Assembly (NCBI RefSeq): GCF_002929805.1
Contig: NZ_PJJM01000098.1
Span: 30,841-94,840, forward strand
Direction: 5' to 3'
From: Cryobacterium sp. Y50
Lineage (GTDB): Bacteria; Actinomycetota; Actinomycetes; Actinomycetales; Microbacteriaceae
DNA: 64,000 nucleotides
Positions within the stretch are counted from its first letter, which is position 1. Each line of letters begins with the position of its first letter. Position numbers and translations under genes: made by a program. The notes beneath the pieces were generated by a model. It made no database searches. It was not told where the DNA came from and worked only from the letters and a program-made list of their open reading frames with translations. Shown piece by piece: positions 1-64,000 of this stretch.

Positions 1-95
1 CAGCGTTCGCCCTCATAAATGCAGTCCACCGGACATTCGTCGATGCAGGCACGATCTTTTACATCGACGCACGGAAGAGCGATCACATACGTCAC
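1..95 (-). CDS. fdxA: Ferredoxin, N-terminal part (cut by window edge)
   Basis: Thirty-one codons are visible from a GTG at 93-95 down to the window edge. They read as a 3Fe-4S/4Fe-4S bacterial ferredoxin N terminus: TYVIALPCVDVKDRACIDEC followed by PVDCIYEGER, with four cluster-type cysteines in the order expected for the seven-iron family (usually about 106 residues). It is a small cytoplasmic electron carrier. The GTG start overlaps the TGA stop of the ferredoxin reductase gene (GTGA at 92-95), so the two are probably translationally coupled and work as a pair. As the last visible gene of the sulfur operon it most likely delivers electrons to the sulfite reductase encoded at its head. The rest of the gene lies outside the window. 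Confidence 0.9.
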   Translation of the reverse strand, partial: MTYVIALPCVDVKDRACIDECPVDCIYEGER

Positions 96-1492
96 AGGGC
101 CACCAACGCTTCCGTGCGAGAGATCGCGACCTGTTCAGCCCGAGAGACCACCTTGACGCGCTCCCGCCCGGGAGTGACCAAATCCTGGGTGCCGAGCAGC
201 TGCTCGTGCGCGTCCAGGGTGCGCCAGCCGGTCCAGGTCGTGAATTCCACGCCGCGGCCCGTGAGCAATTCCAGAATCCTCTCTGAGGATTGATGAGTAG
301 TTTCGGCGGCCACCAGCCCCGGCAGATCCGCCAGGAGCCGGGTCGCTGTCTCCAGAGCATCGCCCTTGGTGTGGCCGATCAGGCCGACCGGACCGCGCTT
401 GATCCAGCCGGTGGCATACAGGCCGGCCAGAGGCTCGCCGGCCGCATCGAGCACCCGCCCGCCGTCGTTCGGAATGATGCCGCGCACGGCATCGAACGGT
501 ATCTCCAGCAGCGCACTTCCCCGGTAGCCGACCGCGCGATACACGGCCTGCACCGGGTAGTCGACGATCTGCCCAGTGCCGCGCACTCCGTCGTCTCCAG
601 TGTGTTCGGTGCGTTCAAAACGGATGCCTTCCACCCGTCCATCGCCATACACTTCGACCGGTGCGTGCAGAAAATGCAGGTGCAGGCGACGCGAGGCGCC
701 CTGTGGAGCCTGGGTGAGCCATCCGTTTAGCGTGCGGGTCATGATCTTGACCTGGTTGTTGCTCGCGACGAGCTGTTCGCTGTGCGAATCGGGGGTGAAA
801 TCCTCGGCGTAGACCACGAGGTCGACGTCGGGAATGTCATTGAGCTCGCGCAGCTCGATCGGGGTGAACTTTACCTGTGATGGCCCGCGCCGGCCGAACA
901 CGTGTACGTCGGTGACCGGCGATCCGGCCAGCCCGGCGTGCACCGACGCAGGAATGTCGGTGGTCAGCAGGTCGTCCGCGTGCTTGGCGAGGATGCGGGC
1001 CACGTCAAGGGCCACGTTTCCGTTGCCGATCACGGCCACGTCGGTCGCGTCGAGCGGCCACTCCAACGGCACGTCGGGGTGGCCGTCGTACCAGGAGACG
1101 AAGTCGGCGGCGCCGAATGAACCGGGCAGGTCTATTCCGGGAATGACGAGCGGTGCGTCCAAAATGGCGCCGGTGGCGAAGATGATCGCGTGATAGTGCT
1201 CCCGCAGGTCGGCCAGGGTCAGGTCGGTGCCGTAGCTGACGTTCCCGATGAAGCGAATGGTGCCTGCGTCCAGCATTTCCTGCAGCGACTTGACGATGCC
1301 CTTGATGCGCGGGTGGTCGGGGGCGACGCCGTAGCGAATGAGTCCGTACGGCGCGGGCAGCGCGTCGAAGAGGTCGATGGCCACCTCGTGGCCGGCCTCC
1401 CGCACGAGCCGGCTGAGAATATTGCCGGCGTAAATACCGGCCGGACCGGCGCCGATGATGGCAACGCGCAGGGCAGAAGAAGCAGGGATCAT
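92..1492 (-). CDS. fpr: Ferredoxin-NADP+ reductase, FprA type
   Basis: A 466-residue flavoprotein that passes electrons between NADPH and ferredoxin. The N terminus has the FAD Rossmann motif AIIGAGPAGIYAGNIL (about residues 10-25), and the NADP-binding region has VAVIGNGNVALDVARILAK. This layout matches the adrenodoxin-reductase/FprA family of actinobacteria in length and domain order. The ATG at 1492 is chosen because the Rossmann fold begins directly after it; a longer reading upstream adds unrelated sequence. It follows the ABC permease gene by about 60 bp and overlaps the ferredoxin gene by four bases. Its place in an operon with sulfite and APS reductases suggests it regenerates reduced ferredoxin for sulfite reduction. 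The family assignment is secure; the specific partner is inference from position. Confidence 0.93.
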   Translation of the reverse strand: MIPASSALRVAIIGAGPAGIYAGNILSRLVREAGHEVAIDLFDALPAPYGLIRYGVAPDHPRIKGIVKSLQEMLDAGTIRFIGNVSYGTDLTLADLREHYHAIIFATGAILDAPLVIPGIDLPGSFGAADFVSWYDGHPDVPLEWPLDATDVAVIGNGNVALDVARILAKHADDLLTTDIPASVHAGLAGSPVTDVHVFGRRGPSQVKFTPIELRELNDIPDVDLVVYAEDFTPDSHSEQLVASNNQVKIMTRTLNGWLTQAPQGASRRLHLHFLHAPVEVYGDGRVEGIRFERTEHTGDDGVRGTGQIVDYPVQAVYRAVGYRGSALLEIPFDAVRGIIPNDGGRVLDAAGEPLAGLYATGWIKRGPVGLIGHTKGDALETATRLLADLPGLVAAETTHQSSERILELLTGRGVEFTTWTGWRTLDAHEQLLGTQDLVTPGRERVKVVSRAEQVAISRTEALVAL

Positions 1493-1554
1493 AGTGTGCC
1501 TTTCAACGGCGCAAGCTTTCAGAATGAAACAGAAGAAGAGTGGATGCTCGCGGG

Positions 1555-2475
1555 TCAGCGCAGGCCGGCGGCCATCAGTCCACGACGGCGCAGCAGTCGA
1601 CGCTCGATCGGGGCGAAGATCACCAGTTCCACCAGGATTCCGACGAAGAGAATCACCAGGATCGTGGCCAGCACCCCGGACAGGTCGGCGAGTTCGCGGC
1701 TCTGGTGCAGCATCGAACCGAGACCGAAGCCGATCGTGCCGCCCATGGTGATGATCTCTGCGGCCATGAGCGATCGCCAGGCGAAGGCCCACCCCTGCTT
1801 GAGGCCGGAGAAATAGCCGGGCAGCGCGGCGGGTAACACTACAAGGGTCGCCATCTGCAGGCGCGAAGCGCCGAGTACCGTGCCGACGCGGCGCAGCTGC
1901 GGCGGAATCTGGTCAACGCCCGAGACGAGCCCGTTGGCGATCGAGGGGACAGCGCCCATCAGGATGACGAAATACACCGTGGCGTCGGTGAGGCCGAACC
2001 ACATGATCGCGGCGGGAACCCAGGCGACTGACGGGAGCACCTGCAAGCCGGAGAGCAGCGGGCCGAGGGCTCGCCGCACCGGGCGGCACTCCGCGAGCAG
2101 CAGCCCGATCGGGGTACCGATGGCAATGGCGATGAGAAAGCCGAGACCGCCGCGCTCGAGGCTCGTCGCTACCGCAAGTTGCAGGCGGTCGCTCGACCAG
2201 GCACTCACGAGGGAATCGAATACGTCTAACGGGCCTGGAGTGAGGTCGGGTCGGGGTTTGACGATGAGAATGTAGACCTGCCAGGCCGCGACCAGCGCGA
2301 TGAGTAGCAGAATCGGAGGGAGGACACCGTCGAGGGTGCGGCGAAAGGCGCCGCGGGGTGTTTCGGGAACGGCCTGCAGCGAATCCAAACCGGCTTCGAG
2401 GCGGCGCAGTTCGTCGTGGCTCGCGTCGTTGGTCGTTGAGCCACGATTGGTGTCAATTCGAGCGTCAAGCGGCAT
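1555..2475 (-). CDS. ABC transporter permease, SsuC/TauC type
   Basis: A 306-residue integral membrane permease of the sulfonate/nitrate/taurine family (BPD_transp_1). After a cytosolic N terminus of about 45 residues there are about six hydrophobic segments. The EAA-type coupling loop is seen as GASRLQMATLVVLPAALPGY (about residues 200-220), which contacts the ATPase. The start overlaps the end of the ATPase gene by 11 bases. With the ATPase (2465-3256) and the lipoprotein (4685-5731) it forms a complete importer inside the sulfate-assimilation operon, so a sulfur-containing substrate (sulfonate or sulfate) is likely. The family alone does not fix the substrate. Nothing in the sequence looks broken. 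Confidence 0.88.
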   Translation of the reverse strand: MPLDARIDTNRGSTTNDASHDELRRLEAGLDSLQAVPETPRGAFRRTLDGVLPPILLLIALVAAWQVYILIVKPRPDLTPGPLDVFDSLVSAWSSDRLQLAVATSLERGGLGFLIAIAIGTPIGLLLAECRPVRRALGPLLSGLQVLPSVAWVPAAIMWFGLTDATVYFVILMGAVPSIANGLVSGVDQIPPQLRRVGTVLGASRLQMATLVVLPAALPGYFSGLKQGWAFAWRSLMAAEIITMGGTIGFGLGSMLHQSRELADLSGVLATILVILFVGILVELVIFAPIERRLLRRRGLMAAGLR

Positions 2476-3256
2476 TGCGTCGGATCTCCTCTCGCAGCTG
2501 GTCGGTGATCTCGTCGCCCAGGCGGGCGACCTCGAGGGATTCGATCCGGCGCGAGCCGGTGTCGCTGATGGTCCACTCGTTGACGATGCGGCCGGGACGG
2601 GATGACATCAGCAGAATGCGCTGCCCCAGCCGGGCGGCCTCGCGCACATTGTGGGTGACGAACACGATCGTGCGGCCGGTCTGGCGCCAAACCCGCTCGA
2701 GTTCCTCGTGCAGCAGGTCGCGGGTGATGGCGTCGAGCGCGGCGAAAGGTTCGTCCATCAGCAGCACCTTGCGGTCCTGCGCGAGCGAACGGGCCAGGGC
2801 GACGCGCTGCCGCATGCCCCCGGAGAGTTCGTGCGGGCGTTTGTCGGCGGCATCGGCGAGGTTGACCAGGTCGAGAAGTTCGAGGGCATCGCCACGACGG
2901 TCCTTGCGCAGCACCCCGCGCAGTTTCAGGGCCAGCTCCACGTTACGACCCGCGGTCAGCCACGGAAACAGCGCAGCGTCCTGGAACATGACGGCGGCCT
3001 TGCCACTCGCCACGGTGACGGCACCCTCGGTGGGTTTCTCCAGGCCGGCAATAATGTTCAGTAGCGTGGATTTGCCGCATCCACTCGCCCCGAGCAGGCA
3101 GACGAACTGACCGGCTTCGATCGACAGGTTGATGTCGTCGAGCACGAGCGGACCGGTGCCGTAGCGCTTGCCGAGGCCGTCGATCGTGATCGCGACCGGT
3201 CCGAGCGAAGTCAAAGTCGGGGTCGGGGCGACAGACACGCGGGTCGGGGAGATCAC
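2465..3256 (-). CDS. ABC transporter ATP-binding protein, SsuB/TauB type
   Basis: A 263-residue nucleotide-binding subunit. It has the Walker A motif GASGCGKST (about residue 55), the signature LSGGMRQRVALARSL, Walker B VLLMDEPFAALD and the switch histidine in FVTHN. These are the intact catalytic elements of an import ATPase of the nitrate/sulfonate/taurine group. The ATG overlaps the cysN stop codon (ATGA, 3253-3256), and the 3' end overlaps the permease start, so all three are co-translated. It energises uptake through the adjacent permease. Substrate assignment to a sulfur compound is inferred from the operon only. Confidence 0.92.
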   Translation of the reverse strand: MISPTRVSVAPTPTLTSLGPVAITIDGLGKRYGTGPLVLDDINLSIEAGQFVCLLGASGCGKSTLLNIIAGLEKPTEGAVTVASGKAAVMFQDAALFPWLTAGRNVELALKLRGVLRKDRRGDALELLDLVNLADAADKRPHELSGGMRQRVALARSLAQDRKVLLMDEPFAALDAITRDLLHEELERVWRQTGRTIVFVTHNVREAARLGQRILLMSSRPGRIVNEWTISDTGSRRIESLEVARLGDEITDQLREEIRRNAA

Positions 3257-4680
3257 GGTGACACTTCCGACCCGGCACCGGAGCCGTCGCCGGCGCGGGT
3301 GGGCTCGCCCGGCGTGGTGACGATACCGGCGGCCAGGGTTGCGCCATCCTGCGGGTGAATCACGAGGAACGCCCCGGAGCGACGGTTCTGCGCGTAGGGT
3401 TCCACCGGCAGATCGCGCGACAAGCGGATGCTGGCCTGCCCGATATCGTTCACGGCCAGGCTGGTGGCGGGTTCAACGCCGAGGGTCGTGAGGTCGAGGC
3501 GGCCGGTGACCTCGCTGATCAGTGCCTGCACGATGGTCGTGCCGAACTTCAGGAGCACGCGAGCCCCCGGGGCGAGCGGGCGGGGGTCGAGCCAGAACAG
3601 ATCGGCTTGAAGGGTGCGGGTGACCGGCGGCAGGGTGCCGGCGGCAGCGATGACGGCGCCGCGTGCAATGTCGAGGTTGTCGGTCAGGCGCAGGGCGATG
3701 GACTGCGGCGCGAAGGCCTCGTTGAGGGCAATCCCAGCGAAGTCGATTCCGGTGACGGTGCTGGTGCCGCCGCCGGGCTCGACGCTCACGGTGTCGCCGA
3801 CCTTGATGCTGCCGCTTGCGACCTGTCCGGCGTAGGCCCGGTAGTCGCGGTAGGAGTCGGCGCGCTCGGGGGTGACGACGACCGCGCCCTGCGGGCGCAG
3901 CACGAGCTGAACCGGCAGGCGGAACGCCTCGGTGGCGCGCCCGCTTTCGTCGAGGTCGTCGATCACCGTAAGGGTTTCGAGCAGTTCGAGCAGGCTCGGA
4001 CCGGCATACCAGGGGGTGCGCTCGGAGCGATCGACGACGTTGTCGCCGACCAGAGCTGACACGGGAATGACGTGAACCTCCGCACGCGAGTCAGAACCGA
4101 GGCCGAGTTCGGCGGTGACCAAGCGAACGCTCGTCTCCACTTCACGGTAGGAGGCCTCGTTGTAATCGAGGAGGTCGATCTTGTTGACCGCGACGATCAC
4201 GTGCGGCACGCGCAACAGGGCCACGACGCTGAGGTGCCGACGCGTCTGCTCGAGCACACCCTTGCGGGCGTCGATGAGCATGATGACGGCATCCGCTGTG
4301 GTGGCGCCGGTGACCATGTTGCGGGTGTACTGCACGTGGCCGGGGCAGTCTGCGAGAATGAACGAGCGGGCGGGTGTCGCGAAGTAGCGGTAGGCCACAT
4401 CAATGGTGATGCCCTGTTCGCGTTCGGCGCGCAGTCCGTCGGTCAGCAGGGCGAAGTCGATCCCGCCGCTCTCACCGCCGAAGCCGCGCTCGGTGGAGGT
4501 GCGGGTGACCGCTTCGAGCTGGTCGGCGAGGATGGCCTTCGAGTCGTGCAGCAGCCGGCCAACGAGGGTGGACTTGCCGTCGTCGACCGAACCGGCCGTC
4601 GCGAAGCGGAACAGGGTTCCCTCGGGGGCAGCGACGGCTGCTTCGGTGCCGAGATCCTGGGGCTCAATGATGAGGGTCAT
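3253..4680 (-). CDS. cysN: Sulfate adenylyltransferase, GTPase subunit 1
   Basis: A 475-residue GTPase subunit of ATP sulfurylase. It couples GTP hydrolysis to formation of adenosine 5'-phosphosulfate by CysD. G-domain motifs are present in order: AGSVDDGKST (about residue 30), DCPGH (about 110) and NKIDLLD (about 165), followed by EF-Tu-like beta-barrel domains. There is no CysC (APS kinase) extension, which fits an operon that reduces APS directly. The gene lies four bases after the stop of the substrate-binding lipoprotein gene, which separates it from its partner cysD; cysDN are normally adjacent. Confidence 0.95.
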   Translation of the reverse strand: MTLIIEPQDLGTEAAVAAPEGTLFRFATAGSVDDGKSTLVGRLLHDSKAILADQLEAVTRTSTERGFGGESGGIDFALLTDGLRAEREQGITIDVAYRYFATPARSFILADCPGHVQYTRNMVTGATTADAVIMLIDARKGVLEQTRRHLSVVALLRVPHVIVAVNKIDLLDYNEASYREVETSVRLVTAELGLGSDSRAEVHVIPVSALVGDNVVDRSERTPWYAGPSLLELLETLTVIDDLDESGRATEAFRLPVQLVLRPQGAVVVTPERADSYRDYRAYAGQVASGSIKVGDTVSVEPGGGTSTVTGIDFAGIALNEAFAPQSIALRLTDNLDIARGAVIAAAGTLPPVTRTLQADLFWLDPRPLAPGARVLLKFGTTIVQALISEVTGRLDLTTLGVEPATSLAVNDIGQASIRLSRDLPVEPYAQNRRSGAFLVIHPQDGATLAAGIVTTPGEPTRAGDGSGAGSEVSP

Positions 4681-4684
4681 GTGA

Positions 4685-5731
4685 TTACTCCGTTCCGAGT
4701 CCGGCGGCCGAAACAGGCGCGCCTCCCGCTGCGGCGAGAACGCCGTTGAGCTGGGTCAGGTCAAATAGGCCAGTGAGGTCGCCGTCTTTGGCGATGCCGG
4801 CGGCGACCGCTTTCTGCAGCGAGACCTCAAAAGTGCCGGCCAGGGGGTCATTGGTGAAGTGCAGGCCGCCCAAAGCGCGGTCGATGACCGCGTCGGCGAG
4901 GGGCTTGCCGGTGTCGGCGGTCAGCTTGTCGTTGATCACGGCGGCCGCCTCGTTCTGGTGCCCGTTCAGCCAGGCAACGGATGCCGTGTGTCCCTGCAGC
5001 AGCGCCCGCACCGTTTCCGGGTGGTCACGGTTGAAATCGGCGCCGACGAGCAGCACGGTCGTGGGAAATTCGCCATTCGGCCACAGGTCTGATTCTTCGA
5101 CGAGCACGTGCGCATCCGCTTCGAGCACCAGACGAGATACCCACGGTTCGGGCAGCCACGCGCCGTCGATCTGCCCGCTTTGCAGCAGGGTGAGCGCGCG
5201 GGCGTTGTCGGTCGGGGTGACCGTCACGTCGCCGCCACCGGTCGTTCTGGTCTCGTAACCCTCATCCTCGAGCCAGGACCGCAGGGCGACATCCTGGGTG
5301 TTACCCAGCTGCGGCGAGGCGAGAGTCGTGCCGCCGAGATCGGCGGGGGAGTCGATGCCGTCGCGCACGACCAGGGCGGCACCGCCGATGGTGGCACCGG
5401 CCACAATCACCGCGCTCTGCCCGGCGCTCTGCACAAAGGTGTTCATGGCCGGGCTCGGACCGACATAAGCGGCATCGATCGCACCGGCGCTGAGCGCTTC
5501 GATCGCGGCCGGACCGGCCCCAAAAGCCTGGGCAGTCAGGGTCGTCTCGCCGAGGGCGTCGGCGAAGAAACCCTGCTCGATGCCGACCAGAGCCGGGGCA
5601 TGGGTGAGGTTGTCGAAGTAGCCGAGGCGCAGTTCCAGGGCTGGCCCGGTGGCGGAGGCCGCGCTGGAGCATCCGCTCAGCAGCAGTGTCGCGGCCAAGG
5701 CGACGCCGACCGCAGCGAGGGGCGCGCGCAT
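4685..5731 (-). CDS. ABC transporter substrate-binding lipoprotein, SsuA/NMT1 type
   Basis: A 348-residue extracytoplasmic binding protein. It begins with a classical lipoprotein signal: short basic start, hydrophobic core and the lipobox LLLSGC (Cys about residue 21). The mature part matches the SsuA/TauA/NMT1-like fold, with opening strand LELRLGYFDNLTHAPALVGI and later DGAWLPEPWVSRLV. Its ATG shares one base with the cysD stop (TGATG, 5729-5733). It should capture a sulfonate or sulfate for the permease/ATPase pair encoded downstream. Its position between cysD and cysN is unusual and links uptake to activation in one transcript. The exact ligand cannot be read from sequence. Confidence 0.9.
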   Translation of the reverse strand: MRAPLAAVGVALAATLLLSGCSSAASATGPALELRLGYFDNLTHAPALVGIEQGFFADALGETTLTAQAFGAGPAAIEALSAGAIDAAYVGPSPAMNTFVQSAGQSAVIVAGATIGGAALVVRDGIDSPADLGGTTLASPQLGNTQDVALRSWLEDEGYETRTTGGGDVTVTPTDNARALTLLQSGQIDGAWLPEPWVSRLVLEADAHVLVEESDLWPNGEFPTTVLLVGADFNRDHPETVRALLQGHTASVAWLNGHQNEAAAVINDKLTADTGKPLADAVIDRALGGLHFTNDPLAGTFEVSLQKAVAAGIAKDGDLTGLFDLTQLNGVLAAAGGAPVSAAGLGTE

Positions 5732-6642
5732 CAGAAGTAGCCTTCTTTCTTGCGATCTTCCATAGCGGCCTCAGAGATGCGGTCGTCGGCGCGGGTGGCG
5801 CCGCGCTCGGTGATAGTGGAAACGCCGACTTCGCGCACAACGTCGGCAACGGATGCCGCGGTCGAGTCGACCGCGCCGGTGCAGCTCATATCGCCCACCG
5901 TGCGGTAGCGCACTGTGCGTGTTTCGACGGTTTCGTCGGCGCGGGGCAGGCTGACCGAGCTGACCGTGCGCCACATGTTGTCGCGGCGGTACACCTCACG
6001 CTGGTGGGCGTAGTACAGCGTGGGCAGCTCGATGTTTTCGCGTTCGATGTAACGCCAGACGTTGAGTTCGGTCCAGTTGCTGATCGGGAAGGCGCGCACG
6101 TGCTGGCCGACGGTGTGGCGGCCGTTGTAGAGGTTCCACAGTTCGGGGCGCTGGTTGCGCGGGTCCCACTGGCCGAATTCATCGCGCAGCGAGAGAATGC
6201 GCTCCTTGGCGCGGGCCTTGTCCTCGTCGCGGCGGGCGCCGCCGAAGACAGCATCGTGCCGGCCTGCCGCGATCGCGTCGAGCAGCGGCAGGGTCTGCAG
6301 TGGGTTGCGGGTACCGTCAGCGCGTTCAGCGAGACGGCCGTCGGCCACGTAATCTTCGACCTTGGCGACGGTGAGGCGCACACCGTGCGCGGCGACGGTT
6401 CTGTCGCGAAACTCGAGTACCTCCGGAAAGTTGTGGCCGGTGTCGACGTGCAGCAGCGAGAACGGAATCTTGCCCGGCCAGAACGCCTTCGCGGCGAGGT
6501 GCAGCACGACGACGGAGTCCTTGCCGCCACTGAACATCAGCACGGGGCGTTCGAACTCGGCGACGACCTCACGAATGATGTGGATTGCTTCGCTCTCGAG
6601 CACGTCGAGTTCGGAGAGGCGGTGTGCAGGCGTGGCAGTCAT
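5731..6642 (-). CDS. cysD: Sulfate adenylyltransferase subunit 2
   Basis: A 303-residue catalytic subunit of ATP sulfurylase, a member of the PP-loop (adenine nucleotide alpha hydrolase) superfamily. The pyrophosphate-binding loop MFSGGKDSVVVLHLA is near residue 40, and the family ending DRKKEGYF is present. The start at 6642 is preferred because it forms an ATGA overlap with the cysH stop and gives the usual N terminus before LSELDVLESEAIHIIREV; an ATG at 6657 would add five residues and cannot be excluded. It works with CysN, whose gene follows after the binding-protein gene. The product, APS, is the substrate of CysH encoded just upstream. Confidence 0.95.
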   Translation of the reverse strand: MTATPAHRLSELDVLESEAIHIIREVVAEFERPVLMFSGGKDSVVVLHLAAKAFWPGKIPFSLLHVDTGHNFPEVLEFRDRTVAAHGVRLTVAKVEDYVADGRLAERADGTRNPLQTLPLLDAIAAGRHDAVFGGARRDEDKARAKERILSLRDEFGQWDPRNQRPELWNLYNGRHTVGQHVRAFPISNWTELNVWRYIERENIELPTLYYAHQREVYRRDNMWRTVSSVSLPRADETVETRTVRYRTVGDMSCTGAVDSTAASVADVVREVGVSTITERGATRADDRISEAAMEDRKKEGYF

Positions 6643-7427
6643 AGGTGGAGCCCGCATTCTGTCTTCTCGAGGGTGGCCCAGCGGCCGGAACGGGGATCAG
6701 CGCCCGCCGCAACGGGCTGGGTGCAGGGGGCACAGCCGATGGAGGGGTAGCCCTGGGAAAGCAACACGTTCACCGGAACATGGTGTTCGACGGCATAGTC
6801 CATCAGTTCGTTGTAGCTCCAGGCGGCGACCGGGTTCACCTTGACCAGGCCGTTGCGTTCGTCCCAGGTCACCAGCGGCGTGTTGGCGCGGGTGGGTGCT
6901 TCGTCGCGGCGCACGCCGGTGAACCACAGTTCATAACCGCCAAGGGAACGCTGCAACGGCTCGACCTTGCGCATCGCGCAGCAGGCGGTGGCATCGCGAT
7001 TGAACAGCTCGGCGCCGTGCAGGGTGTCTTGTTCCGGCACAGTGCTGAGTGGCAGCACGTCCACGACCGTCACCGGCAGGGCGGCGGCTACCGCGTCGCG
7101 GGTCTCATAGGTTTCAGCGAAGTGGTAGCCGGTATCGAGAAAGAGCACGTCGACGCCGGGTAGCTGCTGCGAAACGATCTCGGGCAGCACCGCGTCGGCC
7201 ATGGAGCAGGCGACAGCGACACTGGCGGCACCGAAGTTGCGGGCGACCCACGCGACGACCTCCGCGGCGGTGGCCTCACGGCCGTTGGCCGCTGCCGCCA
7301 GTTCGGCTGAGCCTTGCTCGGCGAGGGCGCGCAGCTCGGCAGCAGGCCGGCGCGGCGGCAGATCAGGTGCAGCGGATGCCCCGGCACCGCTTTCAAGAGT
7401 GCGCGCGTTCAGATTGATGGCGCTCAT
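6639..7427 (-). CDS. cysH: APS reductase (assimilatory, 4Fe-4S type)
   Basis: A 262-residue reductase of the CysH family that converts adenosine phosphosulfate to sulfite and AMP. Two cysteine pairs typical of the iron-sulfur, APS-using branch are visible: CCAMRKVEPL (about residue 145) and GCAPCTQPV (about 230). The catalytic cysteine lies in the C-terminal ECGLHL. The paired cysteines point to APS rather than PAPS as substrate, which agrees with the absence of an APS kinase gene nearby. A strong AGGAGG lies before the ATG at 7427, and the start overlaps the stop of the sulfite reductase gene (ATGA, 7424-7427). CysD is encoded immediately downstream. Confidence 0.94.
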   Translation of the reverse strand: MSAINLNARTLESGAGASAAPDLPPRRPAAELRALAEQGSAELAAAANGREATAAEVVAWVARNFGAASVAVACSMADAVLPEIVSQQLPGVDVLFLDTGYHFAETYETRDAVAAALPVTVVDVLPLSTVPEQDTLHGAELFNRDATACCAMRKVEPLQRSLGGYELWFTGVRRDEAPTRANTPLVTWDERNGLVKVNPVAAWSYNELMDYAVEHHVPVNVLLSQGYPSIGCAPCTQPVAAGADPRSGRWATLEKTECGLHL

Positions 7428-9178
7428 TTGAGGTCCTCCTCGTCGGCGCGGTGCGCCCACTGGGCAAAGGTTTCATCGTTAGTGCGGGCCGCCAGAAAGC
7501 GTCGCACGAGGCTCTCGACATAGTTGGCGAGGTTGTCGGCGGTGACCTTGAGGCCGCGCACAGTGCGGCCGAGGCCCGCTTCGTCGCGATCGGGCGAGGT
7601 GAGGCCGCCGCCGAGGTGTACCTGGAAGCCGGGGGTGGAGCCACCGTTGCCGTCGGGCAGCAGCTGGCCCTTGAGCCCGATGTCCGCGGTCTGGATACGG
7701 GCGCAGGAGTTGGGGCATCCGTTCACGTGCAGGGTGATCGGGTGCGGGGCATCAATGTCGGCGAGGCGTTTTTCGAGCTCGAGGATGGCATCCGTTGCCG
7801 TCTGCTTCGTTTCGACGATGGCGAGCTTGCAGAATTCAATGCCGGTGCACGCCACGGTGGAACGGCGGAACAAGCTCGGCCGGGCCGCTAGCCCGAGCTC
7901 GTCGAGGGCCGCGATGAGTGGTTCCACGTGCTCCTCGGCCACGTCGAGCACCACGATCTTCTGGTGCGGGGTCGTTCGCAGTCGCCTCGAGCCGTGGGCT
8001 TCGAGCAGGTCGGCGAGGCGGATGAGAGTCTGGCCGGAGATACGGCCGACGAACGGGGCCACGCCGATGTAGAAGCGACCGTCCTTCTGTCTGTGCACGC
8101 CGATGTGGTCGCCCTGCGTCTTCGGGCGTGGTGCAGCGGGGCCGTCGGGCAGGGTGTAGCCGAGGTATTCGTCTTCGAGAATGCGACGGAACTTCTCGGT
8201 GCCCCATTCGGCGAGCAGAAATTTAAGGCGTGCCTTGCCGCGCAGGCGGCGGTAGCCGTAGTCCCGAAAGATGGAGGCGACGCCGCGCCAGACCTCGGAC
8301 ACCCGGTCTGCTGCGACGAAGGCTCCGAGGCGTTCGGCTAGGCGGGGGGTGGTGCTCAGGGCGCCACCGACCCACAGGTCGTAACCGATGCCCAACTCGG
8401 GATGCTCGACGGCGACGAGGCCGATGTCATTGATCTCGTGCACGACGTCCTGGCTGGGGTGGCCGGTGATGGCGGTCTTGAATTTGCGCGGCAGGTTGGC
8501 GAATTCGTCGGTGCCGAGATACTTGCGTGCGATCTCCTGGATAGCCTCGGTCGGGTCGATCAATTCGTCGGCGGCAATGCCGGCTACGGGGGAGCCGAGG
8601 AACACGCGCGGCACGTCGCCGCAGGCCTGGGTGGTTTCAAGGCCGACCGCTTCGAGGCGGCGCCAGATTTCGGGCATGTCCTCGATCTGGATCCAGTGCA
8701 GCTGTACGTTCTGCCGATCGGTGATGTCGGCGGTGTCACGACCGAAGTCACGGGAGACCTCACCGATCACGCGGGCTTGTTCGGTAGTGAGCTGGCCGCC
8801 GTCGATGCGCACGCGCAGCATGAAGTAGCGGTCTTCAAGCTCTTCCGGCTCGAGGGTTGCGGTCTTGCCGCCGTCGATGCCGGGCTTGCGCTGGGTATAC
8901 AGGCCCCACCAGCGAAAACGTCCGTGCAGGTCGGTGCCGTCAATGGAGTCGAAGCCCTGCTTGGAATAGATCTGCTCGATGCGGCCACGCACTGCGAGGC
9001 CGTTGTCGACCTGCTTCCACACCTCGTTGCCGTTGAGCGGTTCGGTTCCGTCAATCTTCCACTGACCGTTGGGACGGGTAGAAGGACGCGGTGGGCGGAC
9101 CGCTGGCAGCTTGATCGTTGCCGGCGCGGTCTCGGCCCCGGTTGTAACGGTCTGCACCGTCTCGGTTTCGTTCGGCAC
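7424..9178 (-). CDS. sir: Ferredoxin-dependent sulfite reductase (NirA/Sir family)
   Basis: A 584-residue siroheme/4Fe-4S enzyme that reduces sulfite to sulfide in six electrons. It has the two-fold ferredoxin/siroheme repeat, and the cluster ligands are seen as CTGIEFCKLA and NGCPNSCARI in the last third. The start is a GTG at 9176-9178, preceded by GAGGGA at six-base spacing; a longer in-frame reading to 9256 lacks a ribosome binding site. Although the family includes nitrite reductases, linkage to cysH, cysD and cysN makes sulfite the likely substrate. It heads the operon and is divergent from ftsY. The siroheme genes it depends on lie 10 kb away (18833-25084). Confidence 0.92.
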   Translation of the reverse strand: MPNETETVQTVTTGAETAPATIKLPAVRPPRPSTRPNGQWKIDGTEPLNGNEVWKQVDNGLAVRGRIEQIYSKQGFDSIDGTDLHGRFRWWGLYTQRKPGIDGGKTATLEPEELEDRYFMLRVRIDGGQLTTEQARVIGEVSRDFGRDTADITDRQNVQLHWIQIEDMPEIWRRLEAVGLETTQACGDVPRVFLGSPVAGIAADELIDPTEAIQEIARKYLGTDEFANLPRKFKTAITGHPSQDVVHEINDIGLVAVEHPELGIGYDLWVGGALSTTPRLAERLGAFVAADRVSEVWRGVASIFRDYGYRRLRGKARLKFLLAEWGTEKFRRILEDEYLGYTLPDGPAAPRPKTQGDHIGVHRQKDGRFYIGVAPFVGRISGQTLIRLADLLEAHGSRRLRTTPHQKIVVLDVAEEHVEPLIAALDELGLAARPSLFRRSTVACTGIEFCKLAIVETKQTATDAILELEKRLADIDAPHPITLHVNGCPNSCARIQTADIGLKGQLLPDGNGGSTPGFQVHLGGGLTSPDRDEAGLGRTVRGLKVTADNLANYVESLVRRFLAARTNDETFAQWAHRADEEDLK

Positions 9179-9251
9179 ATCGGCTCCCTCGGTTTGCGGC
9201 GCCGCCCCGAAATCAGCAGGGACAACGACGTTTACGCTACTGCGCTGCGCG

Positions 9252-9263
9252 CGCAATATTGCG
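9252..9263. promoter_or_regulatory. 12-bp palindrome in the sir operon promoter region
   Basis: CGCAATATTGCG is a perfect inverted repeat 74 bp upstream of the sir GTG. On the minus strand its CAATAT could be a -10 box, with TGACCG 17 bases upstream as a weak -35. It may be an operator, the promoter or both; this is inference from position. Confidence 0.4.
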
Positions 9264-9270
9264 GGGAGGG

Positions 9271-9310
9271 GTCACGCACGGTCACACACTGTCACGCGGC
9301 GTCACACAGG
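9271..9310. promoter_or_regulatory. Four direct 10-bp repeats upstream of the sir operon
   Basis: Four consecutive units each begin GTCAC at exactly 10-bp steps (9271, 9281, 9291, 9301). The unit pattern is GTCACGC or GTCACAC plus three variable bases. The spacing places every copy on the same face of the helix, as expected for cooperative binding of a regulator. The array sits between the divergent sir operon and ftsY, just upstream of the likely sir promoter. The cognate protein is unknown. Confidence 0.5.
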
Positions 9311-9429
9311 TTGCGGGTGCTCGGCGCAAGCACCGGCCGGCGCAGGCCTGCGCAAGGTGCCGCCGGCATCCGCTTGCCTGGCACAGCACACGCTCGCTTC
9401 TCATCGCGCGCAAGGCCGTGCCACCCCCT

Positions 9430-9441
9430 TAGGCTAGGGAC
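9430..9441 (+). promoter_or_regulatory. -10 box placing ftsY start at +1
   Basis: TAGGCT (9430-9435) lies exactly six bases before the ftsY ATG. At this spacing transcription would begin at or within a base or two of the start codon, predicting a leaderless mRNA. No Shine-Dalgarno sequence can fit. Confidence 0.5.
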
Positions 9442-10317
9442 ATGGCTGAACGCACTCCCTGGTCCCTCTCCGGCGCACTGCGCGGAATGTTCACGAAGAA
9501 GACCATCGACGCGCAGACCTGGGACGACCTCGAGGACGCCCTGCTGCAGGCCGATTTCGGCCCGAACGTCACCGAGTCGGTCATCGCAGACCTGCGCGCC
9601 AAGGTCGCCAAATACAACACGACCGACCCGGCCGATTTACAGCGGATGCTGCGCGAAGGTATCGAAGAGCGCCTCGCCGTTCTCGACTCCACCCTGACTC
9701 TCTCCGAACGGCCGGCAGTTGTGCTCGTTGTCGGCGTCAATGGCGTCGGCAAGACCACGACGATCGGTAAGTTCGCGAAGTTTTTGCACACCTACGGCCG
9801 GAGCGTCGTGATCGGTGCGGCCGACACTTTTCGGGCCGGGGCCGTCGAACAGTTGGCAACCTGGGCCGAACGAGCCGGGGCGCAGATCGTGAAGCCGCAG
9901 ATGACCGGCCAGGATCCGGCATCCGTCGCCTTTCAGACCGTCGAGAAGGCGAAGAACGAGGGCATCGAGATTGTGCTCATCGACACCGCCGGGCGGCTGC
10001 AGACCAAGGGCGGGCTGATGGACGAACTCACCAAGATTCGCCGGGTCGTCGAAAAGCAGGGACCGATCGCCGAGGTGCTGCTCGTACTCGATGCGACGAC
10101 CGGCCAGAACGGGCTTGCCCAGGCTGAAGCCTTCATCGAGCATGCCGGTGTGACCGGCCTCGTGCTGACCAAACTCGACGGCTCAGCACGCGGCGGTTTC
10201 GTGCTCGCCGTGCAGGAAAAAACCGGCATTCCGATCAAGCTGGTCGGCCAGGGCGAGGGTATCAATGACCTCACCGGTTTCACCCCGCACGTGTTCGCGC
10301 AAAAACTCGTCGGCTGA
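9442..10317 (+). CDS. ftsY: Signal recognition particle receptor FtsY
   Basis: A 291-residue SRP-type GTPase, the membrane docking partner of the Ffh-ribosome complex. The N domain (about 1-85) is followed by the G domain with VNGVGKTTTIGKFA, DTFRAGAVEQLA, DTAGRLQTK and TKLDGSARGG, ending in the family motif GQGEGINDLTGFTPHVFAQKL. It lacks the long acidic A domain of many FtsY proteins, so it is a compact form. The partner ffh lies at 13200. The start is fixed by the N-domain alignment and the -10 box at 9430. Confidence 0.97.
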   Translation: MAERTPWSLSGALRGMFTKKTIDAQTWDDLEDALLQADFGPNVTESVIADLRAKVAKYNTTDPADLQRMLREGIEERLAVLDSTLTLSERPAVVLVVGVNGVGKTTTIGKFAKFLHTYGRSVVIGAADTFRAGAVEQLATWAERAGAQIVKPQMTGQDPASVAFQTVEKAKNEGIEIVLIDTAGRLQTKGGLMDELTKIRRVVEKQGPIAEVLLVLDATTGQNGLAQAEAFIEHAGVTGLVLTKLDGSARGGFVLAVQEKTGIPIKLVGQGEGINDLTGFTPHVFAQKLVG

Positions 10318-10339
10318 TGACAAATTTTAGAGGAGCACT

Positions 10340-10843
10340 ATGAGCATCGAACACGATTTCTTCGGAATTCTCGGCGACGAAGACGAAGGAGAGGTCTACT
10401 GGTCGGAATCCGTCGAACTCGGCGACCAGAGCGTCGAGATCGACCTGAGCTCGCCCGACGAAGATTCGGTGACCGCCGAGGCCCTTGATATCGCTGCGGC
10501 CATGATCGGGTCGATGGAAGACCTGGATTCTCAGGTGCGTGAGTCCCTCGTCGCCGACCTGTCGGCCGAGGTCTCGGTGACCATCCAATACATCGCGGAG
10601 CAGCTCGAGGAGATGGACCAGGAGGCGATCGAGAATGCCATCATCTGGGATTCCGGCGACCAGCAGATCGACTTTCTGCGTTCGTTGCGCTTGCAGCGCA
10701 TCGGTTTTCACCCGCATCACAACGGCAGCGAAGCGCACTTCGCGGTGCTCGAATACGCCATCAGCCCCGACGACACCGACGGCCTGCTCGTCGTCACGAT
10801 CGACGTGCACGGCGACACCGTTCTGGTAGCCCTGGACAGGTAA
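10340..10843 (+). CDS. Conserved acidic protein of unknown function (DUF2004-like)
   Basis: A 167-residue, strongly acidic, soluble protein with no signal peptide or membrane segment. It resembles the uncharacterised DUF2004 family found next to ftsY/ffh in actinobacteria; that match is from recognition, not a search. The start has a clear AGAGGAG ribosome binding site eight bases upstream. It lies 22 bp after ftsY and may share its transcript. No catalytic motif was recognised. Confidence 0.7.
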   Translation: MSIEHDFFGILGDEDEGEVYWSESVELGDQSVEIDLSSPDEDSVTAEALDIAAAMIGSMEDLDSQVRESLVADLSAEVSVTIQYIAEQLEEMDQEAIENAIIWDSGDQQIDFLRSLRLQRIGFHPHHNGSEAHFAVLEYAISPDDTDGLLVVTIDVHGDTVLVALDR

Positions 10844-10847
10844 TTCG

Positions 10848-10869
10848 ACCGGGCATGGGCCCGGTTTCC
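10848..10869 (+). terminator. Hairpin terminator after the DUF2004-like gene
   Basis: ACCGGGC and GCCCGGT form a 7-bp stem around ATGG, followed by TTCC. It lies between the convergent acidic-protein and MFS genes and could serve both directions. Confidence 0.6.
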
Positions 10870-10893
10870 TCGGTTGGGCCCGGAGTGCGCAGG

Positions 10894-12453
10894 CTACCCG
10901 AGGTGCGCCGCTGCGCTCGAGCCAAGCAGGTCTTCCTTACGCAGGCGCACCAGGAAGAAGGCGATGGGCGCCGCCGCGAACATAATGATCGCCGCCCACA
11001 GGAAGGCGGACTGGTATCCGCTCACGAGAGCACCGAACTGCACGGCCTGCGAGGGCACCTTGCCGATCAGGTATGAGCTCACCGCAGCGGTGTAGAGCGC
11101 GGTGAACAGGGCAGTTCCAAGCGATCCGCCGATCTGCTGCATCGCCGTCACCGCCGCGCTCGCCGCCCCGGCATCGTGTTCTGCGATTCCCGAGAGCGCC
11201 ACGTTTTGCAGGGGCACGAAGATCATCGAGAGCCCAATGCCGAGCAGAATCAGTCCGGGCAATACCTCGAGTACATAATTACCGCCCACCGTGATCTGAG
11301 TCATCCAGAGCAGCCCGACCGCGCCGACAATCGGTCCGACGATCATCGGAAGGCGCACGCCGGTGCTGGCCAGAAACTTCGACAGCATGCCAGCCCCGAT
11401 CATGATCGTCACGGTCATTGGCAGCGAAGCCAGACCGGACTGAATCGGGGTGTATCCGAGCACAATCTGAAAGTACAGGGTGAGAAACAGCAGCCCGCCG
11501 AGCAATGCGGCCCCCGAAAGCAACGCCGTGAGAAAGGCTCCACCGCGCACCTTGTTGGCCATAATGCGCAGCGGCAGCAGCGGATGATTGGACCGGTTTT
11601 CCACAACTACGAACAGTGCCAGCAGCACCAGTCCGAACGGGAGGCAGACCAGCACGGGCCAGCTTCCCCAGCCATTCTCGGCTTGCGCAAAGCCGAAGAC
11701 CAGGGATCCCAGACCGAGCGCCACGAGAATAGCCCCTGGCACGTCATATCGGGTGTTGCCGTGTGCTTTGCTCTCACGAACGACCGGGATCGCGGCCGCA
11801 ATCGCGACGATGGCGATCGGCACGTTCACGTAGAGGCACCAGCGCCAGCTCGCATACTCGGTGAGCACGCCGCCGAGAATGAGTCCGACGGCCGCGCCGC
11901 CTCCGGCGATCGCGCCATAGACGGCGAAGGCCTTGATCCGGTCTTTGCCGCCGGGAAAGTTCACCGTGAGCAAGGCGAGGGATGCCGGGGCGAGGAGTGC
12001 TGCGAACAGTCCCTGCAAGCCGCGGGCGGCGAGCAACTCCCAGGTGCTCTGGGCGGCGCCGCCGAGGGCTGAGGCGATGGCGAACCCGGCCATCCCCACG
12101 ATGAAGGAACGCTTGCGGCCCCAGAAATCGGCGATGCGTCCGCCGAGCAGCAGCAGTGCTCCGAACACGAGCGAGTAGAGGGTGACGACCCAGGTGCGGT
12201 CGCCATCGCTCATGCCGAGCGCGAGCTGTGCCTGGGGGAGTGCGATGTTCACGATGGTGCCGTCGAGCACGACGGTGAGCTGCGCAAGCGCGACGATGGC
12301 GAGCAGCCACCAGCGGCGCGGGTTGGGCGTGCCCGTCAGCGAAGCGGATGCCGCTGTCGCCGACGTGGGCGACGCGGTACTGGGTTCGGTCGTGTGTGCT
12401 GATTCGGGCGGAACGGTACCGGGCGTGACTGTGCTGCGGGGTGGGGTCGACAG
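10894..12453 (-). CDS. MFS drug/proton antiporter, DHA2 family (14 TM)
   Basis: An integral membrane efflux pump. The first helix reads WWLLAIVALAQLTVVLDG and continues TIVNIALPQAQLALG, the DHA2 signature, followed by GRIADFWGRKRSF (motif A). An in-frame GTG at 12270 would cut the first helix in half, so the real start must lie upstream. Yet between that GTG and the in-frame TAG near 12509 there is no ATG, GTG or TTG. The best candidate is CTG at 12451-12453, giving 519 residues beginning (M)STPPRSTV. It is divergent from a TetR regulator, with a palindromic operator between them, so export of a toxic compound under TetR control is likely. The start is uncertain. Confidence 0.85.
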   Translation of the reverse strand: MSTPPRSTVTPGTVPPESAHTTEPSTASPTSATAASASLTGTPNPRRWWLLAIVALAQLTVVLDGTIVNIALPQAQLALGMSDGDRTWVVTLYSLVFGALLLLGGRIADFWGRKRSFIVGMAGFAIASALGGAAQSTWELLAARGLQGLFAALLAPASLALLTVNFPGGKDRIKAFAVYGAIAGGGAAVGLILGGVLTEYASWRWCLYVNVPIAIVAIAAAIPVVRESKAHGNTRYDVPGAILVALGLGSLVFGFAQAENGWGSWPVLVCLPFGLVLLALFVVVENRSNHPLLPLRIMANKVRGGAFLTALLSGAALLGGLLFLTLYFQIVLGYTPIQSGLASLPMTVTIMIGAGMLSKFLASTGVRLPMIVGPIVGAVGLLWMTQITVGGNYVLEVLPGLILLGIGLSMIFVPLQNVALSGIAEHDAGAASAAVTAMQQIGGSLGTALFTALYTAAVSSYLIGKVPSQAVQFGALVSGYQSAFLWAAIIMFAAAPIAFFLVRLRKEDLLGSSAAAHLG

Positions 12454-12478
12454 GCCTGCAATCTTATCGGCAAAACCG

Positions 12479-12494
12479 AACGAACTAGTTCGTT
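12479..12494. promoter_or_regulatory. 16-bp perfect palindrome, probable TetR operator
   Basis: AACGAACTAGTTCGTT is a perfect inverted repeat in the gap between the divergent MFS and TetR genes. Its right end (TTCGTT, 12489-12494) is spaced 17 bp from the tetR -10 box TATAGT. Binding would therefore block tetR transcription and also cover the region upstream of the MFS start, the usual autoregulated TetR arrangement. Confidence 0.75.
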
Positions 12495-12511
12495 TTATAT
12501 GAATTTTTGGC

Positions 12512-12523
12512 TATAGTCGGGGT
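12512..12523 (+). promoter_or_regulatory. tetR -10 box (leaderless spacing)
   Basis: TATAGT at 12512-12517 is six bases before the ATG at 12524. The -35 would be TTCGTT inside the operator. The spacing predicts a leaderless tetR transcript. Confidence 0.55.
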
Positions 12524-13120
12524 ATGGCACGCGACGGAGCAGACCCCCAGACCCGCATTCTCGAGGCGGCACGCACGGAATTTGCCGCTTTCGGCCTGGC
12601 CGGGGCGCGCATCGACCGGATCGCCCGGAGTGCTTCGGCGAGCAAAGAGCGGCTCTACGCCTACTACTCCGACAAGCAGCAGCTCTTTCTCGACGTGCTG
12701 GAACTTAACCTGCGCGAGTTCGCGAGCGACGCCGTGCTCACCGACAACGACGTGCCCGCCTTTGCCGGAGCCCTGTTCGATCACGGTATTCGGCACCACG
12801 ACCACCTGCGCATGATCGACTGGGCCCGCCTCGAAACCGATGGCTCCTGGCTGCCGGCCCTCGAAGTCATGCTCGGCTATCGGGACGAACAGGTGCGGCG
12901 CATCCGCTTGGCGCAGACTGCCGGTCGGGTCGATGCTTGCTGGCAACCGGCTCAGCTCATGACACTCATTTTTGGCATTGCCTCGGCCTGGGTACACGAG
13001 CCCGGGGCAGTGCTCACGCACGGCGGCGTTCCGGACGTGGCGGCAATCGCTGCTCGTCGAGCGAACGTCGTTTGTGCGGTCGAGCGGCTGATCGCACCGA
13101 GCGTGGCGGCGCAGAACTAA
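12524..13120 (+). CDS. TetR/AcrR family transcriptional regulator
   Basis: A 198-residue repressor. The N-terminal DNA-binding domain (about 5-55) shows the family helix-turn-helix ILEAARTEFAAFGLAGARID with ERLYAYYSDKQQLFLDVL. A ligand-binding helical domain follows, of the TetR_C type often seen with AefR-like proteins. It is divergent from the MFS pump, and the intervening 16-bp palindrome is its likely operator. Its inducer is unknown. Confidence 0.9.
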   Translation: MARDGADPQTRILEAARTEFAAFGLAGARIDRIARSASASKERLYAYYSDKQQLFLDVLELNLREFASDAVLTDNDVPAFAGALFDHGIRHHDHLRMIDWARLETDGSWLPALEVMLGYRDEQVRRIRLAQTAGRVDACWQPAQLMTLIFGIASAWVHEPGAVLTHGGVPDVAAIAARRANVVCAVERLIAPSVAAQN

Positions 13121-13184
13121 CGCTTGCCCGAATTCGACACAACCGCGCCTCAGCATCCGTTTCGAAGTAGCAGCGGCCACCGGT

Positions 13185-13190
13185 TAAACT
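13185..13190 (+). promoter_or_regulatory. ffh -10 box
   Basis: TAAACT lies nine bases before the ffh ATG, with TTCGAA 18 bases upstream as a weak -35. The start codon would be within a few bases of +1. Confidence 0.4.
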
Positions 13191-13199
13191 AAACGCATC

Positions 13200-14789
13200 A
13201 TGGCAACTTTTGGAAACCTCTCAGATCGTCTTGCCGAGACGTTCAAAAAACTCCGCACCAAAGGCAAGCTCAGCGCAGCGGATGTCGATGGCACCGTTCG
13301 TGAGATTCGTCGTGCCTTGCTCGACGCCGACGTCGCTCTTGAGGTCGTCAAGGATTTCACCGGCAAGGTGCGTCAGCGCGCCCTCGGCGACGAGGTCAGT
13401 AAGGCGCTGAACCCGGCGCAGCAGGTCGTGCAGATCGTCAATGACGAGCTCATCACGATTCTCGGCGGCGAGCAGCGCAGGCTGGAATTCGCCAAGAAGC
13501 CGCCGACCATCATCATGCTCGCGGGCCTGCAGGGTGCCGGTAAGACCACCCTCGCCGGCAAGCTCGCCAAGTGGCTCGCCAAAGACGGCCACACCCCGCT
13601 GCTTGTTGCCGCCGACCTACAGCGCCCCAACGCCGTCACCCAGCTCGAGGTGGTTGCCAAACAGGCCGGTGTCGCCGTCTATGCGCCCGAACCCGGCAAC
13701 GGAGTTGGCGACCCGGTCAAGGTCGCCCGCGACGGCGTGAAGTATGCCCTGCAGAAGGTGCACGACGTCGTCATCGTCGACACCGCCGGACGCCTCGGCG
13801 TCGATGCGGAGCTCATGAAGCAGGCCGCCAACATTCGTAAGGCGATCGACCCCGACGAGGTGCTCTTCGTTATCGACGCCATGATCGGCCAGGACGCCGT
13901 CGCCACGGCCAAGGCCTTTCAGGACGGCGTCGACTTCACCGGCGTCGTGCTGACCAAGCTCGACGGCGATGCCCGCGGTGGCGCCGCCCTCTCGGTCGCT
14001 TCGCTGACGGGACGCCCGATCATGTTCGCCTCCACTGGTGAGGGGCTCGACGACTTCGAGCCCTTCCACCCCGACCGCATGGCCGGCCGCATCCTTGACC
14101 TCGGTGACATCCTCACCCTGATCGAGCAGGCGCAGGGTGCGTTCGACGAAGACGAGGCCCGCAAGGTCGCCGAGAAGTTCGCGACCGACTCCTTCACGCT
14201 CGACGACTTCCTCGGCCAGATGCAGCAGCTGCGCAACATGGGTTCGATCAAGAAGATGATGAGTATGCTGCCCGGCGCCGGCGCCATGAAGGCACAGCTG
14301 GAGAACTTCGACGAGCGCGAGATCGTGCGCACCGAGGCCATCATCCAGTCGATGACCAAACTTGAGCGCACCACCCCGAAACTGCTCAACGGATCGCGCC
14401 GCATGCGCATCGCCAAGGGTTCGGGCATGACCGTCACCGAGGTGAACCAGCTCGTGCAGCGCTTCGAACAGGCCGCCAAGATGATGAAGACCGTCGCCAA
14501 GGGCGGCGTGCCAAACATCCCAGGCATGGGTCCGATTCCCGGTGCCGGCTACGGCGGCAAGCCCAAGCAGGTGGCCAAGAAGAAGGGCTCCAAGTCGGGT
14601 AATCCAGCCAAGCGTGCCGCCGAGAACGCCGCGATTGCCTCGGGCGTCAAGCCCGCCGGTGAGTCTGTGAAAGCGGATGCCGCCGGCTCCGGTTTCGGCC
14701 TCGGCTCCGGCGCCCAGCCTGGCAAAGGCAAGGCCGGCGGCCCCACCGAAGAAGAAATGGCCGCGCTGCAGAAAATGCTCGGGCGGTAG
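13200..14789 (+). CDS. ffh: Signal recognition particle protein Ffh (SRP54)
   Basis: A 529-residue GTPase that binds SRP RNA and hydrophobic signal sequences and delivers ribosomes to FtsY. The N and G domains carry GLQGAGKTTLAGKLAKWL, DTAGRLGVD and TKLDGDARGGAALS. The methionine-rich M domain (about 300-440) includes the RNA-binding GSRRMRIAKGSGMTVTEVN. A glycine/alanine/lysine-rich tail of about 80 residues follows, longer than in most Ffh proteins, and ends EEEMAALQKMLGR. It follows tetR by 79 bp with its own probable promoter. Confidence 0.97.
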   Translation: MATFGNLSDRLAETFKKLRTKGKLSAADVDGTVREIRRALLDADVALEVVKDFTGKVRQRALGDEVSKALNPAQQVVQIVNDELITILGGEQRRLEFAKKPPTIIMLAGLQGAGKTTLAGKLAKWLAKDGHTPLLVAADLQRPNAVTQLEVVAKQAGVAVYAPEPGNGVGDPVKVARDGVKYALQKVHDVVIVDTAGRLGVDAELMKQAANIRKAIDPDEVLFVIDAMIGQDAVATAKAFQDGVDFTGVVLTKLDGDARGGAALSVASLTGRPIMFASTGEGLDDFEPFHPDRMAGRILDLGDILTLIEQAQGAFDEDEARKVAEKFATDSFTLDDFLGQMQQLRNMGSIKKMMSMLPGAGAMKAQLENFDEREIVRTEAIIQSMTKLERTTPKLLNGSRRMRIAKGSGMTVTEVNQLVQRFEQAAKMMKTVAKGGVPNIPGMGPIPGAGYGGKPKQVAKKKGSKSGNPAKRAAENAAIASGVKPAGESVKADAAGSGFGLGSGAQPGKGKAGGPTEEEMAALQKMLGR

Positions 14790-14935
14790 CATCCGCTCGG
14801 TGAACAGTGTGCGGTAGGCCGGGGAAGCCCCGGGCCCGGTCGCACAAAGAGGGAGCAGAGCGGCGCGACGTCGAAACCGGCCGGCTGGGAACCCCCGCTG
14901 AATTTTGGCGTTGGGGTCCCAACCGGGTGTAGTCC

Positions 14936-14947
14936 TAGGCTGGTCGC
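14936..14947 (+). promoter_or_regulatory. -10 box of the LLM oxidoreductase gene (leaderless spacing)
   Basis: TAGGCT (14936-14941) is six bases before the ATG at 14948. The hexamer and spacing are identical to those in front of ftsY. Confidence 0.5.
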
Positions 14948-15736
14948 ATGACTTCGACGACGGACCACAACGTGCGCATCGGCGTTCAGATCGCTCCGCA
15001 GCACGCCGAGTACTCCAAAATTCGTGGTACCCTCACCGAGGTCGAGGCCCGAGGCTTCGACATCGCCTTCAACTGGGACCACTTCTTTCCGCTGAGCGGT
15101 GAGCTCGACGGCCTGCACTTCGAGTCGTGGACCATCCTCGCCGCCTGGGCCGAGCAGACGACGACGATCGAATTCGGTGCCCTGGTCAACTGCAACAGCT
15201 ACCGCAACGCCGACCTGCAGGCCGACATGGCGCGCACGATCGACCACATCAGCGGTGGACGCTTCATCTTCGGCACCGGCGCCGGCTGGTTCGAGCGGGA
15301 CTACCAGGAGTACGGCTACGAGTTCGGCACTCCCGGTACCCGCCTGAATGCGCTCGATGCCAGCCTCAACCGCATTGAAGCTCGCTGGGCCAGGCTCAAC
15401 CCGCCGCCCACCCGCGACATTCCCGTGCTCATCGGTGGCAGCGGCGAAAAGAAGACCCTGCGCATCGTCGCCCAGCACGCCAACATCTGGCACTCGTTTT
15501 CCAACCCCGAGGTGCTCGAGCACAAGCTCGGCGTGCTCAGCGCCTGGTGTGACGAGGTCGGCCGCGATATGACCGAGATCGAGATCTCCACCGAACTGCG
15601 CGGACGCACGGTGGATGACGCGGACGCGCTCTACGACCTAGGCACCCGCCTCTTCACCGTCGGAATCTCCGGCCCCGACTACGACCTCGGCAAGGCCGCC
15701 GACTGGCTCACCTGGCGTGACAGCAAGAACGCCTGA
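14948..15736 (+). CDS. LLM-class (luciferase-like) F420-dependent oxidoreductase
   Basis: A 262-residue TIM-barrel flavin/F420 oxidoreductase of the luciferase-like monooxygenase class. Family marks include IGVQIAPQHAEYSKI at the start, FDIAFNWDHFFP, ISGGRFIFGTGAGWFERDYQEYG and PVLIGGSGEKKTLRIVAQ. It is somewhat shorter than the usual 280-330 residues, but the barrel looks complete. Substrate is unknown. It stands alone between ffh and a convergent ligase gene, with a leaderless-type -10 box in front. Confidence 0.88.
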   Translation: MTSTTDHNVRIGVQIAPQHAEYSKIRGTLTEVEARGFDIAFNWDHFFPLSGELDGLHFESWTILAAWAEQTTTIEFGALVNCNSYRNADLQADMARTIDHISGGRFIFGTGAGWFERDYQEYGYEFGTPGTRLNALDASLNRIEARWARLNPPPTRDIPVLIGGSGEKKTLRIVAQHANIWHSFSNPEVLEHKLGVLSAWCDEVGRDMTEIEISTELRGRTVDDADALYDLGTRLFTVGISGPDYDLGKAADWLTWRDSKNA

Positions 15737-16064
15737 CCTGCATTTGAGCAGATACCCTGCCTGCGGCTCGTCTGGCCGGTTCCATGAGATCGCGCTATTT
15801 CTCGTCCCCGACCGCCGTCGCCGCTTCGGACAAGCAGATCGTGATGGTCTGCACCCGGGCAGCGAGCAACGTGCTGATCGATTCTTCCAGCCGGAGGTCG
15901 GTCGCGGTGACTGCGCGGTTTCGGCACGCGTCCGAGCAGGACTTCACCAACTCCAGTCGCGCGCTCACTTCGCGCGCGACTGGAGTTGTCGACCGCACGA
16001 TGAGCAGGTCTTCTCCGCACTCGGACCGCCGGGGCCAGGAACGGCTCGTTAACGCTGTGCCATG
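15737..16064. other. Gene-free gap between convergent genes
   Basis: About 330 bp between the LLM oxidoreductase and the convergent ligase gene. Short open frames on both strands overlap one another and match no family I recognise. The only clear structure is the long hairpin at 15948-15988. Confidence 0.6.
15948..15988. terminator. Perfect 17-bp stem hairpin, probable bidirectional terminator
   Basis: The arm at 15948-15964 (CAACTCCAGTCGCGCGC) is exactly complementary to 15972-15988, with loop TCACTTC. It lies between two convergent genes. There is no T-run, so it would act as a GC-rich actinobacterial-type terminator or a transcript-end stabiliser. Confidence 0.6.
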
Positions 16065-17201
16065 CTAATTTCCGAGCCCCTCGGCCAGCTCGTGGCTGAG
16101 CGCCGCAACCACCGTCGGCAGGCTGCCACCCTGAGCGGCGGCGACCGCGAGCTGGCGCTGATAGCTGCCGCCCTCGTCGATGATGCGGTGCAGTCCGAGT
16201 AGCTCGGGCAGGCAGCCGAGCCGCTCGGCGACGGGGGAAAGGGTCTCAATCAGGCGACGCACATCATCCGTTACCAGACACTCGGTGCCGAGAGCATCGA
16301 GGATGATCTCAGCGTCGAGCCCGTAGCGGGCGGCCCGCCATTTGTTTTCGCGCACGAACCACGACTGCATGCGCGGAACGACTTCGCCCGCGTCGAGGCG
16401 GGTGGACATCCACTCGACCAGGCACTGGATGAACGCGGCGATCGCGGCGAGCTCTACGGTGGTCGAGACGCCGTCGCAGACTCGAATCTCGATCGTGCCC
16501 CAGCGCGGCGAGGGGCGAATATCCCAGCGCACCTCGGTGACGTCCTCGATGATTCCCGTCACCGCCATGTCGTCGACGTAGCGCTCCCACGCCTCCCAGT
16601 CAGTTAGGTCCCAGGGTAGTCCGGCGGTCGGCAGCTGCTGGAACATGAGTGAGCGGTTGCTCGCATACCCGGTGTCGACGCCGGCCCAGAACGGGCTCGA
16701 CGCGCTCAGCGCCTGCAGGTGCGGCACGTAGGTGAGTAGACCGTTCATGATCGGAATGACCTTGGCCTTGTCCTCGATGCCGACGTGCACGTGGATTCCC
16801 CAGATCATCATGTTGCGGCCCCACCACTGGGTGCGGTCGATGAGCTTGTGATATCGGGCTTTGTCGGTGATGGTCTGGTCGAACCATTGCGCAAACGGAT
16901 GCGATCCGCTGCAGATCACGTCCACCTCGCGTCCCGAAAGTACCCGGCGCACCTCACCGAGCTGGCCGGCGACATCTGCCACCGCATTTCTGACGGTGTT
17001 GTGCACGCCCGAAACGAGCTCGACCGTGTTGAGCAGCAGCTCCCCGGTGATCGTCGGGTGGGCCGAGCCGTCGGTGCTGCGCAGGGCGTCGAGCACCTCG
17101 TCGGCGATATTGACCAGATCCCCGGTCTCGCGGTCGACGAGGGCGACCTCCCACTCGATGCCCACGGTGGAGCGGGCGGATCGGGCGAATTCCAGTGGCA
17201 C
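16065..17201 (-). CDS. Carboxylate-amine ligase, YbdK/GCS2 family (glutamate-cysteine ligase type)
   Basis: A 378-residue ATP-dependent ligase of the GCS2 family. It has the N-terminal STVGIEWEVALVDRETGDLV, a central region with WWGRNMMIWGIHVHVGIEDK, and IEIRVCDGVSTTVELAAIAAF. These match the YbdK branch, which ligates glutamate to cysteine or a related amine weakly. The start GTG at 17201 has AAGGAG eight bases upstream. Actinobacteria use mycothiol or ergothioneine rather than glutathione, so the physiological product is uncertain; EgtA-like gamma-glutamylcysteine synthesis is one option. Confidence 0.9.
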   Translation of the reverse strand: MPLEFARSARSTVGIEWEVALVDRETGDLVNIADEVLDALRSTDGSAHPTITGELLLNTVELVSGVHNTVRNAVADVAGQLGEVRRVLSGREVDVICSGSHPFAQWFDQTITDKARYHKLIDRTQWWGRNMMIWGIHVHVGIEDKAKVIPIMNGLLTYVPHLQALSASSPFWAGVDTGYASNRSLMFQQLPTAGLPWDLTDWEAWERYVDDMAVTGIIEDVTEVRWDIRPSPRWGTIEIRVCDGVSTTVELAAIAAFIQCLVEWMSTRLDAGEVVPRMQSWFVRENKWRAARYGLDAEIILDALGTECLVTDDVRRLIETLSPVAERLGCLPELLGLHRIIDEGGSYQRQLAVAAAQGGSLPTVVAALSHELAEGLGN

Positions 17202-17242
17202 GGGGGCTCCTTGGGTGGGCCGGTAAAAGTCGTCAAGGTTCG

Positions 17243-17271
17243 ATTATCACAATGTAAGCAATCTCTGACAG
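17243..17271 (-). promoter_or_regulatory. Promoter of the GCS2-family ligase gene
   Basis: On the minus strand CTGTCA, 17 bases and GATAAT form a recognisable -35/-10 pair about 40 bases upstream of the GTG start. Confidence 0.55.
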
Positions 17272-17402
17272 AATGATTAGTCGCGATCCGTTGTGCCCGA
17301 CCCTCTATCTCGGTGCAACGTGATCCTATAGAGCTTATGCCGAGTGTGCCCCCACGCTCACGGCCCAAGGTTCGCCAAACAACGAATTAACACTGGAGAA
17401 TT

Positions 17403-17807
17403 GTGGCTGTCAAAATCCGTCTGAAGCGCATGGGCAAGATCCGTGCACCGTATTACCGCATTGTCGTTGCCGACGCGCGCACCAAGCGCGACGGTCGTGT
17501 CATCGAAGAAATCGGCATCTACCACCCCACGGAGGAGCCCTCGGTTATCGAGGTCAAGTCCGAGCGTGCGCAGTACTGGCTGAGCGTCGGCGCTCAGCCG
17601 ACCGAGCAGGTTGCTGCACTCCTCAAGCTCACGGGCGACTGGGGCATCTTCAAGGGCGACAAGAACGCGAAGAGCACCGTCAAGGTGAAGGAACCGAAGG
17701 TCGCTTTCGTCGCTGACGAGAAGAAGAAGCCGGTTCTCAAGCCCAAGGCTGAGAAGCCGGTCACCAAGGCCCCCGAGGTTGCTGCCGAAGCAACCGAAGA
17801 GGCGTAA
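17403..17807 (+). CDS. rpsP: 30S ribosomal protein S16
   Basis: A 134-residue S16. The conserved N terminus [20 protein letters not shown] is followed by [18 protein letters not shown]. The core family domain ends near residue 85. The remaining roughly 50 residues form a lysine/alanine/glutamate-rich tail typical of actinobacterial S16. The GTG start has GGAG upstream. It heads the rpsP-khpA-rimM group; the next gene starts three bases after its stop. Confidence 0.97.
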
Positions 17808-17810
17808 CTG

Positions 17811-18047
17811 TTGCTTGCTCCCGCGCTCGAACACCTCGTCAAGGGGATCGTTGATCACCCAGACGACGTGCACGTTGCAGAAAAGAACTCTGCCAGAGGC
17901 GAGGTGCTCGAGGTTCGGGTGAACCCCGAGGATCTCGGCCGGGTCATTGGTCGTGCCGGTCGCACCGCCAAGGCTCTGCGCACCCTCGTTGCGGCTCTGG
18001 CCGACGGTCGACGCGTACGCGTCGACGTCGTCGACACCGATTTCTAG
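17811..18047 (+). CDS. khpA: KH-domain RNA-binding protein KhpA
   Basis: A 78-residue single KH-domain protein (YlqC/KhpA). The GXXG loop is seen in GRVIGRAGRTAKALRTLV. It begins with TTG at 17811, chosen because it gives the conserved LAPALEHLVKGIVDHPDDV start and lies three bases after the rpsP stop. In other bacteria it pairs with KhpB and affects cell size and RNA stability. Its place between rpsP and rimM is the standard one. Confidence 0.95.
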   Translation: MLAPALEHLVKGIVDHPDDVHVAEKNSARGEVLEVRVNPEDLGRVIGRAGRTAKALRTLVAALADGRRVRVDVVDTDF

Positions 18048-18051
18048 TGCA

Positions 18052-18744
18052 GTGAACGACGCGACGGTGTCCGACAGCGAGAAGGACCGCACCCAGCAAT
18101 TGCGGGTGGGGCGCCTGACCAAGGCTCATGGCCTCAAGGGAGCAATCAAGCTTGAACTGTTCACGGATGACCCGGGACGACGTTTCGTCCCGGGCGCCGT
18201 GTTCACCCTGCAGGTTCCGACCGGTTCGGCCTGGCACGGCAAGACGATTGAACTCGTCGAGCTGCGCTGGTACAACCAGCACGCGGTCGGTTTTTTCAAG
18301 GATGTTGTCGACCGCAGCGCGGCAGAAACGCTCGCCAAGGCGATCCTTTGGATCGACGCGGACATCGCCGAGCAGTCGGAAGAAGAAGACGCCTGGTACG
18401 ACCACCAGCTGGTCGGGCTCGCCGTCATGCGTGACGGTGTGCGCATCGGTACCATCGGTCGCCTCGAGCACATGCCCGCGCAAGATCTGCTGATCGTGAA
18501 GACGCCCACCGGCGACGTCATGATCCCGTTCGTCAAGGCCATCGTGCCGAGCGTCGACGTCAAGAACGGTGTGGTCACGATCACGCCGCCGCCCGGGCTG
18601 CTCGAAGAACTGCCCGAAGACGCGGCCGATCTGGACCCTGAAACGGATGCCGCGGCATCCGCTACAGAAACCGGTGCCGTTGAAACCGGCGCTGTTGAAA
18701 CCGGTGCTGTTGAAACCGGCGCTGTCGAACCCGACCGCACCTAA
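18052..18744 (+). CDS. rimM: Ribosome maturation factor RimM
   Basis: A 230-residue 16S rRNA processing factor that binds S19. The RimM domain starts QLRVGRLTKAHGLKGAIKLE, and a PRC-barrel domain (about 110-180) contains AWYDHQLVGLAVM. Start choices are GTG 18052 or GTG 18067; neither has a good ribosome binding site, and coupling to khpA is likely. The C terminus is unusual: after residue about 190 it becomes acidic and ends in four copies of ETGAV encoded by a 15-bp tandem repeat. trmD, its usual neighbour, is displaced by over 6 kb. Confidence 0.93.
   Translation: MNDATVSDSEKDRTQQLRVGRLTKAHGLKGAIKLELFTDDPGRRFVPGAVFTLQVPTGSAWHGKTIELVELRWYNQHAVGFFKDVVDRSAAETLAKAILWIDADIAEQSEEEDAWYDHQLVGLAVMRDGVRIGTIGRLEHMPAQDLLIVKTPTGDVMIPFVKAIVPSVDVKNGVVTITPPPGLLEELPEDAADLDPETDAAASATETGAVETGAVETGAVETGAVEPDRT
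18667..18726 (+). repeat. Four 15-bp tandem repeats in the rimM 3' end
   Basis: The unit is GAAACCGGYGCYGTY, with third-position differences only. Each copy encodes Glu-Thr-Gly-Ala-Val. In-frame copy-number change would alter only the tail length of RimM. Confidence 0.9.
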
Positions 18745-18832
18745 GACTGATATCCGTGCCACTGCCGGTACGCACTCGTTTGCTCGATTCGTCGGCCGAA
18801 TGGGAGCGCACCGGCACTTGTCTGCCGGGCGG

Positions 18833-20071
18833 CTACACGTTGAGCCGGTAACCGCGCTTGACCACGGTCGCGACCAGCCCGGGCACGCCGAGGGTCTGCC
18901 GCAGGCGGCTGAGCGACACCTCCATCGCGTGATCGTCGAAGTAGCCGGCCAACGCGAGGTCTTCGCGGGAGACGACCGCTCCGCGCGCCCGCACCAGAGC
19001 GCGCAGAATCGCGAGTGCCGCTGGGGGAAGCTGCACGCGTTCTTCGCCGATCTGCACGATCGAACCACGCAACTGCACGAGCCCGTTCTGGGTCTCGATG
19101 CGCTCGATCATGTTTTGTTCGAGGTGTTCGCAAACCAACCGGATCAGTGCGCCCATGCGAAACCGGGTCGGTTGAATCGGCGCAATACCCGCGGCGATCA
19201 GCGGCGCACTGGTCACCGGTCCGACGGCGGCCGCGCAAACCCGAGTCTGTAACGCTGCAATGAGCTCGGGGTAGACATCCATTCCCTCCGCCGCGGTGAA
19301 CAGGGCATGCACGGCCGGTGCGCTCGTGAACGTGACGCAGTCCAGCTGGCGGGAGCAGATGGCTTCCACGAGCTTGTAGACGCGCTCATCGGTGTCATCC
19401 ATGGCGATCCAGCGGTACGGAGCCACGACCAGCACGCGCTCGTGCACCGCGCGCAGGCGATCGAGTTGCACCTCGTCGGTGGCTCCGTGCACCTGGATGC
19501 CAATGGTGAGCCCCGGGGGATACTCGGCTAAAACCTTGTCAACGAGCGAGGCGGTGGTCTCCGAATCACTCATGCCGGAGTCGTCCAGCCCGGTGGCGCG
19601 AATGCCGCCGCGTGCCTTGGGTCCACGCACCAGAATCGTAGTGTCGGCCAGTGCGTCGGTCAGGCCGGAGCCGATGCCAACGGCCTCGGCCACTTCGAAC
19701 CAGCGTCGCACGCCGTAACCGGTTGTCGCGAGCAGAATATCGGGTTGAGCGGCGATCAGAGTTCTGGTGTCAGTGAGCAGCGGACCGTCCTGCTCGGAGT
19801 GGGCAATCCGCAGCGTCGGTGCGTGCACGACCCGCGCGCCGCGTCGTTCGAAGGCGTCGATCAGATCGCTCGAGCGGCGATCACTTGTCACGCCGATGCG
19901 AAATCCCTCGAGCTGGTTCGGCTGCAGAAGCGGGGCAGTGACATCAATAAGCTCGGTCGCTTTCGGCAGGCGTACGTTGTGCGCGTGCAGGTTCGGTGCT
20001 GGCAGATGTGCGGTGGATGCCGCGGACTCGCCTCCCGAAACCGGCCCGACCACGTCGTTTGTCGCCACCAT
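18833..20071 (-). CDS. hemD: Uroporphyrinogen-III synthase fused to a winged-helix domain
   Basis: A 412-residue protein with two parts. Residues about 50-310 form the HemD fold (GFRIGVTSDRRSSDLIDAF, then VDKVLAEYPPGLTIGIQVHG), which cyclises hydroxymethylbilane to uroporphyrinogen III. Residues about 315-412 resemble the OmpR-type DNA-binding domain (ALAILRALVRARGAVVSRED, then VATVVKRGYRLNV). HemD-wHTH fusions are known in actinobacteria beside nitrite-reductase genes. The ATG shares one base with the stop of cobA (TGATG). The fused domain suggests a regulator of the siroheme/nitrite genes, possibly sensing tetrapyrrole supply; that role is inference. Confidence 0.88.
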   Translation of the reverse strand: MVATNDVVGPVSGGESAASTAHLPAPNLHAHNVRLPKATELIDVTAPLLQPNQLEGFRIGVTSDRRSSDLIDAFERRGARVVHAPTLRIAHSEQDGPLLTDTRTLIAAQPDILLATTGYGVRRWFEVAEAVGIGSGLTDALADTTILVRGPKARGGIRATGLDDSGMSDSETTASLVDKVLAEYPPGLTIGIQVHGATDEVQLDRLRAVHERVLVVAPYRWIAMDDTDERVYKLVEAICSRQLDCVTFTSAPAVHALFTAAEGMDVYPELIAALQTRVCAAAVGPVTSAPLIAAGIAPIQPTRFRMGALIRLVCEHLEQNMIERIETQNGLVQLRGSIVQIGEERVQLPPAALAILRALVRARGAVVSREDLALAGYFDDHAMEVSLSRLRQTLGVPGLVATVVKRGYRLNV

Positions 20072-20892
20072 CAGTCGGCCACCGAAAATTCGGCGGCGCG
20101 GGCAATGAGGTCGTTCGCGGCGGCGTCACCGCTGAAGGCGAGGCGCACGACCTCGCCGACGACAAGCACGGCGGGGCTGCGCACGCTGGCTGCGGCCGCA
20201 TCGGCCAGCACCGTGGCGAGCGTGCTCACGGTCGTGCGCTGGGTAGCACTGAAGCCGCGCTCAATAATCGCAACCGGCATGCCGGCGGGCATGCCGTGGC
20301 GCAGCAGGCCCTGGCTCAGGGTCGGCAGCGTGCCGACACCCATCAAAACGACGATGGTGCTGCCGAGCAGAGTGAGACCCTCGAGCTCGTTATCGGTGAG
20401 CGGCGCGTGGCCGCTGATCACGGTGAATGCGTGGCTGATACCGCGGTGGGTGAGCGGAATTCCCGCCGCGGCCGGCACCGCGATCGCACTGGTGACGCCG
20501 GAAATCACGGTCACCGGAATGCCGTTGCGATGGCAGGCCAGAACTTCTTCGCTGCCGCGCCCGAAGATGTAGGGGTCGCCTCCTTTGAGCCGCACTACGC
20601 GCTTGCCTGCCAGGGCATGTTCGACAATGAGTTCTTCGATACCGCTCTGCGAGACCGGATGGCTGCCGGCGCGCTTGCCGACGTCGATGAGGACCGCAAG
20701 GGGCGCGAGCAGGGCGAGTTCGTCGGTCGGGGCGAGGCGGTCGAACAACACGACATCCGCCTGAACAAGGGCAGCTACCGCTGCCACGGTCAGCAGCCCG
20801 GCGGCGCCGGGGCCGCCGCCCACGAGTGTGACTGATCCGCTGCTGACTGACCCAGCCGTTCGAAAATTCTGGGCTGTCATTTGCTTACTCAT
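20071..20892 (-). CDS. cobA: Uroporphyrinogen-III C-methyltransferase (SUMT)
   Basis: A 273-residue SAM-dependent methyltransferase making precorrin-2 from uroporphyrinogen III, the first committed step to siroheme. Motifs: VTLVGGGPGAAGLLTVAA (about residue 22), VVRLKGGDPYIFGRGSEEV and PVTVISGVTSAIAVPAAAGI. The ATG at 20892 overlaps the end of nirB by eight bases; an ATG four codons later is also possible. It sits between nirB and hemD in one minus-strand operon. Precorrin-2 dehydrogenase was not seen in the window, while the ferrochelatase is at 24230. Confidence 0.94.
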   Translation of the reverse strand: MSKQMTAQNFRTAGSVSSGSVTLVGGGPGAAGLLTVAAVAALVQADVVLFDRLAPTDELALLAPLAVLIDVGKRAGSHPVSQSGIEELIVEHALAGKRVVRLKGGDPYIFGRGSEEVLACHRNGIPVTVISGVTSAIAVPAAAGIPLTHRGISHAFTVISGHAPLTDNELEGLTLLGSTIVVLMGVGTLPTLSQGLLRHGMPAGMPVAIIERGFSATQRTTVSTLATVLADAAAASVRSPAVLVVGEVVRLAFSGDAAANDLIARAAEFSVAD

Positions 20893-23599
20893 TTCGTACA
20901 GGAATGCGGCTTCCACTTAGGAGAACAGTACCCGACGAGGCTCGCTCGGCCGGGGTCGCCGGCCGGATTTGGTCACGCTCCGTAACGAGCGCGATGCTCG
21001 GGTCGGGTTCGGTCGGCGCGTTCACGAAGGAACGGAACCGGCGCAACCGCTCTGGATCGGCGAGTGTCGCAGCCCACTCGTCTTCATAGTTGTCGACGTG
21101 AGCGCGCAGGGCTTGTTCGAGTTCCTCTGCCAGGCCCAGCAAGTCATTGATGACGACGTCGCGCACATGCGCCAGGCCGCCCTCGAGGTCTTCCATCCAG
21201 CGGGCGGTGCGCTGCATGCGATCGGCCGTACGAATGTAGTACATCAGGTAGCGATCGATGTATTTGATCAGGGTTTCTTCGTCGAGGTCGGTCGCGAACA
21301 GCTGCCCGTGCACTGGCTGAAAACCACCGTTGCCGCCGATATACATGTTCCAGCCGTTGTCGCTTGCGATGATGCCGACATCCTTCGCCTTGGCCTCTGC
21401 ACACTCCCGAGCGCAGCCCGAGACCCCGAACTTGAACTTGTGCGGCGCGCGCAGCCCGCGATAACGCAGTTCGAGACGGATCGCGAGGCCGACGGCATCC
21501 TGCACCCCGAACCGGCACCAGGTCGAGCCGACGCACGATTTCACGTTGCGCAGCGCCTTGCCGTATGCCTGCCCGGATTCGAATCCGGCGTCGACCAGGA
21601 TGCGCCAGATGTCGGGCAGCTGCTCCAGCCGGGCGCCGAACAGGTCGATCCGCTGGCCGCCGGTGATCTTGGTATAGAGGTCGAAATCGAGCGCAACCTG
21701 CGCGATCACGGCGAGTTTGGTCGGGGTGATTTCGCCGCCGGGAATGCGAGGGACGACCGAATAGGTGCCGTTCTTTTGCATGTTGGCCATGGCGCGGTCG
21801 TTGGTGTCCTGCAGGCTACCGCGGCCGGAATCCAAAATGTAGGCGGTGTTCTGGCTGGCCAGAATCGAGCCGACGGCGGGCTTGCAGACATCGCAGCCGC
21901 GGCCGATGCCGAAGCGTGAAAAGATTTCATCGCTCGACGTGAGCCCGAGCACCCGCACCGATTCGAACAGTTCCTGGCGGCTGAGTTCGAAGTGTTCGCA
22001 CAGCGAGTGCGACACCGTTTGACCGGATGCCGTCAGCTCGGCCTCGAGGATCTTTTTGACCAGTGGCACACACGACCCGCACTGGGTGCCGGCGCGCGTG
22101 CACCTCTTGAGCGCACCGAGTTCGGTGCAGGCGTCATGAGCATTTTCAGTTCCCGGGTCGTCGCCGCGCACAGCCTGCCGTACCGCGCCGGCCGAGACCA
22201 TGTTGCAAGAGCAGACCAGCGCATCGTCGGGCAGTTCGGCGCAGGCCGGAGCCTCGGCTCCGGCTGCTGAGAGATACGCGGCGGGTTCACTGCTGAGCTC
22301 GCGGCCGACCATCGGGCGCAGGGCCGAGTAGGGCGTAGCATCACCGACGAAGATACCGCCGAGCAGGGTCTTGGCGTCGTCGGTCATCACAAGTTTTTGG
22401 TACAGGCCTCGGGCCGGGTCGGCATAGACGATTTCGAGCGAACCCGCTGTGGTGGCGAGGGCGTCGCCGAAACTTGCGACGTCGACGCCGGAGAGCTTGA
22501 GCTTGGTGGCATCGTCGACGGTTGTGAACTCGGCGCTGCCGCCGAGCAGCCGGTCGGCCACGGCCTCGGCCATGGCGTTGGCCGGGGCGACGAGGCCGAC
22601 GCAGCGGTCATTCCAGCTTGCAACCTCGCCGATCGCCCAGATGTTTGCATCGCTCGTGCGGCAGTCGTTGCCGATCGTGACGCCGCCGCGGTCCCCGACG
22701 GAGAGTCCGGCGTTGCGGGCCAGCTCGTCGCGCGGGGAGATGCCGATCGCGTAAACGACCATATCGGCGGCGATTTCGCGACCAGTGCCGAGTTGCAGGC
22801 CGGTCACGGCGGTGTTGTCGTCGTTCGTGAGTATGGTGCGGGCCCGGGTGCCGAGGTGCAGTTCGATTCCTTGGGACACGATGATCCGGCCGAGCGCCTG
22901 TCCGCCGCCCTCGTCGAGTTGGGCCGACATCAGCCAGCCGCCCGAGTGCACGATGGCGGACTCGGCGCCGAGCTTGTGCAGTCCGCCGGCCGCTTCGAGG
23001 CCGAGCAGTCCGCCGCCGGCCACGACGACCTTGGGGGTGCGGCCGAGTGAGGCTGTGAGGGCGGCGAGTTCGTCGACGAGGGCGTCGACGTCATCGAGGG
23101 TGCGGTACACCCGAATGTGTTCGTGACCGGGCATCTCCGGTACGGGCGCGCTCGACCCGGTGGCGAGCACGAGGTCGTCATACTCGAGCACGGCTCCGGC
23201 CGAGGTCGTGACGGTCTGGTTGACCCGGTCGATGCGGGTGGCGCGTTCGTTGATGCGCAGCGCGATCCGTTCGCTGTCCCACGGGGTGCTGGGCTCCAAG
23301 GTGAGGTCGATCATTCCGGCGAGCCGCTGGCTCAGTGCTACCCGGTCATAGGGGCGGTGGTTTTCCTCGGCCAGCACGACGATCGACAGGGTGTGCTCGG
23401 TGTCGCGGGAGTGCAGAGCGTCGGTGAGCCGGTGCGCGGCCGGGCCGCCGCCGATCACGATGACCCGGCGCAGCGTCTCGGCAGCGGGAATGGCGGCATC
23501 CGCTTTGCTCGTCGATGTGACGGCGTGTGTCGCAGCCCCAGCGGTCGTTGTGGGGTCTGGGGCAGAATACGCGGAAGCGGTTTCATTCGAAGCTGGCAT
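20885..23599 (-). CDS. nirB: Assimilatory nitrite reductase [NAD(P)H], large subunit
   Basis: A 904-residue cytoplasmic enzyme reducing nitrite to ammonia. In order: FAD/NAD domain with VIVIGGGPAAHRLTDAL, a BFD-type [2Fe-2S] domain with CSCNMVSAGAV and GTQCGSCVPLV, and the siroheme/4Fe-4S module with SCVGSTWCRFG and GVSGCARECAE. All cluster cysteines are present. The start at 23599 is preferred over longer options because AAAGG lies six bases before it. The small subunit nirD is not downstream but on the opposite strand, starting 230 bp away, so the two subunits are transcribed divergently. cobA and hemD follow nirB. Confidence 0.95.
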   Translation of the reverse strand: MPASNETASAYSAPDPTTTAGAATHAVTSTSKADAAIPAAETLRRVIVIGGGPAAHRLTDALHSRDTEHTLSIVVLAEENHRPYDRVALSQRLAGMIDLTLEPSTPWDSERIALRINERATRIDRVNQTVTTSAGAVLEYDDLVLATGSSAPVPEMPGHEHIRVYRTLDDVDALVDELAALTASLGRTPKVVVAGGGLLGLEAAGGLHKLGAESAIVHSGGWLMSAQLDEGGGQALGRIIVSQGIELHLGTRARTILTNDDNTAVTGLQLGTGREIAADMVVYAIGISPRDELARNAGLSVGDRGGVTIGNDCRTSDANIWAIGEVASWNDRCVGLVAPANAMAEAVADRLLGGSAEFTTVDDATKLKLSGVDVASFGDALATTAGSLEIVYADPARGLYQKLVMTDDAKTLLGGIFVGDATPYSALRPMVGRELSSEPAAYLSAAGAEAPACAELPDDALVCSCNMVSAGAVRQAVRGDDPGTENAHDACTELGALKRCTRAGTQCGSCVPLVKKILEAELTASGQTVSHSLCEHFELSRQELFESVRVLGLTSSDEIFSRFGIGRGCDVCKPAVGSILASQNTAYILDSGRGSLQDTNDRAMANMQKNGTYSVVPRIPGGEITPTKLAVIAQVALDFDLYTKITGGQRIDLFGARLEQLPDIWRILVDAGFESGQAYGKALRNVKSCVGSTWCRFGVQDAVGLAIRLELRYRGLRAPHKFKFGVSGCARECAEAKAKDVGIIASDNGWNMYIGGNGGFQPVHGQLFATDLDEETLIKYIDRYLMYYIRTADRMQRTARWMEDLEGGLAHVRDVVINDLLGLAEELEQALRAHVDNYEDEWAATLADPERLRRFRSFVNAPTEPDPSIALVTERDQIRPATPAERASSGTVLLSGSRIPVRNE

Positions 23600-23721
23600 C
23601 AGCATCCTTTCGAAGCGGGGCATTTGTGAGCGTAGTTTGGGGCAGTTTCCCACTCGTGTCGCTCGTGTGTCCCGTGCTGGTCGAAAGCCCCACAGCGACG
23701 CAGCCTCGCTGTGAGGCGAGT

Positions 23722-23737
23722 TTCACGGCGAGGAAAC
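23722..23737. promoter_or_regulatory. Candidate GlnR-type site between nirB and nirD
   Basis: TTCAC, six bases and GAAAC fit the actinobacterial GlnR pattern GTnAC-n6-GaAAC with one mismatch. The same bases also form a GTTTC/GAAAC inverted repeat. The position, between divergent nitrite-reductase genes that GlnR is known to control in other actinobacteria, supports the call. The match is short and the evidence is moderate. Confidence 0.45.
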
Positions 23738-23828
23738 ATAGTGGGCGACTGGCCGAAATATGGCTCGCCTACCGTGGGACCAACGCACAAACGCGACACC
23801 GCCCGATAAAATCCCCTGGAAGCGCACG

Positions 23829-24233
23829 ATGACGATGACGATGACAACGGCCGAGATTCGCCCTACTGCCGCGCTGACCCGCCCCACCCTGGTCTGGGAG
23901 CGCGCCTGCGCCGTGGCCGATCTGGAACCCTGCTGGGGTGAAGCGGCTCTCATCCGCAAGAACCAGATCGCCCTGTTTTTGCTCTCACCCACCGAGATCT
24001 ATGCCGTCGACCACCGCGACCCACACACCGAGGCCCACGTCATGGCCCGCGGCATCGTCGGCTCCAGGGGCGACCGCCCCACCATCGCCTCACCGCTGCA
24101 CAAAGAGGTGTACGACCTCGGCACCGGGAAATGCTTCACCAACCCGACGCTCGTGCTGAACACCTACGAAACCCGCGTCGTTGGCGGTTTCATCGAGGTC
24201 GCGGTCGAGACCGCATATCTCGAGGCGGCATGA
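23829..24233 (+). CDS. nirD: Nitrite reductase small subunit (Rieske-type)
   Basis: A 134-residue NirD. The fold is recognisable from WERACAVADLEPCWGEAALI, IALFLLSPTEIYAVDHRDPH and the C-terminal LVLNTYETRVVGGFIEVAVE. As in other NirD proteins, the Rieske cluster ligands are absent. The start at 23829 has GGAAG six bases upstream; three in-frame ATG codons follow each other in a GATGAC repeat. It is divergent from nirB, its functional partner, and overlaps sirB by ATGA. Confidence 0.92.
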   Translation: MTMTMTTAEIRPTAALTRPTLVWERACAVADLEPCWGEAALIRKNQIALFLLSPTEIYAVDHRDPHTEAHVMARGIVGSRGDRPTIASPLHKEVYDLGTGKCFTNPTLVLNTYETRVVGGFIEVAVETAYLEAA

Positions 24234-25084
24234 CCCTGCTCGGCGAACGACTCAGCACCGAGCAGGTGCGAACCACCTCGGCTCACACCCAGCAGACCCG
24301 CACCGACCCGTTGCGAGCCGATCGACTCCGCATCGATCAAGCGGATGCCGCGCAGAAGACGGCATTACCCGCCGCCCTCGTCGCCATCTCGCACGGCACG
24401 AGTTCTGCTGACGGGCAGGCCGCTATCACCGCCCTCGTCGATGCCGTCGCGCTTGCGCGCCCGGATCTGGGCGTGGCCGGCGGTTTCGTTGATGTGCAAC
24501 AACCGGATGTCGCGGCCAGCCTCGGCGCGTTGCGTCCGAATCGTGCCGCAGTGGTGGTGCCCCTGTTGCTTTCCGCCGGCTATCACGTGCACGTCGATCT
24601 GCAACGCGAGACCTGCGTGCCCGGCCGCGTGACCACCGTCTCCCGGGCACTTGGCCCCGATGGTCGCCTCATCGATGTACTCGAGCACCGGCTGCATGCC
24701 GCCGGATTCACCGCCCTGCCCGGCCGCGAGGTCGTTCTCGCCGCTGCCGGTTCTAGCGACAAACGCGCGGTGGCGGACTGCCGCCGGATCGGCGAGATGC
24801 TGGCGCAGCGCCTCGGCGTGCGTGTCACGGTCGGTTTTCTGTCCGCGGCCACGCCTCGTCTGGCCTGCGCCGTCACGGAGGCCCGGCTGCGCAGCGGCAG
24901 CGTCACAGTGAGTACCTATTTGATGGCACCGGGATTCTTCTTCGATCTGACCCGCGCCCAGAGCGTCGGTGCCGAGTTGGTCACCGCTCCGCTTTTGGTT
25001 CCGGGCGCCCCGGTCCCCGCTCCGTTGGTCGATTTGGTCATCGACCGGTACCTCGAGGCGAAAGCGAACCTCGGACTCTTCTAG
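24230..25084 (+). CDS. sirB: Sirohydrochlorin ferrochelatase (CbiX/SirB family)
   Basis: A 284-residue chelatase inserting Fe2+ into sirohydrochlorin. The N-terminal half has the active-site histidine motif ALVAISHGTSSADGQAAI and VVVPLLLSAGYHVHVDL; the C-terminal half repeats the fold (EVVLAAAGSSDKRAV). A 45-residue extension precedes the first domain. Start and nirD stop overlap (ATGA). With CobA and HemD it supplies siroheme to NirB and to the sulfite reductase at 7424-9178. Confidence 0.9.
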   Translation: MTLLGERLSTEQVRTTSAHTQQTRTDPLRADRLRIDQADAAQKTALPAALVAISHGTSSADGQAAITALVDAVALARPDLGVAGGFVDVQQPDVAASLGALRPNRAAVVVPLLLSAGYHVHVDLQRETCVPGRVTTVSRALGPDGRLIDVLEHRLHAAGFTALPGREVVLAAAGSSDKRAVADCRRIGEMLAQRLGVRVTVGFLSAATPRLACAVTEARLRSGSVTVSTYLMAPGFFFDLTRAQSVGAELVTAPLLVPGAPVPAPLVDLVIDRYLEAKANLGLF

Positions 25085-25093
25085 AATTTGACC
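25082..25093 (+). promoter_or_regulatory. trmD -10 box (leaderless spacing)
   Basis: TAGAAT (25082-25087), overlapping the sirB stop codon, is six bases before the trmD ATG. It could give trmD its own start independent of the upstream nir genes. Confidence 0.45.
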
Positions 25094-25852
25094 ATGCGCA
25101 TCGACATCGTCACCATTTTTCCCGAATTCTTCGATGTGCTCAATCTGTCGCTGCTCGGCAAGGCTCGCCAGAGCGGACTGATCGAACTCGGCGTGCACAA
25201 CCTGCGCGACCACACCTACGACCGGCACCACTCGGTCGACGACACGCCCTATGGCGGCGGTGCCGGCATGGTCATGAAGGCGGAACCGTGGGGCGCCGCC
25301 CTCGACGCCATCCTCGGCGCCGAAATCCCGCGCGTCGACGCAGCCACCGACGGCCCGATCCTCATCTTTCCCTCCCCGGCTGGCGATCAGTTCACTCAGG
25401 CGATGGCGCGCGAACTCTCGCTGGAGCAGCATCTCGTTTTTGGCTGTGGCCGGTATGAGGGTATCGACCAGCGCGTCGTCGACCACTACGAGGCCCGCGG
25501 CCGGGTGCGTTTGGTCAGCCTCGGCGACTACGTGCTCAACGGGGGAGAGGTCGCCGTGATGGCCATGATTGAAGCCATCGGGCGCCTCATCCCCGGCGTC
25601 GTCGGCAACCCAGACAGCCTCGTCGAGGAATCCCACGAAGACGGCCTGCTCGAGTACCCGAGCTATACCAAACCGTCCAGCTGGCGCGGCCTCGACGTAC
25701 CGCAGGTGCTGCTCAGCGGTAACCACGGCGCCATCAGCACCTGGCGTCACCAGCAGCAGATCGAACGCACCGAACGGGTGCGCCCCGACCTGATGTCGCC
25801 CGATCTTCTGCCCCCAGCGAACGCCAAGCAAAGCCCCAGCCGTCGTCGATAA
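25094..25852 (+). CDS. trmD: tRNA (guanine37-N1)-methyltransferase
   Basis: A 252-residue SPOUT methyltransferase that methylates G37 of tRNAs and prevents +1 frameshifting. The start [13 protein letters not shown] is canonical; a TTG two codons upstream is unlikely. The knot region shows [18 protein letters not shown] and [20 protein letters not shown]. In most bacteria it directly follows rimM; here it follows sirB by nine bases, so either readthrough from nirD-sirB or the -10 box at 25082 drives it. Confidence 0.96.
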
Positions 25853-25861
25853 ACTGGCCCG
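25850..25861 (+). promoter_or_regulatory. -10 box of the membrane-protein gene (leaderless spacing)
   Basis: TAAACT (25850-25855), overlapping the trmD stop codon, lies six bases before the GTG at 25862. Confidence 0.45.
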
Positions 25862-26404
25862 GTGATCATCCGCCGCACCTTTTACCACTGGCAATTCATT
25901 GCCGCCGGAGCGCTGCCGCTCTGGCTCCTCGTCGGGTCCTCGATCTTCGGATCGGGCGCCTGGGCCGTTCTGGGCATCTTCTTCGGAGCCGTGCTCATCG
26001 GCCTGGGGCTTCTCCTGGTCGCTCTCCTCTTCTATGCGCGTAAAGAGGTGCGCGAAACCCGCGCCGTCTCCTACGCCGACGTCGGCGTTCTCACTCTCTG
26101 GCACGCGCTCATCATCGCCATTCCTTTTTCAACGGATGCCGCCGGCTGGCTCAGCGTGCTGGTCATCGTCGGCGGACTCGCCGTGTTCTGGTTCGCGCTC
26201 TGGGAGCTGTTCGACTCCGCCAAGCGTCGAATGCGCGCGATGGTCGACCGGGTGGAGCAGACGGCACGCGGGCAGTCTGCACCGGCCGCGCCGGGATATC
26301 CACTGCCCTATGCGGCGCCGAAGACGACCAAGCCAACACCAGGCTTTGGTCGCCCTGGCACCCCCGAGGTTATCGTCATCGAAGAGAAACGCGACCGGGC
26401 CTGA
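25862..26404 (+). CDS. Four-helix membrane protein of unknown function
   Basis: A 180-residue protein with four hydrophobic segments (about 11-29, 32-58, 76-95 and 97-118), then a basic cytosolic stretch and a proline-rich tail ending VIVIEEKRDRA. It resembles uncharacterised membrane proteins next to trmD in Microbacteriaceae. No functional motif was seen. It begins with GTG ten bases after trmD and has its own probable -10 box. Confidence 0.75.
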   Translation: MIIRRTFYHWQFIAAGALPLWLLVGSSIFGSGAWAVLGIFFGAVLIGLGLLLVALLFYARKEVRETRAVSYADVGVLTLWHALIIAIPFSTDAAGWLSVLVIVGGLAVFWFALWELFDSAKRRMRAMVDRVEQTARGQSAPAAPGYPLPYAAPKTTKPTPGFGRPGTPEVIVIEEKRDRA

Positions 26405-26432
26405 CAGCGGGGTCTGTTCCAGGGGCCCGACT

Positions 26433-26474
26433 TTGCAGCCGGGCTCGGATCATGGCACAATAGCTGATTGTGCC
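26433..26474 (+). promoter_or_regulatory. rplS promoter with overlapping inverted repeat
   Basis: TTGCAG (26433-26438), 17 bases and CACAAT (26456-26461) form a plausible promoter. GGCACAAT and ATTGTGCC, separated by AGCTG, form an inverted repeat at 26454-26474 covering the -10 and the expected start point. It could be an operator or the first stem of the roughly 120-nt leader before rplS. Confidence 0.45.
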
Positions 26475-26591
26475 GCTGCAGGACTCTGCCACAGGGGAAC
26501 CTGCACTTCGCGGCGCACATCCTCATACTGATTGCTTCGAATGAAGCACCTAGCGTAGTCGACCTGTGGCGGGTACAGAGAGCGAAATAAT

Positions 26592-26933
26592 ATGCATATT
26601 CTCGACGCGGTAGACGCCCCATCGTTGAAGAAGGATCTTCCTGACTTCCGTGCCGGCGACACCGTCAAGGTTCACGTCAACATCATTGAGGGAACCCGCT
26701 CTCGGATCCAGGTCTTCCAGGGAGTCGTCATCGGCCGCTCCGGCGAAGGCGTGCGCGAAACGTTCTGCGTTCGCAAGGTCAGCTTTCAGATCGGCGTCGA
26801 GCGTACCTTCCCGGTGCACTCCCCGGTCATCGACCACATCGAGATCGTGACCCGCGGTGACGTTCGTCGCGCGAAGCTGTACTACCTGCGCGACCTGCGT
26901 GGCAAGAAGGCCAAGATCAAGGAAAAGCGCTAA
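26592..26933 (+). CDS. rplS: 50S ribosomal protein L19
   Basis: A 113-residue L19 at the 30S/50S interface. Conserved blocks: [40 protein letters not shown] and [20 protein letters not shown]. Length is normal. An unusually long gap of 187 bp precedes it and may act as a structured leader. A strong hairpin follows it. Confidence 0.97.
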
Positions 26934-26964
26934 CTTTCGCGCCAACCCACGATCCAGCCGGATT

Positions 26965-27007
26965 CGCTTGAGCTCCCCATCACCTAAACTGATGGGGAGC
27001 TCAGGCG
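26965..27007 (+). terminator. Long hairpin between rplS and lepB
   Basis: GAGCTCCCCATCA (26970-26982) pairs exactly with TGATGGGGAGCTC (26990-27002). The stem extends to about 18 bp with one G-U pair (26965-27007), and the loop is CCTAAAC. It is probably the rplS terminator. The stem also hides a GGGGAG, and the TAAACT spanning the loop edge resembles the -10 boxes used elsewhere here. Confidence 0.7.
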
Positions 27008-27012
27008 GTTAA

Positions 27013-27810
27013 ATGACAGATGAAGTGCTCGCGTCCAGGTCCGATCATCGGGTGTCAGAGTCGAAGAGGTCCCGAAGCAAGATGGCACGAAGTACACAGG
27101 CGCCCAGCAGGAAGCGCAGCGTCTTGCTCTTTATTCGCGACCTGTTGATCATTTTCGTGGTGGCCCTGCTCATCTCGTTTCTGATCAAGACCTTTCTGAT
27201 TCGGTCGTTCTACATCCCGTCCGGGTCGATGGAGAACACCCTGCAGGTAGACGATCGCATCATCGTTAACCAGCTCGAACCCGAGCTCATCCCAATCACG
27301 CGCGGCGATGTCGTCGTATTCAAAGATCCGGGCGGATGGCTGCTGCCGCAGGCCGAGATCGTGCAAAACCCGATCGTCGCCGGCGCCGACTGGCTGTTCT
27401 CGGTCGTGGGCCTGTCTGCCCCCGACAGCAACGACCACCTGATCAAACGGGTCATCGGCCTGCCCGGTGACCACGTCGTCTGCTGTAACGCCCTCGGCCA
27501 GATGAGTGTGAACGACGTTCCGCTCGATGAATCCGCCTATGTGCTGCTGCCGGCCGGCGAGGACAAGGTCTCTGACATTGACTTTGATGTGACCATCCCG
27601 GACGACTCGCTGTGGATGATGGGGGACAACCGCTACAATTCCAAGGATTCCCGTTTCAACGGCGAGACTGCCGGTCAGGGCTATGTGCCCGTCGAGAATG
27701 TCGTCGGGCGGGCGCTCGTCGTGAGCTGGCCGTTGGCCCATTGGGCCTGGCTCGAGGAGTATCCCGACGTGTTCCGCGAGGTCGAGCAGGCCGAGCAGGG
27801 CTTCGAGTAG
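27013..27810 (+). CDS. lepB: Signal peptidase I
   Basis: A 265-residue membrane protease that removes Sec/Tat signal peptides. A cytosolic basic N terminus is followed by one transmembrane helix (about 34-58). The catalytic serine lies in SFYIPSGSMENTL, the lysine in DHLIKRVIGLPGDHV, and box E is MMGDNRYNSKDSR. A second ATG at about codon 24 could also serve as start. It follows the rplS hairpin by six bases and overlaps rnhB (TAGTG). Confidence 0.95.
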   Translation: MTDEVLASRSDHRVSESKRSRSKMARSTQAPSRKRSVLLFIRDLLIIFVVALLISFLIKTFLIRSFYIPSGSMENTLQVDDRIIVNQLEPELIPITRGDVVVFKDPGGWLLPQAEIVQNPIVAGADWLFSVVGLSAPDSNDHLIKRVIGLPGDHVVCCNALGQMSVNDVPLDESAYVLLPAGEDKVSDIDFDVTIPDDSLWMMGDNRYNSKDSRFNGETAGQGYVPVENVVGRALVVSWPLAHWAWLEEYPDVFREVEQAEQGFE

Positions 27811-28454
27811 TGGCGGTGTCCGATCCCACCCTCGAGGTGGAGTTCGACCTGCTGCACCGCGGCGCGAGCTTTGTGATCGGGTGTGACGAGGTCGGCCGCG
27901 GTGCCCTCGCCGGGCCGGTGGCCGTCGGATTCGCCGCGGTGAACGCATCCGTTCAGACCATGCCGCAGGGCCTGCGCGACTCAAAGATGCTCAGCGAGCC
28001 GCGCCGAGAACTACTTGCGCCGCTCGCCGCGGCGTGGGCGACGTTTTCCGCTGTCGGACTCGCCTCGGCCGCGGAGGTCGACGAACTCGGCATCATCGCC
28101 TGCCTTGGTCTGGCCGGCAAGCGTGCCCTGTCTGACCTGTATGCGCAGGGCGTCGACGTGGCGGGTAGCGTCGTGTTGCTCGACGGCAGCGACGACTGGC
28201 TGAACAAGGCGCTGGTTACCCCGCTCAACGTAGTGACCCGCGTCAAAGCCGACCGCGACTGCGGGTCGGTGGCGGCGGCATCCGTTATTGCGAAGGTACA
28301 CCGCGATCGTCTGATGATCGCGGCGCACGACGACGAACCCGGCTACGGCTGGGCGTCGAACAAGGGCTACGGCAGCGCGGCGCACATGAGCGCGATCGAC
28401 CTGCTCGGACCGAGCGCTTTACACCGAAAATCGTGGCTGAAAATCTCATTGTAA
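27810..28454 (+). CDS. rnhB: Ribonuclease HII
   Basis: A 214-residue RNase HII removing ribonucleotides from DNA-RNA hybrids. The active-site opening IGCDEVGRGALAGPVAVG provides the paired Asp-Glu; later acidic residues are in VVLLDGSDDW and VKADRDCGSVAAASVIAKV. The GTG start shares a base with the lepB stop, fixing the start. Gene order lepB-rnhB-DUF2469 is standard in actinobacteria. Confidence 0.95.
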   Translation: MAVSDPTLEVEFDLLHRGASFVIGCDEVGRGALAGPVAVGFAAVNASVQTMPQGLRDSKMLSEPRRELLAPLAAAWATFSAVGLASAAEVDELGIIACLGLAGKRALSDLYAQGVDVAGSVVLLDGSDDWLNKALVTPLNVVTRVKADRDCGSVAAASVIAKVHRDRLMIAAHDDEPGYGWASNKGYGSAAHMSAIDLLGPSALHRKSWLKISL

Positions 28455-28466
28455 GATGAAGTCACC

Positions 28467-28790
28467 ATGGAAGAAGACGAAATCGAGGACTACGACCGCG
28501 AGGTCGAGTTAGCCCTGTATCGGGAATATCGAGACGTCGTTGGCCAGTTCCAGTACGTCGTCGAAACCGAACGACGCTTCTACCTCGCAAACGAGGTCGA
28601 ATTAGTACGCCGTGACACTGAGCACGACTTTTATTTCGAACTGACCATGAAGGACGTCTGGGTCTGGGACGTATACCGCTCTGACCGGTTCGTGAAGTCG
28701 GTGCGCGTGCTGACCTTCAAGGACGTCAACGTAGAAGAGCTCGCGTCGAAAGACTTCGAACTCCCCAAGGAACTTGCGCTCGACGAATAA
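28467..28790 (+). CDS. DUF2469 family protein
   Basis: A 107-residue, highly acidic small protein conserved in actinobacteria directly after rnhB. The sequence (EIEDYDREVELALYREYRDV at the start) is very well conserved in the family, but no biochemical function is established. It is 12 bp downstream of rnhB; TAAGAT nine bases before its ATG could be a separate -10. Confidence 0.93.
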   Translation: MEEDEIEDYDREVELALYREYRDVVGQFQYVVETERRFYLANEVELVRRDTEHDFYFELTMKDVWVWDVYRSDRFVKSVRVLTFKDVNVEELASKDFELPKELALDE

Positions 28791-28866
28791 GGAATGACTC
28801 CGGGGGCCGCAGGTGGCCGGACATGTTCCGTCTAACTGACTAACGATGGTTTAGGAAGGCAACCCT

Positions 28867-30342
28867 GTGATTCAGGACGCTGATCGTGCCCGTGCTCTGT
28901 GGAGCAACCGCGAGTCCATGGCCGAGGCGATGATTCCCCTGATCGGGCGCCTATACCGCGACAACAATGTGGTCACCAGCGTCTACGGGCGTGGCCTGGT
29001 CAACCGGTCGGTCATCGGCCTGCTCAAGGCGCACCGCTTCGCGCGTCATATAGCGGATGTCGAGTTGCCGCTCGACGAGACACTGCCGATTCTGCAGACC
29101 ATCGACGGCCTCAACCTCGGAGCAGCGTCGATCGACCTCGCCCGGCTCGCCCTCGGCTTTCGGCAACAGAACGGCCGCGTCACCCTCGAGGAATACCTGC
29201 GTGCTGAACTCGCCGACGTCGTCGGCCAGCACGGACTCGACGATCGGACCAGTACCGACGTCGTGCTCTACGGCTTCGGTCGCATCGGCCGGTTGCTGGC
29301 GCGCATCCTGATCGAGCATGCCGGTGGCGGCCAGGGCTTGCGCCTGCGGGCGATCGTCGTGCGGCGCGGATCTGCCAACGATCTGATGAAGCGCGCGAGC
29401 CTGCTGCGCCGCGACTCGGTGCACGGCCCGTTCGAGGGCACGATCACCATCGACGAAGAGAACAACACCATCCTCGCCAACGGCACGCTCATCCAGGTGA
29501 TCTACTCGGGGGACCCGGCCAGCGTCGATTACACGCAATATGGCATTCACGACGCCATCGTCGTCGACAACACCGGTAAATGGCGCGATGAAGAGGGGCT
29601 ATCGCAGCACCTGAAATGCCCCGGAGTGTCCCGGGTGCTGTTGACCGCGCCGGGCAAGGGCGTGCTCAAGAACATCGTTCACGGCATCAACCACGGCGAC
29701 ATCCTGGCGAGCGACCGCATCATCACCGCGGCGTCCTGCACCACGAACGCAATCACCCCGGTGCTCAAGGCGATCAACGACCGCTACGGCATTATCGACG
29801 GCCACGTCGAAACGGTGCACTCCTTCACCAACGACCAGAACCTCATCGACAACTTTCACTCCGGCGACCGTCGCGGTCGCTCGGCCGCGCTCAACCTGGT
29901 GATCACCGAGACCGGTGCAGCGAAAGCCGTTGCCAAGGCTCTGCCCGAGCTCGCCGGCAAACTCACCGGCAACGCGATTCGCGTGCCCACGCCCGACGTA
30001 TCGATGGCCATCCTCAACCTCAACCTGGCCGTCGCCACCGAGAAGGACGAGCTCAACACTTATCTGCGCACCATGTCGCTGCACTCCTCGCTGCACCGGC
30101 AGATCGACTACATCGATTCCCCCGAGGTCGTCTCGAGCGACTTCCTCGGATCGCGTCGGGCCGGTATCGTCGACGGGCTGGCCACCATCGTCACCGAGCA
30201 GAAGGCTGTGGTCTACGTCTGGTACGACAACGAATTCGGCTACAGCTGCCAGGTCATCCGGGTGCTCGAGGAGATGGCCGGCGTGAACACGCTCATCTTC
30301 CCGGCCATCCTCGCCGTCGAAACCCGTGAGCCGGTCGCCTAA
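28867..30342 (+). CDS. Glyceraldehyde-3-phosphate dehydrogenase, long GapB-like form
   Basis: A 491-residue GAPDH. The typical core (about 330 residues) starts near residue 128 with DVVLYGFGRIGRLLARIL. The catalytic cysteine is in AASCTTNAITPVLKA, and YVWYDNEFGYSCQVIRVLEE closes the family domain. About 125 extra N-terminal residues, largely helical, precede the core. The size matches the GapB class known from Corynebacterium, which can work in the gluconeogenic direction with NADP. The GTG start has AGGAAGG nine bases upstream. It stands alone, ended by a hairpin. Confidence 0.9.
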   Translation: MIQDADRARALWSNRESMAEAMIPLIGRLYRDNNVVTSVYGRGLVNRSVIGLLKAHRFARHIADVELPLDETLPILQTIDGLNLGAASIDLARLALGFRQQNGRVTLEEYLRAELADVVGQHGLDDRTSTDVVLYGFGRIGRLLARILIEHAGGGQGLRLRAIVVRRGSANDLMKRASLLRRDSVHGPFEGTITIDEENNTILANGTLIQVIYSGDPASVDYTQYGIHDAIVVDNTGKWRDEEGLSQHLKCPGVSRVLLTAPGKGVLKNIVHGINHGDILASDRIITAASCTTNAITPVLKAINDRYGIIDGHVETVHSFTNDQNLIDNFHSGDRRGRSAALNLVITETGAAKAVAKALPELAGKLTGNAIRVPTPDVSMAILNLNLAVATEKDELNTYLRTMSLHSSLHRQIDYIDSPEVVSSDFLGSRRAGIVDGLATIVTEQKAVVYVWYDNEFGYSCQVIRVLEEMAGVNTLIFPAILAVETREPVA

Positions 30343-30373
30343 CCCGTCTTACTTGTATTGCTTTCCGGGCGCG

Positions 30374-30409
30374 GAAAGCGGGCCCATGATCTATCGTGGG
30401 CTCGCTTTC
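30374..30409 (+). terminator. Hairpin terminator after the GAPDH gene
   Basis: GAAAGCGGGCCCA pairs with TGGGCTCGCTTTC (one G-U) around a 10-base loop. An overlapping smaller hairpin (TTTCCG/CGGAAA, 30362-30377) uses some of the same bases, so the two are alternatives. It lies between convergent genes. Confidence 0.6.
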
Positions 30410-30499
30410 GTACGGTAGCCCCAGCAGCGAGGACGCGGGTCGGCGCTCGGGCTGGCGTACCCTTTCCCGGAGATCAGCAAGTCTCGGCCCGGAGCGAAA

Positions 30500-30946
30500 T
30501 CAGGGTACGGGTTCGCAGATGACCACCGGAATGTCACGATCGGTTTTCTTCTGGTATGCGCCATATCCGGGGTAGGCGGCGACAATGCGCGGCCACAGTG
30601 CGGCCTTCTGCGCGGATGACGCGGTGCGCGCCAGAAACGGACGCGTCACCCCGCGAATAGTTAGGTCCACGTTTGGCTGCGCCACGAGGTTGAGATACCA
30701 AAACGGATGCCGGTCATCGCCGCCCTTGGACGCCACCAGCACGTACCGCCCGCCCTCGTGAATCGGCGCCGTGAGCATCGTCGACCGAGGAAGCCCGCTG
30801 CTGCGGCCGATCGTCTGGAGCTCAACGGTTTGCATGGTGCCGATGGTCCAGCCGAGGCGTCCGCCGGAGAGAGCCAGCAGCATCCGGTGCCCGCCGTTCA
30901 TCACCAGCATGCCGAGGTCGGTCGCCCGGTGGCGCAGAGTTTTCAT
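30500..30946 (-). CDS. Deazaflavin-dependent (F420) nitroreductase, Ddn family
   Basis: A 148-residue split-barrel protein of the nitroreductase/deazaflavin-dependent family. Marks include VELQTIGRSSGLPRSTMLTA, YVLVASKGGDDRHPFWYLNL and a C terminus YGAYQKKTDRDIPVVICEPV. Members reduce quinones or nitro compounds with F420H2. The start at 30946 is supported by a -10-like TACGCT exactly six bases upstream; longer readings add low-complexity sequence. It is divergent from the adh gene 40 bp away. Confidence 0.85.
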   Translation of the reverse strand: MKTLRHRATDLGMLVMNGGHRMLLALSGGRLGWTIGTMQTVELQTIGRSSGLPRSTMLTAPIHEGGRYVLVASKGGDDRHPFWYLNLVAQPNVDLTIRGVTRPFLARTASSAQKAALWPRIVAAYPGYGAYQKKTDRDIPVVICEPVP

Positions 30947-30985
30947 AGGCCCAGCGTACGTCGGCTCTGACGATAGGTTGGAGGA
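30947..30985. promoter_or_regulatory. Divergent leaderless promoters of the nitroreductase and adh genes
   Basis: TACGCT (minus strand, 30958-30953) and TAGGTT (plus strand, 30974-30979) each lie exactly six bases before their respective ATG. The 39-bp gap is too short for two independent upstream regions, so the -35 zones overlap. The adh start also has GGAGGA directly before it. Confidence 0.5.
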
Positions 30986-32125
30986 ATGATTCCAACAACG
31001 ATGCTCAGCACGATTCTTCGCGAAGCCGGCTCGGCGCGCCCTTACGCCGACAGCCGCCCGCTGACGTTTGAGCAGGTTCCGGTACCGACGCCGCGTGCCG
31101 GCGAGGTACTCGTGCGCATCGAACGGGCCAGCCTCTGCCACTCAGACCTGTCGGTCATTGATGGTTCGCGCCAGCGCCCCTTGCCGATGGCGCTCGGCCA
31201 TGAAGCCGCGGGAACCGTTGCCGGGCTCGGCGAAGGTATTGACGACCTCAAGGTCGGCGACCGGATCGTTCTCGTGTTCGTGCCGAGCTGTGGCGAGTGC
31301 CGGGCCTGCCTGGCCGGGCGGCCAGCACTCTGCCACCGCGGCGCCGAGGCCAATGGAACCGGCGACCTGCTGCACGGCCCGGCGGTGCTGGCGAGCGACG
31401 TTGGGGAACGCATCAACCACCATCTGGGCGTCTCGGCCTTCTCGCAGTACGCGGTTGTCGCCCGCGAATCGGTCGTGGTGATTGATCAGGACGTTCCCTT
31501 TGACATCGCCGCCATGTTCGGCTGCGCGGCCCTCACCGGCATCGGCGCCGTGCTCAACACCGGCGCGCTCGCGCCCGGCCAATCGGTAATCGTGTTCGGA
31601 CTCGGCGCGGTCGGCCTGATGGCGGTCATGGCCGCCGCGCAGGTCGATGGCACGACCGTGATCGCCATCGATCCGCTGCCCGAAAAACAAGCCCTTGCCC
31701 TGCGCTGCGGCGCCGACCACGCTGGATCGCCCGACCAGGCCGCGGAGCTCGTGAACACGTATGCCAACGACGGTGTCGACCTCGCCATCGAGGCGGTCGG
31801 CAGTGCCCGGGTCATGGAGGCGAGCCTCGCCCTTCTCACCCGTGGTGGCGCGCTCGTCTCGGTCGGTCTGCCGCACCCCGAGCAGTCCATCACGACGCCG
31901 GCGCTGCAGTTCGCTGGGCTCGGCCGCCGGCTGCTCGGTTCCTATATGGGCGACTCCGTGCCGAGCCGGGATATTTCGGCTTATCTGCAGCTCTGGCGCG
32001 ACGGCAAGCTGCCGGTCGAGCTGCTGCACACCGATACGCGTCCGCTCAACGACCTCAACGAGAGCCTTGATGCGCTCGTCGCCGGCGAGATCGTGCGACG
32101 CCTGTTCGTAATGCAGGACGAGTAG
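30986..32125 (+). CDS. Zinc-dependent alcohol dehydrogenase
   Basis: A 379-residue medium-chain dehydrogenase. The catalytic zinc ligands are in ERASLCHSDLSVIDG and LGHEAAG; the structural zinc site is CGECRACLAGRPALC with a following Cys region. The NAD(P)-binding motif is VFGLGAVGLMAVMAAA (about residue 200). It belongs to the class III/formaldehyde-like branch in overall look, but the substrate cannot be assigned. It is divergent from the Ddn-type gene and separated by 129 bp from yraN. Confidence 0.9.
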   Translation: MIPTTMLSTILREAGSARPYADSRPLTFEQVPVPTPRAGEVLVRIERASLCHSDLSVIDGSRQRPLPMALGHEAAGTVAGLGEGIDDLKVGDRIVLVFVPSCGECRACLAGRPALCHRGAEANGTGDLLHGPAVLASDVGERINHHLGVSAFSQYAVVARESVVVIDQDVPFDIAAMFGCAALTGIGAVLNTGALAPGQSVIVFGLGAVGLMAVMAAAQVDGTTVIAIDPLPEKQALALRCGADHAGSPDQAAELVNTYANDGVDLAIEAVGSARVMEASLALLTRGGALVSVGLPHPEQSITTPALQFAGLGRRLLGSYMGDSVPSRDISAYLQLWRDGKLPVELLHTDTRPLNDLNESLDALVAGEIVRRLFVMQDE

Positions 32126-32254
32126 CACGGCCTGTTCGTGCAGCCCCCCGGGTAGCCTCCTCCACAGCGCCCGGGTCGCCGCGTTCTGCACCAATGCGGG
32201 GGTGGTCCGGCCACGGCTACGCTCGAGCGGTCACTCTGGTTCTCGGAGGCACTC

Positions 32255-32611
32255 GTGGCGCGCAAAGACGAAGTCGGAAAACTCGGCGAAGAGCAGGCCG
32301 CGCACTTTCTCGAGGGTGCCGGCTACACAATTCTGACCCGAAACTGGCGGTGCGCCGAGGGAGAGATCGACCTCGTCGTGCAACGCGGTTCCGCGGTGGT
32401 TTTCGTCGAGGTGAAGACGCGCAGCAGCCTCCGTTTCGGGCATCCGTTTGAAGCCATCACCATGAAAAAACTCGCCCGGATGCGCCGCCTTGCTGCAGCC
32501 TGGTGTGTGCAGGCCGAGCGATGGCCGCGCCAAATCCGGCTCGACGTCATCGCCGTGATCGCTCCGCGGGGCCGCGAGCCGGTCATCGAACACCTCGAGG
32601 GCGTGTTCTGA
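32255..32611 (+). CDS. YraN family endonuclease-like protein (UPF0102)
   Basis: A 118-residue protein with a restriction-endonuclease-like fold: KLGEEQAAHFLEGAGYTIL, then WRCAEGEIDLVV and VVFVEVKTRSS carry the E-D-EVK pattern. Function is not established. The GTG start has GGAGG upstream, and the stop overlaps comM (TGATG). Order yraN-comM-dprA is conserved in actinobacteria. Confidence 0.93.
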   Translation: MARKDEVGKLGEEQAAHFLEGAGYTILTRNWRCAEGEIDLVVQRGSAVVFVEVKTRSSLRFGHPFEAITMKKLARMRRLAAAWCVQAERWPRQIRLDVIAVIAPRGREPVIEHLEGVF

Positions 32612-34191
32612 TGGGCATCGCCCGCACCCATGCCGTGGCGCTGCTCGGCCTGACCGGAGCGCTCGTCGAGGTCGAGGCCGATATTTCGGCGCAACTGCCC
32701 GGCATGATTCTGATCGGCCTGCCCGACGCTGCCCTTTCCCAGGCCACCCAGCGGGTGCGCGCCGCAGCTGCCAACAGCGGATGCCCCCTCACCGTTCACC
32801 GCCTCACCATCAATTTGTCGCCGGCCGCGTTACCCAAACACGGCGCCGGGTTCGACCTCGCGATCGCCCTGGCCTGCCTTGCCGCCGACAGCACCATTTC
32901 GCAGGGGTCGGTGGGCAAGGTCGTACACTTCGGCGAGCTCGCCCTCGACGGGCGGCTGCGACCGACCCCGGGAATTCTGCCGGGCGTGATGACCGCCGCC
33001 CGCCTCGGGCACACGACTGTGATGGTACCCATCGGTAATGAGGCAGAGGCGCGACTCGTTCCCGATATTCGAGTGATCGGCGTCGCGTCGCTGCGCGAGG
33101 CAGCGATCTGGCACGGGGCAGACCTCCCGCCGATCCCGGTCGAGCCGATCCTGGCGGCGACCGGATCGAGCAGCCTGGCTGCCGAACCCGACCTGGCCGA
33201 CGTGATCGGCAACGACGATGCCATCCTGGCCTTGCAGATCGCCGCCGCTGGTGGGCACCATGTTTTTCTGCTCGGCCCGCCCGGTGCCGGTAAGACCATG
33301 CTCGCAGCCCGACTGCTCGGCCCGCCCGGTGCCGGTAAGACCATGCTCGCAGCCCGACTGCCCGGGCTGTTGCCCGACCTCGACCCGGTCAGCTCGCTCG
33401 AAGTCAGCTCTCTTCGCTCGCTCAGCGGTCTCGGACTGGGCGATGCCCTGATTACCCGGCCGCCGTGGGAAGCGCCCCATCACACCGCGACTGCCGCGGC
33501 TATGGTCGGCGGTGGCAACGGTCAGATTCGTCCCGGTGCTGCCTCGCAGGCCTCGCACGGCGTGCTGTTTCTCGACGAAGCCCCCGAATTCGCTTCGCCC
33601 GTGCTTGACGCACTGCGCCAGCCGTTGGAATCCGGCTGGATCAGCATTCACCGCGCCAACGCCGTCGCGCATTTCCCGGCCAGCTTCCAACTGGTAATGG
33701 CGGCCAATCCGTGCCCCTGCGGGCAGTATGGGGCTGCAGACCTGAGCTGCACCTGCCCGCCAAACGCGCGCCGACGCTATCTCGCGCGCATCTCCGGTCC
33801 GTTGCTCGACCGCATCGACATCCAGCTCAACGTCAAGCGCATCACCGCCGCCCAGCTGCGCCTCGCCGCCGGAACGACGCGCGTGACCAGCGGCAGCGCC
33901 CGAAACCGGGTGGTCCGCGCCCGCGGCGCGGCGGCCGAGCGGCTGCAAAGCACACCGTGGACGTTGAACTCTCAGGTTCCGGGCCCGTGGCTGCGCGGCG
34001 CCCAAGTGCGGCTGACCCCGGCATGCACCGCGGGACTCGATCGCGCCCTCGAACGTGGCGGAATCACCATGCGCGGCTACGACCGGGTGCTGCGCATCGC
34101 CTGGACCCTCGCCGACTACGACGGTCTCACCAGCCCCGGCGCCGACCAGGTCGGTCAAGCCCTCTACCTACGAAAAGGAATGACGCCATGA
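32611..34191 (+). CDS. comM: ComM/YifB family AAA+ ATPase with duplicated Walker A
   Basis: A 526-residue Mg-chelatase-like helicase involved in branch migration during natural transformation in other bacteria. An N-terminal ChlI-like domain (about 20-140) is followed by the AAA+ core (from about 205) and a C-terminal domain. The Walker A motif occurs twice in tandem: residues 220-234 and 235-249 are both LLGPPGAGKTMLAAR, from an exact 45-bp duplication. Walker B is VLFLDEAPEF. Relatives have one copy, so the extra 15 residues sit inside the nucleotide-binding core and may impair the enzyme; the second copy continues normally into LPGLLPDL. Start and stop overlap yraN and dprA. Confidence 0.9.
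   Translation: MGIARTHAVALLGLTGALVEVEADISAQLPGMILIGLPDAALSQATQRVRAAAANSGCPLTVHRLTINLSPAALPKHGAGFDLAIALACLAADSTISQGSVGKVVHFGELALDGRLRPTPGILPGVMTAARLGHTTVMVPIGNEAEARLVPDIRVIGVASLREAAIWHGADLPPIPVEPILAATGSSSLAAEPDLADVIGNDDAILALQIAAAGGHHVFLLGPPGAGKTMLAARLLGPPGAGKTMLAARLPGLLPDLDPVSSLEVSSLRSLSGLGLGDALITRPPWEAPHHTATAAAMVGGGNGQIRPGAASQASHGVLFLDEAPEFASPVLDALRQPLESGWISIHRANAVAHFPASFQLVMAANPCPCGQYGAADLSCTCPPNARRRYLARISGPLLDRIDIQLNVKRITAAQLRLAAGTTRVTSGSARNRVVRARGAAAERLQSTPWTLNSQVPGPWLRGAQVRLTPACTAGLDRALERGGITMRGYDRVLRIAWTLADYDGLTSPGADQVGQALYLRKGMTP
33268..33357 (+). repeat. Exact 45-bp tandem duplication in comM
   Basis: Bases 33268-33312 and 33313-33357 are identical over all 45 positions. Each encodes the complete P-loop GPPGAGKT with its flanks. 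The lack of even silent differences indicates a recent event, or an assembly artefact. Confidence 0.9.
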
Positions 34192-35786
34192 AGCTCTTCG
34201 GTCTCGACGAGTCCCAGGTCAGAGAACTTACTGCGGGGGTGCGCGGTGGCAAGTCAGCGCTAGGCGACGCGCCACCGGCGGCTGATGTCGGCGCCAACTG
34301 CGAACATAGCCACGATGTAGCCCCGGTGCCGATCACCAACAGACTCCACCTGGTCGGCAGCCCGGAAGATTCCGGGAGTACTGCTGCTACCGGCAGTTCG
34401 GATGACTGTGACAGCGCCGTCGCCTCGGGTAGCTCAGTCGTCTCGGGTAGGTCAGTCGTCTCGGGCAGCTCAGTCGTCTCGGGCAGCGCCGACAACACAG
34501 CGACCCTCTCTGTCGCAGACGCGATGGGTGCCGACACCGCCACTGTCGCCGAGGTGTCCGCCCGCGCGGCCTGGTCTGGCATCGCCGAGCCGGGCGACGG
34601 CACGGCCGGACTGCTCGTGGCGAGCCTTGGTGCCAGCGTCGCCCTGACTGCAATCCTCGAGTCGTGGAGCCCGGTGCGCCTCGGCGCCCTGGTCCGCGAC
34701 GCGCGCTCCGGCGACGCGACGGCTGGCCCGAGTGTGCTGTTCGCCGTGAGTCCGTCCACCGATTTCAGCGAAGCGAATGGCGACACCAGCGCCGAACTCG
34801 TACAGGCCCTCGACCTGGGGCTGCAGCGCTGGCGCCCGCGGCTCAACTCGACCGAGGTCATCCGCTCGCTGCAACAGGCGGTTCGCGTCGGGGCCCGGTT
34901 ATTGTTGGCCACGGATGCTCTCTGGCCGGAGGCATTGAACGACCTCGAGCAGCACGCTCCGCTCGCCCTGTGGTGGCGTGGTATACCTTCTGCCCTCGCC
35001 GCACTGCCCAACTCCATCGCGTTGGTCGGAGCCAGAGCCGCCACGGGATACGGCGAACACATCGCCATGGAGGCCTCGGCCGGGCTCGTCGACCGCGGCT
35101 TCGCCATCGTGTCTGGAGCTGCTTATGGCATCGATGGAATGGCCCACCGAGCCGCTCTCGCCAGCGATGGCAGCACCGTGGCATTCCTCGCCGGGGGAGT
35201 TGATCGGTTCTACCCGAGCGGCCACGACTCCCTGCTGACTCGCATTGTGGCCTCCGGCGCCGTTATCTCCGAGCTTCCCTGCGGCGCAGCACCCACAAAA
35301 TGGAGGTTTCTGCAACGAAACAGGCTCATCGCCGCGTCCAGCGCGGCAACGGTCGTGCTCGAAGCCGGCTGGCGGTCCGGCTCGCTCAACACAGCCGGCC
35401 ACGCTTCGGCCCTCGGCCGCCCGCTGGGAGCGGTGCCTGGCCCCATTACGAGCCCGACCTCGGCCGGCTGCCATCGCCTGATTCGCGAATTCGCCGCCGT
35501 CTGCGTGACGAATCCGAGCGAAATGGCTGAGCTCGTCGGCGAGCGGTCGATTCAGGTGCCGCTGGACTTTCCGATCGCCGACGCCGACGCCGGCGCCGGC
35601 CCGGTACCCCGCACGAGTGACCAGATCCGCGTGTTTGATGCCCTCAGTGGTCGCTCGCCGCGCACGGTCGCCGACCTGTCGCGCCGTGCCGGTCTGTCGA
35701 GTTCGGCCGTGCGAGGTGCCCTTGGTGGTCTCGATCTCGACGGGGCCGCCCAAGAACGGGAGGCCGGCTGGGTTCGCCGGGCGTAA
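34188..35786 (+). CDS. dprA: DNA-processing protein DprA, with long N-terminal extension
   Basis: A 532-residue DprA/Smf, which loads RecA on incoming single-stranded DNA. The Rossmann-like core shows IALVGARAATGYGEHIAMEA, IVSGAAYGIDGMAHRAAL and GSLNTAGHASALGRPLGAVP, followed by a C-terminal winged helix (about 470-530). Family members are usually 300-400 residues. Here about 115 residues of Ser/Ala/Gly/Val-rich sequence, including three copies of (S/R)SVVSG, precede the helical domain that begins ARAAWSGIAEPGDG. The ATGA overlap with comM and an AAAGGA site support the early start. A winged-helix end DGAAQEREAGWVRRA is partly duplicated just after the stop. Confidence 0.9.
   Translation: MKLFGLDESQVRELTAGVRGGKSALGDAPPAADVGANCEHSHDVAPVPITNRLHLVGSPEDSGSTAATGSSDDCDSAVASGSSVVSGRSVVSGSSVVSGSADNTATLSVADAMGADTATVAEVSARAAWSGIAEPGDGTAGLLVASLGASVALTAILESWSPVRLGALVRDARSGDATAGPSVLFAVSPSTDFSEANGDTSAELVQALDLGLQRWRPRLNSTEVIRSLQQAVRVGARLLLATDALWPEALNDLEQHAPLALWWRGIPSALAALPNSIALVGARAATGYGEHIAMEASAGLVDRGFAIVSGAAYGIDGMAHRAALASDGSTVAFLAGGVDRFYPSGHDSLLTRIVASGAVISELPCGAAPTKWRFLQRNRLIAASSAATVVLEAGWRSGSLNTAGHASALGRPLGAVPGPITSPTSAGCHRLIREFAAVCVTNPSEMAELVGERSIQVPLDFPIADADAGAGPVPRTSDQIRVFDALSGRSPRTVADLSRRAGLSSSAVRGALGGLDLDGAAQEREAGWVRRA
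34431..34484 (+). repeat. Three 18-bp tandem repeats in the dprA 5' region
   Basis: The unit AGCTCAGTCGTCTCGGGY occurs three times with one or two changes and encodes SSVVSG/RSVVSG/SSVVSG in the low-complexity extension. Confidence 0.85.
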
Positions 35787-35925
35787 CGACCCGCTCGTAA
35801 GGCCGGCTCGGTGCGCTGGGCGTACTGGAGGCTCAAGCTGCCGAGCAGGCCCTCCGGCGTGTCAGCCCCGCAGAACCCGAGTGTCGGTGGTAGCCCGTAG
35901 GCTGGATTGTGACGAAGGGTGGGTC

Positions 35926-36924
35926 ATGTCGACCGTACACTGGGGCCAGTATGCTCCCGCTGAAAAGATTTTGGTTCACCTGAGCGACACGCATTTTCTC
36001 GCCGATGCCGCGGTGCTCTACGGAACCGTCGACACCGATCAAACCGTGCATCGTGCCTTCGAACAGCTGCATCGGTCGGGCATCCGCCCTGACGCACTAA
36101 TTTTCACCGGTGACGTGGCCGATCGCGGTGAAGCGGATGCCTACCGGCGCATCCGTGGCATCGTGGAGGCCGCCGCCGCTCGGTGGGAGGCCAAGATCAT
36201 CTGGGTGATGGGCAACCACGATAATCGGGCTGCTTTTCGTGCCACGCTGCTCGGCGCACACCCGAAGGATGAGTTAGACGGTCGCACTGACTACCCGACC
36301 GTTGAGTCACCGACCGCGCGCGAAATTTCTGCTGAGCAAGCGCCGATCCACCACGACACCGTCGATCAGGCGCCCGTCGACCAGATCCTTGACCTCGACG
36401 GCCTGCGAATTATCGCGCTCGATACCAGCGTTCCGGGCTATCACCACGGCGAGGTCACCGACGCTCAGCTGGAGTGGCTCTGTCAGCTTTTGAGCACACC
36501 CGCTCGCCACGGCTCCATTCTGGCCCTGCATCACCCGCCCATTCCGACGCCGCTACCGCTCATGAGAGTCCTCGAGCTGCGCGAGCAGCCGAGATTGGCA
36601 GAGGTTCTGGCCGGCAGCGACGTACGTGCCATCCTCGGCGGGCACTTGCATTATGCGACCCAGGGCATGTTCGCCGGAATTCCGGTGTCGGTGGCGGCGG
36701 CTACCTGCTACACGATGGATCTCAGCGCTCCAACTCGTGAATTGACCGGGATGAACGGCGGTCAGGCACTCAACCTCGTGCACGTCTATTCCGATCAGAT
36801 CACGCATTCGCAGGTGCCGCTTGGCACCTTCAAGACCACAACACATTTTTCGGCAGACCACCTCGAACGACTTGCCGCCCTCTCAGCCGAAGACCGACTC
36901 GAAGCCTTCTCTCGTCAACAATGA
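35926..36924 (+). CDS. Calcineurin-like metallophosphoesterase (CpdA type)
   Basis: A 332-residue two-metal phosphoesterase. All family motifs are present: LSDTHFL, FTGDVADRG, MGNHDNRAAF, ALHHPPIPT and LGGHLHYAT. The pattern is that of class III cyclic-nucleotide phosphodiesterases, as in mycobacterial Rv0805. A stretch of about 40 residues after GNHDN is poorly conserved. The ATG has GAAGGG six bases upstream. It lies between dprA and xerC, where M. tuberculosis has a different gene. Confidence 0.9.
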   Translation: MSTVHWGQYAPAEKILVHLSDTHFLADAAVLYGTVDTDQTVHRAFEQLHRSGIRPDALIFTGDVADRGEADAYRRIRGIVEAAAARWEAKIIWVMGNHDNRAAFRATLLGAHPKDELDGRTDYPTVESPTAREISAEQAPIHHDTVDQAPVDQILDLDGLRIIALDTSVPGYHHGEVTDAQLEWLCQLLSTPARHGSILALHHPPIPTPLPLMRVLELREQPRLAEVLAGSDVRAILGGHLHYATQGMFAGIPVSVAAATCYTMDLSAPTRELTGMNGGQALNLVHVYSDQITHSQVPLGTFKTTTHFSADHLERLAALSAEDRLEAFSRQQ

Positions 36925-36948
36925 GGCCGAGCAAGAGAAAGTGAACCC

Positions 36949-37905
36949 GTGCAGCTGACCGATGACATTGACGCGTTTCTGCGCTACCTGAGTGCAGAGC
37001 GTGGCTACTCGGCGAACACCGTTCGGGCCTACCGCACCGATTTGGCGCAGCTGGCATCGTTTGCAGTCGACCGTGGCGTTGCGATATCCGCTGATCTGAG
37101 TCTGGAACTGCTCCGAGAATGGCTGTGGGTTGGCACCCAGGCTGGCCTGGCCCGGGCGACGCTCGCCCGCCGGTCGGCGACGGCACGCAGCTTGACGGCC
37201 TGGCTGGCTCGCACCAGCGATGACAGTGCGGATCCAGCCGTGCGCCTTCGTTCGCCGAAGCCGGGCCATACCCTGCCCCGGGTAATCACGCACACCCAAA
37301 TGAACGAGCTGCTCAACCTGCTGGTGGCTCGGGCCACAGGCGGAGAAGCGGTGGCCGTGCGCGATTTAGCGATTGTCGAACTGCTCTATGCCTCTGCGCT
37401 GCGTGTCTCCGAACTGGTCGGACTCGACGTCGTTGATGTCGACCTAGACCGGCTGACCGTTCGCGTCACTGGCAAGGGGTCCAAGGAGCGTGTGGTTCCG
37501 TTCGGTGTGCCGGCGCAGCGTGCGATCGTAAAGTACCTCGGCCAGGCCCGACCCGCTCTAGTCGACCAAGCCGTGAGCTCGGCCGCAACGGCCAGCAGCA
37601 GAGCACATTCCGCATCATCACCCAGCAATGCCGCGTTGCTTCTCGGTCGACAGGGGCAGCGCCTTGGTGTTCGCGGGGTGTATCGTCTGGTTGCCGCCCT
37701 GCTCGCCGAGGTTCCCGGTACAGGTCCGGCCGGGCCGCACGCTCTGCGTCACACGGCAGCCACCCATCTGCTGGACGGCGGTGCTGACCTGCGGGCCGTG
37801 CAAGAACTGCTCGGACACGTCAGTCTCGGCACCACGCAGATCTACACTTACGTCTCCGCCGAACGCCTCAAGGCCAGCTACGGGCTCGCCCACCCCCGCG
37901 CATGA
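36949..37905 (+). CDS. xerC: Tyrosine recombinase XerC
   Basis: A 318-residue site-specific recombinase resolving chromosome dimers. A SAM-like N domain (about 1-95) is followed by the catalytic domain with the full set: Arg in [13 protein letters not shown], Lys in [28 protein letters not shown], and [15 protein letters not shown] containing the nucleophilic tyrosine. A Ser/Ala-rich insertion of about 25 residues lies in the catalytic domain. Its position between dprA and rpsB is the conserved housekeeping one, so it is not a phage integrase. Confidence 0.93.
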
Positions 37906-37933
37906 CCGCCGGTCGGACCGTTGGCCTGTCGGC

Positions 37934-37954
37934 AAGAATGACTGTCATTCTTTT
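37934..37954 (+). terminator. Rho-independent terminator of xerC
   Basis: AAGAATGA and TCATTCTT form an 8-bp stem with loop CTG, directly continued by TT. It is AT-rich against a GC-rich background and ends the housekeeping group before the accessory block. Confidence 0.7.
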
Positions 37955-38072
37955 CGCAGCGATAACTTTGTTTGCTTCACAATGTCGTCCAATCGAGATG
38001 TCCGGTGAGTGTGTCTCCACTTGAGGCCAGGACGATTTTCCTGCATCAGATCGCATGAAAGCGTGGGTCGAT

Positions 38073-38106
38073 GACTCCCCTTCGACATTGACTCCCCTTC
38101 GACATT
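38073..38106. repeat. Two exact 17-bp tandem repeats
   Basis: GACTCCCCTTCGACATT occurs twice head to tail in non-coding sequence between the xerC terminator and the transposase remnant. It might be a scar of an insertion event. Confidence 0.8.
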
Positions 38107-38186
38107 GATTCCACAACATGCGGTCCAATTTTGCTGAGCGTAGCTGTGTCGATCGTAGACGTCCTCGGCGTCTCGTCGGTCTAGCG

Positions 38187-38440
38187 CTAGCCGAAGAAAG
38201 GGCTGGCGCGGCAAGACGGCCTTACTCCGGTAGGGGAGCCCATCAGCGAGGTGTGCGCGACCACGAACGCCTTGGTTTTCCTGGTGTGCAGCGTCATCAG
38301 ATTATGGCAGCAGGCGATCAGGTCCCACTCGTGGGCTGCTCGCTCCGACCCGCGCAACAGAACGGATTTTCCCCTTGGCTGGTGTGGATCTGACCAAACA
38401 CAGGCTGCACGATCGTGTTGAACCGCGGGTGAACCGCGCC
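38187..38440 (-). pseudogene. Transposase C-terminal remnant, frameshifted
   Basis: On the minus strand one frame reads FNTIVQPVFGQIHTSQG and the next reads LLRGSERAAHEWDLIACCHN, continuing LMTLH. Together they match the end of IS1182/IS4-like DDE transposases (GQIK...LRG...EW.LI...HNL.KL). The switch falls in GGGGAAAA at 38367-38374, so the fragment is both truncated and frameshifted. No terminal inverted repeats were found. It marks the left side of the accessory block. Confidence 0.65.
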
Positions 38441-38493
38441 TCTTTTTCGTCTACAGGTTCCGAGTTAGTTGACCCGTTCTACTTGGAGTGTGA

Positions 38494-39156
38494 TCAAAGA
38501 AGCTCGACCACGGTGGCCAGACTCGGCAACAGGTGAGTGTGCTCCTCTACGCCGAGCCGCTTGACATCATGCGCCCCCGTCAGGACGCCCACGACGTAGC
38601 CGACGCCGGCATTCGTTCCAGCGCGCAGGTCGTTGACGGTGTCGCCAGCGACAAGCACCCGTCGAACATCGGTGACCCCGGTGGCCTCCATTGTCCGGAA
38701 TATCATGTACGGAGCTGGACGCGATTCGGCGACGTCGGCGGCGGTCACCAGCGCATCCACTGCATCGAGTTCCCATCTCGCGGAACGCATGAGAGATTCG
38801 GCGATGTCGCGCGTATAGCCGGTCTGGAGGGCGACTTTCACACCCCGGGATCGCAGTTCAGCGACTGATTCACGCACCCCGGGGAAAAGAGTCGGAGGTT
38901 CGGACTCGTATCGGGCGGCCAGCGCCACCAGGAAATGGGCATACAGGGCGTCTACGTCCACGTCGTCAATGCCAAGTTCGTCGAGCACGCCGACGATTGC
39001 GGTGTGCTTCGACGTTCCATTCCAGCGTGAAACTATGGATTCGTCAATCGCACAGCCAATTGCTGATTCCAGTTGCTCGTGCAGCACTCGATAGACGATT
39101 CCGCGCTCATCAATGGTGGTGCCGGCCATGTCGAGAGACGCAAGTTGAAATGTCAT
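38494..39156 (-). CDS. PhnX-like phosphonatase (HAD superfamily)
   Basis: A 220-residue HAD hydrolase of the phosphonatase-like group. The nucleophile motif is LDMAGTTIDERG (Asp9), and VLVAGDTVNDLRAGTNAGVG supplies the acidic motif near the C terminus. WNGTSKHTAIV (Lys50) is where phosphonoacetaldehyde hydrolase has its Schiff-base lysine. The expected reaction is cleavage of the C-P bond of phosphonoacetaldehyde or a close relative to aldehyde and phosphate. The start at 39156 begins at the conserved strand TFQLASLDMAG. It follows the gntR gene by 31 bp on the same strand. The substrate is inferred from motifs and neighbours. Confidence 0.85.
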   Translation of the reverse strand: MTFQLASLDMAGTTIDERGIVYRVLHEQLESAIGCAIDESIVSRWNGTSKHTAIVGVLDELGIDDVDVDALYAHFLVALAARYESEPPTLFPGVRESVAELRSRGVKVALQTGYTRDIAESLMRSARWELDAVDALVTAADVAESRPAPYMIFRTMEATGVTDVRRVLVAGDTVNDLRAGTNAGVGYVVGVLTGAHDVKRLGVEEHTHLLPSLATVVELL

Positions 39157-39187
39157 TTGAAGCTTTCTGGTTGAGGTGTAGATGGAT

Positions 39188-39970
39188 TTAAGCATTGGCC
39201 ACTGTATGCGTGGTGCGAGCGACGATTGGCGTCGGGCGATTCTCGTTTCTTGAGTTCTGGATCAGGAGGGACGCCTGATCGGACCGGTAGCGATCATCGG
39301 AAGTCTCCAGAATCAGCCCTCGACGCGAACGCGTTACGCGGCGCACGCGCAAAAGAGGGGCGCCGGTCTCCACGCCCAAAAGTTCCGCATCTAGCGGCGC
39401 CGCAGGAACGGCATCCACGACGTGGGTGCCCTCGTCGAGTTCGGCGCCATTATCGATTAGATACTCGTAGATCGAGCCACTGTCTGTGTCGAAAGTGAGT
39501 AGCGCTTTGCCGATCGAGTCGTGGAAGGAAGAGCGCTCAATCATGGTCGGGATACCGTCGATCAGCCGCAAGCGCACGATCTCGACGACAAACTCGCCTT
39601 CGGCCAGCCCCATCCGCGCCACGAGCGCGGGAGCGGCGCGTCGACGCGCAATCTCAAAGGTGCGTTGACCGGGCACCTTCCCTTGGGCACGCACCCACGA
39701 CGAGAACGAAAAGAAATCGTCGATGGACTGGACCAATGGTTGAGCTCGCACCCGCGGCGGACGACCCTGCGTGGTTTCGATTAAACCTTCGCTGCGAAGA
39801 GTTGCCAGAGCCTGCCGAATTGGACCGCGCGAGACCCCAAACCGGGACTGCAAGTCCGATTCAGACGGTAGATCAGCGCCGACCGCAAGCGAACCGGATT
39901 CGATCTGTTCACGTAGTTCTGCGGCAATGAGGTCATGTTTTGCAAAAAGAGCGATGGAGTCTGCCGTCAT
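39188..39970 (-). CDS. GntR family regulator, HutC/UTRA subfamily
   Basis: A 260-residue repressor. The winged helix-turn-helix (about 8-75) includes LREQIESGSLAVGADLPSES and FGVSRGPIRQALATLRSEGL. The UTRA ligand-binding domain (about 95-240) follows, with RLIDGIPTMIERSSF. It is divergent from the phosphonate transport/oxidation genes and co-directional with the hydrolase gene. A site matching the HutC-type operator pattern overlaps its own -10 box, indicating autoregulation. The effector is probably a phosphonate or its degradation product. Confidence 0.9.
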   Translation of the reverse strand: MTADSIALFAKHDLIAAELREQIESGSLAVGADLPSESDLQSRFGVSRGPIRQALATLRSEGLIETTQGRPPRVRAQPLVQSIDDFFSFSSWVRAQGKVPGQRTFEIARRRAAPALVARMGLAEGEFVVEIVRLRLIDGIPTMIERSSFHDSIGKALLTFDTDSGSIYEYLIDNGAELDEGTHVVDAVPAAPLDAELLGVETGAPLLRVRRVTRSRRGLILETSDDRYRSDQASLLIQNSRNENRPTPIVARTTHTVANA

Positions 39971-39990
39971 TCCACCAGTATATACAAGTG
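39971..39990 (-). promoter_or_regulatory. gntR promoter with overlapping HutC-type operator
   Basis: On the minus strand TATACT (39982-39977) is exactly six bases before the gntR ATG. GTATATAC (39978-39985) fits the HutC-subfamily operator form GT(A/C)TA(G/T)AC and overlaps this -10. ATACAAGTG (39982-39990) is also repeated, inverted, near the divergent promoter. Confidence 0.6.
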
Positions 39991-40060
39991 TGTCGGCGTA
40001 GCCAGATGGAACTGCCTATTCATAAAGCTCTATGCAGATGAATGTCAAATGAACAGTTCT

Positions 40061-40089
40061 TTGCCATTGCCCAATTCTCTCACTTGTAT
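40061..40089 (+). promoter_or_regulatory. Promoter of the phosphonate oxidation/uptake operon
   Basis: TTGCCA (40061-40066), 17 bases and TTGTAT (40084-40089) form a good promoter. CACTTGTAT (40081-40089), the inverted copy of the site at 39982-39990, overlaps the -10, so one regulator could silence both directions. Confidence 0.6.
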
Positions 40090-40114
40090 TCCCAGGTTGT
40101 GGTGTGCTTTCTGT

Positions 40115-41317
40115 ATGAGCAACGAAATGGCGCCAAGCGGCACCCCTGAGCACCTGACCGGCACCGTCTACGACCTGGTAATTATTGGCGCAGGTATTGT
40201 CGGCTTGGCGCATGCATGGCATGGGGTCAGGGCAGGTTTACGAGTACACGTCGTCGAGAGAGACGAATTCGCCGTTGGAGCATCGATTCGCAACTTCGGC
40301 CACATCGGTACCACGGCACAGTCTGGGCGTGCCCTGGAATTCGCGCTCGCTGCACGCGAGGACTGGTTGCAGGTTGCGCAAGCCGCCGGGACCCCGATAA
40401 CCCAGGCGGGAACCGTGGTGATTGCGCGCACTGTCGCGGAGCTCGCCGTGCTCGAGGAGTTTCGGGCAGAGCGCGGCGATCAGGCGGTCTTACTGACTGC
40501 CGAAGAGACCGCCCAGCTCCTTGGATTCGACGCGCCCGGCGCCGTCGGAGGAGCTCATCTCGCCCTCGACCTCCGGGTGGATCCGCCTCACGCCCTTCCG
40601 GCGCTCGCTTCGTATTTGCAGACGCTGGGCGTCACGTTCAGTTATGCCACCAACGTTGGCTCGATTCAAGAGGGGATGCTGCAGACCTCCCGCGGTCCCA
40701 TTCGGGCTGCTGCCGTCGTGGTTGCAGTTGGACACGACATCGATCGACTATTCCCGCAGTTGGCTGCCACGCAGCAGATCGACCGGTGCAGGTTGCGGAT
40801 GCTCGAAATCGACACTCCGCGTGGTATTCGGATCGGCCCCGCCATTCTCACCGGCCTAGGGCTACTCCGCTACGACGGCTTTGCTGCGCAGCCGAGCGCC
40901 GCCGCGGTGCGGTCAGATTTCGAGCGGCTGCGGCCGCAACTGATCGAGCAGCAGGTCAACCTGATGTTTACCCAGCGGCCGGATGGTCGACTCATTGTTG
41001 GTGATACCCACCACCTCTCGGTGACCGAGACACCGTTCGAAGACGAGGCCAGCGACGACCTGCTGCTTGAGGAGACGCGATGCCTGTTCGGGGTCGACAG
41101 CGTTACCGTGCGGAGACGTTGGCGAGGAGTGTACGCGGCAGGCCGCGGCGACGTCTTCGTGCAGGAGCAGCCGATCCCCGGTGTCTGGGTGGCGACTGTG
41201 GCGAGTGGCATTGGTATGACCACGGCCTTCGGCTTCGCAGCCAACACCATTTCCCAACTCATCAGCACACCGCTGCAGCAGCCAATTGACGCAGCCAGAT
41301 TGCCCATCCGACCATGA
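40115..41317 (+). CDS. FAD-dependent amino-phosphonate oxidoreductase (TIGR03364-like)
   Basis: A 400-residue flavoprotein of the D-amino-acid/glycine oxidase fold. The FAD motif is YDLVIIGAGIVGLAHAW near residue 20; ASIRNFGHIGTTAQSG and VASGIGMTTAFGFAANTI close the flavin site. It matches the TIGR03364 group that recurs in phosphonate catabolism clusters and oxidises 2-aminoethylphosphonate or N-methylated forms to phosphonoacetaldehyde. That product would feed the PhnX-like hydrolase encoded across the promoter. ATG 40115 is used; 40127 is an alternative. The exact amine substrate is unknown. Confidence 0.8.
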   Translation: MSNEMAPSGTPEHLTGTVYDLVIIGAGIVGLAHAWHGVRAGLRVHVVERDEFAVGASIRNFGHIGTTAQSGRALEFALAAREDWLQVAQAAGTPITQAGTVVIARTVAELAVLEEFRAERGDQAVLLTAEETAQLLGFDAPGAVGGAHLALDLRVDPPHALPALASYLQTLGVTFSYATNVGSIQEGMLQTSRGPIRAAAVVVAVGHDIDRLFPQLAATQQIDRCRLRMLEIDTPRGIRIGPAILTGLGLLRYDGFAAQPSAAAVRSDFERLRPQLIEQQVNLMFTQRPDGRLIVGDTHHLSVTETPFEDEASDDLLLEETRCLFGVDSVTVRRRWRGVYAAGRGDVFVQEQPIPGVWVATVASGIGMTTAFGFAANTISQLISTPLQQPIDAARLPIRP

Positions 41318-41358
41318 ACCGCGCGCGATATCCAATGTACAAGAACAGGAACCCCACC

Positions 41359-42465
41359 ATGATTCGTCGAATGCTTACCATTGCGACCGCTTCGGCGCTT
41401 GTGCTCATAACGGCGGGCTGCAGCTCGCCGTCAGGCGTGGCCAGCGGCACGGATGTCGATTGGACCACTCCGCCGGACGCGTCGAAGATCGCCGAGCAGG
41501 CCGGTGTCATCACCACCTACGGCCTTCCCGACTCGTGGGCCAACTACGGGGAACTCCTGGCCACGTTCTGCGAGCAGAACGGCGCGGACTGCACACACGC
41601 TGACACCGATATGGCCTCAAGCGAGGCCATCCAGCGCTACAACGCGGAGAAAGGCAACCCGGTCGGATTTTTTAACGACATTGGCGGACTCTGGGGGCCG
41701 GTCGCTGAAGATATCGGCGTGACATCGGGCTACCTGCCGAAGCTGGTCAGTGAGCTGGCTCCTGGGCAGTACGCCGAGACTGGCGGCTGGGTGAACAGTT
41801 TCACCGGCGTAATGGGGTACCTCGTCAACCCCGCCGTGGCCCCGGTGCCAAAGACTTGGGAAGACCTGCTCAGCGACGACTATGCGGGGGGCAAGATCGC
41901 GTCCAGCGCTCTCATGGGACCCACCGGCGGTTCTGAGCAGGCAGCGATCCTCTCGATCGCTCTCGCCCGCGGCGGTGATGTCGGAAACCTCGACGCCGCA
42001 TGGGACTACCTCAACGAGCTCTACGCCACAGGCAATATCTCGTCCGCCCCGTCGAGCCTCGACTCGCTTATTCGCGGTGAGTACGGCATCTATCTGCAAT
42101 ACGACTTCAACGCCATCGCGGCAATCGAGGAGGCCGCCACGCAGGGAGTGGAACTCGTCTACGTTGTGCCGGAGGATGGCTCCATCTACATGCCATCGTC
42201 GCTGCTCACCAACGGCTACAACACCGAGCATATGGACTTCATCAAGGGCTTCATGGATTTCACGATTAGCGATGAGGGCCAGTTGCTGTTCGCTGACTTC
42301 GGTGCACGGCCGATCCGGTACGTCAATGGTGACCTCGAGATTCCGCAGGAGCGCAAGTCACGCTGGCTCCCGGACGAGATGTTCAAGAACACCCAGGTCA
42401 TCGACCCGGGTGATATCGATCCCGAGGTCTTGATCAGTGAGTATAACGAGAAGGCCAAGGGCTAG
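41359..42465 (+). CDS. ABC transporter substrate-binding lipoprotein (phosphonate, PhnS-like)
   Basis: A 368-residue binding protein. The lipoprotein signal ends LVLITAGC; the mature part resembles the iron/aminoethylphosphonate/polyamine binding group (VGFFNDIGGLWGPVAEDIGV, KTWEDLLSDDYAGGKIASSA). AGGAA lies before the ATG at 41359; a longer start would add 15 residues. It opens the four-gene importer. Its stop is immediately followed by the first permease start and a very stable hairpin, which may keep its mRNA at a higher level than the permease part. Confidence 0.87.
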   Translation: MIRRMLTIATASALVLITAGCSSPSGVASGTDVDWTTPPDASKIAEQAGVITTYGLPDSWANYGELLATFCEQNGADCTHADTDMASSEAIQRYNAEKGNPVGFFNDIGGLWGPVAEDIGVTSGYLPKLVSELAPGQYAETGGWVNSFTGVMGYLVNPAVAPVPKTWEDLLSDDYAGGKIASSALMGPTGGSEQAAILSIALARGGDVGNLDAAWDYLNELYATGNISSAPSSLDSLIRGEYGIYLQYDFNAIAAIEEAATQGVELVYVVPEDGSIYMPSSLLTNGYNTEHMDFIKGFMDFTISDEGQLLFADFGARPIRYVNGDLEIPQERKSRWLPDEMFKNTQVIDPGDIDPEVLISEYNEKAKG

Positions 42466-43382
42466 TGAGCCCAACGCGCTCCGGGAACGCTGATAGCGGC
42501 CGGGCCCCGGCCCGGCCGCTATCAGCGCAGTCCCTCCGTGCGGGCCGGCGTTCCCGAGTCGTCGCCGCGTTACCGGCATCTCCCCTCATCTTGTTTGGGA
42601 TCGCGTGCCTCGTACTTCCTCTGCTTGCGCTCGTAAAGAGCTCGCTGGAACTGCGCGCTGGCGGGATCGGATTCGACAACTTCGTTGCCGTACTCAGCTC
42701 TAGCGTCGACCGACAGGCGATCCTCGGGTCGCTGCAGTTCGCCGCCATACAGGCGCTGTTGTGCGCTGTCATTGGTACCCCGCTCGCACTGGCCATGCTC
42801 CGGCTCGGGCAGCGTGGGCGGCGCTGGTGGCTGCCGCTCATGAATGTCGCCACCAGTTTCGGCGGACCAGGCTTGGCCTTTGCCTTCCTGCTCCTTATCG
42901 GCACCAGCGGAGCAATCACCATGCTGTGGACGCAGCTTTTCGGCGGCAATCCGTTCCCATCGCTCGGTTCGATGTTCGGCCTGAACCTACTCTCCCTCTA
43001 CATTCACCTGCCCATGTATGTCATTCTCTCGCTGCCGTCCTTTGGGATGCTCCGCCCCGAATGGTGGGAAGCGGCTCAGGTGTCACGGTCATCGCGCTTT
43101 CGCTATTGGCGACGTGTCGGTTTCCCGGTGATCGCGCCGTTCATTGCGGCGCATACCCTGCAGATCTTCACCTGGTCCATGGGCTCGTACGCATTGCCAT
43201 ACGTCGTCACCGACTCGCCCCAATCCGTGCCACTGATCACAGTGGAAATCGGACGCGACCTGCAAAGCGCCGTATTCGGCCTGGAGCGGGCGGCGACGTT
43301 CGCCGTTCTCTTAATGGTGCTGGCAATTGGAACGATGTGGCTTTACCGCACCATCCAGGAGCAAGGAGCGAAAATCTTATGA
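42465..43382 (+). CDS. ABC transporter permease 1 (phosphonate importer)
   Basis: A 305-residue permease with six predicted helices. The family block is EAAQVSRSSRFRYWRRVGFP (about 200-220). The GTG start shares a base with the upstream stop (TAGTG). About 33 cytosolic residues precede the first helix, and their codons contain a perfect 17-bp hairpin. It resembles PhnU-type permeases of aminoethylphosphonate importers. Confidence 0.87.
   Translation: MSPTRSGNADSGRAPARPLSAQSLRAGRRSRVVAALPASPLILFGIACLVLPLLALVKSSLELRAGGIGFDNFVAVLSSSVDRQAILGSLQFAAIQALLCAVIGTPLALAMLRLGQRGRRWWLPLMNVATSFGGPGLAFAFLLLIGTSGAITMLWTQLFGGNPFPSLGSMFGLNLLSLYIHLPMYVILSLPSFGMLRPEWWEAAQVSRSSRFRYWRRVGFPVIAPFIAAHTLQIFTWSMGSYALPYVVTDSPQSVPLITVEIGRDLQSAVFGLERAATFAVLLMVLAIGTMWLYRTIQEQGAKIL
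42488..42527 (+). promoter_or_regulatory. Intercistronic hairpin after the binding-protein gene
   Basis: CGCTGATAGCGGCCGGG (42488-42504) pairs perfectly with 42511-42527 around CCCCGG. It starts 23 bases after the binding-protein stop, inside the first permease codons. Such a structure can protect the upstream message and reduce translation of the permease. Confidence 0.65.
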
Positions 43383-44236
43383 GCAGCGCGATGACTGGAA
43401 CGGGCAAATCGCAGCGCATTCTGCTGGGAGCAGTGGCGGTCTTCTTCGGTCTGCCCCTCGTCGTTCTCCTGCTCTTCAGCCTTGCAGACGGATGGGTGGG
43501 CACGATCCTGCCGACTGAATATACCCTCGCCAGGTGGAACACCTCCCTGTCGAGTGAGGAAGTGCTCGCCGCGGCGGGCCGCTCGTTGCTCCTCACCGTC
43601 TGTGTTGTGTTCATCGACCTGGTGCTCGTCATCCCGGCTGCCTACGTGGCGGTCGTCACCGCTGCGCGGGTTCGCCCCATCATCCACGCGCTCGCCGTCG
43701 TGCCGTTCGCCCTGCCGTGGCTGGTCATCGCGGCCGGAATGCAATTCACCACCGCAGAAATCGCGCCAAGTCTCTTCGGCAGCTTCGGGTTGCTCACGGC
43801 CACGATTGCGGCGGCCACCTTCCCGTACCTGTACTGGGCGGTCGAGAACGCATTACTGACCAATCGGGCGCAAGAACTCTCAGAGGCGGCAGCGGTGAGC
43901 GGGGCCGGCGGACTCCACACCATAATTCGCGTGATTATCCCGTCGATCAGAACGGGCATCATGTCGGGAACTCTGCTGGTGGCGGCCTCCGCATTTGGCG
44001 AATTCGCCATCACGATGACGCTCGCAGGCGCGGCCTACGAGACCCTGCCACTCTGGGCTCTGCGCATGTTCTCGGGCCGCAACCCGGGGGCTGGAGGAGA
44101 ACTGGCCGCCATCACGTTCACGACGTTCATTGCGATGTTCGTGCTGTCGCTGCTGATCACGCGCATCGACACGCCGCGATCAAACACTAAAGCGGCCAGG
44201 GCATTCGCTCTTGTGCCCGCAACGAAAGGAAAGTAG
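43379..44236 (+). CDS. ABC transporter permease 2 (phosphonate importer)
   Basis: A 285-residue membrane permease paired with the preceding one. It has six hydrophobic segments and the coupling loop ELSEAAAVSGAGGLHTIIRV followed by IIPSIRTGIM. The ATG overlaps the previous stop (ATGA). Two different permeases with one ATPase is the arrangement of PhnSTUV and polyamine/iron importers. Confidence 0.88.
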   Translation: MSSAMTGTGKSQRILLGAVAVFFGLPLVVLLLFSLADGWVGTILPTEYTLARWNTSLSSEEVLAAAGRSLLLTVCVVFIDLVLVIPAAYVAVVTAARVRPIIHALAVVPFALPWLVIAAGMQFTTAEIAPSLFGSFGLLTATIAAATFPYLYWAVENALLTNRAQELSEAAAVSGAGGLHTIIRVIIPSIRTGIMSGTLLVAASAFGEFAITMTLAGAAYETLPLWALRMFSGRNPGAGGELAAITFTTFIAMFVLSLLITRIDTPRSNTKAARAFALVPATKGK

Positions 44237-44238
44237 CA

Positions 44239-45345
44239 GTGGGAACTGTTTCGCTTGATCACGTGACAAAGGCTTATGGCGGCAACGTCGTATTGAATGA
44301 CGTATCGCTCAACATCGAAGACGGGGAATTCGTGTCGCTCCTCGGGCCTTCCGGCTGTGGCAAGACCACCCTGTTGCGTGCGGTCGCCGGGCTGCACGGC
44401 ATCGAGGGTGGCCGCATCCTCATCGACGGCGCCGATGTGACGACGCTGCCCCCTCAACAACGCCCGATCGGAATGGTTTTCCAGCAGTACTCCCTGTTTC
44501 CCAATATGAGCGTGCGACAGAATATTGCGTTTCCACTCACCGTCATGCGCACTACGCGCGCGCAGATCGAGTCCCGAGTTGACGAGATGGTCGAACTTAT
44601 CGACCTAAAGAAGCATGAGCACAAGCGGCCGAATCAGCTGTCGGGCGGCCAGCAGCAGCGGGTCGCGCTCGCCCGCGCGCTTGCCCCGCAGCCTCGAGTG
44701 CTGCTGCTCGACGAACCCTTGAGTGCCCTAGACGCGCTCGTACGCACCAGGCTTCGCGACCAATTACGAGCCATCCAGCGCGCGGTGGGGATCACGACAA
44801 TTTTTGTGACTCATGACCAGTCGGAGGCACTCGCTATTTCGGACAAGGTCGTGCTGATGCGGCAGGGCGAGATCGAGCAAGTCGACACGCCGGAGGGAAT
44901 TTACTTGAAGCCGCGCACGAAGCATGCAGCGAAGTTCATCGGCTCGCGCTCGGTCGTGAAGGTCGAGGCGAACGCCGGACTGCTCGAATGGCACGGACTA
45001 TTTGAGATCGACTCGCCAGTAGTAGATGGCACGAGGGTGCAGTGCACTTTTCGCAGTGAAGACGTTTTCGTTCAGTTACCGGGGGAAGACGCGAGCGGGG
45101 TGGCGGCGCGCGTCGACGTGATGATCTTCCTCGGGGCGACGAGCACGCTGCAGCTGACACTCTGTGGGCAGGCGGACTCAGTCGAAGTTCACCAGGTCGT
45201 TGCACAGGTCCCCGCGAAGGTGGCGCGCAGACTCGTCGAGGGTGACATGGTTGTCATTTTGGTGAGATCTGAAGACGTCACGGTATTCGTGGACGGCACT
45301 CTCATGGACAGGGCGGCGTCACTTCTGGCGGTCAGCCATGTCTGA
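44239..45345 (+). CDS. ABC transporter ATP-binding protein (PotA/PhnT type)
   Basis: A 368-residue ATPase with Walker A GPSGCGKTTLLRAVAG, signature LSGGQQQRVALARALA, Walker B VLLLDEPLSALD and a C-terminal regulatory TOBE domain (about 285-360). The GTG start has GAAAGGAAAG upstream. It energises the two permeases encoded just before. Its end overlaps the hydrolase gene by eight bases, so the hydrolase belongs to this operon. Confidence 0.92.
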   Translation: MGTVSLDHVTKAYGGNVVLNDVSLNIEDGEFVSLLGPSGCGKTTLLRAVAGLHGIEGGRILIDGADVTTLPPQQRPIGMVFQQYSLFPNMSVRQNIAFPLTVMRTTRAQIESRVDEMVELIDLKKHEHKRPNQLSGGQQQRVALARALAPQPRVLLLDEPLSALDALVRTRLRDQLRAIQRAVGITTIFVTHDQSEALAISDKVVLMRQGEIEQVDTPEGIYLKPRTKHAAKFIGSRSVVKVEANAGLLEWHGLFEIDSPVVDGTRVQCTFRSEDVFVQLPGEDASGVAARVDVMIFLGATSTLQLTLCGQADSVEVHQVVAQVPAKVARRLVEGDMVVILVRSEDVTVFVDGTLMDRAASLLAVSHV

Positions 45346-46234
45346 GACGCCGACACAATCCCCGCACAGGCTGCTCCTCGTCGGGATCGACGGTGTACGG
45401 CTCGACATGCTCACGCGCATCCCTACTCCGGCTCTCGATCGCGTCACTGCGAGCGGTTTCCTTGCCACGCCGCTGGTGGACCCACGCAACATCACGGTCT
45501 CCGGGCCAATGTGGGCCACCGTCTTGAGCGGCCTATGGAGCGACGAACACGGTGTGGTGTGCAATGAGCGGCCGCCCGACGACGGCATCCATGCGCCAGA
45601 TTTCCTGTCGCGCATCCTCCAGCGGCAGCCAGACTCAAAGCTCTTTGCCGCAGTGTCCTGGGCTCCTCTGGCGAGCCGGGCCGGATGTGGCCCACTCATC
45701 AATCCTGAAACGGCCGAATGTTTCGTGGCCGATTGCGGCTCTGAGACGGTCGACGATTACATCCGTGCGGATGCGGCGGTCGAGGAATATTCTGTCCGTC
45801 GCCTCGCCGACGAGCCAGTCCGCGCCGCGTTCGTCTACTTTGGCGAGGCCGACGAGGCGTGCCATGAGTTCGGGATGGGTGATGAGTATGAGACTGCGAT
45901 TCGTCGCTGCGATGCACATCTCGGCAAGCTCCTCAATGCTATTGAGGCCCGACCTGACAGCGACGAGTGGATTGTGATTGTCACGACCGACCATGGCCAT
46001 GTGGATGCAGGCGGGCACGGTGGCGACAGCCTTGTTGAGCGGCAGGTCTGGATTGCGTGCTCGGAGCCGAGTTTGGAGTACGAGCTTCGTGATTCCGCCA
46101 CGATCGCGTCCGTCGCAGTTCGGGTCACGACCGGTTCTCGGGCAGCGTGGCCAGCAGGCCAGTCGGCTATGGCTTGCTCCGATAGTTCTCGCCTGACGCC
46201 AAGTGTCCCGGCGTCCAGGGCGCGCCGATCGTGA
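45338..46234 (+). CDS. Alkaline-phosphatase-superfamily hydrolase (nucleotide pyrophosphatase/PhnA-like)
   Basis: A 298-residue metal-dependent phosphoesterase with no signal peptide, so probably cytosolic. Metal and catalytic residues are visible in LLVGIDGVRLDML, NITVSGPMWATVLSGLWSDE, YFGEADEACHEFGM and TTDHGHVDAGGHGG. Phosphonoacetate hydrolase and phosphonate monoester hydrolases belong to the same superfamily. The last about 45 residues (after IASVAV) are Arg/Ser-rich and do not look like the family ending, suggesting the gene is truncated or frameshifted at the right border. Hydrolysing an imported phosphonate ester is one possible role. Confidence 0.75.
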   Translation: MSETPTQSPHRLLLVGIDGVRLDMLTRIPTPALDRVTASGFLATPLVDPRNITVSGPMWATVLSGLWSDEHGVVCNERPPDDGIHAPDFLSRILQRQPDSKLFAAVSWAPLASRAGCGPLINPETAECFVADCGSETVDDYIRADAAVEEYSVRRLADEPVRAAFVYFGEADEACHEFGMGDEYETAIRRCDAHLGKLLNAIEARPDSDEWIVIVTTDHGHVDAGGHGGDSLVERQVWIACSEPSLEYELRDSATIASVAVRVTTGSRAAWPAGQSAMACSDSSRLTPSVPASRARRS

Positions 46235-46344
46235 TCAACCTTGTTGGGCGCGACGTGCGCTGCCGTGGTGGAGGTCCGTTCGATGACGGTGGCGAGATTG
46301 TCGGCATCCCAGAAGGTACCGCGTCGCTCGGGATGGTGTCCTGA
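46186..46344 (+). other. Possible coding remnant at the right border of the block
   Basis: A different frame from the hydrolase reads protein-like: APIVINLVGRDVRCRGGG followed by PFDDGGEIVGIPEGTASLG, ending at TGA 46342-46344. It follows a TAG at 46183 and has no proper start except GTG 46231. I do not recognise the family. It could be the lost end of a gene damaged when the block was inserted. Confidence 0.3.
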
Positions 46345-46421
46345 AGTATTCCGTGAAGGCGTCGCGCACGAGATCGCACTCTCGCCTCACTGGGTGCTTG
46401 ATCCAGTTCCATGCACCGCGA

Positions 46422-47000
46422 TCACGGGCCAGTCGGCAGCAGAATGGCCCGTTGGAGGCCGCCGAGATATAGGAGTGGTGAGACGTAACGCCCATGCAGG
46501 CGTACCCCGAAGTGCAGACAGCTCGGTGGGCAGTGTCCGCCAGCTGCCACCGTGCCAATCTGCCGCCCAGCCAGCACCCGGTCGCCGACTGCCACGAGCG
46601 CCTGTACCGGCTCCACCGTTGTGATCACATCATCGGCCTGGGTGATCGAGAGCACCGGTCGATCAACGACCACGCCGACGAACGACACGACGCCATCGTG
46701 CGGAGCCAGCACGGTCTCGCCCGACTGCGCCGCCAGGTCGATGCCGCGATGACCGGCGGCATACGGCGACACCGGCGCAACGAACGGGGCGATCATTCGG
46801 TGCGGCTCGGGGAGCGGCCAGCGCCACCCATCCGCTGCCGCAGTAGCGACCGTCCGAAGTTCCGCGCTCGCCGCGGGACACGAACTGATGAGAAGAATCA
46901 GCACCATTAAAACGGATGCCGTCAGCCTGCGAGTGTGAATACGGCCCGTCCGAACGTTCCCCGCTAAAAGTTGCACCATCGGACCGCGTACAGTCTGCAT
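46422..47000 (-). CDS. M23 (LytM-type) peptidase
   Basis: A 192-residue secreted protein. A signal peptide or anchor (LTASVLMVLILLISSCPAAS) precedes the peptidase domain. Metal-binding motifs are GHRGIDLAAQSGETVLAPHD and SCLHFGVRLHGRYVSP. The missing upstream HxxxD pattern is present as H-x3-D in HRGID. Starts at 47000 or 46979 are possible; neither has a strong ribosome binding site. It is located just before rpsB on the opposite strand, as in M. tuberculosis (Rv2891 region), so it belongs to the conserved backbone. Confidence 0.85.
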   Translation of the reverse strand: MQTVRGPMVQLLAGNVRTGRIHTRRLTASVLMVLILLISSCPAASAELRTVATAAADGWRWPLPEPHRMIAPFVAPVSPYAAGHRGIDLAAQSGETVLAPHDGVVSFVGVVVDRPVLSITQADDVITTVEPVQALVAVGDRVLAGRQIGTVAAGGHCPPSCLHFGVRLHGRYVSPLLYLGGLQRAILLPTGP

Positions 47001-47181
47001 GCGCCTAACCTTGCCGTGTGTCAACCGTGCGGAACGGGTTGCGCACGCATCGGTGCACTGAACCGAAGAACCATGCCTGTGCAGGAGTCGCTCCGCCGCG
47101 TCCGTCTCATCTGCGCCCGTCTCATCCACCGCCGCCCCATTCGGTCTCACGCGTACGGTCCCGACCCCCGGCCGACGGTGG

Positions 47182-47389
47182 TACGCTATCCCTAGCAGCG
47201 CTTTGTGCGCTGACTACGCGTGCCCATTTGGCCGCCATGTCCAATCGGTCCCGTCCAGTCAGATTCTTGCAAGTGAATCTAACGAAAACAGGGCGGACGT
47301 GTGCCGGGTACCAGGAGCGATGATCGACCGATCATCGCACAAACCGATTGGTGTGCGCGCGAGCGCGCATCAGAACAGGAGTACGGCAC
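47182..47389 (+). promoter_or_regulatory. rpsB promoter and structured leader
   Basis: TACGCT (47182-47187) is a likely -10, giving a leader of nearly 200 nt. Inverted repeats follow: AGATTC/GAATCT (47261-47280), GCGATGATCG/CGATCATCGC (47317-47338) and TGCGCGC/GCGCGCA near 47354-47369. A long structured leader before rpsB is consistent with the autoregulatory actinobacterial rpsB leader class, but I could not test the consensus. Confidence 0.45.
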
Positions 47390-48346
47390 ATGGCCGTCGT
47401 AACCATTCGCCAACTGCTTGACAGCGGCGTGCACTTCGGGCACCAGACCCGCCGTTGGAACCCGAAGATGAAGCGCTTCATCTTCACCGAGCGTTCCGGC
47501 ATCTACATCATCGACCTGCAGCAGTCGCTCGGGTTCGTTGACAAGGCCTATGACTTCGTCAAGGAGACCGTTGCCCACGGCGGCACCATCCTCTTCGTTG
47601 GCACCAAGAAGCAGGCCCAGGAATCCATCTCAGAGCAGGCGCAGCGCGTAGGCCAGCCCTACGTCAACCAGCGCTGGCTCGGTGGACTCCTTACCAACTT
47701 CCAGACCGTTTCCAAGCGTCTGGCCCGCATGAAAGAACTCGAAGAGCTCGACTTCGAAGACACCGCCAAGAGCGGTTTCACGAAGAAGGAAATGCTCATC
47801 AAGAAGCGTGAGCTCGTCAAGCTGCACAAGAGCCTCGGCGGAATCCGCAACCTCACGAAGACCCCGTCCGCGCTGTGGGTTGTTGACACCAACAAGGAGC
47901 ACCTCGCCATTGACGAGGCGCGCAAGCTCGGCATCCCCGTCATCGCCATCCTCGACACCAACTGCGACCCCGACGACGTGCAATACCCGATTCCGGGCAA
48001 CGACGACGCCATCCGCTCTGTTGGCCTGCTGACCCGCATCATCGCGGACGCAGCAGCCGAGGGCCTGATCCAGCGCCACGCCAAGCCGGAGGCTGAAGTA
48101 GAGCCCCTCGCCGCGTGGGAAGCTGAACTGCTTCAGGCCTCCGACGCCGAAACCACCCCAGCGCAATCCTCTGCCGAGACCGAGAAGGTTGCCGATGCCA
48201 CAGTCGCCGCCGTCGACGTCGTTGCAGAGCCCGCCGTCGCTGACACCAACACCAGTATCGCCGACGCTGTCGCCGACTCCGACGTTGCCGCCGCACTGGC
48301 TGCCGTCGCCGACGAGCCGACCGCTGTCGCCGAAGAGACCAAGTAA
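47390..48346 (+). CDS. rpsB: 30S ribosomal protein S2
   Basis: A 318-residue S2. Core blocks: [56 protein letters not shown] and [20 protein letters not shown]. The family core ends near residue 230. About 85 further residues form an Ala/Val/Asp-rich tail, longer than in most bacteria but common in actinobacteria. AGGAG lies nine bases before the ATG. tsf follows by ten bases. Confidence 0.97.
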
Positions 48347-48356
48347 GGAAGCCGGT

Positions 48357-49184
48357 ATGGCAAACTTCACACTCGAAAACGTCAAGGCTCTTCGCGAGAA
48401 CCTCGGCACCGGAATGGTCGACACCAAGAACGCCCTCGTTGAAGCCGACGGCGACATGGACAAGGCCATCGAGATCCTGCGTCTCAAGGGTGCAAAGGGC
48501 AACGCCAAGCGCGCTGACCGTTCTACCTCTGAGGGACTAGTCGCTGCCAAGGAAATCGGCACGACCGCCTACATGATCGAACTTGCCTGCGAGACCGACT
48601 TCGTTGCCAAGGGTGACAAGTTCGTCGTTCTGGCCGACAAGGTACTCGACGCGATCGCCGCCGCTGGCGCGACCACGGTTGAGGCTGGACTGGCCGCAAC
48701 GGCCGGCACCCAGAGTGTTGCCGAACTCATCGACGGCGAAGCGGCCATCATCGGCGAGAAGTTCGAACTTCGCCGTGTTGCCGCCGTCACGGGCGAATCG
48801 TTCTCGATCTACCTGCACAAGACCAGCAAGGACCTGCCCCCGCAGGTCGGCGTTGTTCTCGGCTTCTCCGGAGCCGACGTGGAGACTGCTCGTAGCGTCG
48901 CCCAGCACATCTCGTTCGCCAACCCCGAGTACCTCGCGGCCAGCGATGTTCCTGCTGACCTGGTAGAGACCGAGCGCAAGATCGTCACCGAGATCTCGAA
49001 GAACGAGGGCAAGCCGGAAGCGGCACTGCCCAAGATCGTTGAGGGGCGGGTCAAGGCGTACCTCAAGCAGGTCGCCCTGCTCGAACAGGACTACGCCAAG
49101 GACAACAAGGTATCCGTCGCGAAGGTTCTCGATGATGCAAAACTGACCGTGTCGGGCTTCGCCCGGTTCAAGGTCGGCGCCTAA
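48357..49184 (+). CDS. tsf: Elongation factor Ts
   Basis: A 275-residue nucleotide exchange factor for EF-Tu. Signatures: VKALRENLGTGMVDTKNALV, EGLVAAKEIGTTAYMIELAC and ETDFVAKGDKFV. Two Ts domains and a full-length C terminus (SGFARFKVGA) are present. AAGGAAG precedes the ATG. The gene ends at a clear terminator. Confidence 0.97.
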   Translation: MANFTLENVKALRENLGTGMVDTKNALVEADGDMDKAIEILRLKGAKGNAKRADRSTSEGLVAAKEIGTTAYMIELACETDFVAKGDKFVVLADKVLDAIAAAGATTVEAGLAATAGTQSVAELIDGEAAIIGEKFELRRVAAVTGESFSIYLHKTSKDLPPQVGVVLGFSGADVETARSVAQHISFANPEYLAASDVPADLVETERKIVTEISKNEGKPEAALPKIVEGRVKAYLKQVALLEQDYAKDNKVSVAKVLDDAKLTVSGFARFKVGA

Positions 49185-49193
49185 CAACGAATG

Positions 49194-49233
49194 ACGGAGG
49201 TCGGATTGCGAAAGCGATCCGGCCTCCGTTTCT
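49194..49233 (+). terminator. Rho-independent terminator of rpsB-tsf
   Basis: ACGGAGG(T)CGGAT pairs with ATCCGGCCTCCGT (one G-U) and is followed by TTTCT. It is the best canonical terminator in the window. Confidence 0.8.
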
Positions 49234-49309
49234 ATGTGTGCCCCCCGGCGGGGTACGCACGCGCACTTGGTAGTTTGGTATTACCCCACTTCGGAAGGCC
49301 CCGCACGAC

Positions 49310-50071
49310 ATGACTGACACGGCCAGCATCCCCACCCATAGCAGCCCAGTGAACGCCACTGCCATCGTTAAGAAACGTCGGGTTCTGCTGAAACTATCCG
49401 GTGAGGCCTTCGGCGGTGGTGCCGTTGGAGTCAACCCGGATGTCGTCAGTTCGCTGGCGCGTGAAATCGCTGAGGGTGCCAAGCAGGTCGAGGTCGCCAT
49501 CGTGGTCGGCGGTGGTAACTTCTTCCGCGGCGCCGAGCTCTCCCAACGCGGCATGGACCGCGGGCGCGCCGACTATATGGGCATGCTCGGCACCGTCATG
49601 AACGCCTTGGCTCTGCAGGACTTCCTGGAACAGGCCGGCGCTGAAACCCGAGTGCAATCTGCCATCTCGATGACCCAAGTCGCTGAGCAGTACATTCCGC
49701 GACGCGCGGAGCGTCACCTCGAGAAGGGCCGCGTCGTCATCTTCGGTGCCGGCGCGGGCCTGCCGTACTTCTCCACCGACACCGTCGCGGCCCAACGAGC
49801 CCTCGAAATCGATGCCGACGTTGTGCTCGTCGCCAAGAACGGCGTCGATGGCGTCTACTCCGACGACCCGCGCACCAACCCCGATGCGCAGAAGATTCAC
49901 CACATCACTTACCTCGACGCGCTCCAGCGCGGCCTCAAGGTGGTCGACTCCACCGCCTTCAGCCTGTGCATGGACAACCATATGCCAATGCAGGTCTTCG
50001 GCATGGCCCCGGAAGGCAACGTTACCGCAGCCATCCTGGGCACCGATCTGGGCACTCGCGTCTCCAACTAG
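49310..50071 (+). CDS. pyrH: UMP kinase
   Basis: A 253-residue amino-acid-kinase-fold enzyme phosphorylating UMP. Motifs: [53 protein letters not shown] and [20 protein letters not shown]. About 20 non-conserved residues precede the domain; a start nearer the domain is possible. It heads pyrH-frr-cdsA. Confidence 0.96.
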
Positions 50072-50101
50072 AATTGTTCCACCACCAATAAAGGAGTCAC
50101 C

Positions 50102-50656
50102 GTGATCGCGGATGTTCTTTCCGACGCCACTGCGCGCATGAACCGGGCCCTCGAGGCTGCCAAAGACGATTTTGGAACAGTGCGCACAGGACGCGCCAAC
50201 CCGCAGATGTTCGCGAAGATCCTGGTGAGCTACTACGGCACCCTGACCCCGCTGGAGCAACTCGCGTCCCTGCAGAACCAGGAAGCGCGCACCATGTTGA
50301 TCGGTCCGTACGATAAGGCAGCGCTGCGCGACATCGAGATCGCCATTCGCGACACTCCGAACCTGGGCGCCAACGTCGGCAACGACGGCACCACCATCCG
50401 CGCGACCCTTCCCGAACTCACCACGGAACGCCGTAAGGAATTCGTGAAAATCGTCAAGGCTAAGGCAGAGGATGCCCGCATCTCGGTGCGTAACATCCGC
50501 CGCAAGGCCAAGGATGAGCTCGACGCGCTCAAGAGCGAGGTCGGCGACGACGAGGTCGGTCGGGCCGAGAAAGAGCTGGAGCTAATCACCAAGAGCCACG
50601 TGGACGGCATTGATGACGCATTCAAGCGCAAGGAAGCCGAACTCCTCGAGATCTAG
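50102..50656 (+). CDS. frr: Ribosome recycling factor
   Basis: A 184-residue RRF that splits post-termination ribosomes with EF-G. Conserved blocks: [40 protein letters not shown] and [23 protein letters not shown] start with AAGGAG upstream. It is 30 bp after pyrH. Confidence 0.97.
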
Positions 50657-50665
50657 GGACCTCAG

Positions 50666-51679
50666 ATGAACGACAAACCCGGGAACGACCAGCCGCACAA
50701 GCGCGGTCACGGTGTTAGTCGTGCCGAGTTTCGGGCGCAGGTGAAGACGACGCGGGCCGATTTTGAACGCCAGGTGCAAACCACCAAGGCTGATTTCGAG
50801 CGGCAGGTGCAGGCGACGCGTGCCCAGCTCGATGCCACCAACGAACGCATCGAAGCACGCACCGGGCGCAACCTTATTCTCGCGATCCTGATCGGGCTCG
50901 TGCTCGGCGGTGCGATGCTGGTCAGCCTCATCATCATCAAGCAACTATTCATGATCTTTGCGGTCGTGATCGTCGCTTTCTGTGCCTTCGAACTGGCCCA
51001 GGCGCTGCGACATGCCGGACACAATGTTCCGCGCATCCCGGTCATCATCTCTGCCGTCGCGATCGTCCCGGCCGCGTTCTACGGCGAGGCGATTGGCCAG
51101 TGGCTCGTGATGCTCGGCGGGATCGGGCTGATTGCCCTGTGGCGGCTGGCGCTTCTCGTGATACCGTCACATCGAGCCCCGGTCCGGTCCATTGTCGGCG
51201 ACGTGGGTGGCGGCATTCTGATTCAGGTGTACGTCGTGTTCCTGGCGAGCTTCGCGGTGCTGCTCGTCGCCCAGCCCGAAGGGCAGTGGTGGGCACTCGC
51301 TTTCCTGATCCTGGTTATTTCCGCCGACACCGGGGCCTACGTCAGCGGGCTCAATTTTGGCAAGCATCCGATGGCACCCTCGATCAGTCCCAAGAAGACC
51401 TGGGAAGGCTTTATCGGTGCCGGTCTGATCTGCATGATCGCCGGCGTTCTGTTGTCCATCTTCATGCTGGATCAGGAGTGGTGGTTCGGGCTGGTCTTCG
51501 GCGTCGTGATTCTGCTCGCTGCGACGTTCGGCGATCTGGCCGAATCGCTGATCAAACGCGACCTCGGTATCAAGGACATGAGTTCCTGGCTGCCGGGGCA
51601 CGGCGGTTTTCTGGACCGGCTGGACTCAATCCTGCCGTCGGCCGCCGCCGCCTACGCCCTTTACCTGGTCTTTGCGTAA
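50666..51679 (+). CDS. cdsA: Phosphatidate cytidylyltransferase with coiled N terminus
   Basis: A 337-residue membrane enzyme making CDP-diacylglycerol. The family signature near the C terminus reads FGDLAESLIKRDLGIKDMSS followed by WLPGHGGFLDRLDS, and KKTWEGFIGA precedes it. Eight or more helices are predicted. The first about 65 residues are cytosolic and contain three 11-residue repeats (QVKTTRADFER, QVQTTKADFER, QVQATRAQLDA), a short hendecad coiled coil not required for catalysis. Start at 50666 follows the frr stop by nine bases. Confidence 0.93.
   Translation: MNDKPGNDQPHKRGHGVSRAEFRAQVKTTRADFERQVQTTKADFERQVQATRAQLDATNERIEARTGRNLILAILIGLVLGGAMLVSLIIIKQLFMIFAVVIVAFCAFELAQALRHAGHNVPRIPVIISAVAIVPAAFYGEAIGQWLVMLGGIGLIALWRLALLVIPSHRAPVRSIVGDVGGGILIQVYVVFLASFAVLLVAQPEGQWWALAFLILVISADTGAYVSGLNFGKHPMAPSISPKKTWEGFIGAGLICMIAGVLLSIFMLDQEWWFGLVFGVVILLAATFGDLAESLIKRDLGIKDMSSWLPGHGGFLDRLDSILPSAAAAYALYLVFA
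50738..50836 (+). repeat. Three 33-bp hendecad repeats in cdsA
   Basis: Codons 25-57 encode three consecutive 11-residue units of pattern QVx(T/A)T(R/K)A(D/Q)(F/L)(E/D)x. DNA identity between units is clear but not exact. Confidence 0.8.
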
Positions 51680-51726
51680 GCAGACCCGATTCGCCCCCCT
51701 TCAGCACCACACGAGAGAATAAGGCT

Positions 51727-52458
51727 ATGAGCACCATATTTCCCCGAGTGGGCAAGAAGACTCTCGGCTACAACCTGAGCCAGGTCGATACCTTCCTGGC
51801 CGCGGCCCGACGCGCGTACGATCGGCCCGACCTGACCGACGATGAAGCGGATGCCGATACCGGGGTCGTTGAATCCGGCTTCGAATCCGTGGACGAGATC
51901 GCTGCCCGCAGTCGCGCTGACCACCACGAGAGCCCGGTATCGGGCACGGTGTTGAACGGTACAGAAGCCATCCACGCCATCGTCACGGCCAAGGCCGCCG
52001 CGGAAGCGGACCGCGCCGGCGCGACCTTGACGGCCGAAGCAATTCGACACACCGCCTTCGCCATGCACAAGGGCGGATACTCTCCGGAACATGTCGACGC
52101 GGCTCTAGAGCGACTCGAGGACGCCTTCGCAGCCCGGGAACGCGATCACGCCACGCGCACCGGCGGAGAGCATGCGTGGCTGGTCGATGCCGAGAAGGCC
52201 GCCACCGTACTTGTCGCCCGCCTCAGCCGTGCGCCCGGGCACCGATTCACCCGTACCAGTGTGCTCGCGGTCGGCTACAAACGGGTCGATGTCGACCGGT
52301 TTGCGAACAAACTGGTGAAGTATTTTCAACACGGTCGTGAGCTCACCGTCGACGAAGTGCGAACCTCTGTTTTTCGCCCTGAACGGGGCGGATACCGCGA
52401 AGCCCAGGTTGACCTGGTGCTCGACAGCGTCGTCGACGTGATGCTGGCGGTACGTTGA
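51727..52458 (+). CDS. DivIVA-domain repeat protein
   Basis: A 243-residue cytosolic protein with several copies of the short DivI1A-type motif: GYNLSQVDTFL near residue 15, GGYSPEHVDAALERLEDAF near 125, GYKRVDVDRFANKLVKYF near 180, and GGYREAQVDLVLDSVVDV at the end. In DivIVA a single such motif binds curved membrane. Here it is repeated without a long coiled coil. It starts 47 bp after cdsA. It may act in polar growth or cell division; that is inference from the motif. Confidence 0.8.
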   Translation: MSTIFPRVGKKTLGYNLSQVDTFLAAARRAYDRPDLTDDEADADTGVVESGFESVDEIAARSRADHHESPVSGTVLNGTEAIHAIVTAKAAAEADRAGATLTAEAIRHTAFAMHKGGYSPEHVDAALERLEDAFAARERDHATRTGGEHAWLVDAEKAATVLVARLSRAPGHRFTRTSVLAVGYKRVDVDRFANKLVKYFQHGRELTVDEVRTSVFRPERGGYREAQVDLVLDSVVDVMLAVR

Positions 52459-52512
52459 ATTGGTGACCGTTATCTGGCCGTTACCCAAATTGTGGGCTAG
52501 GGTCATCTAGTA

Positions 52513-53172
52513 ATGGGTAGGCATCTGCAAATAATCGAATCCGTCCCGGCCGCGACGCGGCCGCCGGTTCGTCGAACTCGACGTCGGGCTAAGCCGACTC
52601 ACTTTCTGTTCGGATTCACCGCCGCCTTCGCGTTCGTGCTCGTGACTGTCGTCGATCCCTACTCGGGTGCCACTGCATCCCCCTACTTTCAACTCGCCGG
52701 CAGCACCACCGATGAGGGGCCGGTTCAGGCCGTGCTCGTGGCTGGCAGCTACACCAATACCATCACTCGCGACGGCTTCACCGTCACCGAGAAGCCCAAA
52801 CCGGTTCCGGTGGTCGTCGCCGTGGAAAAGAAGCGAAGCGTGGCCGCACCGTCCGCCGCTGTGCCGGATCCCGGCTCGGCTCAGGCCTATGCCTACGACG
52901 CTGTTGCGGGTCGCGGCTGGGGCGAAGACCAGTACAACTGCCTGATTTCATTGTGGCAGAAGGAATCGGGCTGGCGCGTGAACGCCGAGAACAGTTCGAG
53001 CGGTGCCTACGGCATTCCGCAGGCGCTTCCAGGCTCCAAGATGGCCACGGCCGGTGACGACTGGGCGACCAACGCCGGAACCCAGATTGAATGGGGCCTC
53101 GGTTACATAACAGCCCGCTACGGAACCCCGTGTGGCGCCTGGGCGAAGTCCCAAGCCTCGGGCTGGTACTAG
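52513..53172 (+). CDS. Secreted lytic transglycosylase-like protein
   Basis: A 219-residue protein with a basic N terminus and one hydrophobic segment (about 31-47), then a Pro/Val-rich linker, then a C-terminal SLT-like domain (about 130-219). The domain shows LISLWQKESGWRVNAENSSS with the probable catalytic glutamate, SGAYGIPQALPGSKMA, and IEWGLGYITARYGTPCGAW. Such proteins are common cell-wall hydrolases in actinobacteria. Confidence 0.85.
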   Translation: MGRHLQIIESVPAATRPPVRRTRRRAKPTHFLFGFTAAFAFVLVTVVDPYSGATASPYFQLAGSTTDEGPVQAVLVAGSYTNTITRDGFTVTEKPKPVPVVVAVEKKRSVAAPSAAVPDPGSAQAYAYDAVAGRGWGEDQYNCLISLWQKESGWRVNAENSSSGAYGIPQALPGSKMATAGDDWATNAGTQIEWGLGYITARYGTPCGAWAKSQASGWY

Positions 53173-53182
53173 CCTCACGGTC

Positions 53183-53218
53183 TCGCTGCCCTGCCGGTAC
53201 GGCGCTGTTGGGCAGCGA
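53183..53218 (+). terminator. Hairpin after the transglycosylase-like gene
   Basis: TCGCTGCCC (53183-53191) pairs with GGGCAGCGA (53210-53218). The loop contains a smaller CCG/CGG stem. No T-run follows. Confidence 0.5.
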
Positions 53219-53220
53219 CC

Positions 53221-53232
53221 TAGACTGGTGTG
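53221..53232 (+). promoter_or_regulatory. -10 box of the small Cys/His protein gene (leaderless spacing)
   Basis: TAGACT (53221-53226) lies six bases before the ATG at 53233. Confidence 0.5.
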
Positions 53233-53535
53233 ATGGCGCGCAGCAATCGACCCCGAGGCCGCAAGTCAGCTCCGCGAGACGATGACGAAGACGCCGACCT
53301 GAACAACCTGCTGGCGGGCTGGCGCCGTAGCGAGATACGCCGCGACGGGCTGTGGCATGTTCAACCGGTTCCGGCCAAGCAAGCCGCGAAGACGTATTTG
53401 TGTCCCGGCTGCACCCTCGACATCGCGCCTGGTACGGCGCACATGGTCACCTGGCGCGGCGACGGAGTGCTCGGCGACGCGGCCGACCTGTCCAACCGGC
53501 GGCACTGGCACACTCACTGTTGGAGAATCAAATGA
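53233..53535 (+). CDS. Small Cys/His-rich conserved protein of unknown function
   Basis: A 100-residue protein. A basic and acidic disordered N terminus (about 1-25) is followed by a compact domain with CPGCTLDIAPG, then HMVTWRG and RRHWHTHCW. The Cys and His spacing could bind zinc. It is often annotated as ATP/GTP-binding in actinobacteria, but no nucleotide motif is seen. A GTG one codon upstream is possible. Its stop overlaps the next gene (ATGA). Confidence 0.75.
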   Translation: MARSNRPRGRKSAPRDDDEDADLNNLLAGWRRSEIRRDGLWHVQPVPAKQAAKTYLCPGCTLDIAPGTAHMVTWRGDGVLGDAADLSNRRHWHTHCWRIK

Positions 53536-54290
53536 CCGAGGAGACGTCCGTGACCCTGCCGGTCGACATTCGTGGCGGCATCAAACTGCCCGCCAGTATC
53601 GAGTACATCGAACTCAAAACCAGCGATGGCCTCACCCTGGTGGGTGAGTTGGCGACTCCGATCGGGCGTGCGTCGGTGGCGACACTCGTGACGCTGCATC
53701 CTTTGCCCACGGCCGGGGGATTCATGGACTCGCACATTCTGCGCAAGGCGGCCAACCGCCTGCCGGCGATGGCCGATCTGGCCGTGCTTCGGTTCAACAC
53801 CCGCGGGACCTCGTCGCCGCGCGGCACCAGCGGCGGTGATTTCGGGGAGGGCGTCACCGAACGCGCCGACGTGGCCGCGGCGATGGCTTTCGTCGCTGAA
53901 CGCCACCTGCCCAATCCGTGGCTGGTCGGCTGGTCCTTCGGTACTGAGCTCGCCCTCAAATACGGACTGGAGCACCCGATCCGTGGGGCTATCCTGCTGT
54001 CACCGCCACTGCACCGCACGACGAAGGCCGAACTGGCCGCGTGGGCCGGAAATGAGCGGCAGCTGGTCGCGGTCATTCCCGAATTCGACGATTACCTGCG
54101 ACCGGATGCCGCTCGCTTAAAGTTCGCAAGTGTGCCTGGCCTGCAATTCGTAGCAGTCGAGGGCGGTAAGCATCTGTGGGTCGGCGAAAACCTGACCCGG
54201 CGGGTGCTCACCGAGATCGTCACTACCGTCAACCCCGCTGCGCTGCCGCTACCCACCGAATGGATGAACGGCCTGCACGACGCGTTCTGA
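53532..54290 (+). CDS. Alpha/beta hydrolase
   Basis: A 252-residue serine hydrolase-like protein. The nucleophile elbow is LVGWSFGTELALKYG, the oxyanion strand is TLVTLHPLPTAGG, and the catalytic histidine is probably in EGGKHLWVGEN. It resembles the YtmA/KANL3-Tex30-like small hydrolases. Substrate is unknown. Coupled to the small Cys/His protein by a four-base overlap. Confidence 0.85.
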   Translation: MTEETSVTLPVDIRGGIKLPASIEYIELKTSDGLTLVGELATPIGRASVATLVTLHPLPTAGGFMDSHILRKAANRLPAMADLAVLRFNTRGTSSPRGTSGGDFGEGVTERADVAAAMAFVAERHLPNPWLVGWSFGTELALKYGLEHPIRGAILLSPPLHRTTKAELAAWAGNERQLVAVIPEFDDYLRPDAARLKFASVPGLQFVAVEGGKHLWVGENLTRRVLTEIVTTVNPAALPLPTEWMNGLHDAF

Positions 54291-54304
54291 GCAAGTTCTG
54301 AAAA

Positions 54305-55354
54305 CTAGAGCTCGTTTTGGCGGGGGATGACGACCTGCTTGACAATCATGATGACCGACGCGGCAACAGGGATGGCGATCAGCGCGCCGAGAATGCCGAG
54401 CAGGCTGCCGCCAGCCAGGGCCGCGATCACCACGACAGCGCCCGGCACTGACACGGCCCGGTTCATGATGTTCGGGCTGAGCACGTATGCCTCCACCTGC
54501 ATATAGATGAGGTAGTAGATCGCCGCGACCAGAGCAGTCTGCGGCGAGCTGCCGATCTCTGGAATCAGGCAGGTCAGCACGATGATGACCGAGCCCGAAA
54601 TGGTACCGATGAGCGGAATGAGCGAGAGCAGAAAGGCGATGAAGGCGAGCAACGCCGGAAACGGTGCGCCGATGATAGAGAGAAAAATAAAGCTCAAGAC
54701 GCCATTGACCGAGGCGAGTGCGGCCTGGCCCACGATGTAGCGGCCGACTGCCGTGGTGATCTGCTCGCTGATATCGGTGAAACGCTCCCGCTTCGACGCG
54801 GGAACCAGCTGGTAGGTGGCGCGCTTCATGCTGTTTAGTGAGGCCGTGAAGTACAGCGTGAGAATGAGAATGATGAGAGCGCCGAACAGGCCACCGACAA
54901 ACGCGAGACCCGACTGAACTACCGTCGTCGTGATGTTGGTGAGGTTGCCGCCCAGAAAATTGGTCACGGTCTTGGTGATCTCCGTGACGTCGAAGCCGGG
55001 AAACTGCTTCTGGAGATCAATGAGATAAGTCGAACTATTCACCGCTTTGACCAGTTCGGGGATGAGGTTGGACAGCTTGGTAACCTGGTCAACGATGATC
55101 GGAGCAATCGCGAAGACGACGCCGGTGAGCACACCGAGCACAGCGGCGACCACGGTCAGAATCGCGGCCCAGCGAGGAAACCGTTTCTTCTCCAACCAGG
55201 AGACGGCCGGATCGAGACCGAGCGCGATGAACAGCGCGGCTCCCACGTAGATGATGATCGTCTGCAGCGTGATTACCGAGGTGATGATCAAAAGGCCGAG
55301 GCCTACGCCCAGGGTGCCGACGAGTCCGAACCGAAACGCATTCTGAATTTTCAC
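54305..55354 (-). CDS. AI-2E family transporter
   Basis: A 349-residue membrane protein of the AI-2 exporter/PerM family, with about eight hydrophobic segments. Typical blocks are YVGAALFIALGLDPAVSWLE, LPLIGTISGSVIIVL (seen as LIPLIGTISGSVI) and YVLSPNIMNRAVSVPGAVVV. Members export small molecules or act as Na+(Li+)/H+ antiporters; the substrate here is not evident. It follows the coiled-coil gene by 23 bp on the same strand. Confidence 0.9.
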   Translation of the reverse strand: MKIQNAFRFGLVGTLGVGLGLLIITSVITLQTIIIYVGAALFIALGLDPAVSWLEKKRFPRWAAILTVVAAVLGVLTGVVFAIAPIIVDQVTKLSNLIPELVKAVNSSTYLIDLQKQFPGFDVTEITKTVTNFLGGNLTNITTTVVQSGLAFVGGLFGALIILILTLYFTASLNSMKRATYQLVPASKRERFTDISEQITTAVGRYIVGQAALASVNGVLSFIFLSIIGAPFPALLAFIAFLLSLIPLIGTISGSVIIVLTCLIPEIGSSPQTALVAAIYYLIYMQVEAYVLSPNIMNRAVSVPGAVVVIAALAGGSLLGILGALIAIPVAASVIMIVKQVVIPRQNEL

Positions 55355-55377
55355 GTATCGTCTCCAGGAGTAGGGGA

Positions 55378-56985
55378 TTACTCGGCTGCGACCCGCTCTG
55401 CCTGGGTCAAAACGCTGCGCAGGCTTTCAAAGTACCCCGCCACAGCGTCGCGCTCAATTCTAATCTGCGCCATGCGATCTTCGGCGTCAGCGACCAGAGC
55501 CCGCGACCGTGTCGTAGCGTTCTCGACGAGGGCCGAAGCGCTGGTCTGGGCGTCGTGCAGAATGCGGGCGGCAGTCTCATCGGCGAGGTCCTTATTCGCC
55601 TTGGCCTCGGCGCGGGCTCCCGTGTCCAGCTGCTCGTTGAGCGCACGCAGTTCGAGCGTGCGCTCGGTGGTTTCGGCGAGCTGCCTGGCGGCATCCGTTT
55701 GGAATTTCTGCGCCAGCGCCACCGCTCCCTGGTGAAGGGTGAGGTGCTCCTGCTCTGCCTCGTCGCGGCGGGCTTTCAACTCGACATCGAAGTCGGCTCG
55801 GACCTGGTCAATTTCTCGGGCCAGTTGGGCTGCCTCGTGCTGGCCGGTCGTGAGCGTGGCAGCGAGCTCGGTTTGCAGGTCGATGCGCGCCTGCTCGGCC
55901 TCGGCCTCGGCCTCGAGGCGGGCTTGCTGGTTGTCCCGGGTCAGGTCGGCGCCGGCCTGTTCCACCTCGGCGGCGAGGGTGGCGCGTGCCTGCTCGATCT
56001 CGCGATCGGCCGTGGCGCGTTTGCGCTCGAGATCGCGGGCGAGATCGGTCTGCGCCTGCTCGCTCTCGATCTCGGCGACTGCGCGTGCCTGCTCGATCTC
56101 GCGGGCCACGTCGATGCGGCCCTGTTCCACCTCGGCGGCGAGCAGGGTGCGCGCCTGCTCGGCCTCGTGGGCGCGGCTCAGGCGGGCTTCTTCCGTGTCG
56201 CGCGCGAGATCCACGCGAGCCTGGTCGGTTTCGGCAGCCAGCGTCACGCGAGCCTGGTCCGTCTCCTGCTTCAGGGTCGCGCGCTGCTGGTCGAGTTCCA
56301 GTGCTACTTCGGCGCGAATGAGTTCTGTTTCGCGCGTCAGGCCGGCCGCTTCTTCGCGAGCCTCGGTGGCTTCACGCTGCGCGACGACGCGCACCTCGGC
56401 GGCTTCGCGATCCGCTTCAGAACGGATGGCTGACACCTCGCGTTTCACCGTGGCCCGGGCCTCGGCCGCCTCGGTGGCGACGGTCCCGCGAATCAGCGAA
56501 GCGTCCCGGGCAGCGTCCTGTATGACCAGCGACTGCTCGTCCTGGGTGCGTGCGCGCAAGTCATCCGTTTCAACGCGAGCATCGTCGAGCAGTCGCCGTG
56601 CTTTGACGGCGGCGTCGGAAAGGGTTCGTTCGGCCTGCTCAGTGGAAGTCCGTCGCAGCTGCTCGACCTCGTCGCTGGTCGTGGCGCGCAGTTTCTCAGC
56701 GTCGATATCGGCCTGGGCGATCACACGGGTGGACTGTTCCTCGGCGACGCGCAGGGTGTTTTCCAGCTTCGTGCCCAGACCGGAGAACGTGGGACTGCCG
56801 ACCTCTTCGATCTCTGCGGTGAGGTCATCGATGTGCGCGGCCAATCGTTTGACCTCGCGGCTGGCCTGAGCATTTTGGGTATTGGCCTGGATGAGTTGCC
56901 GGCGCAGGGATTGGACCGCCTTGGCGACCTCATCTTTGTCATAGCCGCGAAATACCTGGGTGAAATCGGCGTCGTCGTCAGACAC
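55378..56985 (-). CDS. Long hendecad coiled-coil protein with DivIVA-like N terminus
   Basis: A 535-residue protein that is almost entirely helical. Residues 8-30 (FTQVFRGYDKDEVAKAVQSL) look like a DivIVA-type membrane/pole-binding motif. Residues 230-372 consist of 13 uninterrupted 11-residue repeats with consensus (E/D)x(E/Q)QARxxLAx; the coil continues to the end with less regular spacing. Scy and FilP of Streptomyces are polar cytoskeletal proteins built on hendecads, and this is a plausible Microbacteriaceae counterpart. There is no signal peptide or cysteine. It is divergent from a membrane-protein gene. Confidence 0.85.
   Translation of the reverse strand: MSDDDADFTQVFRGYDKDEVAKAVQSLRRQLIQANTQNAQASREVKRLAAHIDDLTAEIEEVGSPTFSGLGTKLENTLRVAEEQSTRVIAQADIDAEKLRATTSDEVEQLRRTSTEQAERTLSDAAVKARRLLDDARVETDDLRARTQDEQSLVIQDAARDASLIRGTVATEAAEARATVKREVSAIRSEADREAAEVRVVAQREATEAREEAAGLTRETELIRAEVALELDQQRATLKQETDQARVTLAAETDQARVDLARDTEEARLSRAHEAEQARTLLAAEVEQGRIDVAREIEQARAVAEIESEQAQTDLARDLERKRATADREIEQARATLAAEVEQAGADLTRDNQQARLEAEAEAEQARIDLQTELAATLTTGQHEAAQLAREIDQVRADFDVELKARRDEAEQEHLTLHQGAVALAQKFQTDAARQLAETTERTLELRALNEQLDTGARAEAKANKDLADETAARILHDAQTSASALVENATTRSRALVADAEDRMAQIRIERDAVAGYFESLRSVLTQAERVAAE
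55870..56298 (-). repeat. Thirteen 33-bp hendecad repeats
   Basis: Codons 230-372 of the coiled-coil gene. Unit examples are ETDQARVTLAA, EAEQARTLLAA and EIEQARATLAA. Register is kept without a single insertion over 143 residues, although the DNA units have diverged. Confidence 0.9.
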
Positions 56986-57229
56986 TTGTACTCCTTACAC
57001 ATGGGGCCGGGCCCCTCAATGGATCGTGCATTACGGGGCACCCGTCCAATTTTAGTGTGTTGCTGCCCTGCACGGTACGCGCCGACCGCCAAGTGCGCGC
57101 GAAAGAGCTATTAGGCTCCTTTCAGGCGAACGGAGTAACGTAGAAAACCGTGTCTGAGGACTTTCAGTCACGTGGGTCAGCCAAAGTGACTGAACAGTAC
57201 CAACCAGCTCAATTGCTGAAGGGTGATAC

Positions 57230-59047
57230 GTGCGTTTTGTTCTAGCCATCGTGGCATTCGTTCTCGCCGCCGTGATGATCGTGCTCGGCATCGCGCAGCG
57301 CACAATTCTGCTTGAACCGGCCTTCACTTCACTGAGCTCGACGGCCGCCGGCGAGACTTTGTACACAGTGATCGACCCGGGCGCCCTCGCGGCCTCCCCG
57401 GGGAGCCAGACAATCAACGTGCGCGGCGAGGGAACCATCTTTCTGGCCTACGGTCGCTCCGAAGACGTGGCCGCCTGGATCGGCGATGACGCCTACTCCA
57501 CGGTGGCGCTGAGTGAGAAAACGGGCGAACTGACCTCCACAGTCACGGCTGCCGTCGAACCCGACACGGACGTCGACAGCTCGGACGAACCGGCTGCAGC
57601 GGATGCTGTCGAGCCCCTGATCGTCAGTCCGGCCGGTTCCGACCTGTGGCTCGAGGAGATCAGTGACACGGATTCGTTGACGACCACGCAGACCCTCCCG
57701 GAGGGCATTTCGGTGCTCGTTGCTTCGGACGGAATCGAACCGGCGCCGGCGAGCATCCGTTTGTCGTGGGCGTCGGATAATTCCACACCGTGGGCCGGCC
57801 CACTGCTCGCCGGCGGCGCACTGCTGCTGCTGTTCGGACTCGTGTCGTACCTGCTGGCTCTGCTGCACCTGCGCCGGTCACGGCGACCGCGCCGCAACGT
57901 TCCGCGCGGACCACGCCTGCCGCGCGCCCCCCGACCGAAAGCCATCAAGGCCAGTCAGATCACCTCGCCGCGCCGCGGTATTGCCCGCCGCATAGCAATC
58001 CTGCCGATGATCCTGGTGTCCGGTCTCGCCCTGAGCGGATGCTCGGCCGACCTCTGGCCCGATTTCAGCGCGACGACGATGGAAACGGCGACCCCGACCC
58101 CGACTCCGGTGTCCACCGACTCGGTCGAAGCGGCCGCCGAGCTGGCACCGCCGGCCGTCACGGTCTCCCAGCTTGAGATCATCATGGGCGAGATTTCGCT
58201 CCTGACGGCGGATGCCGACGCGACCCTCAACGCGGACACTCTTGCGACCCGCTTCACCGGCCCCGCGCTGGAACAGCGCCTGGCCAACTATGCGATACGG
58301 GCAGTCGACGCGACGGTGCCGCCACTGCTGGCGTTGCCGGGAGCCCCACTCACCTTCACGCTGCCTCAGCAGACGAATTCCTGGCCGCGAGTGGTGATGA
58401 CTGTGATTCAGAACGAAACGGATGCCGAGATTCCACCAACCGCAATTATTCTGCAGCAAGAATCGCCGCGGGCGAACTATCTCATCGAGTATGCCTTCCA
58501 GCTTGAACCCGCTGCGCGGGTACCCGAAGTTGCTCCGGCTCTGATCGGGGCGCCGGCGATCGCCCCCGACAACAAACTTCTGCTGTTGCCGCCGAACGAA
58601 CTGGCCGCGGTCTACGCCGATGTGCTCCTGCGGGGCGCTGCGAGCCCGTCCGTCGGCTTGTTCGAAGACGAAGTGGATGCCTTCCGTGCCCAGTTTGACG
58701 CCAGCCGCGCCGACCGGCAGGCAGCCCTGCCCACCACCGCATCGATCGAATTCGGCACGGCGGCGGGGGACGGCGGCACCATCGCCCTGGCCACCAACGA
58801 CTCCGGCAGCATCGTGGCGGTCAGCGTCAACGAGACCGAGATCGTCAAACCGATCAACGACGGTGCCACGGTCAGCCCGAGCGGGGCTGCCAGCAAGGCG
58901 CTGTCGGGAATCTCATCGTCGGCCAAGGGTATTCTCAACACCTACAGTGACCAGCTGTTGTTCTACGTGCCGACGGCCGGATCGAGCGACAAAATCATCC
59001 TCCTGGGCTTTGCCCAAGGCCTCACCAAATCTGCGGAGCTTCCATGA
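57230..59047 (+). CDS. Membrane protein with internal lipobox, unknown function
   Basis: A 605-residue protein. Segment 4-22 is a transmembrane helix or anchor; 23-187 would be outside; 188-213 is a second helix; 214-255 is strongly Arg-rich (cytosolic). Then ARRIAILPMILVSGLALSGC (Cys271) looks exactly like a lipoprotein signal peptide inside the chain. The C-terminal about 330 residues are exported by topology. I do not recognise a functional domain. GTG start with AAGGG upstream. Its stop overlaps the thioredoxin-like gene (ATGA), so the two are co-expressed. Confidence 0.8.
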   Translation: MRFVLAIVAFVLAAVMIVLGIAQRTILLEPAFTSLSSTAAGETLYTVIDPGALAASPGSQTINVRGEGTIFLAYGRSEDVAAWIGDDAYSTVALSEKTGELTSTVTAAVEPDTDVDSSDEPAAADAVEPLIVSPAGSDLWLEEISDTDSLTTTQTLPEGISVLVASDGIEPAPASIRLSWASDNSTPWAGPLLAGGALLLLFGLVSYLLALLHLRRSRRPRRNVPRGPRLPRAPRPKAIKASQITSPRRGIARRIAILPMILVSGLALSGCSADLWPDFSATTMETATPTPTPVSTDSVEAAAELAPPAVTVSQLEIIMGEISLLTADADATLNADTLATRFTGPALEQRLANYAIRAVDATVPPLLALPGAPLTFTLPQQTNSWPRVVMTVIQNETDAEIPPTAIILQQESPRANYLIEYAFQLEPAARVPEVAPALIGAPAIAPDNKLLLLPPNELAAVYADVLLRGAASPSVGLFEDEVDAFRAQFDASRADRQAALPTTASIEFGTAAGDGGTIALATNDSGSIVAVSVNETEIVKPINDGATVSPSGAASKALSGISSSAKGILNTYSDQLLFYVPTAGSSDKIILLGFAQGLTKSAELP

Positions 59048-60021
59048 CCAACCTGCCCCCGTCCAGTTCCAATTTGCGCGGAGCGGTTGACCTCTCCTCG
59101 CTCGTCAACCGTGGCCAGGCTGCAGCGCCTGCTACATCCGGTGCCGCTGCGGGACCAGCGGCCGGTGGCGCTCCGGCCGGTGTCGTGCCGGTGCCGAGCC
59201 TCGTGCTCGATGGCACCGACGCGAACTTCGGAGAGCTGCTCGAGTTGTCCTCGCGCGTGCCGGTGATCGTCGGACTTTGGGCCTCCCAAAGCGAACCTTC
59301 TACGGCACTGATGAGCGTGCTGGAGAAGCTGATCACCGATCTGGCCGGCCGGTTCGTGCTGGCCCGCGTCGATATTGATGCCAACCCGCAACTCGCGCAG
59401 GCATTCCAAGCCCAGTCGGTACCGACGGTCGCCGCCGTCATCACCGGTCAGCCGGTACAGCTGTTCAACGGCCCGTTGGCCGAAGAACAGATCAGCGACG
59501 TGCTTAGCCGCGTGCTCGAACTCGCTGCCCAGCAGGGCGTGACCGGCACGGCCGAGGCGCCGGCCGTTGCCGCAGACGGAGAACCGGCCGAGGTGGTTGA
59601 AGAGCCCCTGCCGCCGCACCACCTCGAAGCCTACGCCGCGATCGAGGCCGGTGACTATGCCACCGCGCAGAGTGAATACCGCACGGCGCTCGCCCAGAAC
59701 CCGAATGACACCATGGCCGTCGCCGGCCTTGCTCAGGTCAGCCTGCTGGCCCGCCTACAGGGCAAAACTATTGACCAGATTCGTAACGGTGCAGCATCCG
59801 CTCCCGATGATCTCGACGCACAGCTTCTAGTCGCCGACCTCGACTTGTCCGGTGGGCACATCGAGGATGCCTTTGATCGCCTGTTGAGCCTGTTTCCGGC
59901 CCAGCTTGCCCCTGGCCGCAACGCCATTCGCGAGCGCATCCTCGAGCTGTTCGAGGTCATCGGCCAAGACGACCCTCGGGTCCCTCCGACTCGCTCCCGT
60001 CTGACAGCCCTGCTCTACTGA
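59044..60021 (+). CDS. Thioredoxin-fold/TPR protein, CnoX (YbbN)-like
   Basis: A 325-residue cytosolic protein. A low-complexity start (about 1-50) is followed by a thioredoxin fold (about 52-160) and helical TPR-like repeats (about 195-325; YAAIEAGDYATAQSEYRTAL). At the redox site the sequence is LWASQSEPSTAL, so both CxxC cysteines are missing and the protein is not an oxidoreductase. CnoX-type proteins act as holdase chaperones. It overlaps the upstream gene by four bases and is convergent with glgB. Confidence 0.85.
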   Translation: MTNLPPSSSNLRGAVDLSSLVNRGQAAAPATSGAAAGPAAGGAPAGVVPVPSLVLDGTDANFGELLELSSRVPVIVGLWASQSEPSTALMSVLEKLITDLAGRFVLARVDIDANPQLAQAFQAQSVPTVAAVITGQPVQLFNGPLAEEQISDVLSRVLELAAQQGVTGTAEAPAVAADGEPAEVVEEPLPPHHLEAYAAIEAGDYATAQSEYRTALAQNPNDTMAVAGLAQVSLLARLQGKTIDQIRNGAASAPDDLDAQLLVADLDLSGGHIEDAFDRLLSLFPAQLAPGRNAIRERILELFEVIGQDDPRVPPTRSRLTALLY

Positions 60022-60040
60022 TCGTCTCGCCTGAAGAGGG

Positions 60041-62389
60041 TTAGCGGCGAAGGCGCAGCCAGAGACCGGCCAGGGGAGGCAGGGTCAGGGTTGCAGAGGC
60101 GGGGCGACCGGCCCAGGGCTCGTTGTAGGCCTCGACGTTTCCTTGGTTACCCACCCCGGAGCCGCCGAAGTCGCTGGCATCCGTATTGAGAATCTCTTCC
60201 CACGCTCCGGCGAACGGCAGACCGACTCGGTAGCCGGTGTGCGGCTGCCCGGCGAAGTTGAAAAAGCAGGCCACCGGAACGCCGTGGTTGTCCCAGCGCA
60301 GAAACGACACGACGTTTTGGCTGGCGGCGCCGGCGTCGAGAATCTCGAACCCACCCGCATCGTTGTCGCGGCTCCACAGGCTCGCGTTGTCGCGGTAGAC
60401 CCGGTTGAGCTGACCGACCAGGTTGAACAGGCCGCGGTGCGCCGGCTGATCGAGCATCCACCAGTCCAGTGCGCGCTCCTCGCTCCACTCCGAACGCTGT
60501 CCGAACTCGCTGCCCATGAACAACAGTTGTTTGCCCGGGTGCGCCCACATGAACGAGAGATAGGCGCGCACGTTCGCAAGCTGCTGCCAGGAATCGCCGG
60601 GCATCTTCGAGACCAGGGCGCCCTTACCGTGTACGACCTCGTCGTGGCTGATCGGCAGCAGAAAATTTTCGCTGAACGCATAGATGAACGAGAACGTGAT
60701 CTCGTTGTGATGATACGACCGGTACATCGGGTCGACCTGCATATACTCGAGCGAATCGTGCATCCAGCCCATGTTCCACTTGAAGCCGAAACCGAGCCCG
60801 CCGCCGCTGGTCGGGGACGTCACCCCTCCCCAGTTGGTGGATTCCTCGGCGATCATGATGGTGCCGGGATTACGCTTGTAGGCGGTCGCGGTGATCTCCT
60901 GCAGCAGGCTGATCGCCTCGAGGTTCTCGTTGCCGCCATACTGGTTCGGCTCCCACTGGCCGTCTGCCCGCGAATAGTCGAGGTAGAGCATCGAGGCGAC
61001 CGCGTCGACGCGCAGGGCATCAATGTGGAATTCCTCGAGCCAGTACAGGGCATTCGCGACGAGGAAGTTGCGCACCTGCAGCTGACCGAAGTCGAAGATG
61101 TAGGTGCCCCAGTCCAGCTGTTCACCGCGGCGCGGGTCCGGGTGCTCGTATAGGGCCTGGCCGTCGAAGCGGGCGAGGGCGAAGTCATCCTTCGGAAAGT
61201 GGCCGGGCACCCAATCCATGACCACGCCGATGCCGGCCTGGTGCAGCCGGTCGATCAGGTAGCGCAGGTCGTCTGGCGAGCCGAAACGGCTGGTCGGCGC
61301 GTAATAGCCGCTGACCTGATAGCCCCACGATCCGCCAAACGGATGCTCAGCCAGGGGCATGAATTCCACATGCGTGAAGCTGAGTTCGTTCAGGTACCCG
61401 ACCAGCTCGTCGGCGAGTTCCCGGTAACCGAGCCCGGGTCGCCAGGAGCCCACGTGCATCTCATAGATGCTCATCGCCTGGTTGTGCGGATCGTTGGCGC
61501 TGCGGTTGGCGAGCCATTCGGCATCCGCCCACTCGTAGTTGGATGCGGTAACGACCGACGCCGTCTGTGGCGGAACTTCGGCGAGGCGGGCCATCGGGTC
61601 GGCCTTTTCGACCCAGACGCCGGACTGCGCGAGCAGCTGGAACTTGTAGTTGGTGCCGAGCGCGAGGCCCGGAATGAACAATTCCCACACGCCGGTGCTG
61701 CCCATGTTGCGCATGGCGTGGGTGGAGCCGTTCCATCCGTTGAAGTCACCGATGACCCGCGCGGCCTGCGCGTGCGGTGCCCAGACGGCAAACGAGGTAC
61801 CGGTCGAAGGGGCCGTGACGCCCTGGTGCTGACGGTGGTGTGCCCCGAGAACGTCCCACAGGCGTTCGTGGCGGCCCTCGCCGATCAGATGCAGATCCAG
61901 TTCGCCGAGGGTCGGAATGAAACGGTACGGGTCGTCGCAGATCCACGGTGGCGCAGACTTATAGCGGGCCTCGATCGTGTAGTCGCTGAGCCCGACGGTG
62001 CTGTCCCCCTGCCAGATGCCGTGCGCAAGGTGAGCCAGCTCAACGTGCGACCCGTTGGCGAGAATCGCAAACACTTCGGTGGCGAGCGGTCGCAGCGCTC
62101 GGATGATGACGAGCGGGTCAGACACGCCGGCCGGGTGGGCAAGGTGTTGGCCGAGAATCTCGTGCGGGTTGTAGTACCGGCCGGCGGCGACGGCCTCGAG
62201 CACATGCTCGGGGATGGGCGCGGGTTCCATCGGGGCCGAGTTCTTCTGGGCTTTGCTGGGCACGGATTTCGGGGACTGTGCTTTCTTGCCGTCGATTTTC
62301 TTTGCCGGACCCTTCGGGCTTGTGGACTCGTGCTTGTTGTTTTTCTGGTGTTTCTTGTCTTTCTTGTCTTTCTCTTTGTGACCGCTCAT
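60041..62389 (-). CDS. glgB: 1,4-alpha-glucan branching enzyme with Lys-rich N terminus
   Basis: A 782-residue GH13 enzyme introducing alpha-1,6 branches. A CBM48 domain precedes the catalytic barrel. Conserved regions are VEFMPLAEHPF, IDALRVDAVASMLYLDYS (nucleophile Asp), MIAEESTNW (acid/base Glu) and LPISHDEVVHGKG. The first about 50 residues are extremely Lys/Ser-rich (HKEKDKKDKKHQKNNK and more), absent from typical GlgB. The ATG overlaps the glgE stop (ATGA, 62386-62389). GlgE extends alpha-1,4 chains that GlgB branches. Confidence 0.95.
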   Translation of the reverse strand: MSGHKEKDKKDKKHQKNNKHESTSPKGPAKKIDGKKAQSPKSVPSKAQKNSAPMEPAPIPEHVLEAVAAGRYYNPHEILGQHLAHPAGVSDPLVIIRALRPLATEVFAILANGSHVELAHLAHGIWQGDSTVGLSDYTIEARYKSAPPWICDDPYRFIPTLGELDLHLIGEGRHERLWDVLGAHHRQHQGVTAPSTGTSFAVWAPHAQAARVIGDFNGWNGSTHAMRNMGSTGVWELFIPGLALGTNYKFQLLAQSGVWVEKADPMARLAEVPPQTASVVTASNYEWADAEWLANRSANDPHNQAMSIYEMHVGSWRPGLGYRELADELVGYLNELSFTHVEFMPLAEHPFGGSWGYQVSGYYAPTSRFGSPDDLRYLIDRLHQAGIGVVMDWVPGHFPKDDFALARFDGQALYEHPDPRRGEQLDWGTYIFDFGQLQVRNFLVANALYWLEEFHIDALRVDAVASMLYLDYSRADGQWEPNQYGGNENLEAISLLQEITATAYKRNPGTIMIAEESTNWGGVTSPTSGGGLGFGFKWNMGWMHDSLEYMQVDPMYRSYHHNEITFSFIYAFSENFLLPISHDEVVHGKGALVSKMPGDSWQQLANVRAYLSFMWAHPGKQLLFMGSEFGQRSEWSEERALDWWMLDQPAHRGLFNLVGQLNRVYRDNASLWSRDNDAGGFEILDAGAASQNVVSFLRWDNHGVPVACFFNFAGQPHTGYRVGLPFAGAWEEILNTDASDFGGSGVGNQGNVEAYNEPWAGRPASATLTLPPLAGLWLRLRR

Positions 62390-64000
62390 GCTGGGTCCCA
62401 AGTGTGCGGTGTGACGTGCAGAATATGTACCGGCTCTGTGAACGCGTCGAGTCGCACAAAGTTGTCGGCCGCCCAAGTCCAGGTGGCTCCGGAGACCAGA
62501 TCGTGCACGTCAAAGCTGTCACCGCGTGCAATACCGAACCGGGTGACGTCCAGGTGCACGATACTTTCGCGCACGGAGTGCGGGTCGACGTTGGCGACGA
62601 TAATGAGGGCATCCGCTTGGCCGGTGCCGGTGAACGCGGCGTCGAGGTACTTGCTATAGACCAGAATCGAGTCGTCGTCACTGGCATGGATATCGAGGTT
62701 ACGCAGTTGCGCGAACGCCGGATGCTTCGCCCGAATGCGGTTGAGCAGCGTGAGGTAGGGTGCGAGGGATTTGCCGAGCTCCTCGGCCTTGCTCCAGTCG
62801 CGCGGCCGATACTCGTACTTCTCGTTGTCGATATTCTCTTCGGCGCCGGGCCGGGCGACGTTCTCGAAGAGGTCGAAACCCGCGTACACACCCCAGCTGG
62901 GCGCTGCCGTCGCGGCGAGGGCCGCGCGAATCTTGAACGCGGCCGGGCCGCCGAACTGCAGGTATTCGGTAAGAATATCCGGCGTGTTCACGAACAGGTT
63001 GGGGCGCAGAAAGTCTGCCGTGTCGGTGGCGAGGCCGTCAAAGAATTCCTCGAGCTCAGTCTTCGTGTTGCGCCAGGTGAAGTAGGTGTACGACTGCTGA
63101 AAGCCGACCTTGCCGAGCGCCTGCATGAGCGCCGGGCGGGTGAACGCTTCGGCCAGAAACACCACGTCGGGGTCGGTCGCATTGACCTCCGCGATGAGCC
63201 ACTCCCAGAAGTCCAGCGGCTTGGTGTGCGGGTTATCGACCCGGAAGATGCGCACGCCAAGGCTGATCCAGTAGCGCAGCAGGCGCAGCGCCTCGAGCCG
63301 GATGCCGGCCGGATCGTTGTCGAAATTGATCGGGTAGATGTCCTGATATTTTTTCGGCGGGTTTTCGGCGTAGGCGATGGTGCCGTCGGGCAGGGTCGTG
63401 AACCACTCCGGGTGCTCTTGTACCCAGGGATGGTCTGGGGAGGCCTGCAGGGCAAAGTCGAGGGCAATCTCAATGCCGAGGCCGGCCGCCTTTTTCAGAA
63501 AGGACGTGAAGTCGGCGATGGTACCGAGATCGGGGTGGATAGCGTCGTGACCGCCGTCGGCCGATCCGATCGCCCAGGGCGATCCAGGATCGCCGGCGGC
63601 TACGGTGAGTGAGTTGTTCGGACCCTTACGGAAGGCCTGCCCGATCGGGTGGATCGGCGGCAGGTAGAGCACGTCGAAACCCATCGCCGCGACGGCGGGG
63701 AGACGCTTCGCAGCGGTGCGGAACGTTCCGCTCTTCCAACTTCCATCTTTTTGCCGAACGGCGCCCTCCGAGCGCGGGAAGAACTCGTACCACGAACCCA
63801 CCCCGGCCCTGGCACGTTCGACGATTATGGTGCGTTCGGCCGAGAGCGAAGCCAGCCCGGCGAGGGGGTGGGTGGCGATGGCTTGCCGCAGCGCGGCATC
63901 CGCTACCGCGAGTAGTCGTGTGGCGTCCGGTTTGCTGGTGTCGGCGAGGGCGGTCGCTGCAGCCTGAAACAGGCGGCGGGCCGCGAGCGGGCGATTCTGG
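62386..64000 (-). CDS. glgE: Alpha-1,4-glucan:maltose-1-phosphate maltosyltransferase, C-terminal part
   Basis: At least 537 residues are visible; the frame stays open to the window edge, so the N terminus lies outside (full length is usually 650-700). GlgE hallmarks: GSWYEFFPRSEGA, LYLPPIHPIGQAFRKG, VRIFRVDNPHTKP with the nucleophile Asp, and FLAEAFTRPALM with the acid/base Glu. It transfers maltose from maltose-1-phosphate onto alpha-glucan. An internal GTG at 63801 is not the start because the family domain continues upstream of it. Confidence 0.95.
   Translation of the reverse strand, partial: QNRPLAARRLFQAAATALADTSKPDATRLLAVADAALRQAIATHPLAGLASLSAERTIIVERARAGVGSWYEFFPRSEGAVRQKDGSWKSGTFRTAAKRLPAVAAMGFDVLYLPPIHPIGQAFRKGPNNSLTVAAGDPGSPWAIGSADGGHDAIHPDLGTIADFTSFLKKAAGLGIEIALDFALQASPDHPWVQEHPEWFTTLPDGTIAYAENPPKKYQDIYPINFDNDPAGIRLEALRLLRYWISLGVRIFRVDNPHTKPLDFWEWLIAEVNATDPDVVFLAEAFTRPALMQALGKVGFQQSYTYFTWRNTKTELEEFFDGLATDTADFLRPNLFVNTPDILTEYLQFGGPAAFKIRAALAATAAPSWGVYAGFDLFENVARPGAEENIDNEKYEYRPRDWSKAEELGKSLAPYLTLLNRIRAKHPAFAQLRNLDIHASDDDSILVYSKYLDAAFTGTGQADALIIVANVDPHSVRESIVHLDVTRFGIARGDSFDVHDLVSGATWTWAADNFVRLDAFTEPVHILHVTPHTWDPA

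Follow-up and report, generated by a model that had tools for sequence, protein, structure and literature searches.

A FilP-type coiled-coil protein of Cryobacterium with fixed ends and a rod whose length appears to change in steps of eleven residues

The window, which here means the whole stretch of 64,000 nucleotides that was analysed, comes from the cold-living actinobacterium Cryobacterium sp. Y50 and carries on its reverse strand a gene for a long coiled-coil protein. The features of this gene, and of two neighbours to which we refer below, are the following.

55378 to 56985 (stop codon included), reverse strand: filP-type gene, 535 amino acids, GTG start (list of open reading frames and relatives).
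56926 to 56964, reverse strand: DivIVA-like motif, residues 8-20, FTQVFRGYDKDEV (aligned orthologues, TIGR03544 and PDB profile matches).
56773 to 56799, reverse strand: conserved helix break GSPTFSGLG, residues 63-71, followed by TKLENTLRVAEEQ (alignment and AlphaFold2).
56356 to 56754, reverse strand: first hendecad-periodic stretch, residues 78-210 (lag-11 identity).
55864 to 56292, reverse strand: 13 in-register hendecads, residues 232-374, within the variable spacer (lag-11 identity and orthologue lengths).
55405 to 55797, reverse strand: conserved C-terminal rod end, residues 397-527, with DVELKARRDEAE and RIERDAVAGYFESLR (alignment of 22 orthologues).
54305 to 55354, reverse strand: AI-2E family permease gene (PF01594, E 5e-56).
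51727 to 52458, forward strand: PolyDIV-type DivIVA-repeat protein, a neighbour outside the rod (TIGR03543).

The permease gene lies downstream of the filP-type gene, 23 bases away in the window, and the two probably form one operon. We fetched 40 loci from the family, most of them representing separate genera and all chosen for their relatively strong matches, and in 36 of them the permease gene is likewise next downstream on the same strand, at a gap of 7-104 bases. All 40 carry frr-cdsA-polyDIV-LT-sm101 on one flank and duf605-trx/TPR on the other, with abh in 39 and glgB in 37; the neighbours supported by Pfam are S2, EF-Ts, RRF, CdsA, AI-2E, Trx/TPR and GlgB, while "abh", "LT", "sm101" and "duf605" are working labels of this analysis. 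The preliminary description had suspected a local set of pole-associated proteins here. The gene set is indeed conserved, but a large share of its genes serve housekeeping functions (those for ribosomal protein S2, EF-Ts, ribosome recycling factor, CdsA and GlgB), so the neighbourhood alone is not evidence of a polar module. The DivIVA-repeat protein at 51727 matches TIGR03543 (E 6.2e-58, 195.9 bits, cut-off 154.2) and fits the published PolyDIV group, for which a UMP kinase gene near most clusters has been reported (PMC9858780); in the window a Pfam AA_kinase of UMP-kinase type, for which "pyrH" is our own naming, lies near it at 49310. The CdsA gene (50666-51679) has several hendecad-like units (RADFERQVQTT) in an N-terminal extension, and CdsA in the other fetched family loci has extensions of varying length, mostly ending like ATNERIEARTGRNL. 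Between filP and trx/TPR lies a divergent gene of 605 residues (57230-59047), which has no Pfam match and is conserved in all 40 fetched loci.

At its N-terminus the window protein reads FRGYDKDEVA, close to the consensus RGYxKDEVDKA of 37 aligned orthologues, in which F8, R13, G14, Y15 and V20 are invariant; the DivIVA-like motif noticed earlier is therefore real. A DivIVA-like domain has been defined by RGYDxxEVD ahead of a dimeric coil (PMC9858780). The final D of this signature is A in the window protein, and it is A or T in three of five other Cryobacterium proteins among the matches listed. TIGR03544 scored 18.6 bits (E 0.0011) against the whole window protein, under its cut-off of 22, and 22.3 bits against the gene in a genome scan. 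A profile of the 37 orthologues matched GpsB/DivIVA chains of the PDB, the best four at E 2.2e-5 to 3.1e-5; Foldseek with the N-terminal model returned no DivIVA-like structure, its single match having E 6.7. AlphaFold2 predicted helices at residues 17-62 and 72-534 with a break at 63-71, at a mean pLDDT of 80.3 and a pTM of only 0.42 for the full-length model. The break coincides with the conserved block, in which G63, P65 and G69 are invariant among the 37 orthologues, and at the far end of the rod E402, R504, E511, R512, A516 and Y518 are invariant among 22. By sequence and model, the window protein has a DivIVA-like N-terminus, then a coil and then an alanine-rich hendecad rod.

The preliminary description had centred on 13 hendecads in perfect register, and this was borne out. 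Residues 232-374, cut at residue 232, form 13 consecutive 11-residue units with zero slip, in which Q fills position b and R position d in 11 units each, A fills position c in 10, and all 13 have E or D at position j. Over residues 78-374 the identity at lag 11 is 0.325, far above two null sets of 2000 shuffles each: composition shuffles peaked at 0.201 across lags 2-44, and those preserving the hydrophobic/polar pattern peaked at 0.238 for lag 11. Because residues 78-210 are likewise 11-residue periodic, the hendecad stretch is longer than first stated. The spacing between the two blocks is compatible with the unit (154 residues, or 14 units); their hydrophobic phase profiles disagree, correlating best at an offset of 3 or 7 rather than 0, and so we do not claim a single register throughout residues 78-374. 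A 51-residue pattern is also known in FilP and Scy. A stricter automatic run finder gave a longest run of 8.7 units in the window protein (maximum 4.09 in 500 shuffles) and reached 25.7, 31.0 and 33.8 units in orthologues, so a run of this length, thought rare at first, is not rare within the family. No 33-base tandem array was found at the DNA level in the window gene; its register therefore does not come from recent duplication, and we rejected a recently duplicated DNA array as its source in this species.

Relatives of the protein were found in 246 of 299 Microbacteriaceae genomes by protein search and in 243 of 299 with an HMM of the N-terminus; the N-terminal profile also matched 137 of 296 genomes drawn from the class and 161 of 248 from the order. 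The nearest named relative among the matches listed is from C. levicorallinum, at 95% identity. The window genome has one FilP-type gene and no second such gene, and three of its genes pass the DivIVA-domain cut-off: DivIVA itself (L031, 54.8 bits), the PolyDIV gene and the filP-type gene. Several genera (g3, g8, g12, g18, g34 and others) have zero matches among the matches listed, and in these FilP may have been lost or become very divergent. Two loci of another genus of Microbacteriaceae, g85 (L125 and L126), hold a weak, divergent DivIVA-like long coil, with no window neighbour inside the fetched 19 kb. Of the 20 loci that come from other genomes, 14 have one or more window neighbours; L120 has the most (abh, duf605, glgB, sm101 and trx/TPR), the streptomycete-like L108-L110 share sm101 alone, and L111, L112, L121 and L125-L127 have none in common. 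The permease gene is also downstream of filP on the same strand in L118, L119, L123 and L124, which belong to other families.

In the streptomycete-like genomes (family f25), the N-terminal HMM gave one match per genome (E 9.5e-11 to 1.0e-8), in open frames mostly of 318-416 residues. At L108 the profile selects a 312-residue protein at 38.1 bits (38.1-40.5 bits for FilP of L108-L110). The 1244-residue protein encoded directly upstream is Scy, with 2018 bits for NF041483 against a cut-off of 1040, and is absent from the N-terminal HMM matches at E < 0.05. Given this identity of the upstream gene, we took the adjoining 312-residue protein as FilP, at FilP's expected place. Scy outscores FilP both with a profile of the C-terminal end (50-67 versus 31-35 bits, the latter with a bias of 68-70) and with one of the N-terminal 215 residues (134-149 versus 71-77 bits), and composition bias in these rod profiles amounts to 384-459 bits for Scy and 64-70 for FilP. 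Since rod profiles favour Scy under such heavy bias, only the first 80 residues separate FilP from Scy. At a threshold of E 1e-5, BLAST with the whole window protein failed to recover FilP of L108-L110.

Like FilP of Streptomyces, the window protein has the RGYDxxEV/QV motif, a GLG block with LxxAEE (reading PSYAGLGARVEKILRLAEEEA in streptomycete-like FilP), a long coiled coil and a conserved C-terminal RRDSI/RDAV block (counterparts AKRREQSE and RRDSINAQLTNVR), in addition to the N-terminal profile match. It differs in the spacer between its anchors, 443 residues against 198 in the streptomycete-like loci, in the absence of a separate Scy gene from its genome and in the AI-2E permease gene beside it. 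The resemblance to the Scy/FilP polarisome that had been proposed thus holds as group kinship of the FilP type and fails for Scy. NF041483 did not match the window protein at E 0.001 or at 0.01 and matched only 3 of 22 aligned relatives (best E 1.6e-6), and no second gene stands beside filP; we rejected a Scy identity, although the rod profiles nonetheless favour Scy. Scy shares the long hendecad rod, within one superfamily, but is described as beginning immediately before RGYD (PMC9858780), where the window protein has 12 residues first. In the same source the FilP/Scy group spans under 200 to over 1000 residues, with Micrococcales among its members, and the FilP rod is proposed to have grown by hendecads, Scy being derived later from FilP in streptomycetes (PMC9858780). 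If Scy arose in this way, the window gene is strictly the counterpart of both, and its N-terminus is FilP-like.

Other known proteins fit less well. DivIVA/Wag31 and GpsB share the N-terminal motif and the coil after it, but the window genome has its own DivIVA, and the rod of the window protein is far longer and made of hendecads; the DivIVA/Wag31 model NF050102 (cut-off 260 bits) did not match the window protein at E 0.01, while matching 20 of 22 aligned family members (best E 2.9e-14). PolyDIV proteins (TIGR03543) also have a DivIVA-like motif but are reported to hold 2-8 copies of the domain (PMC9858780), and the window gene has one DivI1A match where two or more define the group. RsmP of Corynebacterium glutamicum can be likened by description, as an intermediate-filament-like coiled-coil protein of a rod-shaped actinobacterium (PMC3296230). 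Coil matches to apolipoprotein, FliH, flagellin, haemagglutinin and others were under cut-off or at E >= 0.014 and were discarded, and we rejected a phage origin, with no match among 50,697 phage records. On these comparisons the window protein is a FilP-type scaffold, a known kind of protein, and not a new polarity factor.

FilP is a known coiled-coil protein of actinobacteria (PMC9858780, PMC4255298). The earlier remark that scaffolds of this kind have seldom been described beyond Streptomyces does not stand for the family as a whole, as FilP orthologues are reported to be very widespread, simple actinobacteria included (PMC4255298), and a FilP cluster has been reported from Micrococcales (PMC9858780). 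FilP from this family may already be present in Fig. 9 of the survey in PMC4255298, whose genomes include three Microbacteriaceae (Clavibacter, Leifsonia and Microbacterium). Our literature search, outside which most subscription journals lie, turned up no article dedicated to FilP of Microbacteriaceae, nor one that deals with eleven-residue steps in rod length.

The spacer was measured between two anchors, an invariant GLG close to the N-terminus and, towards the C-terminus, a conserved R[DE]xV; 188 of 201 loci were measured with these common anchors, and 13 were not measurable. The N-terminal end is fixed, with a GY-to-GLG distance of 55 in 118 of 118 family loci. Spacer lengths overall run from 198 to 1069 residues, or 18 to 97 hendecad lengths, and the 118 measured Microbacteriaceae loci alone have 50 distinct lengths between 355 and 1008 residues. 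Modulo 11, however varied in length, these spacers fall in class 7 (74 loci) or class 3 (43), two classes that cover 117 of 118. The sole exception, L073, has a spacer of 497 and falls in class 2. In eight other families all 52 measured loci have a spacer exactly divisible by 11 (f26 21, including two second copies from already counted genomes, f53 9, f23 6, f8 5, f47 4, f25 3, f58 3 and f35 1), the streptomycete-like value being 198 = 18 x 11. Family f50 has class 10 in 11 of 18 loci, class 2 in 6 and class 0 in 1, and L123 and L124, measured by a looser pattern, have spacers of 275 = 25 x 11. The classes may be expressed as some number of whole hendecads with 1, 2, 3 or 5 heptads added, which is a reading and not a test, because every class allows such a decomposition.

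Changes in length follow the same rule. On a FastTree phylogeny built from the fixed ends of 115 orthologues, parsimony gave at least 60 length changes and only 3 changes of class modulo 11, compared with 42-55 class changes for moduli 5-10, 12 and 13 on the same tree. Comparing successive lengths inside each genus gave 34 differences, of which 33 are divisible by 11 and one is 7. Of 80 named records, which overlap with the other sampled genomes, 78 were measured and every one is in class 3 or 7. The preliminary description had suggested looking for a conserved repeat number; the spacer is a constant 443 in the 25 closest Cryobacterium records, and also in 27 of 27 Agromyces records, but varies across the family. 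Metagenome bins labelled Cryobacterium have spacers of 414 (L318, 46% identity) and 436 (L320, 45%). As a control we took 13 neighbouring genes, in which 297 net length differences other than zero occur, many of them small; 14 of the 297 are divisible by 11. The same local-alignment measure gave 7 of 30 for filP itself because its alignments are partial and mix classes, and the rule therefore rests on the anchors. Pairwise alignments also contain a few gaps of other sizes that sum to multiples of 11 (for example 59+29 and 28+16). An earlier anchor pair, used before the common anchors, placed first 46 of 48 and then 113 of 114 loci in two classes. With a simple regular expression the C-terminal flank could be measured in 67 of 115 orthologues and came to 116 residues for 59 of them, 75 for 7 and 160 for 1; we did not rely on this pattern, as the values 75 and 160 are probably from wrong anchors. 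By these comparisons, rod length has evolved almost only by whole eleven-residue steps. The analysis shows membership of the FilP family by sequence, and with it the domain plan, the fixed ends and the length rule.

Taken together, these results make it quite probable that the gene is the FilP-type gene of Cryobacterium, encoding a scaffold of polar filaments or mesh with fixed ends and a hendecad spacer. From analogy with its relatives we infer dimerisation, filament assembly, DivIVA binding, a polar position and a mechanical role. The protein would most likely be a parallel coiled-coil dimer. Residues 1-62 would form a DivIVA-like dimer domain, set off by the conserved break at 63-71, and residues 72-534 a single long, nearly straight helix, mainly of alanine-rich hendecads and with the conserved block at its end; at 0.15 nm for each of 463 helical residues, a dimer would then measure about 69 nm. 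The two fixed ends may bear binding surfaces, with the middle serving as spacer. By analogy with Streptomyces FilP, a 37-nm rod with a 60-nm repeat (PMC6599971), such dimers could join end-to-end and side-by-side, building filaments or a mesh close to the growing pole, where DivIVA/Wag31 might recruit the assembly and the cell would be stiffened. The spacer would gain or lose whole hendecads because other steps would alter the phase between the conserved ends.

We further infer that selection, beyond mutation, keeps the length rule, and that length may set the spacing of the assembly, a longer spacer lengthening its repeat. A stronger form of this idea, which we put forward tentatively and regard as possible but doubtful, is that FilP is an evolvable molecular ruler: the number of hendecads would set the repeat of the polar mesh, and selection would forbid net steps other than 11, or rarely 7, preserving rotational phase from end to end. 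If so, one gene offers a natural series of rods of about 30 to about 160 nm between anchors, and the 60-nm FilP repeat should vary with unit number between species. The window protein itself would fill in FilP for Cryobacterium. The length rule may matter beyond it: intermediate-filament-like rods that share their ends and span 18 to 97 hendecad lengths between the anchors make it possible to test directly whether the spacing of filaments and the stiffness of the pole are set by the length of the subunit.

The eleven-residue steps might also be the mere footprint of slippage or recombination in 33-base tandem repeats, with rod length functionally meaningless, an explanation that we consider rather unlikely. 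Repeats are certainly at hand. Some tandem array occurs in 105 of 115 orthologue coding sequences, with 462 array rows of a period divisible by 33. In 12 close pairs, 13 inserted rod units had a best copy within the same gene at 60-91% of bases identical, a multiple of 11 residues away in 12 of 13. Because 33-base arrays are present and inserted units resemble units of their own gene, tandem duplication appears to supply whole units. Slippage alone, however, does not account for the failure of other-sized net changes, which are common in neighbouring genes, to build up in filP. The window gene keeps register without any 33-base array, and families f26, f23 and f25, which were sampled for protein spacing, have short, nearly constant spacers that are yet 0 mod 11. 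We think that both processes act, duplication offering 33-base steps and selection, as we see it, removing those that would change phase.

A second alternative, that the protein makes a general lengthwise cytoskeletal filament like RsmP of Corynebacterium and is not specific to the pole, seems unlikely to us. Filaments of RsmP are described as running along the cell, with a phosphomimetic mutant found only at the poles (PMC3296230), and Streptomyces FilP is reported to occupy a subapical place, short of the tip itself (PMC6599971). Recruitment by polar DivIVA is instead favoured by the DivIVA-like domain at the N-terminus and by the kinship to FilP. Least probable, and in our judgement quite improbable, is that a FilP-type protein has grown into a Scy-like polar scaffold in a family that has no separate Scy gene, for although the gene adjoining filP in streptomycete-like L108 encodes the long Scy rod, the window genome has no second such gene, proteins of the family reach about 1100 residues in some genera and rod profiles score Scy over FilP (with strong bias), the Scy model leaves the window protein and 19 of the 22 aligned relatives unmatched and the Cryobacterium spacer is moderate in length. 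A polar FilP-type scaffold is thus the reading that we prefer.

Scy has been described as confined to streptomycetes (PMC9858780), and Scy orthologues adjoining filP have been reported outside them (PMC4255298). Among the loci of our sample, the second RGY-type genes of L122 and L123 are under the Scy cut-off. In these two loci and in L124, the second gene adjoins filP and encodes a longer coiled coil, in frames of 625, 734 and 722 residues for L122, L123 and L124.
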